A stretch of 45,326 nucleotides of DNA from Rubrobacter aplysinae. Lineage in GTDB: Bacteria > Actinomycetota > Rubrobacteria > Rubrobacterales > Rubrobacteraceae. Shown one piece after another: positions 1-45,326 of this stretch (the stretch's first letter is position 1; each line of letters opens with the position of its first letter). A program made the position numbers and the translations under genes. The DNA lies in the NCBI RefSeq assembly GCF_001029505.1, contig NZ_LEKH01000022.1, forward strand, positions 1 through 45,326. The letters are read 5' to 3'. The notes under the pieces are model-generated. The model ran no database searches and was not told the DNA's origin. It saw nothing but the letters and a program-made list of their open reading frames with translations.

Positions 1-1
1 T

Positions 2-103
2 GGTAAGCTCAAGTGCTTCCGGCGTATCGCCACTCGTTACGATAGGAAGGCCCTGTACTATAAGTCTTTCGTGTATCTGGCAGCTTCTCTAATGTGGCTA
101 TGA
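2..103 (+). mobile_element. IS5-family transposase, C-terminal fragment (cut by window edge)
   Basis: Reading the second frame from the window edge gives 33 codons and a TGA stop. The peptide contains FRRIATRYDRKALYYKSF followed by VYLAASLMWL. This matches the usual end of IS5/IS1182-type DDE transposases, which carry a 'RxATRYDK' box and an 'HLAAxxxWL' tail. Only the tail is visible, so it cannot be said whether the element is intact. No terminal inverted repeat could be recognised in the bases after the stop. From 104 to 269 there is no other gene. Confidence 0.75.
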
Positions 104-269
104 TCCGCAAATGTCGATTCTGCCTAGCCCGCGAGCCTTTTCTCCTGCTCCGACTCCTCTTCGCCCCGCGGGCGGCGCTTGCTAGTATTTGAGGGGTTGG
201 GCGGGGGCAGGGTGTGGGAGAGGCGTACCAGGAGTAACTGGAAAAGTATCAGGAACAGAGGAGGCCGTC

Positions 270-1124
270 GTGGCTCGCAAACAGATGGTATCGCCGCCCG
301 GGGAGGGCGCGGAGGCGCCGGAGTTCAATCTTCCCGGTGCCCAGGGCGGGCAGCTCCGCCTGCACCTGCGCACGGTTCGCGGGCCGGTCATAGTAGCCTT
401 CTACCGGGGGGCATGGTCCGAGGAGTGCGTGGGGTACTTCAAGAGGCTCGCCGAAAAGGAGCGCGAGATCAACGTCGCCGGAGCCACCCTGGCCGGGATC
501 GGGCCTGTAGAGCCGGATGAGGCCCGGGAGTTCGTCCGGGCCACGGGGATAGGGTCCTACGTGCTCTACGACTACCTCCGCAAGACCACCGGCGAGTACG
601 GCCTGCTCGAAAAAGACGCCGAGCACGGCGACACGGCGCGTCCGGCGGTGTTCCTGATCGGCTCCGACCATCAGATACTCCGCGCCTGGCTGGACGACCG
701 GCCCGCGCCGGAGGATCTCCTCTCGGAGGTAAGCCGGATAACGGGGCTGCCAAAAGAGCCCGAGGAGGAAGAGGAGGAGAAGCCGAAAAAGCGCCCGAAA
801 AAGTCCGCCGGGGAGGAAAAAGAGGCCGGCACGGGAGCAGACTCCGCCGCGGAGCCCGGCAAGACTGCCCGGGGGGACGGGGAGGACAAGAATGCCGGAG
901 AAACCGCGAAATCAGAGAGCGCAGAGGCTGAAAAGAAGTCGGAGGACACCGCAAACGTCGGGAAGGAGCCGGAGGAGTCCGGGGGGGAGGCAGGCTCCCA
1001 GGAGGCGGAGACCGGGGCCGAAAATGCCGCCGCCGGAGAGGGCGAGACGCAGCCGCCGGAGAGCCCCGCTCCAGAAGAGGGAGAGGGCGACGAGAAGAGA
1101 TCCTCTGCCGGAGAGACCGGTTAG
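270..1124 (+). CDS. Peroxiredoxin-like (AhpC/TSA fold) protein with long charged tail
   Basis: A 284-residue protein. Residues about 15-155 have the redoxin fold: APEFNLP, then the strand VIVAFYRGAWSEEC, then FLI near residue 130. S50-x-x-C53 fits the TxxC peroxidatic motif of peroxiredoxins, with the usual proline replaced by arginine, so thiol peroxidase activity is plausible but unproven. From about 160 the chain is a low-complexity Glu/Lys/Ala/Gly tail of some 125 residues, unusual for the family and probably disordered. The GTG start at 270 is preferred to the ATG at 285 or 189 because GAGGAGG lies just before it. No signal peptide is seen. The coiled-coil gene follows after 6 bases and is likely co-transcribed. 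Confidence 0.75.
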   Translation: MARKQMVSPPGEGAEAPEFNLPGAQGGQLRLHLRTVRGPVIVAFYRGAWSEECVGYFKRLAEKEREINVAGATLAGIGPVEPDEAREFVRATGIGSYVLYDYLRKTTGEYGLLEKDAEHGDTARPAVFLIGSDHQILRAWLDDRPAPEDLLSEVSRITGLPKEPEEEEEEKPKKRPKKSAGEEKEAGTGADSAAEPGKTARGDGEDKNAGETAKSESAEAEKKSEDTANVGKEPEESGGEAGSQEAETGAENAAAGEGETQPPESPAPEEGEGDEKRSSAGETG

Positions 1125-1130
1125 AGAGCC

Positions 1131-1583
1131 GTGACGGAGTCCGGGGACGGGCCGGAGCTCGGAGCGCGCCTCGAAGCCCGGGAGCGTCATCTGGAGGAGC
1201 TACACGAGGAGCTGGCGCTCCTCCGGCTAGAGGCGGACGAGCAGCGGGCCGCGAGGGGCGCGGCGGAGGAGCGCGCCCGCGCGCTTGAGCGGCGGGCCTC
1301 GATACTGGACAAGCGAGTCAGATACTATCAGCGCGAGGAGCGTTCCCGGGAGGTCTCCACGGGACGCGGGGAGCGCCGCGTCCGGCGGCAGGAACGGGTC
1401 CTGGAGCGCCGGGAGGCAGAGAAGGCCCGCTTGAAGGAGCGCCTCTCCGCCAAGGACGAGGAGATAGCCCGGCTGCGGGCCGAGCAGAGAAAGCTCTCCG
1501 CCCGCCGGGACGACGCCCTGGAGCGCGCCGTGCGCCGGGTCCGGGAGCTTGAGAGGGAGCTGGATCTCCGGAGCGGAGACTAG
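1131..1583 (+). CDS. Predicted coiled-coil protein, unknown function
   Basis: A 150-residue, Glu/Arg-rich protein predicted to be almost entirely alpha-helical coiled coil: the heptad-like LEARERHLEELHEELALLR is followed by long RxxE repeats to the end. There are no cysteines, membrane segments or known catalytic motifs. It starts at GTG six bases after the stop of the peroxiredoxin-like gene, so the two are probably one operon; both have highly charged sequences. A structural or scaffold role is the most that can be suggested. Low-complexity composition makes homology calls unreliable. Confidence 0.6.
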   Translation: MTESGDGPELGARLEARERHLEELHEELALLRLEADEQRAARGAAEERARALERRASILDKRVRYYQREERSREVSTGRGERRVRRQERVLERREAEKARLKERLSAKDEEIARLRAEQRKLSARRDDALERAVRRVRELERELDLRSGD

Positions 1584-1607
1584 CCGGAGCTATACGGTAC
1601 TCTCGAC

Positions 1608-1627
1608 ACTCCAGGTGCTTCTGGAGT
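1608..1627. terminator. Short hairpin between converging genes
   Basis: ACTCCAG and CTGGAGT pair across a 6-base loop (7 bp). It sits between the coiled-coil gene (+) and the TatA-like gene (-), whose stop it touches, so it could end transcription from either side. There is no T-run, so this is a weak call. Confidence 0.35.
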
Positions 1628-1848
1628 TATCCGTGACCCCCGTCTTCCCGCTCGTCGCGGGCGGGAGATAGCTCTTCCCGGGACTCATCCTCTCCGGCTG
1701 TATCACCGGACTTGCCGCTGCCTAGCTCGTCCACGAAGTCGTACGCCCCGCGGCCGAGAGACCGGGCCATGCGCGCGATACGGCTCGGGCCCACGATCAT
1801 GGCGATCACGAACAGGACGACCAGTATCTCTATCGGGCCGAAGCTCAA
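1627..1848 (-). CDS. TatA/Hcf106-like twin-arginine translocase subunit
   Basis: A 73-residue protein with the TatA layout. A single N-terminal membrane helix (SFGPIEILVVLFVIAMIVG) is followed by the hinge 'PSRI' and an amphipathic helix (ARMARSLGRGAYDF). An acidic, disordered tail rich in Glu/Asp/Arg completes it. TatA-family proteins form the membrane channel that exports folded proteins with twin-arginine signals. The start is TTG. The more usual FG-P hinge is replaced by G-P, so it may be a TatA paralogue rather than the main subunit. No tatC or tatB is nearby. Confidence 0.75.
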   Translation of the reverse strand: MSFGPIEILVVLFVIAMIVGPSRIARMARSLGRGAYDFVDELGSGKSGDTAGEDESREELSPARDEREDGGHG

Positions 1849-1867
1849 GAGGCGTGTCCACCGGCCG

Positions 1868-1894
1868 GATACATTGGGTACGTTGGGTACATTG
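1868..1894. repeat. Three imperfect 9-base direct repeats
   Basis: Three copies of TACrTTGgg (tacattggg, tacgttggg, tacattgct) lie end to end between the TatA-like gene and the SRPBCC gene. Spacing of nine bases is close to one DNA turn. Function unknown; possibly a simple microsatellite. Confidence 0.4.
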
Positions 1895-2371
1895 CTAGTA
1901 GCGTTCGGCCTCCATGAGCGCCTTCAGGCGCGTCAGCGAACGCTCGCCGTTGCGGTGGGCGAACCGCTCCACACCCGCGAGCCGGGCGGCCCGGCCCAGC
2001 AGCTTTCGCTTGAGACGGAAGTTCCCGGAGTAGAGGACGTTGCAGCCATCGGGCATGGGGCTGATCTCTACCTCGCCGCCGCCTTCGACCGTCGAGGTGT
2101 AGACCCAGCTTATGCTCGCCTCCCCGCGCCGGGTGACCCGGACGCCGGGCTCCAGCTTGCCGACCGGGGTATCCAGCCTGACGCGGTACGAGTCGTCTCC
2201 CAGGGCCTCGACGTCCTCGACTCCGACCATCCAATCTCCCGAGTTGCGGAAATCCGAGATATATTCCGCTACCCTGTCCGCCGGGGCCTGTATAACCTGC
2301 TCCAGGCGCACCGAGCCCGCGGGACTCTGGTAACCTTCGCCACCGGCACTTTCACCCGCGCCTAGCCCCAT
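1895..2371 (-). CDS. SRPBCC (START-like / CoxG-type) ligand-binding protein
   Basis: A 158-residue protein. The opening VRLEQVIQAPADRVAEYISDF, the mid-part EPGVRVTRRG and the closing helix with ALMEAERY fit the SRPBCC/polyketide-cyclase-like helix-grip fold. That fold binds hydrophobic ligands in a deep pocket. No catalytic residue can be assigned. It starts at ATG 2371 inside the last codons of the upstream metallopeptidase gene (10-base overlap), so the two are translationally coupled. The ligand is unknown. Confidence 0.65.
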   Translation of the reverse strand: MGLGAGESAGGEGYQSPAGSVRLEQVIQAPADRVAEYISDFRNSGDWMVGVEDVEALGDDSYRVRLDTPVGKLEPGVRVTRRGEASISWVYTSTVEGGGEVEISPMPDGCNVLYSGNFRLKRKLLGRAARLAGVERFAHRNGERSLTRLKALMEAERY

Positions 2372-2730
2372 CCGAGCTCCCTCAGCCGCTCCTCGTCGAA
2401 GCCGAAATGGTGGGCGACCTCGTGGATGACGGTTATCCTGATCTGCTCGTCCAGCTCACCCGGGCCGAAGTCGCGCTGGAGCGGGCCGCGGTAGATCGTG
2501 ATCCTGTCCGGCAGCACGGAGTTGTAGCCGGAGTCGCGCTCGGTTAGCGGCACGCCCTCGTACAGCCCGTAGAGCGTGTCGCTGCCGTAGCCGGAGGCGT
2601 TCTCCGGCCACTCGTCCACCACGATGGCGACGTTGTCCAGCATGTCGGCGAGCTCGGGCGGCAGCTCCGCGAGCGACCGCTCGGCAAGCTCCACGAACTC
2701 GTCGTAACCGATCCCGTTCGTCTCGTTCAC
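2362..2730 (-). CDS. Zincin-like metallopeptidase family protein (DUF1025 type)
   Basis: A 122-residue protein ending in ITVIHEVAHHFGFDEERL, the HExxH zinc motif with a downstream Glu of the small 'metallopeptidase family' proteins common in actinobacteria. The length fits that family. The region RITIYRGPLQRDF just before the motif is also typical. The start is taken as GTG 2730. There is no Shine-Dalgarno sequence, but TACAAT lies exactly six bases upstream, which suits leaderless translation. The frame stays open much further upstream but there runs antisense-like across the TetR gene. Substrate unknown. Confidence 0.75.
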   Translation of the reverse strand: MNETNGIGYDEFVELAERSLAELPPELADMLDNVAIVVDEWPENASGYGSDTLYGLYEGVPLTERDSGYNSVLPDRITIYRGPLQRDFGPGELDEQIRITVIHEVAHHFGFDEERLRELGWG

Positions 2731-2742
2731 GCCGGTATTGTA
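2731..2742 (-). promoter_or_regulatory. Leaderless-type -10 box before the metallopeptidase gene
   Basis: On the minus strand TACAAT is followed by six bases and then the GTG start. A transcript starting 6-7 bases after the -10 would begin at the start codon itself. No convincing -35 is seen. Confidence 0.45.
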
Positions 2743-2765
2743 CACGGCGTATACACGGCGGAGCC

Positions 2766-3431
2766 TCAGACCAGGGTCTGGGCGAGCTCCCTGGCTTCGT
2801 GCACGGGGGCGGAGCTCTCCTCCATCACCGAGGTTATGGTGGCCCCTTCGAGCAGTATCCAGATCCTCTCGGCCAGCTTGTCCGGGTCCTTCGAGCCGGC
2901 CTCCCCGGCGAGCTCCTTGAGATAGCCCTGGGTCCACTCCTTGTACTCCTGGGCCGCGACGCGGGCGGGGTGCTCGGGGTCGGATATCTCGGAGAAGGCG
3001 TTGATCGCGGCGCTCCCACGATAACCGCCGACCTCCAACCAACGTTCGAGCGCGTCGAAGATCACGACCAGCTTGCGCGAGGACTCCTCCGCCTCGTCCA
3101 CGAAGCCCTGGATCCAACGCTGCCAGCGCCCCCTTCTCTCCCGCACGTAGGCCGCGGCGAGCTCGTCCTTGGAGCCGAAGTTGTTGTACAGGGTCACCTT
3201 CGCCACGTCCGCCTCCTCGACGATGGCGTCCACCCCCACGGCCCTTATGCCCTGCTCGTAGAACAGCCTCGACGCCGCTTCCAGGATGCGGCTGGCCGCC
3301 GGACTCAGCTCCCCCGCGCCTTCTTCCGGGCTTTCTTCCGTACCTCCCTCCGCGCCCTCTACGTCCTCTACCGTGTCTCCCGTATCTTCCGCGCCCTGAT
3401 CCAACCCTTCCGGGCCTTCTGAACCGCTCAT
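2766..3431 (-). CDS. TetR-family transcriptional repressor
   Basis: A 221-residue regulator. Residues 1-42 are an acidic low-complexity extension. The helix-turn-helix follows at about 45-95: ILEAASRLFYEQGIRAVGVD, then VAKVTLYNNFGSKDELAAAY. A helical ligand-binding domain completes it. It is divergent from an MFS exporter, and the shared 220-base gap holds two copies of a matching palindromic operator (see 3526-3577). It most likely represses itself and the exporter until an inducer binds. ATG 3431 is preceded by AGGTGG. The inducer cannot be told from the sequence. Confidence 0.9.
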   Translation of the reverse strand: MSGSEGPEGLDQGAEDTGDTVEDVEGAEGGTEESPEEGAGELSPAASRILEAASRLFYEQGIRAVGVDAIVEEADVAKVTLYNNFGSKDELAAAYVRERRGRWQRWIQGFVDEAEESSRKLVVIFDALERWLEVGGYRGSAAINAFSEISDPEHPARVAAQEYKEWTQGYLKELAGEAGSKDPDKLAERIWILLEGATITSVMEESSAPVHEARELAQTLV

Positions 3432-3525
3432 CTGCCACCTTCTAATCTCGGTAATCTCGAAGCCTGTGACCGCATTATCCCATCTGTGGGCACCCGCAAA
3501 AAATCTCCCTCACACAACCTTGACC

Positions 3526-3577
3526 AAACAGACCTGTATGTTTAGAATCCCCGGGCTGCGAACAAACTGGTCTGTTT
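3526..3577. promoter_or_regulatory. Paired TetR-type operators in the divergent gap
   Basis: The left site 3526-3543 reads AAACAGACCTGTATGTTT. The right site, around 3562-3577, read on the minus strand gives AAACAGACCAGTTTGTT. Both are versions of the palindrome AAACAGACC/GGTCTGTTT placed in opposite orientation about 36 bases apart centre to centre. Two similar sites between a tetR gene and the gene it faces is the classic arrangement for local repression of both. Confidence 0.65.
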
Positions 3578-3651
3578 ATTACACAGGGAGGGGCGGCAAT
3601 GCACTGGACACGGCTCATGCAGAGCATCGTTTTAGAGAAGGAGGGGTTCAT

Positions 3652-4872
3652 ATGAGGCACGTGAGGCACATGAGCCTTGGGAGTCATCTCGGGTTGGCCG
3701 GCGGGGCGGCGGTTGCGGTCGTCTACGGCCTCGCCCGGTACGGGTACGGGTTGTTCTTGCCGGAGCTCCGGGAGGAGTTCGGGCTTTCGGAGGGTTTGCT
3801 GGGACTTATTGCCGGCGGGTCCTACGTGGGGTGCCTCGCGGCGCTGATCGCGGTGTACGCGCTCTCCTCTTACGTCGGGCCGAGGCCCTTGATCGTGACC
3901 GGCGGGCTGAGCGCGTTCGGGGGGATGGCCCTGATCGCCCTGGCCCCGAACGCCCCGGCTTTGGCAGCGGGGGTGATCCTGGCCGGCATGGGCGTGGGTT
4001 GGGCCTGGACGCCCTACAACGACGCCGCGGAGCGCATGGTCGAGGCCGGAAAGAGGGCCCGGGTACTCAGCTTTATCAGCACGGGCCAGATCTTCGGCAT
4101 GGTCGCCGCCGCCGCGGTGGCCTATCTCGCGACCGACGGCTGGCGCGTGGGCTGGCTCGTCTTCGCCGCCACCGCCCTCGCCGTTACCATCTGGAACGCG
4201 CTGTTGCTGCCCGGAGGGGCCAGCACCGCGCGGGAGGCTCGGGAAGGCGATAGGGAAGGCTCCCTCTGGAGCGGGCTGCGCTCGCGCTACGCTTGGCTGT
4301 TCCGGGGAGAGACCGAGCCGCTTTTCGCGGTCGCGCTGCTATTCGGGGCCGTGGTCTCGGTGTACTTCTCGTTCGCCGTGGAGCTGGTCTCCGGCAGCGG
4401 GCCGCTGTCCGCCACCGCCGGGACGCTACTGTGGATATTCGTCGGCGTCGCCGGGGTCGCGGGCTTCTTTACCGGCGACGCCGTGAGCCGGCTCGGCCTG
4501 CGGCAGGTGCTCCTCGGCGGGTTTATCGCCATGAGCGCCGCCATGATACTTCTCGGGGCCGCACCGCTGACCTGGTTGACCGTCGGCCTCTCGGCCTTGC
4601 TGTTCGGCGCGAGCGTGATGCTGCTCGGGGCGTTGTTCGCCGTGTGGAGCGCGGAGGTCTTCGAGGCCCGCTCGGGGGCCGGTCTGAGCGTGGTGGTCAT
4701 GGTCATCACCGTGGGGCAGATAGCAGGCTCCGTGGCCGCCGGGTTCATTGCCGGTAGCGCCGGGCTCGGGATGGCCTTCGTGGCCGCCGCCGGTCTCGCC
4801 CTGGTCACCGGCTTCATAAAGCCCCGGAGCGGTGAAAACGGCGACACCGTTCCCGAGGCCTACGCCTACTAG
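3652..4872 (+). CDS. MFS transporter, YbfB/YjiJ type
   Basis: A 406-residue membrane protein with about 12 hydrophobic segments and the MFS features. These are the N-terminal GLARYGYGLFLPELREEFGL, the loop SSYVGPRPL after helix 2, GVGWAWTPYNDAAERM in helix 4-5, and STGQIFG. The 'ARYGYGLF-P' opening is characteristic of the YbfB/YjiJ branch. ATG 3652 is chosen because GAAGGAGGGG lies before it; the frame extends upstream to 3466 across the operator region. It is controlled in all likelihood by the divergent TetR. The substrate is unknown; efflux of a small organic molecule is an inference. Confidence 0.85.
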   Translation: MRHVRHMSLGSHLGLAGGAAVAVVYGLARYGYGLFLPELREEFGLSEGLLGLIAGGSYVGCLAALIAVYALSSYVGPRPLIVTGGLSAFGGMALIALAPNAPALAAGVILAGMGVGWAWTPYNDAAERMVEAGKRARVLSFISTGQIFGMVAAAAVAYLATDGWRVGWLVFAATALAVTIWNALLLPGGASTAREAREGDREGSLWSGLRSRYAWLFRGETEPLFAVALLFGAVVSVYFSFAVELVSGSGPLSATAGTLLWIFVGVAGVAGFFTGDAVSRLGLRQVLLGGFIAMSAAMILLGAAPLTWLTVGLSALLFGASVMLLGALFAVWSAEVFEARSGAGLSVVVMVITVGQIAGSVAAGFIAGSAGLGMAFVAAAGLALVTGFIKPRSGENGDTVPEAYAY

Positions 4873-4993
4873 TCCCCGGTAGGCTCGTAAGATTCGCCCG
4901 GCGCCGAACTATGTACAGGGTGGCGTATCCGCTGCAATATAATTAGCCTTTTCGGGTCCGAGCTTATGACTTCATGATGCGGGAGGTGCGGGG

Positions 4994-5254
4994 TTGAGGT
5001 TTCTGTCCGGTTCGCGGGTGGGGCGCTGGGCGGTGTGGGGCGTGTGCCGGGTGCTCGGCAGGCCGCTTCCGGTGCCGCACGCGGCGGAGTGGATGATGAT
5101 CCCGGAGCACTCCGTGGATCAGGTCCTCGAGGACGACGCCCTCTGCAGCCTCTACCCGCAGGACGTCCTCGAAACTGCGCGTACCATGCAGCGCCAACGC
5201 CGGGAGCACGACGAGCGCCACACGGCGGCCGAGGACCGGCGCGGAACCGGCTGA
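4994..5254 (+). CDS. Small hypothetical protein upstream of rarA
   Basis: An 86-residue reading frame starting at TTG 4994 behind GGGAGGTG. It ends 33 bases before rarA on the same strand. It has a basic N-terminus with a short hydrophobic stretch (WAVWGVCRVLGRPLPV), then VPHAAEWMMIPEHSVDQVLE and a polar Arg/Glu tail. No family is recognised. The opposite-strand frames here are equally long, so it is only moderately certain that this is a gene. Confidence 0.45.
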   Translation: MRFLSGSRVGRWAVWGVCRVLGRPLPVPHAAEWMMIPEHSVDQVLEDDALCSLYPQDVLETARTMQRQRREHDERHTAAEDRRGTG

Positions 5255-5264
5255 GTCGGGGAAA

Positions 5265-5287
5265 TATACTGCGTTTATACTGCGTCC
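5265..5287 (+). promoter_or_regulatory. Tandem -10 boxes before rarA (leaderless type)
   Basis: TATACTGCGT occurs twice (5265-5274 and 5276-5285). The second TATACT ends six bases before the GTG start of rarA, and there is no Shine-Dalgarno sequence, which suggests a leaderless mRNA. The -35 region is poor. Confidence 0.5.
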
Positions 5288-6601
5288 GTGGACCTTTTCG
5301 ACTCATCGGGAGAGGAAGAGCTGTCGCGCCGGGCCCCGCTCGCCGAGCGGCTGCGCCCGGCCGCGTTGGATGACGTGATCGGCCAGGAGCACCTTACCGG
5401 CGAGGACGGGCCCCTGCGCTCCGCAGCCGAGCGGGGCCGGGTCGGGACCGTGATCCTGTGGGGACCGCCGGGCACGGGAAAGACGACCCTGGCACGGGTG
5501 GTCGCGGGAGAGACTTCGGGAGAGTTCGTGGCCCTGAGCGCGGTCACCGGCGGCGTGAAGGAGCTTCGGGAGGCGCTGGGCGGGGCGCGGGAGCGGCTGA
5601 AGTACGAGGGGCGCGGGACGCTGGTGTTCGTGGACGAGGTCCACCGCTTCAACAAGGCCCAGCAGGACGCCCTGTTGCCCGCGCTTGAAGAGGGTCTCGT
5701 GGACTTTATCGGGGCGACGACCGAGAACCCGGCCTTCGAGGTGACGGCCCCGCTGCTCTCCCGCTCGCGGGTGCTGCGCCTGGAGCCGCTCGGCGAGGAG
5801 CGGCTGGCGGAGCTTCTGGAACGCGGCGCGGCGGAACTCGGCGCGACGCTGGATGAGGAGGCGCGGGCGCACCTCCTGCGGCTGGCCGGGGGCGACGGGC
5901 GGCGGCTGCTGAACGCGCTGGAGGCGGCCTCGGACCTCGGCGGGGGAGAGGTCGGCGTCTCGGAGGTGGAGCGGGCGGTCGGGCAGGCTTCCCTGCGGTA
6001 CGGGCGCGAGGAGCACTACGACGTAATAAGCGCGTTCATAAAGAGCGTGCGCGGCGGCGACCCGGATGCGGCGCTGCACTATCTGGCGCGCATGATCGAG
6101 GCCGGCGAAGACCCCGTTTTCATGGCGCGGCGGGTCGTTATCCTGGCCTCCGAGGACATCGGAAATGCCGATCCGCAGGGCCTAACCCTGGCCGTCTCCG
6201 CCGCCCGGGCGGTGGAGATGATCGGGATGCCCGAGGGCCGCATACCGCTCGCCCAGGCCGTGACCTACCTGGCCTCCGCGCCGAAATCAAACGCCGCCTA
6301 CGCCGCAATCGGCCAGGCCCTGTCCGACGTGCGCGACGGCTCCGCGCCCGAGGTGCCGCTGCGCCTGCGCCAGGCCCCGACCGGGCTCGCCAAGAGCGAG
6401 GGCCACGGCGCGGGCTACCGCTACGCCCACGACGACGTGGACGCCGGGGTCGCGGGCATGAACGACCGCTACCTGCCGGACGAAATGGCGGACCGCGTCT
6501 ACTACGAGCCCAAGGATAGCGGCGAGGAGGCCCACGCAAAGGAGCGCCTCGACCGCTGGCGCGCCGCGCGCCGCCGGCGGGAAGAGACCGGCGGGGATTA
6601 G
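5288..6601 (+). CDS. rarA: Replication-associated recombination protein A (AAA+ ATPase)
   Basis: A 437-residue AAA+ ATPase of the RarA/MgsA/WRNIP1 family, which acts at stalled replication forks and gaps. Visible marks are Walker A GPPGTGKT at 59-66, Walker B with DEVHRFNKAQQD near 116, sensor 1 GATTENPAF and arginine finger region LLSRSRV. The C-terminal MgsA tetramerisation part contains DAALHYLARMIEAGEDP, ASEDIGNADP and APKSNAAY. The length is normal for the family. GTG 5288 is used because the family begins with a short leader before LAERLRP and because a TATACT box sits six bases upstream. It ends at a small hairpin facing a converging gene. Confidence 0.95.
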   Translation: MDLFDSSGEEELSRRAPLAERLRPAALDDVIGQEHLTGEDGPLRSAAERGRVGTVILWGPPGTGKTTLARVVAGETSGEFVALSAVTGGVKELREALGGARERLKYEGRGTLVFVDEVHRFNKAQQDALLPALEEGLVDFIGATTENPAFEVTAPLLSRSRVLRLEPLGEERLAELLERGAAELGATLDEEARAHLLRLAGGDGRRLLNALEAASDLGGGEVGVSEVERAVGQASLRYGREEHYDVISAFIKSVRGGDPDAALHYLARMIEAGEDPVFMARRVVILASEDIGNADPQGLTLAVSAARAVEMIGMPEGRIPLAQAVTYLASAPKSNAAYAAIGQALSDVRDGSAPEVPLRLRQAPTGLAKSEGHGAGYRYAHDDVDAGVAGMNDRYLPDEMADRVYYEPKDSGEEAHAKERLDRWRAARRRREETGGD

Positions 6602-6608
6602 CCGTCCC

Positions 6609-6628
6609 GGGGTGTTAGAGGACACCCC
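6609..6628. terminator. Hairpin between converging rarA and the isomerase-like gene
   Basis: GGGGTGT pairs with ACACCCC across TAGAGG (7 bp). It lies in the 33-base gap between two converging stops, a usual place for a shared terminator. No T-run. Confidence 0.45.
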
Positions 6629-6634
6629 AGGGTA

Positions 6635-6946
6635 TCAGGAGCGCGCCCCCCAGCGGTTGCGGATGTCCTCGGCGAAGTCCTCGTAGGTTCGTAGGGGCAG
6701 GACCTCCTCCATCTCGAGCTCGTGGGCCATCGGGAGGCCGGCCATGAGTATCTGGTCCAGCTCGTCGTTGGACTCCACGTTCATGATCACGATCACCCGC
6801 CGTTGGCCCGAGACCTTGTACAGGTCCACGACCTTGCCCGCGCCCTTCGCGCCGAGGGCGGCCTCTGTCTCCGGCTCCCAGATGTCCCACAGCTCCTCCA
6901 GGGAGAGGCCCTCGGTCTTTACCCGAATCTTCACGAAATACAGCAC
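6635..6946 (-). CDS. Muconolactone isomerase-like small protein
   Basis: A 103-residue protein of the ferredoxin-like dimeric alpha/beta-barrel type. MLYFVKIRVKTEGLSLEELW, QRRVIVIMNVESNDELDQIL and the closing LPLRTYEDF resemble muconolactone delta-isomerase (CatC)-like proteins. Known CatC acts in the beta-ketoadipate pathway, but no other gene of that route is here, so it may be a stand-alone stress or detoxification relative. GTG 6946 follows AGAAAGGAG. It is a single-gene unit converging on rarA. Confidence 0.65.
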   Translation of the reverse strand: MLYFVKIRVKTEGLSLEELWDIWEPETEAALGAKGAGKVVDLYKVSGQRRVIVIMNVESNDELDQILMAGLPMAHELEMEEVLPLRTYEDFAEDIRNRWGARS

Positions 6947-7113
6947 TCCATCTCCTTTCTAGTAATTCCCAGCATCTTTATACACCTGCCCGAACCTCCC
7001 GCGCGACCCGGCGGCGGCGACCCGCTCCGAATGCCGCGCACATCTTGTGCTACAGTCGGGGCTCATTGGCTGGGCTACCGGAAAGACGCGGCTTTTCCCG
7101 ACCCGGAGACGCT

Positions 7114-7986
7114 ATGGGAGATATGGGAGAGTCTGGGAGCATGGACAGCGGGGTTATGAGCGTGATGCAGGCCATCGCCTCACGCCGGACCCACAACGGC
7201 AGGTTCAAGCCGGACCCCGTGCTCACCGAGCACGTGTATACACTGGCGCACCTGGCCCAACGGGCTCCTTCGAGCATCAACACCCAGCCCTGGCGCTTCT
7301 TCTGGCTCATGGACCGGGCAGACATAGACGCCATCGCCGATATAAGCCGGGATAGCTGGTACTGGATCATGGACGAGGGCCGGTTTCTCGACCGTTACAA
7401 GCCGAACATCCACGTCCCTTCCAAAGCCTCGGATACCCCCGAGCAGGGCAAGGGCATCCACGTAAGCAACATGCCGAGGATCCTCAGGCCGCTGGCACGG
7501 CTGTGGAACACGGACAAGGCGCTCCCGATCATGCGCCTCGCCCGCATCCCGAGCCAGATGGCCGACATGCAGGACGATCTCGTACGGAGCTCCCCCCTCA
7601 TACTCGCCGGTGGTCTCGACAAGGAGACCATGTACAAGAGCGAGCTGGACACGCTCTACGCCATAACCGTGCTCGGGGCCGCGATGGTAAACATCTGGAA
7701 CACCGTGGGCTCGCTCGACATGGGGATGCAGTTCATAAGCGGCCCCCAGGAAGCGCCCGGCGCCTGGCAGAAGGTGGAGCGCGTGATCGGGATACCGGAC
7801 TCGGTGGAGCTGAAGTTCATCTGGCGGCTGGGCTACCTTCCCGAGGAGGACAAGCCAAACCGCTTCGACTGGAACTCGCCCCAGCGCAGCCCCCTCTCGG
7901 AGAACAACTCCGTCAAGCTGAACGGCGGCCTCGGGCCGCTCCCGGATGACGAGGACGAGCTACGGCGCTCCAGAGGCGGGGTCTAG
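7114..7986 (+). CDS. Nitroreductase-family protein
   Basis: About 290 residues. The start of the nitroreductase fold is plain: VMQAIASRRTHNGRF, where the Arg pair binds FMN phosphate, then APSSINTQPWRFFW, the family's FMN-binding 'PSxxNxQPW' box. Further on are ILAGG, LGAAMVNIWN, AWQKVERVIGIPD and FIWRLGYL. These enzymes use FMN and NAD(P)H to reduce nitro compounds, quinones or related substrates. The middle insert (PNIHVPSKASDTPEQGKG) is longer than in classical NfsB. ATG 7114 is taken as the start; ATG 7141 is an alternative. It stands alone between two minus-strand genes. Confidence 0.85.
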   Translation: MGDMGESGSMDSGVMSVMQAIASRRTHNGRFKPDPVLTEHVYTLAHLAQRAPSSINTQPWRFFWLMDRADIDAIADISRDSWYWIMDEGRFLDRYKPNIHVPSKASDTPEQGKGIHVSNMPRILRPLARLWNTDKALPIMRLARIPSQMADMQDDLVRSSPLILAGGLDKETMYKSELDTLYAITVLGAAMVNIWNTVGSLDMGMQFISGPQEAPGAWQKVERVIGIPDSVELKFIWRLGYLPEEDKPNRFDWNSPQRSPLSENNSVKLNGGLGPLPDDEDELRRSRGGV

Positions 7987-8024
7987 GGCCGTACGGGGAA
8001 GATACGCTCCCGGAGATACGCGCA

Positions 8025-8645
8025 TCACGCGCGGTTCGTATTACCCTCGGCGGAGAAGATGTCTTTCAGCACCGGGCTCTCGAACTCCGGGGAGAGGCAG
8101 TCCAGGAAGATCTCATCCCACATCCGGCCGCCCATGTACCGGCACTGCCTGCGGCGGCCTATCTCCTTGAAGCCCGCCTTCTCGTAGGCTCTGCGCCCGG
8201 CACCATTAAACTCGTACACCGAAAGCATTACGTTGTGCAGGCCGAGGGCGGTGAAGGCGTAGTCGAGCATCAGGGTGGCCGTCTCCGTGCCGAGGCCCCG
8301 GCCCCTGTAGCCTGACTCGCCGATCACGATCCCGAAGGCCGCGCTCCGGTTGCGGTGGTCTATCTCGTGCAGCCCGGTGTTGCCGACAGGGGTAAGATCC
8401 GGCGTCGCGTAGATGGTGAACATGGCTTCGCTTTCGGCCTTCATCCGGCTCTCGTACCAGGACTCTTCTTGCTCTGCGGTCATGGGCTGCGGGGGCGCGC
8501 CCAGGGTTCGTAGCGTCTCGAAGTCGTTGATCCAACGCCTGTATTCTGGCAACAGGTCGCGGCGCAGTGGCCCGAGCGCGACCTTCTCTCCCCGGATGTT
8601 GGTCGTGGGTCCCGTCTCTCCGACGCTTTCCGTGGGTTCCGCCAC
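8025..8645 (-). CDS. GNAT-family N-acetyltransferase (RimJ/RimL type)
   Basis: A 206-residue acetyltransferase. VALGPLRRDLLPEYRRWIND opens the domain. The acetyl-CoA binding loop is SGYRGRGLGTETATLMLDYA (motif A, R/Q-x-x-G-x-G/A). It is followed by LGLHNVMLSVYEFNGAGRRAYEKAGF, typical of the RimJ/RimL/SpeG branch. The substrate is an N-terminus, amino acid or polyamine and cannot be chosen from sequence. GTG 8645 lies behind AGGAGGAAGGGAG. Confidence 0.9.
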   Translation of the reverse strand: MAEPTESVGETGPTTNIRGEKVALGPLRRDLLPEYRRWINDFETLRTLGAPPQPMTAEQEESWYESRMKAESEAMFTIYATPDLTPVGNTGLHEIDHRNRSAAFGIVIGESGYRGRGLGTETATLMLDYAFTALGLHNVMLSVYEFNGAGRRAYEKAGFKEIGRRRQCRYMGGRMWDEIFLDCLSPEFESPVLKDIFSAEGNTNRA

Positions 8646-8735
8646 CGCACTCCCTTCCTCCTGCTTACCGCTGGTAGCGGAGTATAGCGCCTCCCAGCTC
8701 GCTCGGGCCCGCTCTGGTTCGTCCCGGGGCGGCTC

Positions 8736-9836
8736 TCAGGCCGCGGTGCGCCGGATGTTTACCCGGTGGTAGGCGTTGTTGACGTAGCCCTTGGGGTTCC
8801 AGGCCTGGCGGGGGGAGGCGGGCTGTACCCCGCCCGAGGTGTCGCGGGCGCGGGCGAGCAGGTGCACCTCCCGCCGCTCCGGCCCGGGCTCGACTCGCGC
8901 CTCCCAGAAAACCCACGACCCGGAGTCTTCGCCCGGCGTGAGATCCGCCGCGCTCCAGGTCTCGCCGCCGTCGGCGGAGACCTCTACGCGCTCGATACCG
9001 CGCCCCCCGCCGGTCGTCGCGTATCCCGCTACTTTTACGGGATCGCCGGATACGAGCTCTCCCTCCGCCGGGCGGCAGATCGCGCAGTTGACGTAGAGGT
9101 CTCCCAGCGGCTCACCCTCCGCGGGGTCCGCCTCACCGGGGTCCGCGTCCGCCGGATACAGCCTGTAGTCCCGGGCGTGGAAGTAGTTCTCGGAAGGCTC
9201 CCCGCGCACCTCTATCTCCGAGAGCCACTTGACGCTGCGGGCCCCGATATACCCCGCGGCCACCACCCGGAGCGGGTAGCCGTGGGCCCTCGGGAGCGTC
9301 TCGCCGTTCATCTCGTAGGCCAGCAGCACGTCGCCCGCCAGAGCCTTTTCGAGCGGTATGGACCCCCCGAACCTCGTTACGCTGTCCTCCAGGGGGACCT
9401 CGTCGAGGCCGGTAAAGGCCACGTGCGCGGCATCCCCGTCCACCCCGGCCTCCAGGAGGACGTCTCTCAGGGAGATCCCGGTCCAGCGGGCGTTGCCGAT
9501 GGCCCCGACGCCCCAGGCGGTCTCGCCCGGGATCTGGCGCACCTGCATAAGCTCCGCGCGCCGGTTGCCGGCGCAGTGCAGGGCGGCCGTCATCTCCTTT
9601 TTCGGGAAGCGCTTCTTTAGCTCCTTGAGGGTGAGGTCCAACGAGCTCTCCACGAGCCCGGAGATCGTCAGCGTGTACCCGCCGGGGTCCACCTTTGGCA
9701 TCGTGCCGTGGCTGCGGACGAAGAAGCGCTCCACCGGCGTTATGAAGCTCTCGCGCAGCGAGTGCGGCGGCGTCTCCAGGTTGAGCGGGTCCTCACCGTG
9801 GGTCCTGATGGTCGGGCTCTTTCCTGAAAGCTCCAC
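8736..9836 (-). CDS. Sulfite oxidase-type molybdopterin oxidoreductase
   Basis: A 366-residue protein of the sulfite oxidase/SoxC group. The molybdopterin domain holds RFFVRSHGTMPKVD and MTAALHCAGNRRAEL with C88 as the molybdenum ligand. It also has GNARWTGISLRDVL and PRAHGYPLRVVAAGYIGARS. The C-terminal Mo-co dimerisation domain (about 255-366) shows VEVSADGGETWSAADL and NPKGYVNNAYHRV. No signal peptide or heme domain is seen, so it is probably cytoplasmic with an unknown electron acceptor. GTG 9836 is chosen because AGAGGAGG lies eight bases before it. A longer reading to 9917 would translate the tandem repeat and is rejected. Confidence 0.9.
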   Translation of the reverse strand: MELSGKSPTIRTHGEDPLNLETPPHSLRESFITPVERFFVRSHGTMPKVDPGGYTLTISGLVESSLDLTLKELKKRFPKKEMTAALHCAGNRRAELMQVRQIPGETAWGVGAIGNARWTGISLRDVLLEAGVDGDAAHVAFTGLDEVPLEDSVTRFGGSIPLEKALAGDVLLAYEMNGETLPRAHGYPLRVVAAGYIGARSVKWLSEIEVRGEPSENYFHARDYRLYPADADPGEADPAEGEPLGDLYVNCAICRPAEGELVSGDPVKVAGYATTGGGRGIERVEVSADGGETWSAADLTPGEDSGSWVFWEARVEPGPERREVHLLARARDTSGGVQPASPRQAWNPKGYVNNAYHRVNIRRTAA

Positions 9837-9850
9837 CCGCGCGCCTCCTC

Positions 9851-9915
9851 TTCGTGGCTTCTCTTCGTGGCTTCTCTTCGTGGCTTCTCTTCGTGGCTTC
9901 TCTTCGTGGCTTCTC
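9851..9915. repeat. Five perfect tandem copies of a 13-bp unit
   Basis: TTCGTGGCTTCTC is repeated five times without a mismatch from 9851 to 9915. It lies just upstream of the start and ribosome binding site of the molybdoenzyme gene, in its untranslated or promoter region. Because 13 is not a multiple of three, copy-number change would not preserve a reading frame. Perfect identity suggests recent or active slippage. Confidence 0.95.
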
Positions 9916-10022
9916 ATAGCCGCGGCGCGTCAGGGCCACGGAGGTAATTCGACTAATCCGACTAGTTCGACCTCCCCCTGCTTACCCGGAAGGCGGGGAT
10001 CGGACACCCGCCCCGGAGCACG

Positions 10023-12023
10023 CTAACCCTCTGCGCTCGTCCCTTTCGGCTTCCGGGAGCTTTCTGGGGCTCCTGAGTCCTCTGAGTATTCTGAGTCCCC
10101 GACGTCTTCGGGTGCCCGGTCGAGGCCGGTCTTTACGTTCGTCCCCAGCAGCAGGGCGAAGAAGACGAAAGGCTCGAACCAGGTGATGTAGGCGTAGAAC
10201 CAGTAGGTGACCGTGAGCTGGAAGCCGATCACGAGCGCGGCGGAGAATGCGGCGAGCCGGCGTACCGTGCGACGCCTCGGGAAGACGGCGACGACGAAGC
10301 CGAGCAGCACGACGGCCGCGGTCAGGGGGGTCTTTAGCCACGAGAGCCAGGGGATCTGGCCGTAGATGCTCCACGGCGTGTCGCGCTCGCCCTGGAAGAG
10401 CAGCGTCTTCTCCACGAAGAGCCGCGCCCCTTCGAACGGCCCGCCCCCGGCGAGCAGTAGAACCCAGAATGAGGCGACCACCACCGCCACGCCGCCGAGC
10501 ACGAAGTCCACGACCGGACGCCGGCGTGTCCCGCCGTGCAACAGCCACAGCGGCCCGAGCACGAGCGGGTACAGCTTGACGGCGAACCCCGCCGCCACCG
10601 AAGCCCCGCGCGCCAGCCCGGAGGAGGCCCCGGCCAGCCCGAGCGCGGCGATTGCGGCCACGATTATGTCGTTGGTGTTGTTGTTGGTCGAGTACAGGGT
10701 GTAGGGGAAGATCGCCCAGGCGAAGACCATCGCCGCCGCGCCTCTCTTACCGGCGAGCCGCCAGCCCGCGTACAGCATCCCGAACGCCCCGGCCACGAAG
10801 GCGAGGTTCGTCAGGGCGTGGGCCGCGGGCAGGTAGCCCCACTCGCCCTCAAAGCCGAATATGAGGACGAACGGGATGTAGAGGATGTAGTTCAGCGGCC
10901 CATAGGTATCACCGGTGCCGACGTCCGACGGCATGTTGCCGTAGGGGATGACGCCGTCCAGGATGCGGTCCGCGCCCACCACCCCGGCGTAGCCCACGTC
11001 TATCACGCGGGAGTCTATGTTTAGCCCGAGCACGACCGCGCTCGCGGCACCGGCGAGCACGAACAGCAGCCACGGCGGGAAGTTGCTCGTGCCCTCGACC
11101 CGCTCCCCGACCCCGAAACCCATCAGCAGCGTCCGAAAGAGCAGGTACACGAGCGGTACGTACCACAGGATCACGGCCACCCCCGATATACCTTCCCGGA
11201 AGAAGCCGTGGGAGACGAGGAATCCGGTGAGCGCCAGGATGTCCAGGTTGCGCAGGGAGAGGAGCCGGTCGTTGCGCAGAAACGCGAGGGCGAACACGAG
11301 GGCCATCGGACCCCAGACCCACCAGGCGTTGGCCTGCTTGCCGTAGGCCCCGTTATCCCCGCGGGCCATCTGCCAGCCGACCTGCTCGCCGGTGTACACG
11401 TAGGCGAACTCCCAGCTTTCGTCTTCTATGCCGGCGCGGGCGACCTCCTCGCGCTCGCCGTCTCCGTTTTGGTCGGACCAGAAGTGGACCGTCCACTCGC
11501 CCTCCTCGTACTCCGCGCCCGAGGAGTACGGCGGCCCGCCAGAGAGCTGGGACCGGATCTCGGGGTTCGACTCTGCGAGCTTCACCGCCTCTTCCTCCGT
11601 GAGGTCGGGGCTGTCCACGCCCTCGGCGGCGGGTGTGATCTCCCGCCCCTCGACCTCGCCCGACTCGTCGGAGACGGTGACGCGGGCGACGGTCTCGCTG
11701 GACTCCCGGGTGAGGAAAACCCGCCACTCGCCGGACTCTCCAGGCCCCGACTTGTAGGCCGCCCTCGCGTCTACCGCCGAGCTCTCGGCGAGCTCCGCTA
11801 TGCCCGGCACGGAGACGGCGCTCTCCCGGGCCTGGGCGGGGGACATCTCTGGCTCTCGCGAGCCCTGCGCGAGGGCTCCTTCCGCACCGAGCGTCAGCGC
11901 CGCGACTCCCGCCAGGGTCATCAGGGTCAGCGCGCGGACCGCGAGCGGCCAGAACCTACCGGCTCTCCAAGGACTCCAGGCCCGCGCGGTGTACCCGGTG
12001 CCCGGCGGGTGAGGGTCGCTCAC
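10023..12023 (-). CDS. Membrane protein: PepSY-like outer part plus GT-C (GT87-like) domain
   Basis: A 666-residue protein. A membrane segment (about 24-50, ALTLMTLAGVAALTLGAEG) is followed by an extracytoplasmic stretch of about 180 residues. That stretch holds two PepSY-like units (GEWRVFLTRESS with ARVTVSDESGEVEG, and GEWTVHFWSDQNGD). About ten membrane helices follow. The loop YGPLNYILYIPFVLIFGFEG and KLYPLVLGPLWLL resemble GT-C glycosyltransferases of the DUF2029/GT87 group, which use polyprenyl-phosphate sugars at the outer face. The GTG start overlaps the upstream gene's TGA by four bases (GTGA), so translation is coupled. The substrate is unknown. Confidence 0.65.
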   Translation of the reverse strand: MSDPHPPGTGYTARAWSPWRAGRFWPLAVRALTLMTLAGVAALTLGAEGALAQGSREPEMSPAQARESAVSVPGIAELAESSAVDARAAYKSGPGESGEWRVFLTRESSETVARVTVSDESGEVEGREITPAAEGVDSPDLTEEEAVKLAESNPEIRSQLSGGPPYSSGAEYEEGEWTVHFWSDQNGDGEREEVARAGIEDESWEFAYVYTGEQVGWQMARGDNGAYGKQANAWWVWGPMALVFALAFLRNDRLLSLRNLDILALTGFLVSHGFFREGISGVAVILWYVPLVYLLFRTLLMGFGVGERVEGTSNFPPWLLFVLAGAASAVVLGLNIDSRVIDVGYAGVVGADRILDGVIPYGNMPSDVGTGDTYGPLNYILYIPFVLIFGFEGEWGYLPAAHALTNLAFVAGAFGMLYAGWRLAGKRGAAAMVFAWAIFPYTLYSTNNNTNDIIVAAIAALGLAGASSGLARGASVAAGFAVKLYPLVLGPLWLLHGGTRRRPVVDFVLGGVAVVVASFWVLLLAGGGPFEGARLFVEKTLLFQGERDTPWSIYGQIPWLSWLKTPLTAAVVLLGFVVAVFPRRRTVRRLAAFSAALVIGFQLTVTYWFYAYITWFEPFVFFALLLGTNVKTGLDRAPEDVGDSEYSEDSGAPESSRKPKGTSAEG

Positions 12024-13366
12024 GAGCCGGCCTTCCTCAGCCTGCCGGTCCCGTCGGAGGCGTCGGAGGGTCTGGATGCCGCCGCATGCTCTGGAGGCAG
12101 GACGAGCATCAGCGCCCAGAGCATTACCAGCAGGAGGTTTCGCACCACTAGAAAGGCGACGGCGCCCGGGTCCAGGGCCATGAGCTGTCCGTAGTGGGTC
12201 GGGTAGATCTGGGTCGTCGTCCAGCAGGCGGCGAGGAAGATCGCGGCCACCCCCACCCCCGCGAGGCCGCCGGCCGCGAGTGGCACCAGCGGCAGCAGCC
12301 AAAGCATGTACTGCGGCGAGAGTACCTTGGAGGCAATCATGAACGCCAGTACGAAGGCCGCCGCGTAACGGGGAAAGTCCGCCCGTGAGAGCCGCCCGGC
12401 CCTGGACTCCCGGTACATCAGGAGCGCCGTCAGCCCCAGCAAGACGATTGTGACCGGCAGGCTCAGGGTGCTCAGGAGCCCGGCGCCGCTCCCGGACACG
12501 TCGAAGGCTCCGAACTCGAAGGTAATGTCCCGCACCCGTCCGAGCGCCATGAGCGCCGAGGTCCACACGCTTTCCAGCTGCAGCCCCCGCTCGGAGTGGT
12601 AGGCGAAGCTCTGCACGAAGCCGCCGCCACCCACCAGCAGCGCGGCCCCGAAGAAGAATCCCACGATGCCGCAGAAGACCACGATAATCGCCGGAGCCTC
12701 CCGGCGGAGCACGGAGACGAGCGAGCCGCGCCCGCCCCGGCAGAGCGCGAGCGCGGGGACGGCGAGCCCGGGCACCAGCTTTGCTGCGGCCCCGAGGCCG
12801 AGCGCGGCGTAGCCCACGACCGGCCGTGAGGCCGCGGCAGACCACGCGGCGGCGGCGAGCGTCAGGGTGGCGAAAGGGTCGTAGCGGACCGTCGCCACGG
12901 GGTACAGGATCAGCGCGGCGGCCGCGAAGACCAGGGCGGGGACGAGAGGACCGCGCTCCAGGCCCCGAGCGGCCAGCGCGACCAGCGCCAGGCTCGCTAC
13001 CAGAAACAGCGACATCTCAGCGGCGAAGAGCCCGGCGAAACCCTGCAGGCTCGACGACAGCAGGGCCGGCAGGACGAAAGATATGAGGCTCGCCGGCGGG
13101 TACTCGATAAAGAAGTCCCGGTAGGGTATCGCTCCTCCCAGGAGAGCCTCTCCGGCCCGGCGGTAGAGCTGCATGTCGTTGGACTCCGCCGCTATACCGG
13201 CGGGCATGCCGTAGTACCGCTGCATGAGCAACGCGAACAGGGCGGCTCCTATGACGCCCAGCACGCCCCAGAACACCGCCGGGCTGGAGAGGACCGGACG
13301 GGAGTCAGAGGGGAGGGAGGAGGCAGTGGATCTAGTGGAGCTGGTGGATCTCGTAGGCCTCGCCAT
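12020..13366 (-). CDS. GT87-like (DUF2029) membrane glycosyltransferase
   Basis: A 448-residue protein with a Ser/Thr/Arg-rich cytoplasmic start and about 10-12 membrane helices. Diagnostic parts are DMQLYRRAGEALLGGAIPYR followed by DFFIEYPPASLIS (acidic first-loop motif and 'EYPP' of GT87 mannosyltransferases), then AAKLVPGLAVPALAL and SPQYMLWLLPLVPLAAGG. Family members transfer a sugar from polyprenyl-phosphate donors during lipoglycan or wall synthesis. ATG 13366 lies eight bases after the PhoU-like gene's stop. The frame stays open upstream to 14128, but that part is the shadow of the PhoU gene. Confidence 0.8.
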   Translation of the reverse strand: MARPTRSTSSTRSTASSLPSDSRPVLSSPAVFWGVLGVIGAALFALLMQRYYGMPAGIAAESNDMQLYRRAGEALLGGAIPYRDFFIEYPPASLISFVLPALLSSSLQGFAGLFAAEMSLFLVASLALVALAARGLERGPLVPALVFAAAALILYPVATVRYDPFATLTLAAAAWSAAASRPVVGYAALGLGAAAKLVPGLAVPALALCRGGRGSLVSVLRREAPAIIVVFCGIVGFFFGAALLVGGGGFVQSFAYHSERGLQLESVWTSALMALGRVRDITFEFGAFDVSGSGAGLLSTLSLPVTIVLLGLTALLMYRESRAGRLSRADFPRYAAAFVLAFMIASKVLSPQYMLWLLPLVPLAAGGLAGVGVAAIFLAACWTTTQIYPTHYGQLMALDPGAVAFLVVRNLLLVMLWALMLVLPPEHAAASRPSDASDGTGRLRKAGS

Positions 13367-13374
13367 CCCGGGGA

Positions 13375-14610
13375 TTACTCGCCTAGCTCCTCGATCTCCT
13401 CCAGCGCGCCGAACAGCTCGGCGAAGGGCTCCAGGCCCTCGGGCGCGCCGCTCGCCAGCAGCGAGTCGCCTTCGCGCAGCCGGTAGGAGTCTCGCGGGCG
13501 GTAGGTCCAGCGTCCGCCGCGGTTCACGGCTAGCGCGTACATTCCGGTCTCGGTCTCCAGCTTCAGCTCGCCCAGGGTCCGGCCGTCCGCCGGGGATTCC
13601 GCCACGACGGTCAGCTTCAAGACCACCTCGTCGGACTCGCCGACGGCGGCGGAAAGCACCGGGTGGACCTCCTCGCCTTTCTCCACGATCCACACCATCT
13701 CCTGGGCGCAGTCCGCGATCGTCTCGGAGGCGGTCGCCAGGTGCAGGATGCCGCGCAGGCGCGAGGGGCTTTCCATGTGGCGGGCGGCGAGTAGCACCCA
13801 GCGTTCGGTGCGGTAACGCATCCCGTCCATCTCGTCCTCGATGGCGACGACCTCGCGGGCGAGCCCGGCGTCGTAGTACAGGAGCGCGGAGTACGCGAGT
13901 CCGACGGCGACCTCCGAGAGGTTCTTCATCTCTATCAGGAGGTCCACCGCCCGTTCGAGCTCCGAGAGCGACTCCGTGGCCCCGACGCCCTCGTCTTCGG
14001 AGACCAAGCGTTCCAGCGGCGGCGCGCCGGCGAGGTCCCGCACGCCCTCTATCCCCTCTGAGGCGCCCTGGAGGAAGATCACATCCCCCTCGCGCAGCAC
14101 GTCGTCGGGCTCGGGGTCGAAGTTCCACTCGACGTCGGAGCGGATGGCTATGGGGCGCATGCCGCTCTCCACCGGAAGGTCGAGGTCCCCGAGCGAGCGC
14201 CCGTCCATCTGGCTCTCGGGGTAGACCCTGACACGGGAGGTGACCTCCTCGGCCTCGGGGAGATCCTGCAGCAGCTCTGACGGGATGCCGAGCTTCTTGA
14301 CTACTATCTTGGCGATGTCGTAGGCGGCGTTGCCGATCTTCTCTATGTCCGTAACGACCTGGAGTATCCCGGCCATCTGTCCGGCGTCCGCCGGGCTGCG
14401 GGCAGCGAGCACGGCGAGACTGCGCATGTCGAAGACGAGGTCGTTTAGGCGCTCTTCGAGGCGGAATACTTCCTCGGAGAAGTCCTCGGAGTTGTAGAAG
14501 ATTGCGGCGTAGGCCAGGTCCACCATCAGCTCGGAGGTGTTCTTGGCCTCGGCGAGCATCTCCTTGAGGTTGCGGGGTTTCTGGGACTTCTGGGATTTAT
14601 CTTCTCGCAT
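13375..14610 (-). CDS. Tandem-duplicated PhoU/TrkA-C regulator of ion transport
   Basis: A 411-residue soluble protein built from two like halves. Each has a PhoU-type helical part followed by a TrkA-C (RCK_C) ligand-binding part. First half: MVDLAYAAIFYNSEDFSEEV, then VYPESQMDGRSLGDLDLP and LREGDVIFLQG. Second half: AVGLAYSALLYYDAGLAREV, then AESPADGRTLGELKLETETG and LREGDSLLASG. TrkA-C domains bind small ligands, in several proteins c-di-AMP, and gate cation carriers. It lies 32 bases downstream of an MgtE-type transporter, so it probably gates that carrier. The internal duplication is clear by eye. Confidence 0.8.
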   Translation of the reverse strand: MREDKSQKSQKPRNLKEMLAEAKNTSELMVDLAYAAIFYNSEDFSEEVFRLEERLNDLVFDMRSLAVLAARSPADAGQMAGILQVVTDIEKIGNAAYDIAKIVVKKLGIPSELLQDLPEAEEVTSRVRVYPESQMDGRSLGDLDLPVESGMRPIAIRSDVEWNFDPEPDDVLREGDVIFLQGASEGIEGVRDLAGAPPLERLVSEDEGVGATESLSELERAVDLLIEMKNLSEVAVGLAYSALLYYDAGLAREVVAIEDEMDGMRYRTERWVLLAARHMESPSRLRGILHLATASETIADCAQEMVWIVEKGEEVHPVLSAAVGESDEVVLKLTVVAESPADGRTLGELKLETETGMYALAVNRGGRWTYRPRDSYRLREGDSLLASGAPEGLEPFAELFGALEEIEELGE

Positions 14611-14642
14611 GGCTCTAGTGTCTCCTGAGTTTACTAAGCGTC

Positions 14643-15992
14643 CTAACCGGCGAGTCCGAAGACCGACAGGGCAATTATAAGGCTAGCAAAGCCGAACAGG
14701 TCCACCGCGGCCGTGATGATCGGTATTCCGTAGGTGTCGGGGTCCATCCCGAGCCGGAAGCTGGTGACCGAGCCGTAGTAGGCGGCGAGGATGGCGGCGG
14801 TCGTCGCTATCAGCCCGGCGAGGGCGCTGATCCCGACCATGGTGAAGAATCCGGGGCTCATGCTCCCGGCTTCCAGCCCGAGCGCCGACAGCGTGCCCGG
14901 CCCGAGCAGTGCCCCGAGACCGACCGCCAGAAAATGCGCCGCCCCCCCGATAAACAGGAACACCCCGATGGCGAAGGTGTAGATCAGGCCAAAGTCCGAC
15001 ACCGCCCCGAGCTGGGGCAGGCTCCTGGGCTCCAGGAGCCCCACGTGTACCTTGGAGGAGAGCCGGCTGGCGAGTATGCCGCCGAGCGCCCCGCCCTCCT
15101 GCAGGAAGGCCGGGAAGAGTATGAGCATCGCCGGGAACGCCGCGAACTGCTCCAGCCGCGCCTCCAGGGCGACGCCGACGATTATTATGACTGTCCCGTT
15201 CAGGGCGAGTATGGGCAGGCTCTCCCGCAAGATACGTACGAGACCGGCGGCCCCTCGCGCCAATCCGACCGCCACGGCGGCCGCGGCGGCCACCAGCAGC
15301 GCGACCGCGAGGCTGCCGGAGAACACGGGTATGCCGATGAGGTAGGTTGCCAGAACCAGCGCGGGCAGGGTGAGGATGTCGCCCGCGGCGGTCAGCATGG
15401 GGGCGGCGATGTTGTCCAGGTCCCAGCCCCGGCGCACCGAGAGCCGGGCGACGAGCACGGTTATCCCCACGAGAAATATTCCGGCCACGACGCCGCCGAC
15501 GGTCGAGATCACGACGTAGTCGAGGGTCGAGAGCTCCGTAGGTACCCCGAGCAGCCCGGCGAAGGCGCGGGCGAGTATCGCGAGGAACACGCCGGTGACC
15601 AGCGAGAGCACGGCGGCGGCCTGGACGTTCTCCGCCAGCGGCCCGCGCCGGAAGTCCACCCGGAAAAGGCCCGTGTGGATGGCGGTCGAGAGACGGCTGC
15701 CCATCGCGCCGAAGATCGCACCTCGCATCGCTATCGCCGCCGGTATGAGGATGGCGAGCCCGACGAGCTCCTCCAGGGTGCCCGTGATCCCGGCCAGCGC
15801 CAGACCGGCGACGAGCTCGCCGACCGAGGAGATGAAGAGGGCGGCGAAGCCCTGCCGCAGTGACTCCTTCTCCCGGCCCAGATACCCGAGCAGCTTCGGC
15901 ACGAGGTGGGGCCGCCCGAGGCGTAGCCGCTGCCACCGCCGAACCTGGCTCTCCTGCGTCTCTTGACGCTCCTGTCTTTCCGTTTCAGACAC
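14643..15992 (-). CDS. MgtE/SLC41-type divalent cation transporter with two membrane domains
   Basis: A 449-residue protein with two copies of the MgtE integral-membrane domain and no CBS or N domain. First copy: ELVAGLALAGITGTLEELVG, then AMRGAIFGAMGSRLSTAIHTG. Second copy: LPILALNGTVIIIVG, then PAFLQEGGALGGILASRLSS. Each is followed by a helix pair with LTAAGDILTLPALV or ITAAVDLFGFASLI, corresponding to the Mg2+-binding Asp of MgtE. The duplication resembles archaeal and SLC41 carriers. GTG 15992 is preferred over ATG 16121, which lies in a hairpin loop. A good promoter places the transcript start at the GTG. The TrkA-C gene downstream is the likely regulator. Confidence 0.8.
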   Translation of the reverse strand: MSETERQERQETQESQVRRWQRLRLGRPHLVPKLLGYLGREKESLRQGFAALFISSVGELVAGLALAGITGTLEELVGLAILIPAAIAMRGAIFGAMGSRLSTAIHTGLFRVDFRRGPLAENVQAAAVLSLVTGVFLAILARAFAGLLGVPTELSTLDYVVISTVGGVVAGIFLVGITVLVARLSVRRGWDLDNIAAPMLTAAGDILTLPALVLATYLIGIPVFSGSLAVALLVAAAAAVAVGLARGAAGLVRILRESLPILALNGTVIIIVGVALEARLEQFAAFPAMLILFPAFLQEGGALGGILASRLSSKVHVGLLEPRSLPQLGAVSDFGLIYTFAIGVFLFIGGAAHFLAVGLGALLGPGTLSALGLEAGSMSPGFFTMVGISALAGLIATTAAILAAYYGSVTSFRLGMDPDTYGIPIITAAVDLFGFASLIIALSVFGLAG

Positions 15993-15999
15993 GGAGAGT

Positions 16000-16028
16000 T
16001 GTATAGCTGGTGATGGGGGAGTTGTAAA
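16000..16028 (-). promoter_or_regulatory. Promoter of the MgtE-type operon, leaderless geometry
   Basis: On the minus strand TTTACA (16028-16023), 17 bases, then TATACA (16005-16000). Seven bases separate the -10 from the GTG start at 15992, so the transcript would start at or next to the start codon. This explains why no ribosome binding site is seen. Confidence 0.6.
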
Positions 16029-16103
16029 GCGTCGGGCGGCCGCCCCGAGGATCGCCGGAGAATAACCGCGGGTAATCGGAGATAACCAGAGACGGTTACG
16101 AGG

Positions 16104-16143
16104 ATAGTCCCGCCGGCGCATCGGGTCGCGCCGGCGGGACTAT
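16104..16143. terminator. Perfect 16-bp hairpin after the AMIN/Gmad2 gene
   Basis: ATAGTCCCGCCGGCGC pairs without mismatch with GCGCCGGCGGGACTAT across an 8-base loop. It lies 38 bases after the stop of the minus-strand secreted protein and before the MgtE promoter, so it should insulate the two. No T-run follows. Confidence 0.65.
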
Positions 16144-16180
16144 GGAGGTCACGCTTTTTGTCTGGCCGGAGCCGCTAGGT

Positions 16181-16957
16181 CTACTGGAAGTACAGCGGGA
16201 CGGCGGCGCCGTCGAACGAGCCGTCTCTGGCAGAGAGGCTGCCCACCTCTAGCGTTCCCCTCTCGCCTTTCAGGGTGGCGGGGTAGTCGGGACGGAAGCT
16301 GTACGCGCCCCAGGTGGAGGTCCAGTCGGCGGTTGTGTAGCGGCCCTGCTCGACGATCTGACCCGAGGAGTCCTTTATCCTCCACACGCCGGAGGCCTCG
16401 AACGGCCTGCCGTAGCCGTGCACGAGGAAACCGGGCCCGACGGCGCTGCCGGCTCTCGGGGCCATTACGGTGGTCCCGTTCGCCTGAGTCGGGCTCGGGA
16501 GGAGCTGCACGGCTCCCGGCGTCGCGTCCACGACGATCCTGCCCGGGTCGTCGAGCGAGAACACGTTTACGGAGCGGGCCGCATCCGTGAGGAAAAAGTC
16601 CACGTATAGCCAACCGGCGTTCTGGCGCACGACGCGGTAGTGGGAGAACGCGCGTCCCAGCCCCTGTCCGCCGGTTAGCGCGGTGGCCCGGGTCTCGGGC
16701 AGCCTGACCCGGATGACGGTGTCGCCGTCACGGTACCTGTAAGAGAACCTCGGCGGCTCGCCGGTGGGGGAGGCGTCGAAGTCCAGCACCGCCCTCGCGT
16801 AGGTTATGTGGTCTCCGAAGCGCACGTCGGTGACGCCGCCGGCGGTCCTGGCCTCGGCGGTTTTGGTCAGGGGCTGTATCGCAATCGCCGCCGCCGAGGC
16901 CGCAAGCACCATCGCGGCGAGCGTGGCGAGTAGTGGGATCCGGGTATACCTCTGCAT
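16181..16957 (-). CDS. Secreted AMIN-like / Gmad2 domain protein
   Basis: A 258-residue exported protein. The N-terminal signal segment is RIPLLATLAAMVLAASAAAI. Residues about 40-145 form an AMIN-like beta domain (VRFGDHITYARAVLDFD and VVRQNAGWLYVDFFLTD ending DDPGRIVVDATPG). Residues 160-258 form a Gmad2 immunoglobulin-like domain (VMAPRAGSAVGPGFLVHGYG, TADWTSTWGAYSFRPDYP). Both domains occur in spore-germination and wall-associated proteins, where they bind wall polymers. AGGAGGAGG lies just before ATG 16957. It is a single-gene unit ending at the 16-bp hairpin. No catalytic domain is present. Confidence 0.8.
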   Translation of the reverse strand: MQRYTRIPLLATLAAMVLAASAAAIAIQPLTKTAEARTAGGVTDVRFGDHITYARAVLDFDASPTGEPPRFSYRYRDGDTVIRVRLPETRATALTGGQGLGRAFSHYRVVRQNAGWLYVDFFLTDAARSVNVFSLDDPGRIVVDATPGAVQLLPSPTQANGTTVMAPRAGSAVGPGFLVHGYGRPFEASGVWRIKDSSGQIVEQGRYTTADWTSTWGAYSFRPDYPATLKGERGTLEVGSLSARDGSFDGAAVPLYFQ

Positions 16958-17158
16958 AGCTCCTCCTCCTGGTTTTTAAGATTGCTTACGATTACCTACA
17001 ACCAGGATGCTAACGGACCGGTTTTACGGAAGGGTTGCGAAGGAGATACGCTGGTGTAAAGAGCCGGTAAGAGTTCGGTAACAGTCTGACCGGCGTCTAA
17101 ACGGCGGCTAGATCTTTCCGGGCTCTTCCCGGTTATTCGGTTCTTATGTAGCCTTTAT

Positions 17159-17827
17159 CTAGCTTTTGCGGGGCACCAGAGAGGCGAGACCGGCGTTTAT
17201 GCGCCCGGGTGAGAGCCCGAGGTCCAGGCGCTGATGATGGTAGAGCTCCACGTCGAGCGGGGCCAGGAGGGCGGTCGCCAGGTACTCGACGTCGAGCCCG
17301 GGGTCCACGTCACCCTGGCGTACGGCCTCGCGGAGCAGGCCCAGGACGGTCCAGCGGCGCCAGTCGTAGGCCGGGTGTGAGAGCCTTTCGGAGGGGGAGA
17401 GAGAGGTGTGCGCGCCATAGAGCAGCTCCAGGTTGTCCTCCATGAAGCCGATCAGGGCCCCGAAGAAAAGCTCCAGCCGTCCCAGAGGACCCGCGCCGCT
17501 GGCCGCCAGCTCACGCATTATCTCTTCCTGAAAAGACCTCGTGGGCTCGTCCAGCAGGGCCTGACACAGCAGTCCCTTGTTCGGATAACGCCGGTATAGC
17601 GTACCCTTGCCGACCCCGGCGCGGGCCGAGATCTCCTCCATCGTTACCCTGGAGACACCGCTCTCCTCAAAGAGCTCCCGCGCCGCCTGGAGCACCCGCC
17701 GCCGGTTGCGGGCCGCGTCCCGGCGCTCGGCCCCGGCGGGCGCGGGATGCCCCCCGTGATCCAGAGTCCAACCGGTGCCCGAGCCCCGCTCGTTGACACC
17801 CCCGCTTCCAACTCTTCCAATGGACAT
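17159..17827 (-). CDS. TetR-family regulator divergent from wrbA
   Basis: A 222-residue regulator. After a 35-residue Gly/Arg-rich leader comes the helix-turn-helix: RRVLQAARELFEESGVSRVT, then ARAGVGKGTLYRRYPNKGLL. The C-terminal domain (ELLYGAHTSLSPSERLSHPA and YLATALLAPLDVELYHHQRL) fits the TetR_C group found with oxidoreductase genes. ATG 17827 is the only good start; the frame is open further to 18100 through the promoter region. It faces a WrbA quinone reductase gene across 329 bases holding a matching inverted repeat, so it probably controls that gene. Confidence 0.85.
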   Translation of the reverse strand: MSIGRVGSGGVNERGSGTGWTLDHGGHPAPAGAERRDAARNRRRVLQAARELFEESGVSRVTMEEISARAGVGKGTLYRRYPNKGLLCQALLDEPTRSFQEEIMRELAASGAGPLGRLELFFGALIGFMEDNLELLYGAHTSLSPSERLSHPAYDWRRWTVLGLLREAVRQGDVDPGLDVEYLATALLAPLDVELYHHQRLDLGLSPGRINAGLASLVPRKS

Positions 17828-17893
17828 AGAGGAGAGCCCCCTGCCTCCGGGCCGCCTCCGAGCCCCGAAAGCGCCCGGAGGTGTGAGCGTACC

Positions 17894-17951
17894 TTGACAC
17901 CCCGAGTCTAACGCGATAGCTTCTTCGTGAAAAGTGGACTGGCGTCCGTTT
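17894..17951 (+). promoter_or_regulatory. Promoter and TetR-like operator in the tetR/wrbA gap
   Basis: TTGACA (17894-17899), 17 bases, then TAGCTT (17917-17922) on the plus strand. It is followed by AAGTGGACTGGCGTCCGTTT (17932-17951), whose outer bases are symmetric (AA..GGAC....GTCC..TT). An operator just downstream of the -10 would block transcription toward wrbA. The remainder of the gap, 17952-18156, holds only AG-rich direct repeats before the wrbA ribosome binding site. Confidence 0.5.
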
Positions 17952-18156
17952 AAATTCGGACTCTCAGAGGCACTCCAGGTTGTTGCACCCGTCCAGGAAG
18001 GTAAGCGAATGGTGGTTCGCGGGTGATTCACAGATGATTCGCAGGTTGCTCGGTCTCGGCGCAGAGTCGGGAGAGCAGGAGGGTTCGGAGCCGGAAACAC
18101 GGTCGGTGCAGTCAGAGCGTTCAGAGCAGTTAGAGCGGTTAGATGAGAGGAGAGAC

Positions 18157-18840
18157 ATGAGCACCAGGGTACTTATAGCCTACTATTCGACATACGGTCA
18201 CGTGCATCAGATGGCGGACGCCGTCGAGGAGGGTGCGAGCCGGGTCTCGGGCGCGGAGGTCCGGGTGCGCCGGTTCCCGGAGACGCCGGCGGCCGCGGAG
18301 GCCATGGCCTCCGACGAGAACTACCAGAGCGCGCAGCGGGCCCAGGAGGGGCATCCGGAGGTCACCCATGACGACCTGCGCTGGGCCGACGGCATCATCT
18401 GGGGTACTCCCACCCGCTACGGCAACATGGCGGCCCAGATGAAGCAGTTCCTGGATACCACGGGCTCGCTGTGGCAGAACGGCGAGCTGGAGGACAAGGC
18501 GACCGGCGTCTTCACCAGTACCGCGACCATTCACGGCGGCCAGGAGACCACCATCCTGACGAGCCTGGTGCCGCTGATACATCTCGGTATGGTCTTCGTC
18601 GGCACGCCCTACGGCCAGAACCCGCACATCCTGACCACCGAGGGTGTGGGCGGCTCGCCGTACGGACCCTCGACCATCGCGGATGGCGACGGCTCGCGCC
18701 AGCCCGTGGAGGACGAGTTTCTTACCGCCCGCAACCTGGGCGAGCGGGTGGCCCACGTCTCGTGTCACATGTCCGAGGTGCGGGCGAGCAGGTCTCAGGG
18801 CCAGCAGCCCAACGCCCCCGTCTACACCGAGAATAACTAG
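18157..18840 (+). CDS. wrbA: NAD(P)H:quinone oxidoreductase, WrbA type
   Basis: A 227-residue flavodoxin-like enzyme that reduces quinones by two electrons with FMN and NAD(P)H. It has the FMN phosphate loop YYSTYGHVHQMADAVEEG, the isoalloxazine loop WGTPTRYGNMAAQMKQFLD and FTSTATIHGGQETT, all standard WrbA marks. ATG 18157 follows AGAGGAGAG. The frame is open upstream to 17980 but has no start with a ribosome site there. A strong hairpin follows at 18878. It pairs in context with the divergent TetR and is probably induced by quinone or electrophile stress. Confidence 0.92.
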   Translation: MSTRVLIAYYSTYGHVHQMADAVEEGASRVSGAEVRVRRFPETPAAAEAMASDENYQSAQRAQEGHPEVTHDDLRWADGIIWGTPTRYGNMAAQMKQFLDTTGSLWQNGELEDKATGVFTSTATIHGGQETTILTSLVPLIHLGMVFVGTPYGQNPHILTTEGVGGSPYGPSTIADGDGSRQPVEDEFLTARNLGERVAHVSCHMSEVRASRSQGQQPNAPVYTENN

Positions 18841-18877
18841 AGGCTCTTCTCAGAGGCTCTTCGCAAGAGGTTGTATT

Positions 18878-18904
18878 AGAGGCCCGGTCGTAAACCGGGC
18901 CTCT
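18878..18904 (+). terminator. Terminator hairpin after wrbA
   Basis: AGAGGCCCGGT pairs with ACCGGGCCTCT across CGTAA (11 bp perfect), 37 bases after the wrbA stop. The remaining bases to 19093 hold no gene. Confidence 0.7.
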
Positions 18905-19093
18905 CTCGTAACTTCGCCGCCACTGGGGCCGGGTGCGACCGTGTACCCGGACTGCCGGGCCCGTCTCGGGAGGCGGGGTGTAGAGGACCTTGCCCGCGAA
19001 GTTTCGGTGGTCGTCCCACCAGGGTATTTACGTAGCCGTGCCCGATCCGAAGGGTGCAAACAACCCATTATTAGAGGAGTTTAGAGGAGTCCT

Positions 19094-19948
19094 ATGACTG
19101 TTAATAGAGTGCCGAGCATCACACTCAACGACGGTAATACCATTCCGCAGCTCGGTTTCGGGGTCTTCCAGGTCGAGCCGCAGGATACCGCGAAGGCGGT
19201 AAGCGAGGCCCTTGAGAACGGCTACCGGCACATCGATACCGCCGAGATGTACGGCAACGAGAAGGAGGTCGGCGAGGCGATACGGAATTCCGGTCTCGAC
19301 CGCGGCGACCTCTTCGTCACCAGCAAGCTAAACAACGGCTTTCACGAGCCAGAGGATGCTCGCGCGGCGTTCGAGGAGACGCTCGCGGATCTCGGAATGG
19401 ACTACGTGGATCTCTTTCTTATCCACTGGCCGTTGCCGACGCGCTACGGTGGCGACTACGTATCCACCTGGAAGACGCTGGAAGAGTTTCAGCGCGAGGG
19501 CCGCGCCCGTTCGATCGGGGTGTCGAACTTTCAGCCCGATCACCTGGACAGGCTGGCCGCCGAGACCGACACGACCCCGGCGGTGAACCAGATCGAGTCT
19601 CACCCCTACTTCACGAACGACGCGGTAAGAGACTACTGCCGGGAGCGGGGAATCGCCGTCGAGGCCTGGTCGCCGATTGCCCAGGGCGGGGTGCTAGAGG
19701 ACTCCACCATCTCCGGCATCGCCGACAGGGTAGGCAAGACCCCGGCACAGGTCGTGCTGCGGTGGCACATACAGCGCGGCAACATCGTCTTCCCGAAGTC
19801 CACGACGCCCTCGCGCATAGAGCAGAACTTCGACCTTTTCGACTTCGAGCTGGAGTCCGGCGACCTGGAGGCCATCCTCGCCCTCGACCAGGGCGAGGAT
19901 GGCCGCACCGGCCCGCATCCTGACACGTTCGACTACGTTCCGGGATAA
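19094..19948 (+). CDS. Aldo/keto reductase (2,5-diketo-gluconate reductase type)
   Basis: A 284-residue NADPH-dependent (alpha/beta)8 barrel of the AKR5/DkgA group. The catalytic tetrad is visible: D48 and Y53 in YRHIDTAEMYGNE, K78 in FVTSKLNN, and H111 in DLFLIHWPLP. GVSNFQPDHL, and IVFPKSTTPSRIEQNFDLFD near the C-terminus, are the other AKR signatures. The substrate range of such enzymes is wide (alpha-keto aldehydes, methylglyoxal, keto sugars). GAGGAG precedes ATG 19094. A second, different aldo/keto reductase follows after 163 bases with no gene between. Confidence 0.92.
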   Translation: MTVNRVPSITLNDGNTIPQLGFGVFQVEPQDTAKAVSEALENGYRHIDTAEMYGNEKEVGEAIRNSGLDRGDLFVTSKLNNGFHEPEDARAAFEETLADLGMDYVDLFLIHWPLPTRYGGDYVSTWKTLEEFQREGRARSIGVSNFQPDHLDRLAAETDTTPAVNQIESHPYFTNDAVRDYCRERGIAVEAWSPIAQGGVLEDSTISGIADRVGKTPAQVVLRWHIQRGNIVFPKSTTPSRIEQNFDLFDFELESGDLEAILALDQGEDGRTGPHPDTFDYVPG

Positions 19949-20111
19949 TCCGTACAACGTCTCGTCTTGCGGACGGCCCCGGTAACCGGCAGGCGCCGTT
20001 GCCGTGGCGGACGTCGAGCGCGGCAGCGGTCCGCGTAGCGGGTTCTCCCATGCGCGGGCCGTCCCGCCACGCTAGACTCACGGCGGCCCGGACACGACGC
20101 GAGGAGGTCTC

Positions 20112-21170
20112 ATGCAATATCGTAGACTAGGAAGATCCGGCCTGTACGTCTCCGCGCTCACGCTGGGCACGATGACCTTCGGCGGCAAGAGCGGCTTCGA
20201 GAAGGTCGGTTCCACCGGCGTCTCCGAGGCGAAGCGTCAGGTGGAGATGTGCCTCGACGCCGGGGTGAACCTCTTCGACACCGCCGACATCTACTCGGGC
20301 GGGGAGTCCGAGGAGATACTCGGCGAGGCCGTCGAGGGTCGTCGCGACGAGCTATTGATTGCGACCAAGGCCCGCTTCCCGATGGGGAGTGGACCGAACG
20401 ACGCCGGGCTCTCGCGCCATCATCTCATACGGGAGTGCGAGGCCAGCCTGCGCCGGCTCGGGACGGATCACATAGACCTGTACCAGGTACACCAGTGGGA
20501 CGGACAGACGCCGCTCGAGGAGACGCTCGAGGCGCTAGATACCCTGGTACGGGACGGCAAGGTGCGCTATATCGGGGCCTCGAACTACTCGGGCTGGCAG
20601 CTAATGAAGGCGCTCGGGGAGTCCGAGAGGCGCGGCTACCAGCGGTACGTGAGCCAGCAGATCCACTACACCTTGCAGGCTCGGGAGGCCGAGTACGAGC
20701 TGTTGCCCATCGCCGTGGACCAGGAGTGCTCCATACTCGTGTGGAGCCCGCTGGCCGGAGGGCTGCTATCCGGGAAGTATCGCCGCGACCAGGAGACTCC
20801 CGAGGGCCGGCAGCTAGAGGGCTGGGACGAGCCGCCCGTCCACGACACCGAGCGGCTCTACGACATCGTGGACGTGCTGGTCGAGATCTCCGAGAACCGC
20901 GGCGTGCCCGCGTCGCAGATCTCACTCGCCTGGCTGCTTGGGCGGCCCGGCGTCGCCTCGGTAATAGTCGGGGCGCGCAACGAGGATCAGCTCGCCGACA
21001 ACCTCAAGGTCGCCGACCTCGAGCTCGCGGACGACGAGCGCCGCCGGCTGGACGAGGTGAGCGCGCCGCAGCTCATCTACCCGCACTGGCACCAGCTGAA
21101 GACCGCCTCCGACCGTTTCGGCCCCGCCGAGGAGCCGCTGTTCGAGCGGCATCTCGAAAGCAGTAACTAG
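20112..21170 (+). CDS. Aldo/keto reductase, second type
   Basis: A 352-residue aldo/keto reductase of the YajO/AKR11-13 type: MQYRRLGRSGLYVSALTLGT, then FDTADIYSGGESEE with D56 and Y61, K86 in IATKARFP and H127 in DLYQVHQWD. YIGASNYSGWQL, SPLAGGLLSGKY and VIVGARNEDQLADNL, typical of the longer group, are all present. AGGAGG lies before ATG 20112. Its stop is five bases before the iron alcohol dehydrogenase start, so the two are one operon. Likely an NADPH-dependent aldehyde or sugar reductase. Confidence 0.92.
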   Translation: MQYRRLGRSGLYVSALTLGTMTFGGKSGFEKVGSTGVSEAKRQVEMCLDAGVNLFDTADIYSGGESEEILGEAVEGRRDELLIATKARFPMGSGPNDAGLSRHHLIRECEASLRRLGTDHIDLYQVHQWDGQTPLEETLEALDTLVRDGKVRYIGASNYSGWQLMKALGESERRGYQRYVSQQIHYTLQAREAEYELLPIAVDQECSILVWSPLAGGLLSGKYRRDQETPEGRQLEGWDEPPVHDTERLYDIVDVLVEISENRGVPASQISLAWLLGRPGVASVIVGARNEDQLADNLKVADLELADDERRRLDEVSAPQLIYPHWHQLKTASDRFGPAEEPLFERHLESSN

Positions 21171-21175
21171 GCCTC

Positions 21176-22195
21176 ATGCGGGGCACCCACCGCTCGTTGC
21201 GCACGGACCGGGTCCACTTCGGGCCCGGCAGTCTCGACGAGCTCGCCACCGAAGCCGGAGAGTACGAGCGGGTATTCATCGTCACCGGCCGCACGCTGGA
21301 CGAGGAGACGGATCTCGTCCGCCGGGTAGAGGAACTACTCGCAGACAAGCACGCGGGAACCTTCGCCGCGATGGGCGAGCACACCCCCGGCAGCGCCGTC
21401 GAACGGGTTGCGGAGGAGGCCCGGGGCTGCGGACTGCTCGTGAGCGTCGGCGGTGGCAGCGTCATAGACGGCACGAAGGCAGCCGCCGCGCGGCTCGGAT
21501 ACCCGGCGCACGTGGCGGTGCCGACCACGCTATCCGGCGCGGAGTGGGCCGAGAGAGTCGGCGTGACCGACGAGGCTGCCGGAAAGAAGTCCGGATTCAT
21601 TGACGAGCGGGCGGTGCCGCCGGTCGTGATCCTGGACCCGGAAGCAACACGATTTACACCGGAGAAGCTGTGGCTCTCGACCGGCATCCGGGCTCTGGAT
21701 CATGCGGTGGAAGGCTTTATCTGGGGCGGGCCGCACCCGGTCACGGACGTCACCGGTCTCGAAGGGGCAAGGCGGCTCGTGGAGCATCTGCCCCTTAGCA
21801 AAATGAGACCTGGTGACGAGGAGATCCGGTTAGAGCTACAGCTCGCGGCCTGGCTCGCCTACTTCGCGCCGCTCAACACCCCGATGGGCCTCTCGCACGG
21901 CCTCGGACGCAGGATCGGGGCCAGCTACAGCGTGCCCCACGGCTACACCTCTTGCATCACCCTGGCCCCAACCGTCTCCGTGGCAAAGCGAGGGATGCCG
22001 GAGGACCGCTGGGAGACGCTGGGAGAAGCCCTCGGCGGCGAGCCAGACGAGAGGATAGCCGCGCTAATAGAGGAGCTCGGCCTGCCGTCCACGCTCTCCG
22101 ATGTGGGCGTGCCCGAGAGGGATATAGACCCTATCGCCGCCGAGTTCGGCGACTCTAGCGGAGAGGCGCGGGAGGTTTTACACCAGGCCCTCTAG
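21176..22195 (+). CDS. Iron-containing alcohol dehydrogenase (maleylacetate reductase-like)
   Basis: A 339-residue protein of the Fe-ADH/dehydroquinate-synthase-like superfamily. The NAD(P)-binding GGGSVIDGTKAAA is present. The metal-ligand positions are DHAVEGF, LSHGLGRRIGA and VPHGYTS. At about 340 residues and with VPTTLSGAEW after the nucleotide loop, it is nearer to maleylacetate reductases than to 380-residue butanol or glycerol dehydrogenases. It begins five bases after the aldo/keto reductase stop without a ribosome site, so translation is probably coupled. No aromatic-degradation genes are nearby, so the substrate is open. Confidence 0.85.
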   Translation: MRGTHRSLRTDRVHFGPGSLDELATEAGEYERVFIVTGRTLDEETDLVRRVEELLADKHAGTFAAMGEHTPGSAVERVAEEARGCGLLVSVGGGSVIDGTKAAAARLGYPAHVAVPTTLSGAEWAERVGVTDEAAGKKSGFIDERAVPPVVILDPEATRFTPEKLWLSTGIRALDHAVEGFIWGGPHPVTDVTGLEGARRLVEHLPLSKMRPGDEEIRLELQLAAWLAYFAPLNTPMGLSHGLGRRIGASYSVPHGYTSCITLAPTVSVAKRGMPEDRWETLGEALGGEPDERIAALIEELGLPSTLSDVGVPERDIDPIAAEFGDSSGEAREVLHQAL

Positions 22196-22206
22196 CGTTC
22201 CGTTAG

Positions 22207-22242
22207 CGGAGCGCGCCACCCATGATACCCGGATCCGCTCCG
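22207..22242. terminator. Hairpin between converging genes
   Basis: CGGAGCG (22207-22213) pairs with CGCTCCG (22236-22242) across 22 bases in the gap between the converging dehydrogenase and diadenylate-cyclase genes. Modest support only. Confidence 0.35.
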
Positions 22243-22274
22243 TATGAGCGAGGGGTGTGTGGCTGCCTATAGCC

Positions 22275-22877
22275 CTATTCGTCCACGCTCACGACGGTTA
22301 CCTCGTCGTGGGCCTGGGTGCTCGTCGGCTTGCCAGAGAGGTGGGAGCTGTAGCGGCCCCACATCCACAGCTCGGGTGTTATCTCGGAGACCAGCTCGCC
22401 GTCGTCGAAGAGCCTGACCATAGAGCTCTCGGAGACGACCACCGCGACCGCCCCGGTCCTGCTGGAGACCGAGGCGGCGGCCATGTGGCGGCTGCCGAGT
22501 CCGAGCGGGACGTTCAGGTTGTCGGAGGTGGTGTCTATGTACCTGGCCGCCGAGAGCACGGTCCCGGCGTCGGAGACCACGAAGGCTCCGTCGAGCTGGG
22601 CGAGCTCTTTTAGGGTCTCGCGCACGTCGGGGTCGGCTATGTGTTTGACGTCGTCCGGGTGGCCGGCGAGGGGGTCCAGGATCAGGGGCTTCGAGCTGCC
22701 GATAACACTCTCCGAATCGCCGACGACGAAGAGCGTGCCGATCTTACGCCCCTCCCGGCCTTCGCGGGCCACCTCGACGGCCAGCACTATCGTCTGCTCC
22801 AGCACCCCGGGGTCCACGCCGCGCCTGCCGGTGCAGACGTCCTTGAATATGTCACCCGTCATGTCGCCGGACTCCAT
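22275..22877 (-). CDS. Stand-alone diadenylate-cyclase (DisA_N) domain protein
   Basis: A 200-residue protein consisting of one DAC domain. It lacks the DisA DNA-binding part and the CdaA membrane helices. The DGA motif is at 96-98 (QLDGAFVVSDAG), and the second motif reads GSRHMAAASVS at 129-139. The usual RHR is RHM here. RTGAVAVVVSESSMVRLFDD follows as in the family. DAC domains join two ATP to c-di-AMP; the replaced third residue leaves activity uncertain, though soluble single-domain relatives are known in archaea. GGAGG precedes ATG 22877. It is last in the operon with the MhqD-like and MhqO-like genes, 10 bases after the former. Confidence 0.8.
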   Translation of the reverse strand: MESGDMTGDIFKDVCTGRRGVDPGVLEQTIVLAVEVAREGREGRKIGTLFVVGDSESVIGSSKPLILDPLAGHPDDVKHIADPDVRETLKELAQLDGAFVVSDAGTVLSAARYIDTTSDNLNVPLGLGSRHMAAASVSSRTGAVAVVVSESSMVRLFDDGELVSEITPELWMWGRYSSHLSGKPTSTQAHDEVTVVSVDE

Positions 22878-22887
22878 GAAGCCTCCG

Positions 22888-23562
22888 TTATCCTTCTCTA
22901 GTATCTTCCGTATCGTACATGCGTGCGACGACGCTGGCCAACCACTCGCGGGCCTCTTCTACCTCCGGTGCGGTCAGTCCGTGGCCGGCCCGCCGCCAGC
23001 GTTGATCCACCTCCGCGCCGGCCTCGGTGAGCATCCCGCCGAGCCGCTCCGCGTGGTCCGTGGGGATCATCTGGTCCGCCGTGGCCGAGGCTATGAAGAC
23101 CGGGGTTCCGGCGAGATCCGGGGCCGGCTCGGGCTCGAAGGGCACCATCGCGCGCAGCAGCACCGCCGCCCGTAGCATCCCCGGAAACGAGAGCATCAGG
23201 CTGCCCGCTATGTTGGCCCCGTTTGAGTAGCCGACCGCGACGATCTTCTTCTGGTCGAAACCGTAATGTTCTGAGGACCTCTCTACGAACTCCGCGAGCT
23301 CCCGGGTCCGCGCGTGCAAATCCTCCACGTCGAACACGCCTTCTGCCATACGCCGGAAGAAGCGCGGCGCGCCGCCTTCTAGCACTTTGCCCCGGGGGCT
23401 CAGTATGGCCGCGCCGGGCAGGAGCCGTTGCCCTAGCGGGATGAGGTCATTCTCGTCGGCCCCGGTGCCGTGCAGCACCAGCAGGGTGACCTTGGCCCCA
23501 TCCTCACCCGGTACGAAGCGGTGCGTGAAGCCCGGCTCTTCCGCGCTCATCTTATCGCTCAT
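22888..23562 (-). CDS. Alpha/beta-hydrolase, MhqD/carboxylesterase type
   Basis: A 224-residue serine hydrolase of the phospholipase/carboxylesterase family. The oxyanion region is VLHGTGADENDLIPLGQ, the nucleophile S113 is in VGYSNGANIAG, the acid is in ASATADQMIP and the His in RRAGHGL. In Bacillus the relative MhqD is induced with the dioxygenases MhqO/E by quinones. Here an MhqO-like gene lies directly upstream (30 bases), which supports the same role. ATG 23562 is used; the second ATG four codons in is an alternative. Confidence 0.85.
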   Translation of the reverse strand: MSDKMSAEEPGFTHRFVPGEDGAKVTLLVLHGTGADENDLIPLGQRLLPGAAILSPRGKVLEGGAPRFFRRMAEGVFDVEDLHARTRELAEFVERSSEHYGFDQKKIVAVGYSNGANIAGSLMLSFPGMLRAAVLLRAMVPFEPEPAPDLAGTPVFIASATADQMIPTDHAERLGGMLTEAGAEVDQRWRRAGHGLTAPEVEEAREWLASVVARMYDTEDTREG

Positions 23563-23592
23563 CTCGCGTTCATTTCTTCGTTCATTCCTTGT

Positions 23593-24588
23593 TTATCCGT
23601 TTCTTACCTCCGCCGGGGTCTCTAGCGCGGGGAGGTGGCTCTGGAGCTCTGCCCGGCGCGGCTCGTGCTGGGGCGGCAGCTTGAGGTTCGTGCCGAGTTC
23701 GGAAAGGTTCTCGTCCGTGGCGAAGCCGGGCGGGTCGGTCGCGATCTCGAATAGCACCCCGCCGGGCTCGCGGAAGTAGATCGCCTTGAAGTACTGTCGG
23801 TCTATTACCGGGGTGACGCCGTAGCCGAGCGCGGCCAGCTCTTCGCGGAGCTCGCGGTGGCCCTCCTCGTCCGGCACGCGGAAGGCGACGTGATGCACTG
23901 TGCCGACGCCCATGCTACCGGTGGGCTCTCGCGGGTCCTCCAAGATGTCCACCCTGTTACCCGGCCCCCCGTCACCGGCCTCCAGGCGGGTCCGGCCATC
24001 GTCCTCCCCGGTCTCCCGGAAGCCAAGCACGTCCGTTAGCACGGATATAGTGCGCCCGCCGTCGCGCTCGGAGAGCGTGACGCCGTCGAAGGAGGAGATC
24101 GCATACTCCTCGGGCACCGGAGAGTCTTCCCAGACCTCCCCGCCGACCGCCGGGCCGCCGTCGCCCGCGCCGCCTCTGCTCGCGACCAGCTCCAGCTTGA
24201 AGCCGTCGGGGTCCTGGATCTCCAGCACCGGGCTGCCGAAGCGGGTGCCTGGGCTGTTGGTATCCACGCCGCGCTCCGCGAAGCGGTTTTCCCAGTAGTC
24301 CAGGGAGCCCTCCGGCACGGCGAACGAGGTGACCGTGAGCTGTCCGTGGCCCCTCTTTCCCAGCGGTGCACCGGGCGAGGCCCACGGGAAGAACGTCATT
24401 ATGGTGCCCGGGTTACCGGCGGCGTCGCCGTAGTAGAGGTGGTAGGTCGTCGGGTCGTCGAAGTTGACGGTCTTCTTGACCAGCCTCAGCCCCAGCACCC
24501 CCTCGTAGAAGTCCAGGTTGCGCTGCGGGTTCCCGGCGATGGCTGTTACGTGGTGTAGACCTTGCGGCCTCTGTGTCATGCTACTCAT
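23593..24588 (-). CDS. Ring-cleaving dioxygenase, MhqO type (VOC superfamily)
   Basis: A 331-residue protein with two glyoxalase/VOC modules. Residues 10-135 begin GLHHVTAIAGNPQRNLDFYE, then LGLRLVKKTVNFDDP and YHLYYGD. The second module starts near 165 (EEYAISSFDGVTL), with VGTVHHVAFRV and AIYFREPGGVLFEIATDPPG near the end. His and Glu in these strands are the usual metal ligands. MhqO-type enzymes are linked to breakdown of hydroquinones or catechols. GGAGGAGC precedes ATG 24588. Its downstream neighbour is the MhqD-like hydrolase, a recognised pairing. Confidence 0.88.
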   Translation of the reverse strand: MSSMTQRPQGLHHVTAIAGNPQRNLDFYEGVLGLRLVKKTVNFDDPTTYHLYYGDAAGNPGTIMTFFPWASPGAPLGKRGHGQLTVTSFAVPEGSLDYWENRFAERGVDTNSPGTRFGSPVLEIQDPDGFKLELVASRGGAGDGGPAVGGEVWEDSPVPEEYAISSFDGVTLSERDGGRTISVLTDVLGFRETGEDDGRTRLEAGDGGPGNRVDILEDPREPTGSMGVGTVHHVAFRVPDEEGHRELREELAALGYGVTPVIDRQYFKAIYFREPGGVLFEIATDPPGFATDENLSELGTNLKLPPQHEPRRAELQSHLPALETPAEVRNG

Positions 24589-24625
24589 GCTCCTCCAGTG
24601 TCTCCAGCGGTGAGAAAAGCTCCGG

Positions 24626-25042
24626 CTAGCCCATGTGGGTGGCGTGCTCGGGTACGACGTAGAGGACTATCCGCTCGTCTCCGGGCTGATGGTAGGGATA
24701 CTCGTCCGCGTCCATGTACTTCTTCGCCATCTTGTTTATAAAGGCGTTATCCGGGTCCTCCTCGACCTCGACGAGCTTGCCCCGCAGCTCCAGGTACCGG
24801 TAGGGGTTGTCCGGGTCTATGATCGAGACCGCGATCCTCGGGTCGCGCTGCAGGTTCACGTACTTCTGGCGGGTCTTGGTCTGGCTGAACTTGAAACGCT
24901 CCCCGTCCCACTCGAACCATACGGGGTTGTTCTGCGGCTCGCCGTGGGGCCCGATGGTCGCGATGTTCGCGAACGCCACCTTCTCCAGAATGTCGGCGTA
25001 TTTCCCGGGGATGACCGTCCCGCCGCTCTGCTCCGTAGCCAC
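24626..25042 (-). CDS. PPOX-class F420-dependent oxidoreductase
   Basis: A 138-residue split-barrel flavin/deazaflavin protein: FANIATIGPHGEPQNNPVWF, then FSQTKTRQKYVNLQRDPRIA and YRYLELRGKLVEV. This is the TIGR03618-type PPOX family of actinobacteria, many members of which bind cofactor F420. It could reduce quinones or other unsaturated compounds alongside the neighbouring MhqO/MhqD-like enzymes. GTG 25042 follows GAGAGGAG. It implies that the host makes F420, which is an inference. Confidence 0.88.
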   Translation of the reverse strand: MATEQSGGTVIPGKYADILEKVAFANIATIGPHGEPQNNPVWFEWDGERFKFSQTKTRQKYVNLQRDPRIAVSIIDPDNPYRYLELRGKLVEVEEDPDNAFINKMAKKYMDADEYPYHQPGDERIVLYVVPEHATHMG

Positions 25043-25109
25043 GATACTCCTCTCTAACCTCTCCGACGCCTGTCCTCTCCCGCTCCCGGGGGATCTAAGG
25101 GAGTCAAAA

Positions 25110-26786
25110 TCAGAGACAGAGTTTACCGCGAGCCTCCGGACCCGGATGACCGTGGGTCAGCCCATCCGTGGGGCATGATCCGTATCCGGGCTCTCGGGGG
25201 GCGGGAGCCTTTTCGGTGGCCGTGTCGCGTTTGAACATGGAGAGGCGCTGGCCGCTTTCCAGGGTGATGCTCACGCGGCGGTAGTCCTCCTGGAACTCCG
25301 GGGAGCGTGCGATCTCCCGGACGCTCACGAACTTGTAGGGGGGATTCACGCCGCCGGCGAGCATTATGTAGTCCGGCTTTCGCGAGAGCACGTACTCCCC
25401 GTCGCCCGCCTGGTGGCCCGGCAGAAACTCCGGCTCCTTTTGCCCGTGACGCGCTATGTGCCCGTCGTTGAGGCCGAGCATGTCTATGATGGTGAGGTCC
25501 GTGTAGTATCCCAGCACGCCCACGCCGTTGGCGGCGACGACGGCCTCGGGGTCGTGCTCCCGGAACCAGGCGACCACCTCCTTGCGATCCGTCTTGTCCT
25601 CCTGCCACTGCGCCTTCTTGGCCTCCTCGAGCTCGAACTGCTGCGGCAGGTGGGCGACGAACGGAAACACGAGAGCCGCCGCCAGCACGCCCGCGACTAT
25701 CCTCCGCCGCCCCGCGAAAGGCATGTTATCCGGCCCCCAGAAGGCCAGGAGCCGGGCGAACCCGGCGGCCGCCACAGCCAGGGTCACGGGCAGCAGGGGT
25801 ACGATCAGCCGGTAGAACGGCATGTAGTCTCCCCCGACGTACACGACGTACGCGCACCACACGGGGGCCACGGCCAGCACGGCCACGGAACGGACTAGAA
25901 GACGCCGGTCGAGGGCCGCGCCTGCGAGCGCCACGAGCCACGCGATCACGAACCAGTTGCCCTGCGCCGCGTCCATCAGATAGTCGAGCCCCCATCTCTC
26001 GGCGTTCTCCAGTCCGCCCGCCTTGGCGTAGGCCGTGTTCGGCAGGAGCGAGCCATAGTAGTACAGCCGCCACAGGGTAAAGGACAGGATAACGGCCGCG
26101 CCGGGCAGCCCGGCTATCAGGAGCCGTTGCAGCCTCTGTACGGTTGAGGCGTTTTTCGGGATCATGGCGCACCCCGCCACCCCGAATGCGAGCGCGAGCG
26201 CGCCTTCGGGGCGTGTGATCGCCGCCAGCCCGAGGAGCGCGCTCCCGAGCACGGGGCCCTCCAGAGGTCCTTCCCGGGACAAAAGATACAGCCCGCCCGT
26301 GAGCAGCAGCGCGAAGAGTCCCGTCTCCAGTCCCGATGCGGAGTAGAACGCGAAGCCCGGGGCGAGACATAGCAGTACCGGAGCCACGGTCGCGCCCAAC
26401 AGGGTGGCGGGGCGCGCCGACGACACCGCGGAGATCTCCCGGTAGCCCCACAGAAACACCAGGAGCACGGTAAGCGCGCCGAAGAGCACGCCGAGAAACA
26501 GGGACACCTCCGGCAGGGAGACGCCGCTCACCCGGGAAGCGCCCGCGAGCAACAGGGTCCACAGGAGGTTCGTGATCCCCTCTACCCTCTCTCCGTCCGG
26601 GTTGAAGGTCAGCCCGTTGCCGCTGAGGAGGTTGCTGGCATAACGGAAGGAGATGAAGGCGTCCTCGTAGATTATGGATACGGCCCTGGCCCGGTACACG
26701 AACAGGAGCCCCAGGGCCGCGACGCCGAGCCCCGCCATGCCGGCGAAGAGCGCCCGAGCCTCCCGGGAGGATTTTGCCCCGATCAT
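25110..26786 (-). CDS. GT-C membrane glycosyltransferase, AftB-like
   Basis: A 558-residue protein with about ten membrane helices in the first 360 residues and a soluble C-terminal part. The first outer loop, EDAFISFRYASNLLSGNGLT followed by NPDGERVEGITNLLWTLLL, closely follows the mycobacterial AftB family pattern 'DDAYITYRYxxNLxxGxGxxFN..VEGYTNFLW'. AftB is a decaprenyl-phosphoryl-arabinose-dependent terminal arabinosyltransferase. The C-terminal part contains VVAANGVGVLGYYTDLTIID and LNDGHIARHG. Which sugar this protein transfers is not known. No ribosome site precedes ATG 26786. Its promoter may lie in the gap upstream. Confidence 0.75.
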   Translation of the reverse strand: MIGAKSSREARALFAGMAGLGVAALGLLFVYRARAVSIIYEDAFISFRYASNLLSGNGLTFNPDGERVEGITNLLWTLLLAGASRVSGVSLPEVSLFLGVLFGALTVLLVFLWGYREISAVSSARPATLLGATVAPVLLCLAPGFAFYSASGLETGLFALLLTGGLYLLSREGPLEGPVLGSALLGLAAITRPEGALALAFGVAGCAMIPKNASTVQRLQRLLIAGLPGAAVILSFTLWRLYYYGSLLPNTAYAKAGGLENAERWGLDYLMDAAQGNWFVIAWLVALAGAALDRRLLVRSVAVLAVAPVWCAYVVYVGGDYMPFYRLIVPLLPVTLAVAAAGFARLLAFWGPDNMPFAGRRRIVAGVLAAALVFPFVAHLPQQFELEEAKKAQWQEDKTDRKEVVAWFREHDPEAVVAANGVGVLGYYTDLTIIDMLGLNDGHIARHGQKEPEFLPGHQAGDGEYVLSRKPDYIMLAGGVNPPYKFVSVREIARSPEFQEDYRRVSITLESGQRLSMFKRDTATEKAPAPREPGYGSCPTDGLTHGHPGPEARGKLCL

Positions 26787-27227
26787 CGCATTGATCTCGT
26801 CAAGTAAGTGAAACCTCTTCCGTGTACGAGCGGATCAAAGCCCTCCTTACGGCTAGAACCCGGCGTGCTCCTTCTAAGACCTGCTCAACTTACCCACAAA
26901 CCCGTACTCTCTACCCAGGGGCCCAGGACGAGCTCCACCCGAACCCGCCCCAAGCTACCCTGGGGCCGGACGAAAGGTCTCGCGGAGGCCGGTAACGGGT
27001 AGACCGGATGTGGGCAGTGCTCGACCTGCGCGGCTTTTGGGAGGGCTCGCGCAAGGCTTTTCGCCCCGGGGGGCGCCGTGCGCGGGTGCTGGCGTCGGGC
27101 GGGTTACTCGAGAAGGTGATGCTTGCTGGGAAATGTGGCAAACTTTACTATGAGAGAACCAAGTCGGTCGGGGTGAGTGTCGGGGAAGAGGCATACCGGA
27201 CCGTACGCTACCGGAGGGGGAAACATA
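26787..27227. other. Divergent intergenic region (441 bases)
   Basis: No supported gene. Frames here overlap each other on both strands and have no start signals. The right end carries the subtilase promoter (27123-27151) and a GGAGGGGG ribosome site. The left part, 26870-26960, is C-rich and unremarkable. Confidence 0.6.
27123..27151 (+). promoter_or_regulatory. Sigma-70-type promoter of the subtilase gene
   Basis: TTGCTG (27123-27128), 17 bases, TACTAT (27146-27151), about 75 bases before the GTG start. Confidence 0.55.
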
Positions 27228-28538
27228 GTGGCTGTCGGGTATAGGGCTTTGGTCCTGCTAGCATCTATGGTCTTTGCGGCCTCAGTGGTCGTAGTGGGTG
27301 TCATACATCCCGCCTGGGGAGCGAGCAAGAACGGGGGAGGCCCGGACGCCAGTCAGGACACAGCCAAGCCCGAGCCGGCCCCCGGCAACGATAACGCGGA
27401 GCGGGAGACGGTCAAAGGCCCGGACGGGAAGCCGGTGCAGGCGGGTAGCCTGCTGGTGAGCTACGAAGCCGGCGTATCCAGGGCCCGCCAGAACGCTAAC
27501 GCCAGGGGCATAGGCGGCGAAGTCTCAGAACGAGTAAAGACCGCGAACCTGGCCATACTGAAGCTCCCCGAACGAGCCAACCTCGGAAAAGCCAAGAAGG
27601 GCCTTGAGAAGAGGCCGGGCGTCGAGAGCGTGGAGTATGACTACAAGGTCAAGGCGGCCAACACGAACGTAAACGACTACTTCTACCGGCAGGGCAAGCA
27701 GTACGAGTTGTCCGGGCATCTCAGATTTTCGAGGGCGTGGGACAGGGCGCGGGGCTACGACAGGGCTCGCGGTCACCCCGTGCACGCTGCCGTTCTGGAC
27801 TCGGGCTGTAACAAGGTCCGGGATCTCAAGCGACAAATCATTCGGGATTACGACTTTTTCAACGGAGACCCCTACGCCTACGACGACTCCGGCCACGGTA
27901 CGCGGGTGGCCTCTATCCTCGGGGCCCGGACCAACGACCGTGGCGGCATGGCTAGTGGGGCGTGGCGCACGAAGATACTCTGTGGCAAGGTGTCGAACCA
28001 GAACGACTTCGCCTACTACTCCACGCTGGTCAGGGGCATGAAGTGGGCCCGCAACAAAAACGCGAGAGTGGTGAACATGAGCTTCGAGAGCTACAATTAC
28101 TCGAAGGCGCTCTGCGACACGGCGAAAAGCCTCTACAGGTCCGGTACGCTCGTGGTAGCGGCGGCCGGTAACTCTGGAGGTTACGAGAGAGCCGTCTACC
28201 CCGCGGCCTGCCCGGGTGCTCTCGGTGTCTCTGCCGTTAACATCTATGACAAACGCACCAGTTTCTCAAGCTACGGTCCGTACGTGGATCTCGCCGCCAC
28301 CGGTAGGAATGTTATGACTCTCAGGAGAAACGGGACGTACAGGTATGCCAACGGTACTAGCTTCGCCTCGCCCCTGGTTGCTTCCGCTGCGGCCCTGAGC
28401 ATGGGCAAGTTCGACTTCAATGCTAAGCAGGTCTCGTACAGGCTGAGGAGCCGGGCCCGGGACATCGGGCCCCAGGGTAGGGATAACTACTACGGGCATG
28501 GCGTGGTAAACGCGGCCACGGCGGTGCAGCCTTACTAA
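27228..28538 (+). CDS. Secreted subtilisin-like serine protease (S8) with prodomain
   Basis: A 436-residue exported protease. The signal segment is YRALVLLASMVFAASVVVVG, then a Pro/Asp-rich linker. An I9-type inhibitor prodomain covers about 70-143 (GSLLVSYEAGVSRARQNANA to VESVEYDYKVKA). The catalytic domain has D191 in AAVLDSGCN, H223 in DSGHGTRVAS, the oxyanion Asn N315 in AAAGNSGG and S378 in NGTSFASPLVAS. All triad residues are present. GTG 27228 is chosen over ATG 27177 because GGAGGGGG stands before it and the signal peptide then begins correctly. It uses more AT-ending codons than its neighbours. A terminator follows. Confidence 0.93.
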   Translation: MAVGYRALVLLASMVFAASVVVVGVIHPAWGASKNGGGPDASQDTAKPEPAPGNDNAERETVKGPDGKPVQAGSLLVSYEAGVSRARQNANARGIGGEVSERVKTANLAILKLPERANLGKAKKGLEKRPGVESVEYDYKVKAANTNVNDYFYRQGKQYELSGHLRFSRAWDRARGYDRARGHPVHAAVLDSGCNKVRDLKRQIIRDYDFFNGDPYAYDDSGHGTRVASILGARTNDRGGMASGAWRTKILCGKVSNQNDFAYYSTLVRGMKWARNKNARVVNMSFESYNYSKALCDTAKSLYRSGTLVVAAAGNSGGYERAVYPAACPGALGVSAVNIYDKRTSFSSYGPYVDLAATGRNVMTLRRNGTYRYANGTSFASPLVASAAALSMGKFDFNAKQVSYRLRSRARDIGPQGRDNYYGHGVVNAATAVQPY

Positions 28539-28557
28539 AGGAGGTACACGCATAATC

Positions 28558-28593
28558 AGAGCCCCCGTGGAAACGAACTCCAACGGGGGCTCT
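28558..28593. terminator. Terminator between subtilase and selD
   Basis: AGAGCCCCCGT pairs with ACGGGGGCTCT across a 14-base loop. It lies 20 bases after the protease stop and before the converging selD end, so it can serve both. Confidence 0.7.
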
Positions 28594-28630
28594 ATCGTCT
28601 TGGCTCGGGAAGCGGCGGGTCTCCGGGGGG

Positions 28631-29668
28631 TTAGGAGGTTACCGTGACGCCACTCCCGGTAGTGACCTCTCCTATGACTGTGGCGAGATCGCCGCTGGCC
28701 CGCAGGGCGTCCAGTAGCGGCGGCAGGCTGCTCTGTGGGGCCGAGATCAGGAGCCCCCCGCTGGTCTGGGTGTCGAAGAGGGGGAGCAACTCCTCCTCGG
28801 AGACGCCGTCGGCCCGTACGGAGCCCGAGAGGTGCTCCCGGTTATCCTTGAGGCCACCGGGGTAGACGCCTTCGGCGGCGAGCCTCTTCGCCCGCTCCAG
28901 GATCGGGGTCTCCGATAGCCTCAGTACCGCCCCCGCCGAGCTGGCGTCGAGCATCTCCGAGAGGTGGCCGAGCAGACCGTAGCCGGTCACGTCGGTGGCG
29001 GCGGAGACCCCGGCGCTTTGCATGGCTTCTGCGGCGGATCGGTTGAGGCGTGCGGCCCACTCCACGGCCTCCTCTATCTCGGCGTCGGAGACGAGCTCGC
29101 GCTTGAGCGCGGTCGTGAGTATCCCGATGCCCAGGGGCTTGGTGAGGACCAGGGCGTCGCCCTCGGCGGCCCCGGCGTTTCTTACCACCCGGTCGGTCTC
29201 GACGAAGCCGGTCACGGAGAGGCCGTACTTGGGCTCGTCGTCCTTTACGGAGTGCCCGCCGAGTAGCCGGGCGCCGGCCTCATCTATCTTGGAGCGGCCG
29301 CCTTCTAAGATCTCGCCGAGCACCGAGAGATCCAGCGAAGCCGGGAAGCCGACCAGGTTCATCGCCGTCAATGCCTCGCCGCCCATCGCGTAGATGTCGG
29401 AGAGGGCATTGGCGGCAGCGATCTGGCCGAAACGGTACGGGTCGTCGACTATCGGGGTGAAGAAGTCGGCGGACTGGAGCAAAAGACCTCCGCCAAACGG
29501 TATGAAGCCCGCGTCGTCACGGGTCCCCATGCCGCTTACCGAGCCGTCATCCCGAACCGGGTCGCTTATTCCTTCCAGAACGTCCTCCAGGGCCCCTGGA
29601 GAAAACTTGGACGCTCAACCGGCCTTGGTGGAGTATTTGGTTAGCCTGATCCTGGTTCTCTCATCCAT
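28631..29668 (-). CDS. selD: Selenophosphate synthetase with selenocysteine at the active site (SelD/SenC)
   Basis: Makes selenophosphate from selenide and ATP. The frame from ATG 29668 reads LTKYSTKAG, TGA, ASKFSPGALEDVL, then GTRDDAGFIPF to the stop at 28631. This is 345 residues if TGA is read as Sec18. Sec18 falls exactly where E. coli SelD has catalytic Cys17, and K21 matches essential Lys20; the second Cys of the loop is Ser. The rest is canonical (VDDPYRFGQIAAANALSDIY, LGGHSVKDDEPKYGLSVTG, TDVTGYGLLGHL, DTQTSGGLLIS). A frame limited to 28631-29530 would lack the catalytic loop. It may serve both Sec-tRNA synthesis and selenoneine. It is in frame with senB without an intervening stop. 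Confidence 0.9.
29580..29617 (-). promoter_or_regulatory. Candidate bacterial SECIS element behind the selD UGA
   Basis: The UGA is at 29617-29615. Directly after it GCGUC (29614-29610) pairs with GACGU (29584-29580). Above an 8-base bulge, CUCCAGG (29601-29595) pairs perfectly with CCUGGAG (29591-29585) around the loop GGC. The loop begins 20 bases after UGA and carries G at its first positions. Both points agree with the known bSECIS rules (loop 16-37 bases after UGA, G in the first two loop bases). Confidence 0.75.
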
Positions 29669-30700
29669 GGGTCGAGTATAACGCGCCTCGTCCGTTGTGG
29701 ACCCGGCCTCCACCGCCAGCTTCTCTGCGGACAGCTCTTCGACGAGCGCCGCGAGCGCCGCGCGCTCCCGGTCGGGCTCGAAAAGGTACGCCCGATCCCG
29801 CACGTGGCGCTCGAGCTCCGCGTAGAACCCCGCGTCGGACTCTGCGCGCCACAGCAGGCGCGCGAGCGCCCGCTCGTCGCTTGCGGGATCCCGCTCGTCG
29901 CTTGCGGGATAGTAGCCGGGATAACCCCGGCCCAGCATCCCGACGTTGCCGGGTATCTCCGAGGCGAGCACCGGCAGACCGGCGGCCATAGCCTCTCCGA
30001 CCGCGTTCGCCCCGCCTTCCAGCCCGGAGCTCTGCACCAGCACGTGCGAGCGTGCCAGGAGCCCGCGTGCTTCCCCGGGCCCGAGCCGCCCCAGCCAACG
30101 GTAGCGCGGGCTGAGGCCCTCGTGCCTGCGGGCCTCGGCCGCGTGGGCGTCGTCCGCCCCTCCGGCGTGCAGCACTCGCAGCCGGGACTGCTCCGGCACG
30201 AGCCGGGCGGCCAGGACGGCCCGGAAAGGGTCCTTCTCCGGGCGCAGGTTTCCTATCACGCAGGCCGTGAAATCAGGGGCGTCACGGGTGCCGGAGGGCT
30301 CGCGCGCGGTGGCCGGGGCGGACTGGTAGATGACGCGGGTCTTGTCCCGGTGACGACGGGGGAGGGAGTGTGGGCCACGCTCCTGTAGCACGATCAGGCG
30401 CCAGGCCAGATCCAGGGACTCCCGGGCATCGGCGTCCTCGTGGATGTCGCGGTACAGGTCGGTGCCGGTCAGGGCCACCACGAGAGGCCGGTCCGGGTGG
30501 GCGGCGGCGAAGCGGGCGACGGACTCGTGGCTGCGGCGGGCGTGGAGCGCGATCAGGAGCCCCGCCTCTTCGTCCCGCCAGGAATCCGAAACGGAGACCT
30601 CGTGGCCCGAGTCGCGCAGCAGGCGCGCCCAACGGTCGGCCGTCGTCCAGTTGCCGCTACCGGAGGCCCGGCCTTTCGGGGTTACGATCTCGACTCTCAT
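29615..30700 (-). CDS. senB: Selenosugar synthase SenB (TIGR04348-type glycosyltransferase)
   Basis: A 361-residue GT-B glycosyltransferase. RVEIVTPKGRASGSGNWTTA, GLLIALHARRSHESVARF, AHPDRPLVVALTGTDLYRD and RVIYQSAPA match the family that joins selenophosphate to UDP-N-acetylglucosamine-type donors to make selenosugars in selenoneine synthesis. VQSSGLEGGANAVGEAMAAG is the donor-binding part. ATG 30700 is preferred to GTG 30712. The last 17 codons are also the first 17 of selD in the same frame. The only stop is the UGA that selD reads as Sec, so Sec insertion would give a 689-residue SenB-SelD fusion. SenA is divergent. Confidence 0.88.
   Translation of the reverse strand: MRVEIVTPKGRASGSGNWTTADRWARLLRDSGHEVSVSDSWRDEEAGLLIALHARRSHESVARFAAAHPDRPLVVALTGTDLYRDIHEDADARESLDLAWRLIVLQERGPHSLPRRHRDKTRVIYQSAPATAREPSGTRDAPDFTACVIGNLRPEKDPFRAVLAARLVPEQSRLRVLHAGGADDAHAAEARRHEGLSPRYRWLGRLGPGEARGLLARSHVLVQSSGLEGGANAVGEAMAAGLPVLASEIPGNVGMLGRGYPGYYPASDERDPASDERALARLLWRAESDAGFYAELERHVRDRAYLFEPDRERAALAALVEELSAEKLAVEAGSTTDEARYTRPMDERTRIRLTKYSTKAG
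29669..29680 (-). promoter_or_regulatory. Leaderless-type -10 box before the internal selD ATG
   Basis: TATACT (29680-29675) lies six bases before ATG 29668, the same spacing as at rarA. It is inside the senB coding frame. No ribosome site precedes the ATG and the -35 is weak, so a separate selD transcript is possible but unproven. Confidence 0.4.
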
Positions 30701-30857
30701 CCTGCCTCTCACTCTGTTCTCATTCGGCGCGTCTTCGCGTGCCGGGGCGTAAGCGTAAGCATACGGATTTTGCGGTGGTTTGCGTTAGTATTCCAGTTTC
30801 AGGAGGCTTTCGGAAGATGCCGGATACTAGAAGATACAAAGAGCCAGAGGGGGCGTG
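30701..30857. promoter_or_regulatory. Divergent senA/senB control region
   Basis: This 157-base gap must hold the promoters for both sides of the selenoneine cluster. Visible are the direct repeats GCGTAAGCGTAAGCATA (around 30761-30777) and AGTATTCC facing GGATACT about 35 bases apart, a possible operator. No clear -35/-10 pair stands out. AGAGGGGG before ATG 30858 is the senA ribosome site. Confidence 0.4.
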
Positions 30858-32225
30858 ATGCAGGATAGACACGGGGCCCGCGAGGACACGGGGAACGTAG
30901 AGGACATGCTGCGCGACTCGCGCCGGCGCACGCTGGAGCTGGTCGGCGACCTCGACGAAGAGCAGATGATGGGGCCGCAGCTCAAGATAGTGAACCCGCC
31001 CTTGTGGGAGATAGGGCACCTGGCCTGGTTCCAGGAGTACTGGAACCTCCGCCGCCGCGACGGCACCCGCGACGAGTTCTCGGGCTCCGAGTTCCTGGAG
31101 CGGCCGGACGAGATCTACAACTCCGCCGAGATAGACCACGACTCACGCTGGGGGGCGGACCTGCTCTCCACGTCCGGGACCCACGATTACATGCAGAACG
31201 TCCTCGACCGCACCCTGGACCGTCTGGACCGGGAGGGTGGCCCCGAGCTCTCCTACTACTCCCGGCTCGCCACCTTCCACGAGGACATGCACGCCGAGGC
31301 GTTCACCTACACCCGGCACACCCACGGCCTGCCCGCGCCGGAGCTCTCCGACTACGACCCGCACGCGCTGGACGGCCAGCCCACGGGGCCGCTCCCGGGC
31401 GACGCCGAGATACCCGGCGGCGAGTTCATGCTCGGGGCCGACCCTGGCTCGGTCGAGCGCGGCGAGGTCCCCTTCGTGTTCGACAACGAGAAGTGGGCCC
31501 ATCCCGTACAGGTCGCCCCGTTCAAGATGGCTCGGGGCCAGGTAACCTACGGCCAGTTCGCGGAGTTCGTCGAGAGCGGCGGGTACGAGAAGCCCGGGCT
31601 GTGGAGCGAGGCGGGGTGGCGCTGGCGCGAGGAGAACGGGATCGAGCGTCCCCTGTACTGGGAGAAGCGCGGCACCGGAGACGGCGAGTGGCACCGGCGG
31701 CACTTCGACCGCCTGGAGCCGATACCGGAGAACGCCGCCGTGATCCACGTCGGCTACCACGAGGCCGAGGCCTACTGCAACTGGGCCGGCCGGCGGCTGC
31801 CGACCGAGGCCGAGTGGGAGCTGGCAGCGGCGGCAGAGCCCGCTCCAGACGGCGGAATCTCCTCCCGCAAGCGGCTCTATCCCTGGGGCGACAAGCCGCC
31901 GGTTCCCGGAGACCGGCGGGCGAACCTGGACGGCATCCTGATGGGGACGGTGGACGTGGCAGCATTCCCCGAGGGCGAGAGCGCCTTCGGGGTGCGCCAG
32001 ATGCTGGGCAACGTGTGGGAGTGGTGCTCGGACGTGTTCCAGCCCTACCCCGGCTACGAGCGGGACCCGTACAAGGAGTACTCGGAGCCCTGGTTCGGAG
32101 ACCACATGGTGCTGCGCGGCGGCTGCTGGGCTACCCGGTCCAGGATGCTCCGCAACACCTGGCGCAACTTCTACATGCCGGACCGCCGGGATACCTTCGT
32201 CGGCTTCCGCACCTGCGCACGGTAG
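30858..32225 (+). CDS. senA: Selenoneine synthase SenA (EgtB-like)
   Basis: A 455-residue non-heme iron enzyme. The N-terminal DinB-like bundle contains NPPLWEIGHLAWFQEYW and ATFHEDMHAEAFTYTRHTHG. H54, H141 and H145 fit the EgtB iron triad (H and HxxxH). The C-terminal FGE-sulfatase domain runs from IPGGEFMLGADPG to WEWCSDVF, MVLRGGCWATRS and FVGFRTCAR. EgtB joins hercynine to a thiol; SenA joins it to a selenosugar. The 'HEDMHAEAFTYTR' form and the adjacent SenB and SelD point to SenA rather than EgtB. GTG 30855 is an alternative start. EgtD, needed to supply hercynine, is not in the window. Confidence 0.87.
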   Translation: MQDRHGAREDTGNVEDMLRDSRRRTLELVGDLDEEQMMGPQLKIVNPPLWEIGHLAWFQEYWNLRRRDGTRDEFSGSEFLERPDEIYNSAEIDHDSRWGADLLSTSGTHDYMQNVLDRTLDRLDREGGPELSYYSRLATFHEDMHAEAFTYTRHTHGLPAPELSDYDPHALDGQPTGPLPGDAEIPGGEFMLGADPGSVERGEVPFVFDNEKWAHPVQVAPFKMARGQVTYGQFAEFVESGGYEKPGLWSEAGWRWREENGIERPLYWEKRGTGDGEWHRRHFDRLEPIPENAAVIHVGYHEAEAYCNWAGRRLPTEAEWELAAAAEPAPDGGISSRKRLYPWGDKPPVPGDRRANLDGILMGTVDVAAFPEGESAFGVRQMLGNVWEWCSDVFQPYPGYERDPYKEYSEPWFGDHMVLRGGCWATRSRMLRNTWRNFYMPDRRDTFVGFRTCAR

Positions 32226-32231
32226 ATACCG

Positions 32232-33083
32232 CTATGCATCTCCGGTCTCTCGCCGGGCGGTAAGCAAGAAGCTGCGAGGGAGCCCGGGCAGGCCTCTAGG
32301 CGGGACCGGGTAAGGCCAGCGACCGTAGCTAGCACCGGGCTCACCGGGCTGGACGGCCCGGGCGCGCCAGCCGTGCCCGGCGAGCAGGGATTCGGGATCG
32401 TTCGTGCCGAAGCGCAGCGGCGAGCCCAGCCGCGAGAACGACTCCAGCAGGGGCCACGCCACAGGCGAGAAGAGGAAGTCTCGGTTGATGAAGTCGGCTC
32501 CGAGCCGGCTGCCGGGCGCGGAGAGGGTGCCCACCCTGTCGAGCAGGGCGTGTACCTCGGCTCGCCGCAGGTACAGGAAGAAGCCTTCCGCGAGCCACAC
32601 CGAGGGCTCCTCCGGATCGTGTCCGGCCTCGTTCAGGGCTCGCGGCCACCCCCCGCCGGACAGGTCTACGCCTACCGGGCGGCGCTTACAGTTCCCGGGG
32701 GGCTTTTTGTGGGTGAGTAACTCCTCCTTGAGCTCCAGGACCTCTGGCAGGTCGAGCTCGTACAGTCGGGTGCCGGCCGGCCACTCCAGCCGAAAGGCGC
32801 GGGCGTCCATACCGGCGGCCAGCAATACGATCTGGCGCGCCCCGCTTTGACGCACAGCGCGGGCTAGAAACTCGTCGTAGAAGCGGGTCCGCACCACCGA
32901 GAACAGCCCCGGACCCGCGCCGAGGGTGGTGGCCGCGAGGTCCATCGTCCTCAGCCACGCGAAGCCTTCGGGTCCGGCGAAGTCGGCGGCCAGCGGGTCG
33001 TCGAAGAGCCGGTCGGCCCGCGCGCTCTCCCGCGCCCGGGCCGCGGCCATCCACCTCGAAGTTAGGCCCGCCGCGCTCGGCAT
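32232..33083 (-). CDS. SAM-dependent methyltransferase, Ppm1/LCM (TIGR00027) type
   Basis: A 283-residue class I methyltransferase. MAAARARESARADRLFDDPL opens the family, IVLLAAGMDARAFRLEWP is the SAM loop, LYELDLPEVLELKEEL follows, and WLAEGFFLYL is the post-motif. TIGR00027 proteins are common in actinobacteria and resemble leucine-carboxyl methyltransferases that act on carboxyl or hydroxyl groups. It converges on senA with only 6 bases between stops. A link to selenoneine is only positional. It is not EgtD. GGAGG precedes ATG 33083. Confidence 0.85.
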   Translation of the reverse strand: MPSAAGLTSRWMAAARARESARADRLFDDPLAADFAGPEGFAWLRTMDLAATTLGAGPGLFSVVRTRFYDEFLARAVRQSGARQIVLLAAGMDARAFRLEWPAGTRLYELDLPEVLELKEELLTHKKPPGNCKRRPVGVDLSGGGWPRALNEAGHDPEEPSVWLAEGFFLYLRRAEVHALLDRVGTLSAPGSRLGADFINRDFLFSPVAWPLLESFSRLGSPLRFGTNDPESLLAGHGWRARAVQPGEPGASYGRWPYPVPPRGLPGLPRSFLLTARRETGDA

Positions 33084-33158
33084 GGGGACCTCCAGAAGCC
33101 GGACAAAAGAGACTCAGGACATTATAACCAACCCGCTAAACGTCTGGTCCCGGCCGCC

Positions 33159-35045
33159 TCACCCTTCCGAGGAGGCTCGGACGCTTTCGAGTGCCGAGGG
33201 GTCTTCCAAGGTGGAGAGGTCGCCGGGGTCGCGGCTCTCGGCGAGAGCCTGTATGCCGCGCCGGAGCATCTTGCCTGAGCGGGTCTTCGGCAGGGCCTCG
33301 ACGAAGTGTACCGAGGCGGGCCGGGCTATCGCGCCGACCTGTTTGTCCACGATGTCCTTTACGGACTGCTCCAGCTCGGGGCCCGCGCTCTCCGGGTCGC
33401 CGGCGACGACGTAGGCGAGGACCACCTGACCCTTGTACTCGTCCTTCACGCCGACGGCGGCGGCCTCGGCCACGTCGGGGTGATCGCTTATGGCCTCCTC
33501 GATCTCCCGCGTCCCTAGCCGGTGGCCGGCGACATTGATCACGTCGTCCGAGCGGCCCAGGATAAAGTAGTGGCCCTCCTCGTCGCGGGTGCCCCAGTCG
33601 AAGGTGGAGTAGACCTCCTGCGGAAAGTCCCGGAAGTAGGTCTCGACGAACCGCTGGTCGTCGCCCCAGATCGTGCTCATGCAGCCGGGGGGCAGGGGAG
33701 GGACGATGGTCAGCACCCCGCGCTCGTCCGGGCCGACCTCCTCTCCCGTGCCCTCCTCCAGGAGCCGCAGATCGTAGCCGGCGCAGGCGAAGCCCGCCGA
33801 GCCCGGCTTCAAGGGGCCATCCTCGAGGCCGGGGAGCATGCTGGAGAGGATCGGCCACCCGGTCTCGGTCTGCCAGTAGTTGTCCCGGATGCTCACGCCG
33901 AGGCTCTCGGCTGCCCAGCGGGAGGTCGGCTCGTCGAGCGGCTCGCCGGCGAGGTACAGCTTGCGCAAGCTGGAAGTGTCGTGACGCTGCATGTACTCGG
34001 GGTCCTGTTTTCTAAGGGCCCGGATCGCGGTCGGCGAGGTGAACATCGTGTTTACGCCGTACTCCTCGACGATGCTCCACCACACGCCGGGGTCTGGACG
34101 GGTGGGGAGACCTTCGTACACCACGGTCGTCATGCCGTGGAGTAGCGGCGCGTACACGATGTAGGAGTGGCCCACGACCCAGCCGATGTCCGAGGCGGTG
34201 AACATCGTCTCGCCGGGCTCGGAGTCGAAGACGTCCCGCATCGAGGCCGCGAGGGCGACGGCGTAGCCCCCGGTGTCGCGCTGGATGCCCTTCGGCGTGC
34301 CGGTCGTGCCGGAGGTGTACAGGATGTAGCTCGGCTCACTGGACTCCACCCACTCGACCGGGACCTCCGCACCCCAGTGCTCTTTTCTTAGAGTGGCGTA
34401 GTCCAGGTCCCGGCCCTCGACGACGTTCATGTCCGGGTCGAGGCCGCGGTTGCGGATCACGACGCTCGGGGGCGGGTGCTCGGCGGTTTCGAGCGCCTCG
34501 TCCACGAGTGGCTTGTAGGGGATCACGTTCCCGCCCCGGCTCCCGGCGTCGGCGGTGACGAGCGCCTTCGGGCGGGCGTCGTCTATGCGGGAAGCGAGGT
34601 TGGGTGCCGCGAAGCCGCCGAAGACTACGGAGTGTATGGCCCCGAGCCTCACGCAGGCCAGCATGGCGAAGAGCGCCTCGGCCATCATTGGCATGTAGAT
34701 CACGACCCGGTCCCCGCGCCCGACACCGAGACCCCGTAGCGCGGCGGCGAAGGCGTTTACCTCGTCGTACAGCTCGCGGTAGGTGTAGGTCTCCCGCTCT
34801 CCGGTCTCGGTGGAGACGTAGACTAGGGCGGCCTGATCGGACCTCTCCGAAAGGTGCCGGTCTACCATGTTGTAGCAGAGGTTCGTCTCGCCCCCGACGA
34901 ACCATCTAGCGAACGGCGGGCTCGAGAAGTCCAGCACCTCGTCCCACTCCTTTTGCCAGTCTATGAGCCGGGCCTTCTCCGCCCAGAATGCCTCCGGCTC
35001 CTCGACGGAACGCCGGTGGAACTCCCTGTACTCCGCGATGCTCAT
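33159..35045 (-). CDS. prpE: Acyl-CoA synthetase, propionate/acetate type
   Basis: A 628-residue AMP-forming ligase making propionyl- or acetyl-CoA. YREFHRRSVEEPEAFWAE and GAIHSVVFGGFAAPNLASRI are closer to PrpE than to Acs. The ATP loop is YILYTSGTTGTPKG, the A5 region YWQTETGWP, the hinge GRSDDVINVAGHRLGTREIE, and the catalytic lysine lies in LPKTRSGKMLRR, which is also the usual acetylation site. GGAGG precedes ATG 35045. It is a single gene; no 2-methylcitrate or methylmalonyl genes adjoin, so substrate preference is not settled. Confidence 0.88.
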   Translation of the reverse strand: MSIAEYREFHRRSVEEPEAFWAEKARLIDWQKEWDEVLDFSSPPFARWFVGGETNLCYNMVDRHLSERSDQAALVYVSTETGERETYTYRELYDEVNAFAAALRGLGVGRGDRVVIYMPMMAEALFAMLACVRLGAIHSVVFGGFAAPNLASRIDDARPKALVTADAGSRGGNVIPYKPLVDEALETAEHPPPSVVIRNRGLDPDMNVVEGRDLDYATLRKEHWGAEVPVEWVESSEPSYILYTSGTTGTPKGIQRDTGGYAVALAASMRDVFDSEPGETMFTASDIGWVVGHSYIVYAPLLHGMTTVVYEGLPTRPDPGVWWSIVEEYGVNTMFTSPTAIRALRKQDPEYMQRHDTSSLRKLYLAGEPLDEPTSRWAAESLGVSIRDNYWQTETGWPILSSMLPGLEDGPLKPGSAGFACAGYDLRLLEEGTGEEVGPDERGVLTIVPPLPPGCMSTIWGDDQRFVETYFRDFPQEVYSTFDWGTRDEEGHYFILGRSDDVINVAGHRLGTREIEEAISDHPDVAEAAAVGVKDEYKGQVVLAYVVAGDPESAGPELEQSVKDIVDKQVGAIARPASVHFVEALPKTRSGKMLRRGIQALAESRDPGDLSTLEDPSALESVRASSEG

Positions 35046-35151
35046 CCTGGAACCTCCTCGGATTAGCTACCTTTCCCTGACAGGAGTATAACGGTGCGGA
35101 GATCGGCGCGGTGTATCTCCGGGTGCGGCCCTCGGGTAGCATAGCTTTGAA

Positions 35152-35475
35152 GTGAGAGAGTGGCTCTACAAGAAGGACGAGAAAGGCGGGCCCCGGCGCT
35201 TTCTGAGCCACCGGGAGTTGGCGGCGTGGGATGCGCTCAAGGTGGGTAGATTCGCCGGGCCGCCCCTGGGGCTCTGCGTGGTGGCTACCATATTCGACCC
35301 ACAGGAGCTCGGACGGCTAGCGTTCCTCTCGCTCGGCCTCATGTTACTCGCCTTTTGTGTCGCGGTCGTGGCCGTGATGTACCTGTACGTCGCTCTCTCG
35401 GGCGGCGTGATGGGCCCCGAGGAGCGGCTGCGCTATCGGGAACGGCTGCGCGAGTCCCGGCGGGGTCGTTGGTAG
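35152..35475 (+). CDS. Small membrane protein, unknown function
   Basis: A 107-residue protein. A basic N-terminus (REWLYKKDEKGGPRRFLSHR) is followed by two membrane helices (FAGPPLGLCVVATIF; RLAFLSLGLMLLAFCVAVVA and onward) and an Arg/Glu-rich tail. No family is recognised. The start is GTG 35152. It lies between two minus-strand units, four bases from the end of the phosphonate permease gene. Confidence 0.6.
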   Translation: MREWLYKKDEKGGPRRFLSHRELAAWDALKVGRFAGPPLGLCVVATIFDPQELGRLAFLSLGLMLLAFCVAVVAVMYLYVALSGGVMGPEERLRYRERLRESRRGRW

Positions 35476-35478
35476 AGG

Positions 35479-36342
35479 TTAATTAACCAGCCGCGATCGG
35501 AGGGCGGCGGAGAATCGGTCCACTATGAGGACGACGATGATCGTGGCCCCGACGAGGGTGGCGACTTTCGGGTAGTCGAAGAGCTGCATGGAGACCAGGA
35601 TCTCCTGCCCGATCCCGCCCGCGCCGACGAAGCCCAGGATAGTGGCCGAGCGCAGGTTGCACTCCCACTGGTACAGCGAGAGCGAGGTGACGCTCGCCAT
35701 CGCCTGGGGCATCCTGCCGAAGATAAACGCCCCGAACCCACTCGCACCGGTCTCGTGCAGCGCCTCCACCGGACGTTCCGGAACGGCTTCGAGCGTCTCG
35801 CTGTAGAGCTTGCCGAGCACCCCGGCGGAGTGTACGGCGAGCGCGAGCATCCCCGGAAATGGCCCTAGCCCGAGCGCCACGACGAACACGAGCGCCCACA
35901 GGATGTCCGGCACCGAACGGAACACGTTCGTGAGCAGCCGGGCGGCGTGATACGGCACGGCGAGCGCGAGTCGCCGGGCGCGGCTCGCCCCGACCGTGGA
36001 CGCCTCGCGGGTGCCGAGGGCGGCGAGCGGGAAGGCGACGACGGCCCCAATCAGGGCTCCCAGGAAGGCCATCTGGAAGGTTTCCACGACGCCGGTAAAC
36101 GTGGTCTGGAGGGTTGACGCCGAGAGGTCGGGCGGGAACATCTCGGAGACGAAGCTCTGGACCGGCTGCGCCCCGGAGAGGAGATCCAGGAGGTCGAAAC
36201 CGACCCCGAGCCCGCTCCAGCCGGTGAGTCCCAGGATCACGAGCACGGCGAGGCTCGTCTTCCACGAGACCCTGGGGAGTGCGCCGCCTATCTGCGGGGT
36301 TTTAGAGACCGATGGTCTCCGTTCAGTGCGAGGTGACGCCAT
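35479..36342 (-). CDS. phnE: Phosphonate/phosphite ABC transporter permease (PhnE type)
   Basis: A 287-residue membrane protein of the PhnE family with about six helices. FQMAFLGALIGAVVAFPLAA, then NVFRSVPDILWALVFVVALG, and the EAA loop EALHETGASGFGAFIFGRMP. VTSLSLYQWECNLRSATILG and GAGGIGQEILVSMQLFDYPK at the end are hallmarks of this group. Its ATG overlaps the PhnC-like gene by 20 bases and GGAGG precedes it. Only one permease gene is present, so it would work as a homodimer. Confidence 0.9.
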   Translation of the reverse strand: MASPRTERRPSVSKTPQIGGALPRVSWKTSLAVLVILGLTGWSGLGVGFDLLDLLSGAQPVQSFVSEMFPPDLSASTLQTTFTGVVETFQMAFLGALIGAVVAFPLAALGTREASTVGASRARRLALAVPYHAARLLTNVFRSVPDILWALVFVVALGLGPFPGMLALAVHSAGVLGKLYSETLEAVPERPVEALHETGASGFGAFIFGRMPQAMASVTSLSLYQWECNLRSATILGFVGAGGIGQEILVSMQLFDYPKVATLVGATIIVVLIVDRFSAALRSRLVN

Positions 36343-37216
36343 CTTGTCCTCCGGTAACGCGGGGTGATACGCCCCGGGGCCCCGTGCCGTCCGGGGCTTC
36401 GGGGTGTGGGCTCGGGTGGTACGGGTCGCCGGAGTAGACCCCGGCGAGCCTCTCGTCCGTCAGACCCTCCGGCCCGCCGTCGTAGAAGAGCCGGCCTTCC
36501 CGCAGGGCCACTATGCGCGGGAAGCGCCGGGCCAGCTCCACGTCGTGCAGGTTTACCACGAGCGTCGAGCCTTCCCCGTTAAGCTCCGCGACGGCCTCCA
36601 GCACCCGCTCGGTGGTCTGCGGGTCCACCGCGGCGAACGGCTCGTCGGCGAGCACCAGACCCGGACGCTGCACGAGCAGCCGCGCCACCGCGACCCGCTG
36701 CTGCTGACCGCCCGAGATGTCCGAGGTCCGTGAGCGCGCCAGCTCCAGGAGCCCGAGACGCTCTAGCGCCTCCCGGACCCGGGAGGCGAGGCCGGCGTCC
36801 GGCCCGGCGGCCAGCATCTTCAGGGCCCGCCACCCGCCGATACTCCCGACCTCCCCGAGGCCGGCGTTCACCCCGACGGGGAGCTGGGGCACGAGATTGT
36901 ATGCCTGACGCACGACACCGACACGGCTCCTCAACTCCTTTAGCTCGCGCCAGGAGAGGCCGAAGAGGTCGTCGCCGCCGATGGTCACCCGTCCGCTACC
37001 CAGGGCGACGCCGCGGGTCAGGAGCCTGAACAGGGTGGACTTGCCCGCGCCGGAGGCCCCGATCACGGCCAGCCTCTCGCCAGGCTTTACGGAGAGGCTT
37101 ACGTGTTTGAGGGCGGGGGCGCCGCCGTAGGACACGGTGGCGTCGTCCAGCTCGAACCCGAGGGAGTCCCTGGAACTCTTGGAAACCCTTGAACTATTGC
37201 CCGGTGCCTCGTTCAA
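36323..37216 (-). CDS. phnC: Phosphonate/phosphite ABC transporter ATPase (PhnC type)
   Basis: A 297-residue ATPase. Walker A is GASGAGKST in RLAVIGASGAGKSTLFRLL, the Q-loop region is VGVVRQAYNLVPQLPVGVN, the signature SDISGGQQQRVAVAR, Walker B LVLADEPFAAVDP, and the switch His is in LVVNLHDVELARRF. 'AYNLVPQLPVGVNAGLGEVG' fits PhnC well. A Pro/Gly tail of about 25 residues is extra. The start is taken as TTG 37216, 7 bases after the PhnD-like stop, with a distant GGAG. Confidence 0.9.
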   Translation of the reverse strand: MNEAPGNSSRVSKSSRDSLGFELDDATVSYGGAPALKHVSLSVKPGERLAVIGASGAGKSTLFRLLTRGVALGSGRVTIGGDDLFGLSWRELKELRSRVGVVRQAYNLVPQLPVGVNAGLGEVGSIGGWRALKMLAAGPDAGLASRVREALERLGLLELARSRTSDISGGQQQRVAVARLLVQRPGLVLADEPFAAVDPQTTERVLEAVAELNGEGSTLVVNLHDVELARRFPRIVALREGRLFYDGGPEGLTDERLAGVYSGDPYHPSPHPEAPDGTGPRGVSPRVTGGQDGVTSH

Positions 37217-37223
37217 GGAGCCG

Positions 37224-38129
37224 CTACTCCGTGGGGGTGAGAAGGTCCAGCTCCCGGGCCTGCTCTTCCACCTCGTCGTAGTCGCCGGGCTCTACCCTCT
37301 CGTAGCCCTGGGCCCGGAGAAGGTCCAGGAGCTCCGGGTCTTCGAGATCCAGGTATGCTTGGGCGACCTCTTCCCTTAGGTTTTCGGGCAGATCGTCGCG
37401 CACCACCCACGGGTAGCCTTCCACCAGGATGGTCTGTATAACCCGGTAGGAGTCCTCGTCTATGGTGCCCTGCTCGACGAGGTCCAGCAGGATGCGGTAC
37501 TCCAGACCACCCGCGGCCACGCGTTCGTTGGCGACGGCCTGGGCGGTGGCGTCGTGGCCGCCGGTGTAGGTGTACTCGCCGAGGTCCGTCCGGTAGTCCA
37601 CACCGGCCTCATCGAGCATTATCGAGGGGTAAAGTGAGCCCGAGGTCGAGGAGGCGCTGCCGAAGGCGAAGTCCTTGCCTTCGATGTCCTCCACCTCTTC
37701 CACCTCGCCGTTTGCCGGGGCGATGATCGCGGAGCGGTATTTGGTGTCGCCGGTTCTGGGGTTGATCTCGGTGACCAGCGGGCTGATGTCAGCGCGCTCG
37801 CGGGCCTGCGCATACGTGAGACCGCCGAAGTAGGCGAGATCCAACTCCCCCGAGGTCATCGCCTCGACCACGGCGTTATAGCTGGTGGGGACCTCCAGCT
37901 CCACGGGCCGGTCCAGCTCCCCCGAGAGGTACTCCTCCAGCGGCTGGTACTGGGCCTGTACCTCCTCGGGGTTCTGGTTCGGGATCAAACCAACCGACAG
38001 CGCCTCCTCGTCCTGCGACGATCCGCACCCGACCAGCGCCAGGGAGATCGCCCCCAGGGCTATAACACCCGCCCTACGTACGTTACGCCTGCCTCTCAAA
38101 GCTCCGCTCTCCTCCAAACTTCGCGCCAT
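37224..38129 (-). CDS. phnD: Phosphonate/phosphite-binding lipoprotein (PhnD type)
   Basis: A 301-residue solute-binding protein. A basic stretch and hydrophobic core end in the lipobox ALVGC with C35, so it is membrane-anchored. SVGLIPNQNPEEVQAQYQPL, SGELDLAYFGGLTYAQA and KDFAFGSASSTSGSLYPSIM are typical of PhnD/PtxB proteins for phosphonate, phosphite or hypophosphite. ATG 38129 gives the longest form. TTG 38099, nine bases after GGAGGAG, gives a neater signal peptide and may be the true start. First gene of a phnDCE operon. No C-P lyase or phosphite dehydrogenase is in the window, so the ligand is open. Confidence 0.88.
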   Translation of the reverse strand: MARSLEESGALRGRRNVRRAGVIALGAISLALVGCGSSQDEEALSVGLIPNQNPEEVQAQYQPLEEYLSGELDRPVELEVPTSYNAVVEAMTSGELDLAYFGGLTYAQARERADISPLVTEINPRTGDTKYRSAIIAPANGEVEEVEDIEGKDFAFGSASSTSGSLYPSIMLDEAGVDYRTDLGEYTYTGGHDATAQAVANERVAAGGLEYRILLDLVEQGTIDEDSYRVIQTILVEGYPWVVRDDLPENLREEVAQAYLDLEDPELLDLLRAQGYERVEPGDYDEVEEQARELDLLTPTE

Positions 38130-38450
38130 ACACGGAACCCGGGCAACCTCGTCCGTGGCTTATATGCCTGGTCAGGCCCCGCTAAACGTACCGAACCGCA
38201 ACGTCGTATATGTTAGCACGCCCTCTCGAAAGCTCCGTCCCGGCCTGCTCGTATACCGCTTCTGGAAACGGCCGAACTTGACACGGGTTTCATTATTGAA
38301 TAGGTTAATAAAGTAACATAACGCTGTGAGGAGTTGGAGGCTAGTGGCTCTCTTCATGGTTCTCTGGTGTGATGGTCCACGGAGGCGCAAGGGGTGACGG
38401 TGGAGGCTGGATCACGATTCTAGAGAGGATTTTAGAGAAGGAGACTTCTG
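38130..38450. promoter_or_regulatory. Divergent AT-rich promoter region (phnD / small ORF)
   Basis: A gap of 321 bases. On the minus strand TATAAG (38164-38159) could be the phnD -10. On the plus strand TTGACA (38278-38283), 17 bases, TAGGTT (38301-38306) is a promoter toward the right. The stretch 38284-38325 is markedly AT-rich for this genome. GAGAAGGAG at about 38436-38444 is a strong ribosome site for the short ORF at 38451. No clear Pho box was found. Confidence 0.5.
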
Positions 38451-38519
38451 ATGCTGAGAGCCCTGTTTATTCGTGGCGCGCCGGGTGGATCATGCGAGTG
38501 GCGGATGCACCGTGAGTGA
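38451..38519 (+). CDS. 22-codon upstream ORF
   Basis: ATG 38451 behind GAGAAGGAG encodes 22 residues starting MLRALFIRGAPGG and ending EWRMHRE, TGA at 38517. It overlaps the GTG of the next gene by eight bases, so it could couple or gate its translation. It has a better ribosome site than the following gene. Function unknown; it may be chance. Confidence 0.4.
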   Translation: MLRALFIRGAPGGSCEWRMHRE

Positions 38520-38880
38520 GGCGTACAAAGAGCCCGTAGAGTCCGTAGAGGAGGGGGCCGGGGACCATGCCTCGGTCGTCGTGCTCGGCGGAGACGCCTT
38601 CGAGCTGTTGGAGAGGCTCCAGGGATGGAGGCGGCCCCCGGTCTACGCCAACGTGGATCTCACGAGCGGGATATCGTCTGAAGCGCCCGGATTGCGCTTT
38701 CTCTCCTGGCACGTGGAGAGTGTGACCCCGACCCGCCGCCGGATCATCGAGCTGGCCCGGAAAGTCTCTTCCCTGCTCGCCCCGGGGGTCTCCTGTGTCT
38801 CCACCAGTGACAGGGGCCTCTGCGGTTTCTGCCGTTACTGTGGTTACCGGGGTTACGAGTATTACGAGAGCCGTGGATAG
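38512..38880 (+). CDS. Hypothetical protein with Cys-rich tail
   Basis: About 122 residues from GTG 38512 (GTG 38473 is an alternative). The body (ASVVVLGGDAFELLERLQGW, VYANVDLTSGI, LRFLSWHVESVTPTRRRIIE) looks like a normal coded protein. The tail has SCVSTSDRGLCGFCRYCGYR with a C-x2-C-x2-C cluster, then Tyr/Gly repeats from a run of GTTAC-like bases. No family is recognised. It follows the 22-codon ORF and precedes the structured region before glpK. Confidence 0.5.
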   Translation: MSEAYKEPVESVEEGAGDHASVVVLGGDAFELLERLQGWRRPPVYANVDLTSGISSEAPGLRFLSWHVESVTPTRRRIIELARKVSSLLAPGVSCVSTSDRGLCGFCRYCGYRGYEYYESRG

Positions 38881-39254
38881 CCGGGAGCGTTACACACCGC
38901 CCCCGCCTCCGGCGGTTTTTGACTCATTTGACTCGCCTACCTCCGCTCGCTACCATGCTTCCGGACAACGAAAGATGCAGAAGCTTGGTCGGGGTGAAGA
39001 GACCAAAGAGATAAAGCCCCGCACGAAGACCCTGGGCTCGTCCGGTGATCGGACGGTCTATCTGGTCTGCCCGTGCGGGGCTTTTGCGTAGCTCCGTGAG
39101 GGAGAGGGGGGACGATGCGATGAGGCTCCGCTAGGCTCTTATGAGCTTTATGGGCTCCTGCGGGTTCTGTAATCGGCCCGCCGTGTGGGGCGCAGGGTAA
39201 TGGGAAAGTAACAGGAAAAAGAGGGAAAAGAGAAAAAAGGGAAGGGGAAGCCAA
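38881..39254. other. Intergenic region before glpK (374 bases)
   Basis: No gene is supported. It holds the long hairpin element at 39013-39084. Right of this is a purine-rich leader ending GGGAAGGGGAAG before the glpK ATG. A clear glpK promoter or operator was not identified. Confidence 0.55.
39013..39084 (+). terminator. Large structured hairpin with T-run
   Basis: AAAGCCCCGCACG (39013-39025) pairs with CGTGCGGGGCTTT (39072-39084), 13 bp perfect, ending in TTTT. Inside, AGACC pairs with GGTCT and CGTCCG (39039-39044) pairs with CGGACG (39050-39055) around GTGAT. The nested stems make a rod-like RNA of about 72 bases. It works as a terminator for the upstream gene. The internal structure is more than a terminator needs, so a small RNA or leader element is possible. 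Confidence 0.65.
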
Positions 39255-40781
39255 ATGGCGGGTACACACATACTGGCTATAGATCAGGGCACGACGGGGA
39301 CCACGGTGCTCGTGTTCAACCACGACGGCGAGGTCGTCGGACGCTCCTACTCGGAGTTCACGCAGCACTACCCGAAGCCGGGCTGGGTCGAGCACGACGC
39401 GAACGAGATCTGGAGCGTCACCCTGCGCTGCATCGGCACCGCGCTCGGCGACGCGAACATCTCCGCCAGCAAGGAGCTCGAAGCCATAGGCATAACCAAC
39501 CAGCGCGAGACCGCCGTGATGTGGGACCGGTCCACCGGCGAGCCCGTACACCACGCCATCGTATGGCAGGACCGCCGGGGCGCGGAGCTTTGCGACAGCC
39601 TCAACGATCAGGGCTACGGCCCGATGGTCCGCGAGAAGACCGGGCTCAACATAGACGCCTACTTCTCCGGCTCGAAGGTCAAGTGGCTGCTAGACAACGT
39701 AGACGGCCTGCGGGAGCGCGCGGAACGGGGTGAGATCTGCTTCGGCACCATAGACTCCTGGCTCGTCTACAAGCTAACCGGCGGCCGAGAGCACGTCACC
39801 GACTACACCAACGCCTCCCGCACGCTGCTCTACAATATCTTCGACCTGCAGTGGGACGACGATCTCCTCGGGATGCTCGAGGTGCCGCGCGAGATACTCC
39901 CGGAGGTAAAGCCCTCCAGCCACGTCTACGGCAACACCGACCCGGAGGCCTTCTTCAGGGCCGAGATCCCCGTGGCCGGTATAGCCGGGGACCAGCAGGC
40001 CGCCCTCTTCGGCGAGGCCTGCTACGAACGCGGGATGGCCAAGAACACCTACGGCACCGGCTCCTTCGCCCTGATGAACACGGGCACGGAGCCCATAAAG
40101 AGCGAGGGCGAACTGCTGACCACCATCTCGTGGGGCATCGGCGACGAGCCTGTGGAGTACGCACTGGAGGGCGCGATATTCATCACGGGCGCTGCGGTGC
40201 AGTGGCTCAGGGACGGCCTCGGCATCATAAAGGACGCTTCGGAGACCGAGGAGCTTGCCCGCAGCGTGGACGACAACGGCGGCGTCTACTACGTCCCCGC
40301 CCTCGTCGGGCTCGGCGCGCCCCACTGGGACCCCTACGCCCGCGGCACCATCATCGGCCTGACCCGGGGCACGACCAAGGCCCACCTCGCCCGCGCCGCC
40401 CTCGAAAGCATGGCCTACCAGACCCGCGACGCGGTAGACGCCATGGAGCGGGACTCCGGCATAAAGCTCCCGAGCTTCCGCGCCGACGGCGGGGCCGCCG
40501 CAAACTCCTGGATGATGCAGTTCCAGGCCGACATCCTCGGCGTCCCCGTCGAGGTCCCCGACATCACGGAGACCACCGCTCTAGGCGCGGCTTACCTCGC
40601 CGGCATAGCCACCGGGTTCTGGAAGAGCCGCCAGGACGTCGCCGACAAGTGGCGGCTCTCCAGCCGCTACGAGCCCCAGATGTCCGACGACGACCGCGAG
40701 TGGCTCTACGGCCGCTGGACGGGCGCCGTGGAACGCTCCAAGGGCTGGGCCCGCGAGGCCGTGGAATCCCCGCTCACCTAG
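39255..40781 (+). CDS. glpK: Glycerol kinase
   Basis: A 508-residue FGGY-family kinase converting glycerol to glycerol-3-phosphate. [19 protein letters not shown] opens the fold; [20 protein letters not shown] and [10 protein letters not shown] hold substrate residues. [20 protein letters not shown] followed by TYGTGSF is the GlpK phosphate region, and LRADGG-type [20 protein letters not shown] closes it. Full family length. It is first of a five-gene set with DHA kinase and the glycerol channel. A GA-rich ribosome site precedes ATG 39255. Confidence 0.96.
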
Positions 40782-40835
40782 CCGGCCGGTAGACCCGGGA
40801 AAATCAGGGAAAACCAGGAAAGGAAGAGCAGAGCC

Positions 40836-41873
40836 ATGAAGAAGGTCCTGAACGCCCCCGACCGGGCGGTCGAGGAGATGCTGCGCGGCATGGAGCTGGC
40901 CCACGGCGGGCGAAACGGAAACGACGGAGAGAGCGGCCTCATACGCCGCCTCTCCGGCCAGACCGTGGCGGTGCGCGCCGACGCGCCCGTTAGCGGCAAG
41001 GTCGCCATCGTAAGCGGTGGCGGCTCCGGCCACGAGCCCGCCCACGCCGGGTACGTCGGTCCCGGCATGCTCGACGCCGCCTGCGCCGGGGAAGTCTTCA
41101 CCAGCCCCTCGCCGGAGCCGGTGCTAGAGGCGACGAAGGCCGTGGACGGCGGAGCGGGAGTGTTCTACGTCGTAAAGAACTACACCGGCGACGTGCTCAA
41201 CTTCGAGATGGCCGGAGAGCTCGCCGGAACCGAAGATATAGAGACCGACTACGTCGTCATCAACGACGACGTGGCGGTCGAGGACTCGACGCATACCACC
41301 GGGCGGCGCGGCGTTGCCGGGACGGTGCTCGTGCACAAGATCTGCGGCGGCGCCGCCGACGACGGCAAGAGCCTCCCGGAGATAAAGTCCCTGGCCGCCC
41401 GCGTAAACGAGAACGTCCGCTCGATGGGCATGGCGCTCACGAGCTGTGTCCCGCCCGAGCGCGGCGAGCCCATCTTCGACATCGCCGAAGACGAGATGGA
41501 GCTCGGCATCGGCATCCACGGCGAGCCCGGCACCGAGCGCCGCAAGATAGAGCCCGCAGACAGCATCGTGGACATGCTCCTGGAGAAGGTGCTCGGCGAC
41601 TCCGTGGACTACTCCGGATCAGGCGGTCAAGACGTGGCCGTGATGGTCAACGGCATGGGCGGCACGCCCCTGATGGAGCTATACGTAGCCTACGCTCGCG
41701 TCCATGACGTGCTCGCGGAGAACGGGATAAACGTCCACGGTGCGCCCTACGTCGGCGAGTACATGACCTCGCTGGAGATGGCCGGATTCTCGGTGACGCT
41801 GCTCAAGCTGGACGACGAGATGAAACGCTACCTCGCAGCCCCGTGCAGCGTCGCCGCCGGCGGGTTGTTCTAA
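40836..41873 (+). CDS. dhaK: Dihydroxyacetone kinase subunit DhaK
   Basis: A 345-residue substrate-binding subunit of PTS-type dihydroxyacetone kinase. VAIVSGGGSGHEPAHAGYVG binds the substrate, GVFYVVKNYTGDVLNFEMA follows, and H228 in GIGIHGEPGTERR is the residue that forms the hemiaminal with dihydroxyacetone. VNGMGGTPLMELY and the end SLEMAGFSVTLLKLDD complete the family pattern. 54 bases after glpK. DhaL and DhaM are two genes further on, separated by the glycerol channel. Confidence 0.96.
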   Translation: MKKVLNAPDRAVEEMLRGMELAHGGRNGNDGESGLIRRLSGQTVAVRADAPVSGKVAIVSGGGSGHEPAHAGYVGPGMLDAACAGEVFTSPSPEPVLEATKAVDGGAGVFYVVKNYTGDVLNFEMAGELAGTEDIETDYVVINDDVAVEDSTHTTGRRGVAGTVLVHKICGGAADDGKSLPEIKSLAARVNENVRSMGMALTSCVPPERGEPIFDIAEDEMELGIGIHGEPGTERRKIEPADSIVDMLLEKVLGDSVDYSGSGGQDVAVMVNGMGGTPLMELYVAYARVHDVLAENGINVHGAPYVGEYMTSLEMAGFSVTLLKLDDEMKRYLAAPCSVAAGGLF

Positions 41874-41941
41874 GTCTGTTCCAAACACGAGCTTACGAAT
41901 CCCTATGATCCTGATAACCCTGATGAAAGGAGTCTCGCGAA

Positions 41942-42697
41942 GTGGACTTTAGCGTATACCTCGCCGAGTTCGTCGGCACCCTGATACTGGTTCTGCTGGG
42001 CGACGGCGTGGTCGCCGGCGTACTACTGAGATACTCCAAGGCGGAGGATGCGGGCTGGATCGTCATTACCTTCGGGTGGGGCCTGGCCGTGGCCCTGGCG
42101 GTCTACTCAGTAGGCTGGGTTAGCGGCGCCCACATAAACCCGGCGGTCACCGTGGGTCTGGCCTCGATAGGCTCCTTCGACTGGGCCATGGTGCCGGGAT
42201 ACATACTGGCCCAGATGCTCGGCGCGTTCACCGGAGCCGTGCTGGTGTGGCTCGCCTACTACGATCACTGGGGGGCCACCGAGGATGCCGGCCTGAAGCT
42301 CGGCGCGTTCTGCACCGCGCCCGGTATCCGCAACACCGTGCCGAACTTCATTACCGAGGTCATCGGCACCGCCATGCTCGTCTTCGGCGTCGTTGCCATC
42401 GGCGCGAACGCGACGGCGATAGGCTCCTCCGGGGGCGTGGACCTCGCCGCCGTCTTCTCCACGGGTATAGCGCCGCTGCTCGTCGGCTTCCTGGTGCTCG
42501 CCATCGGGCTCTCACTCGGTGGCCCGACGGGCTACGCCATCAACCCGGCCCGCGACCTCGGGCCGCGTATAGCCCACGCCGTGCTCCCGATAGCCGGCAA
42601 GGGTGGCTCGGACTGGGGCTACTCCTGGATACCGGTGGTTGCCCCCATAGTCGGCGGCGTTATCGGCGCGGTGGCCTACAATATCCTCGGGTTCTAG
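41942..42697 (+). CDS. glpF: Glycerol uptake facilitator (aquaglyceroporin)
   Basis: A 251-residue MIP channel with six helices and both NPA loops: N66 in GAHINPAVTVG and N201 in GYAINPARDLGPRIAH. The Asp after the second NPAR is the usual mark of glycerol-conducting channels. GTG 41942 follows AAGGAG. The context with glpK and dhaKLM fits passive glycerol uptake. Confidence 0.95.
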   Translation: MDFSVYLAEFVGTLILVLLGDGVVAGVLLRYSKAEDAGWIVITFGWGLAVALAVYSVGWVSGAHINPAVTVGLASIGSFDWAMVPGYILAQMLGAFTGAVLVWLAYYDHWGATEDAGLKLGAFCTAPGIRNTVPNFITEVIGTAMLVFGVVAIGANATAIGSSGGVDLAAVFSTGIAPLLVGFLVLAIGLSLGGPTGYAINPARDLGPRIAHAVLPIAGKGGSDWGYSWIPVVAPIVGGVIGAVAYNILGF

Positions 42698-42709
42698 GAG
42701 ACGGTTCGT

Positions 42710-42733
42710 GGCGGGCCCACTATAAGGCCCGCC
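42710..42733 (+). terminator. Intercistronic hairpin between glpF and dhaL
   Basis: GGCGGGCC pairs with GGCCCGCC across CACTATAA (8 bp), 13 bases after glpF. No T-run. It may lower read-through or stabilise the upstream mRNA within the operon. Confidence 0.5.
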
Positions 42734-42808
42734 GCTTCATGGATTTTCGTAGACTTCCCTAGACTTTCATAAACCTCGTAACTCAACCCGGAGGGAGGGT
42801 GTAGAGAT

Positions 42809-43435
42809 TTGGGCGCCACCGAGAGCACCGTGGCCGCCGTGCGGGCGATGGCCGCGGCGATGAAGGAGAACCGCGAGCATCTTACCCAGCTGGACGCCGC
42901 CATAGGCGACGCCGACCACGGCACGAACATGAACCGGGGCTTCGAGGCCGCCCTCGAACGCCTGGGAGAGCCCGGATCTCCCGCCGAGGCGCTAAAAGCG
43001 GTCTCCACGGCCCTCATAAGCAAAGTCGGAGGCTCCGCGGGCCCACTCTACGGCACGGCCTTTCTCCGGGCCTCCTCCGAGCTTGGCGAGGAGGTCTCTG
43101 CGGCTGAAGCCGCCTCGGCACTCGAAGCGGCGCTCGCCGGGGTCGAGCAGCGTGGAAAGGCAGAGCCCGGTGAGAAGACCATGATAGACGCCTTAGAGCC
43201 CGCCGCCCGCGCCGCCCGGGAGGCCGCCGGGGCGGAGAGAGGCGTCGCGGAGGTCCTCCGGGCCGCCGCGGACGCCGCCCGAGAAGGGGCAGAGTCCACC
43301 GCCCCGATGACCGCGACCAAGGGCCGCGCCAGCTATCTCGGCGAGAGGTCCGCCGGGCACGTGGACCCGGGGGCCGCCTCGACACACCTGCTGCTGGAGG
43401 CCATAGCCGGCTCGATGGAAGGACAGGAGGGTTAG
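42809..43435 (+). CDS. dhaL: Dihydroxyacetone kinase ADP-binding subunit DhaL
   Basis: A 208-residue helical-barrel subunit that carries ADP and hands phosphate to DHA on DhaK. The metal site is in LDAAIGDADHGTNMNRGFEA, KVGGSAGPLYGTAFLRASSE binds ADP, and GEKTMIDALEPA, MTATKGRASYLGERSAGHVD and PGAAS close the fold. It starts at TTG 42809 behind GGAGGGAGGG. DhaM follows after two bases. Confidence 0.93.
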   Translation: MGATESTVAAVRAMAAAMKENREHLTQLDAAIGDADHGTNMNRGFEAALERLGEPGSPAEALKAVSTALISKVGGSAGPLYGTAFLRASSELGEEVSAAEAASALEAALAGVEQRGKAEPGEKTMIDALEPAARAAREAAGAERGVAEVLRAAADAAREGAESTAPMTATKGRASYLGERSAGHVDPGAASTHLLLEAIAGSMEGQEG

Positions 43436-43437
43436 CC

Positions 43438-43830
43438 GTGGCAGTCGGAATGGTTTTGATCTCGCACAGCAAGCAGGTCGCCGAGGGTACCGTGGAGCTC
43501 GTACGCCAGATGGCTGGAGACGTCTCCCTGGCCGCTGTCGGCGGCGACGCGGAGGGCGGTACCGGCACCGACCCGGACGCTATCCGCCAGGCCGTCGAGG
43601 GCCTCCAGGCCCGGGAGATACTGTTGTTCATGGACCTCGGCAGCGCCGTCATGTCAGCGGAGACCGTGCTCGAGATGCTGGACGAAGACTTGAAGAGCCG
43701 GGTACACCTCGTAGACGCGCCCTTTGTCGAGGGGGCATTCTCTGCCGGGGTGGTCGCCTCCTCCGGCGCCGGTGCCGAGGAGTGCCTGGAGGCCGCAGAG
43801 GAGGCCCGCACCGTCTCCAAGCTCCACTAA
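43438..43830 (+). CDS. dhaM: PTS phosphocarrier subunit DhaM (EIIA domain only)
   Basis: A 130-residue EIIA-mannose-like domain that phosphorylates DhaL-ADP. H10 in GMVLISHSKQVAEG is the phospho-histidine, and GGTGTDPDAI and LFMDLGSAVMSAE match DhaM. The HPr and EI-like domains fused in E. coli DhaM are missing, so general PTS proteins encoded elsewhere must feed it. GTG 43438 lies two bases after the dhaL stop. Last gene of the operon. Confidence 0.93.
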   Translation: MAVGMVLISHSKQVAEGTVELVRQMAGDVSLAAVGGDAEGGTGTDPDAIRQAVEGLQAREILLFMDLGSAVMSAETVLEMLDEDLKSRVHLVDAPFVEGAFSAGVVASSGAGAEECLEAAEEARTVSKLH

Positions 43831-44276
43831 AAAACCTCCCCTGGCCCTCCCAGAACTGTGGCCCGTGTCCTGGATCGCCCCCGGCGTCCGGGACGTTTCG
43901 GGGAGACCGTGATACCGCGCCGCGCGGCGGAGCTCCTTTCCAGGTTGTTCGCGGGGCCACTGGGACCCCATGCGCTTCTGGCGGTCTCTATACCTCTTGG
44001 CACCTACTGGATGGCCCCGGTAGCCCTCCGATAGGCCAAGCTTTCCCTCGCGTGGTCCCCTCATGCACGGCCCCGGTGCGAGCTCTGCGGCACACGTCTA
44101 CGGGTGGTCGTGAGGGGTGTGTAGAGCCCCGAAAAAGCCCTGCGAGAGGTTGCGAGATACCCGGGAGGTGCTACACTACGTGACTAGGAATAAAACTAAG
44201 AACTGTTCTTGATTATTCGTTTCGAGTAGCGGTTCACTGTTAGTATTAGGGCAAGCGATAGACCAGGAGGTCGAAA
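43831..44276. other. Intergenic region before the ferritin-like gene (446 bases)
   Basis: No gene is supported. The short plus and minus frames in 43650-44180 are without start signals and include shadows of dhaM. The right end holds the promoter and palindrome at 44150-44210 and the AGGAGG ribosome site at 44265-44270. Confidence 0.55.
44150..44210 (+). promoter_or_regulatory. Promoter and 13-base palindrome before the ferritin-like gene
   Basis: TTGCGA (44150-44155), 16 bases, TACACT (44172-44177) resembles a sigma-70 promoter. Downstream AAGAACTGTTCTT (44198-44210) is a perfect odd palindrome in AT-rich sequence, placed to act as an operator in the leader. It is not a DtxR/IdeR box. Confidence 0.45.
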
Positions 44277-44786
44277 GTGGAGACCAGCAAGGCGAGTCAG
44301 GGCATTCTGTCGGACGATATGGCCGGTAAGCGCGAGGAGATCGTGGATCTTCTGAAGAAGGCTTACTTCATGGAGCTCGAGACGGTGATGAGCTACGTCA
44401 CCAACTCCGTGAACCCGGACGGCGTGCGGGCCGAGGAGGTCAAGGAGTCCCTGGAGGAGGACATTCAGGAGGAACTCGGGCACGCCCAGCAGTTTGCCTC
44501 GCGCATCAAGGAGCTCTACGGTGTGGTTCCGGGTTCGATGGACTTCAAGGCCGAGCAGAAAGGGCTGCAGCCGCCGGAGGAGCAGGTGGACGTGGTACAC
44601 GTCATAAAGGGCGTGATCGCGGCCGAGACCGGGGCCATCGAGCACTACACCCGCGTTATCGAGGAGACCGAGGGCGTGGACCACGTTACCCAGGACATGG
44701 TAATAGCCGTCCTGCGCGACGAGCAGGGTCACCGCAAGCTCTTCGAGGGTTACCTGCGCGAGTATGAGGCGATGGGCCTGGCCTAA
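44277..44786 (+). CDS. Ferritin-like di-iron domain protein
   Basis: A 169-residue four-helix protein. Glutamate/histidine ligands lie in LLKKAYFMELETVMSYV (E), DIQEELGHAQQFASRI (ExxH), IAAETGAIEHYTRVI (E) and VLRDEQGHRKLFEGYL (ExxH). This is the two-times ExxH di-iron pattern of bacterioferritin/DPS-like proteins. It could store iron or remove oxidants. There is no heme-binding Met of classical bacterioferritin that I can place. GTG 44277 follows AGGAGG. A strong terminator comes after it. Confidence 0.85.
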   Translation: METSKASQGILSDDMAGKREEIVDLLKKAYFMELETVMSYVTNSVNPDGVRAEEVKESLEEDIQEELGHAQQFASRIKELYGVVPGSMDFKAEQKGLQPPEEQVDVVHVIKGVIAAETGAIEHYTRVIEETEGVDHVTQDMVIAVLRDEQGHRKLFEGYLREYEAMGLA

Positions 44787-44873
44787 ACAGTTTAAATAGG
44801 CTAAATAGCCCGGATAACCTGGATATACCCAGGGACTCCAAAAGTCCGAGCCCGCGGGTCTAGCGGATCGGAT

Positions 44874-44905
44874 AAGGGGACCCGGCCTTGAGGCCGGGTC
44901 CCCTT
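44874..44905 (+). terminator. Strong terminator after the ferritin-like gene
   Basis: AAGGGGACCCGGCC pairs with GGCCGGGTCCCCTT across TTGA (14 bp perfect), ending in TTT. Confidence 0.85.
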
Positions 44906-45024
44906 TAATCGTGCGTTATCGTGCGCCGGTTGGTGATGGTTGGTGCCGGGCGGTGCGCGGTAAAGGAGTTTAGACTGCCTCGTGTCACGTATCCGGCGGC
45001 GCACGAGGAGCGGGGAGGAGGCTT

Positions 45025-45326
45025 GTGAGTCAGGAGTATGCCGGATACCGGGGGCTTTTGAGCCCCTCTCTCGTTGCCCTGTTCCTCGGCACTTTCTTTA
45101 CCATGATCGGCTTCTACCTGCTGCTCTCCGTGGTGCCCCTGTACACCGAGAGCTCCGGTGGCCGGAGCTCGGAGGCCGGGCTGGCGACGGCGGCTTTCAT
45201 GCTTTCCACCGTGGGGGTGCAGGTCGCCATGCCCGCGATACTGCGGCGCTTTGGTTACAAACGTGTGCTGATAGCGGGCCAGGCGCTGCTCGGGCTGCCG
45301 ACGCTGGCCTATAGCCTCGCAGGCTA
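45025..45326 (+). CDS. MFS transporter, N-terminal part (cut by window end)
   Basis: From GTG 45025, behind GGGAGGAGG, the frame is open to the window edge for about 100 residues. Membrane helices are SLVALFLGTFFTMIGFYLLL, then GLATAAFMLSTVGVQVAMPA, and the MFS loop between helices 2 and 3, LRRFGYKRVLIAGQALLG. Another frame in the same place (44982-45314) is only a shadow. The substrate is unknown. Confidence 0.8.
   Translation, partial: MSQEYAGYRGLLSPSLVALFLGTFFTMIGFYLLLSVVPLYTESSGGRSSEAGLATAAFMLSTVGVQVAMPAILRRFGYKRVLIAGQALLGLPTLAYSLAG

Follow-up and report, generated by a model that had tools for sequence, protein, structure and literature searches.

A probable leaderless selD promoter within senB, and a selenocysteine codon serving as the senB stop, in Rubrobacter aplysinae

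In Rubrobacter aplysinae, the genes for a selenosugar synthase (senB) and a selenophosphate synthetase (selD) share one reading frame that is interrupted by a single UGA, raising the question of whether the two proteins are made separately or as a fusion. A sequence-only reading of the 45,326-nucleotide contig NZ_LEKH01000022.1, hereafter the window, had proposed a selenium-sensing translational switch and channelling device, in which termination at the UGA would release SenB, and selenocysteine (Sec) insertion would join it to SelD. Translation of the window placed both genes on the minus strand, which that reading had left unstated, and agreed that the senB frame stays open through the selD ATG to the UGA. 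Positions 30700 to 28631 form a single frame that ends in TAA and in which the UGA (codon 362) is the only internal stop; the corresponding plus strand frame over senB-selD contains several stops. The product lengths given earlier were all correct, with 361 residues for SenB ending at the UGA, 689 for the SenB-SelD fusion, and 345 for SelD from the inner ATG. Within selD, the UGA stands at codon 18, preceded by the ATG and 16 codons.

Profile searches assigned both genes to their families (SenB, 389.1 bits against a curated cut-off of 300; SelD, 357 bits against a cut-off of 125), and this selD is the sole SelD found in the genome. The locus is best explained as a selenoneine locus, with senA divergent from senB-selD; egtD, whose product is the expected source of hercynine, is encoded elsewhere in the genome, away from the sen locus. 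A similar grouping is known from Variovorax paradoxus, whose senABC cluster (PMC10891094, PMC10702425) also joins SenA and SenB with a selenophosphate synthetase; the present locus departs from it in the divergent orientation of senA and in its synthetase, a Sec protein whose gene overlaps senB and beside which no other SelD was found. At the two ends of the senB-selD pair, further sequence elements were observed. A TATAAA-type motif recurs ~30–40 bases upstream of senB in L022, L026, L030, L033, and L040, pointing to a short-leadered promoter for senB between senA and senB. Between selD and a convergent subtilase gene, at 28558–28593, lies a perfect inverted repeat rich in G+C (AGAGCCCCCGT...ACGGGGGCTCT), possibly a terminator shared by these two genes.

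Table 1. Features of the senB-selD region, in window coordinates.
Feature	Position	Strand	Basis
senB, selenosugar synthase	29618..30700	-	TIGR04348, alignment to solved SenB, frame; ATG 30700
selD, selenophosphate synthetase, Sec at codon 18	28631..29668	-	TIGR00476; ATG 29668, TAA 28633-28631
UGA, Sec codon of selD and sole stop of the senB frame (TGA 29617-29615)	29615..29617	-	UGA in 29/29 scored family selD; Sec apparatus
Putative bacterial SECIS upper hairpin	29585..29601	-	fold, pairing in 23 sequences, codon constraint
TATACT, predicted -10 box for leaderless transcription of selD, within the senB 3' end	29675..29680	-	box in 29/29 selD
Linker, SenB residues 324-344 (SAEKLAVEAGSTTDEARYTRP)	29669..29731	-	outside the SenB fold; unconserved in relatives except the box
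senA, selenoneine synthase, divergent from senB	30855..32225	+	NF041186 SenA, 500.7 bits, cut-off 420

Is the UGA a genuine Sec codon? It aligns to the catalytic cysteine of the solved Cys-type SelD 3u0o, it occupies the equivalent position in all 29 family selD genes that were scored, and a start codon lies 17 codons ahead of it in 28 of them. The genome encodes selA, selB, and a tRNA-Sec with a UCA anticodon, adjoining one another; together with the family score and the position of the UGA, this apparatus identifies the selD product as a Sec-containing SelD. Folding of the downstream RNA, compared with a bacterial SECIS model (PMC13188914), yielded the hairpin CUCCAGG-GGC-CCUGGAG, which comprises 7 bp and a GGC loop, beginning 13 nt past the UGA with its loop starting after 20 nt. 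Across 23 sequences, 95% of cells were paired; the variation consists of A-U/G-U exchange at one pair, and two-sided change is almost absent. Rfam at its gathering thresholds gave no matches in the window. Codon choice at the hairpin is strikingly narrow: alanine is coded by GCT in 27 of the 29 genes (27 of the 28 in which alanine is coded there) against 61 of 1056 in the remainder of selD, glycine by GGG in 29/29 against 22%, and proline solely by CCA or CCG. This synonymous-codon bias downstream of the UGA shows a strong constraint at the RNA level. Sec insertion at the selD UGA is thus well supported by the Sec apparatus, the conservation of UGA at the cysteine position, the hairpin, and the codon constraint, in agreement with the earlier proposal that the UGA is recoded.

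SelD of R. xylanophilus has already been listed as a selenoprotein, and the protein described here resembles other bacterial Sec-SelD enzymes in that Sec replaces the catalytic cysteine in a mobile N-terminal loop, with the SECIS just downstream; unlike known Sec-SelD, an upstream senB frame is continuous with selD (PMC1794560). One relative, G007 (L019), possesses an additional in-frame UGA at codon 6 of selD (MDKRK*IRLTKYSTKAG*), possibly a sequencing error, damage, or a second recoding site.

The TATACT sequence, separated from the selD ATG by six bases (CGACCC), was likewise found where the sequence-only reading had placed it. All 29 scored family selD genes carry a TA(T/C)A(A/C)T box 6–12 nt upstream of the start codon, against a background rate per position of 1.7e-4 to 2.5e-4; for 14 of the genes, no senB occurs in the flank examined. 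In high-GC Actinobacteria, a -10-like box at approximately this distance, ~10 bp ahead of the start codon, has been described as marking leaderless genes (PMC3160421, PMC3898074), and leaderless starts have been determined experimentally in Mycobacterium tuberculosis, in which internal transcription starts also carry the -10 motif (PMC3898074). As in those genes, with their TANNNT box, no Shine-Dalgarno pairing precedes the inner selD ATG (+0.7 kcal/mol); unlike them, the putative promoter is embedded in the 3' part of a neighbouring gene and would drive expression of a selenoprotein, and the start is predicted. Some relatives possess purine runs ~12 nt ahead of the selD ATG and may initiate selD on leadered transcripts. 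Pairing energies with the anti-Shine-Dalgarno sequence did not separate selD starts from senB starts across the family, and the case for a leaderless start therefore rests on the box and not on the missing Shine-Dalgarno. Judged by their conservation, neither the UGA with its SECIS-type hairpin nor the TATACT box is due to chance. The most fitting interpretation of the box is a promoter for leaderless selD transcription inside the 3' end of senB; the sequence-only reading had likewise given the box a real role. SelD alone, which that reading had offered as an optional third product, would then be the conserved one.

Taken together, a model for the locus emerges that we consider probable: selD is transcribed from an embedded leaderless promoter, the two genes overlap, and the Sec UGA is by chance the next stop of senB. 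RNA polymerase engaged at the -10 box would start the transcript at or beside the A of the selD ATG, as the six-base spacer leads one to expect, and ribosomes on this transcript would make the 345-residue Sec-containing SelD as the normal product. SenB would be translated from a longer transcript that begins farther upstream. With selD independent of the senB stop codon, senB would be free to lose that stop and run into selD, terminating at the first stop in its own frame; here this frame coincides with that of selD, so that the Sec UGA is the first one met. There, most of the ribosomes translating senB would release the 361-residue SenB with a non-homologous tail. As the Sec insertion elements lie downstream of the UGA, some senB ribosomes would be expected from the mechanism to read on by means of Sec-tRNA and SelB bound at the SECIS, furnishing the SenB-SelD fusion as a lineage-specific by-product. 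Where selD transcription starts, which products are made, and in what amounts are points that we infer from sequence.

This model and the proposed switch differ in whether a common frame should be maintained, and we examined the junction in the 15 family genomes in which senB immediately precedes selD. In four, senB is in the selD frame; in R. aplysinae, G030, and G032 nothing interrupts it before the UGA, and in G003 a TAA falls six bases before the ATG. In the other 11, senB is out of the selD frame (five and six in the other two frames), its stops falling between -52 and +59 relative to the ATG. The sequence-only reading had looked to conservation of the lost senB stop in relatives; a stop or a frame shift makes the fusion impossible in 12/15, which largely refutes that expectation, and the common open frame is kept in three. 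By contrast with the box, frame usage is close to chance (4:5:6), and senB overruns the selD start in nine of the 15 genomes, ending at +19, +51, or +59 from that start according to frame. At a GC content of 66.6%, 24 codons free of stops arise with a probability of 56–66%, and the open linker is therefore unremarkable by itself. The expected number of open junctions (15 x 1/3 x 0.56 = ~2.8, against three observed) serves as a guide only, the genomes not being independent.

Phylogenies corroborated this impression. In both the SelD and the SenB tree, G030 and G032 group together (100/100), and their supported sister pair consists of G003, with its TAA, and the frame-shifted G062, placing all three junction states (open, TAA, and frame shift) inside one supported clade of four genomes. 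R. aplysinae stands apart on a long branch in both trees. The scatter of junction states over the trees indicates that the open frame is easily altered and does not characterise the family; on the junction frames and the trees, we rejected selection for a common frame across the family. In G021 (L056 1-2448), the senB frame extends upstream without a stop for hundreds of codons, running antisense to senA, which demonstrates how little weight an open frame carries at this GC content. G001, the sole congener compared and rated at 100% completeness, gave no match to senB or selD. Beyond the family, few of 80 senB loci on genome contigs, mostly from other phyla, had selD nearby, and the one open in-frame junction among them belongs to a Rubrobacter metagenome-assembled genome already counted; senB was not found in the viral contigs searched.

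Could the fusion nevertheless serve as a switch, with Sec supply setting whether SenB is free or fused, and with the fused SelD handing selenophosphate directly to SenB? The open frame and the true Sec UGA in three genomes speak for it, as do the SelD fusions known from other bacteria: the accessible text of PMC4561486 names NADH-dehydrogenase-like-SPS and NifS-SPS, in which a second protein is likewise joined to the N-terminus of SelD, and the NifS-SPS of Geobacter sp. FRC-32 has Sec. SenB-SPS is not among the fusions named in that text and, unlike the fusion genes it describes, the locus studied here retains an inner start and a promoter-like box, and most relatives are unfused. The protein itself might tolerate tethering. 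Solved SenB chains (8jjq, 8fbx, and 8k5u) align to residues 3–324 of SenB, and the fold is complete by approximately residue 324, followed by a linker of ~20 residues and then, as far as the UGA, by the 17 residues that SenB has in common with the start of SelD; for comparison, the domains of V. paradoxus SenB span residues 1–331 (PMC10891094). An AlphaFold model of the fusion displayed two confident domains, with low confidence at residues 335–350 and in the Sec loop at 360–395, so that two tethered domains are possible and a tethered fusion is sterically feasible. Against channelling, the model had a pTM of 0.55 with no confident inter-domain arrangement and no sign of domain contact. The linker is unconserved, 12 of the 15 genomes cannot make the fusion, frame use matches the chance expectation, and a promoter-like box of its own is conserved before selD; furthermore, selenium shortage would block the fusion and SelD alike from any transcript, leaving a choice between free and fused forms with little logic. 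We regard the switch and channelling device as quite improbable. The SenB frame of R. aplysinae also contains a tandem 21-base duplication (PASDERDPASDER; 29870–29910) that is absent in all aligned relatives.

Selection for the fusion might instead have acted in the G030/G032 lineage only, or in R. aplysinae, as a recent gene fusion in progress. G030 and G032 do share an open frame at full branch support, and the indel between their linkers is six bases long and keeps the frame, which is weakly compatible with selection; still, their supported sister pair carries a TAA (G003) and a frame shift (G062), R. aplysinae is placed apart, and three genomes are all that carry it, making this scenario improbable too. 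It is likewise unlikely, though with a little more room, that open-frame lineages possess a functional SenB-SelD fusion alongside free SelD, with selenium status setting the tethered share. That the common frame is an artefact of a linker base missed in sequencing or assembly is the most far-fetched of these proposals: the genome is a draft of 33 contigs and a single base would alter the frame, but the arrangement recurs in two more genomes, from other assemblies, whose linkers differ. The embedded promoter with overlapping genes is thus the reading we retain, and it is plausible that the fusion is a Sec-dependent by-product without sign of selection.

The sequence-only reading is accordingly supported in part: the arrangement is real, its explanation is more ordinary than the one offered, and the fusion is possible. 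In full-text literature, with most subscription papers outside its coverage, no description of Rubrobacter senB-selD or of a SenB-SelD fusion was found. For gene annotation, the locus holds two risks, as a caller that takes UGA as a stop would truncate SelD and end SenB at residue 361, and a caller that reads Sec would report the 689-residue fusion as the main product. The locus is a clear example of a gene whose putative promoter and start codon lie concealed in the gene before it, which in turn has a recoded UGA doubling as its stop, and illustrates how an embedded leaderless promoter can release the upstream gene from keeping its stop. If the fusion is made, the open-frame genomes would be a natural setting in which to test the tethering of successive pathway enzymes under Sec control.
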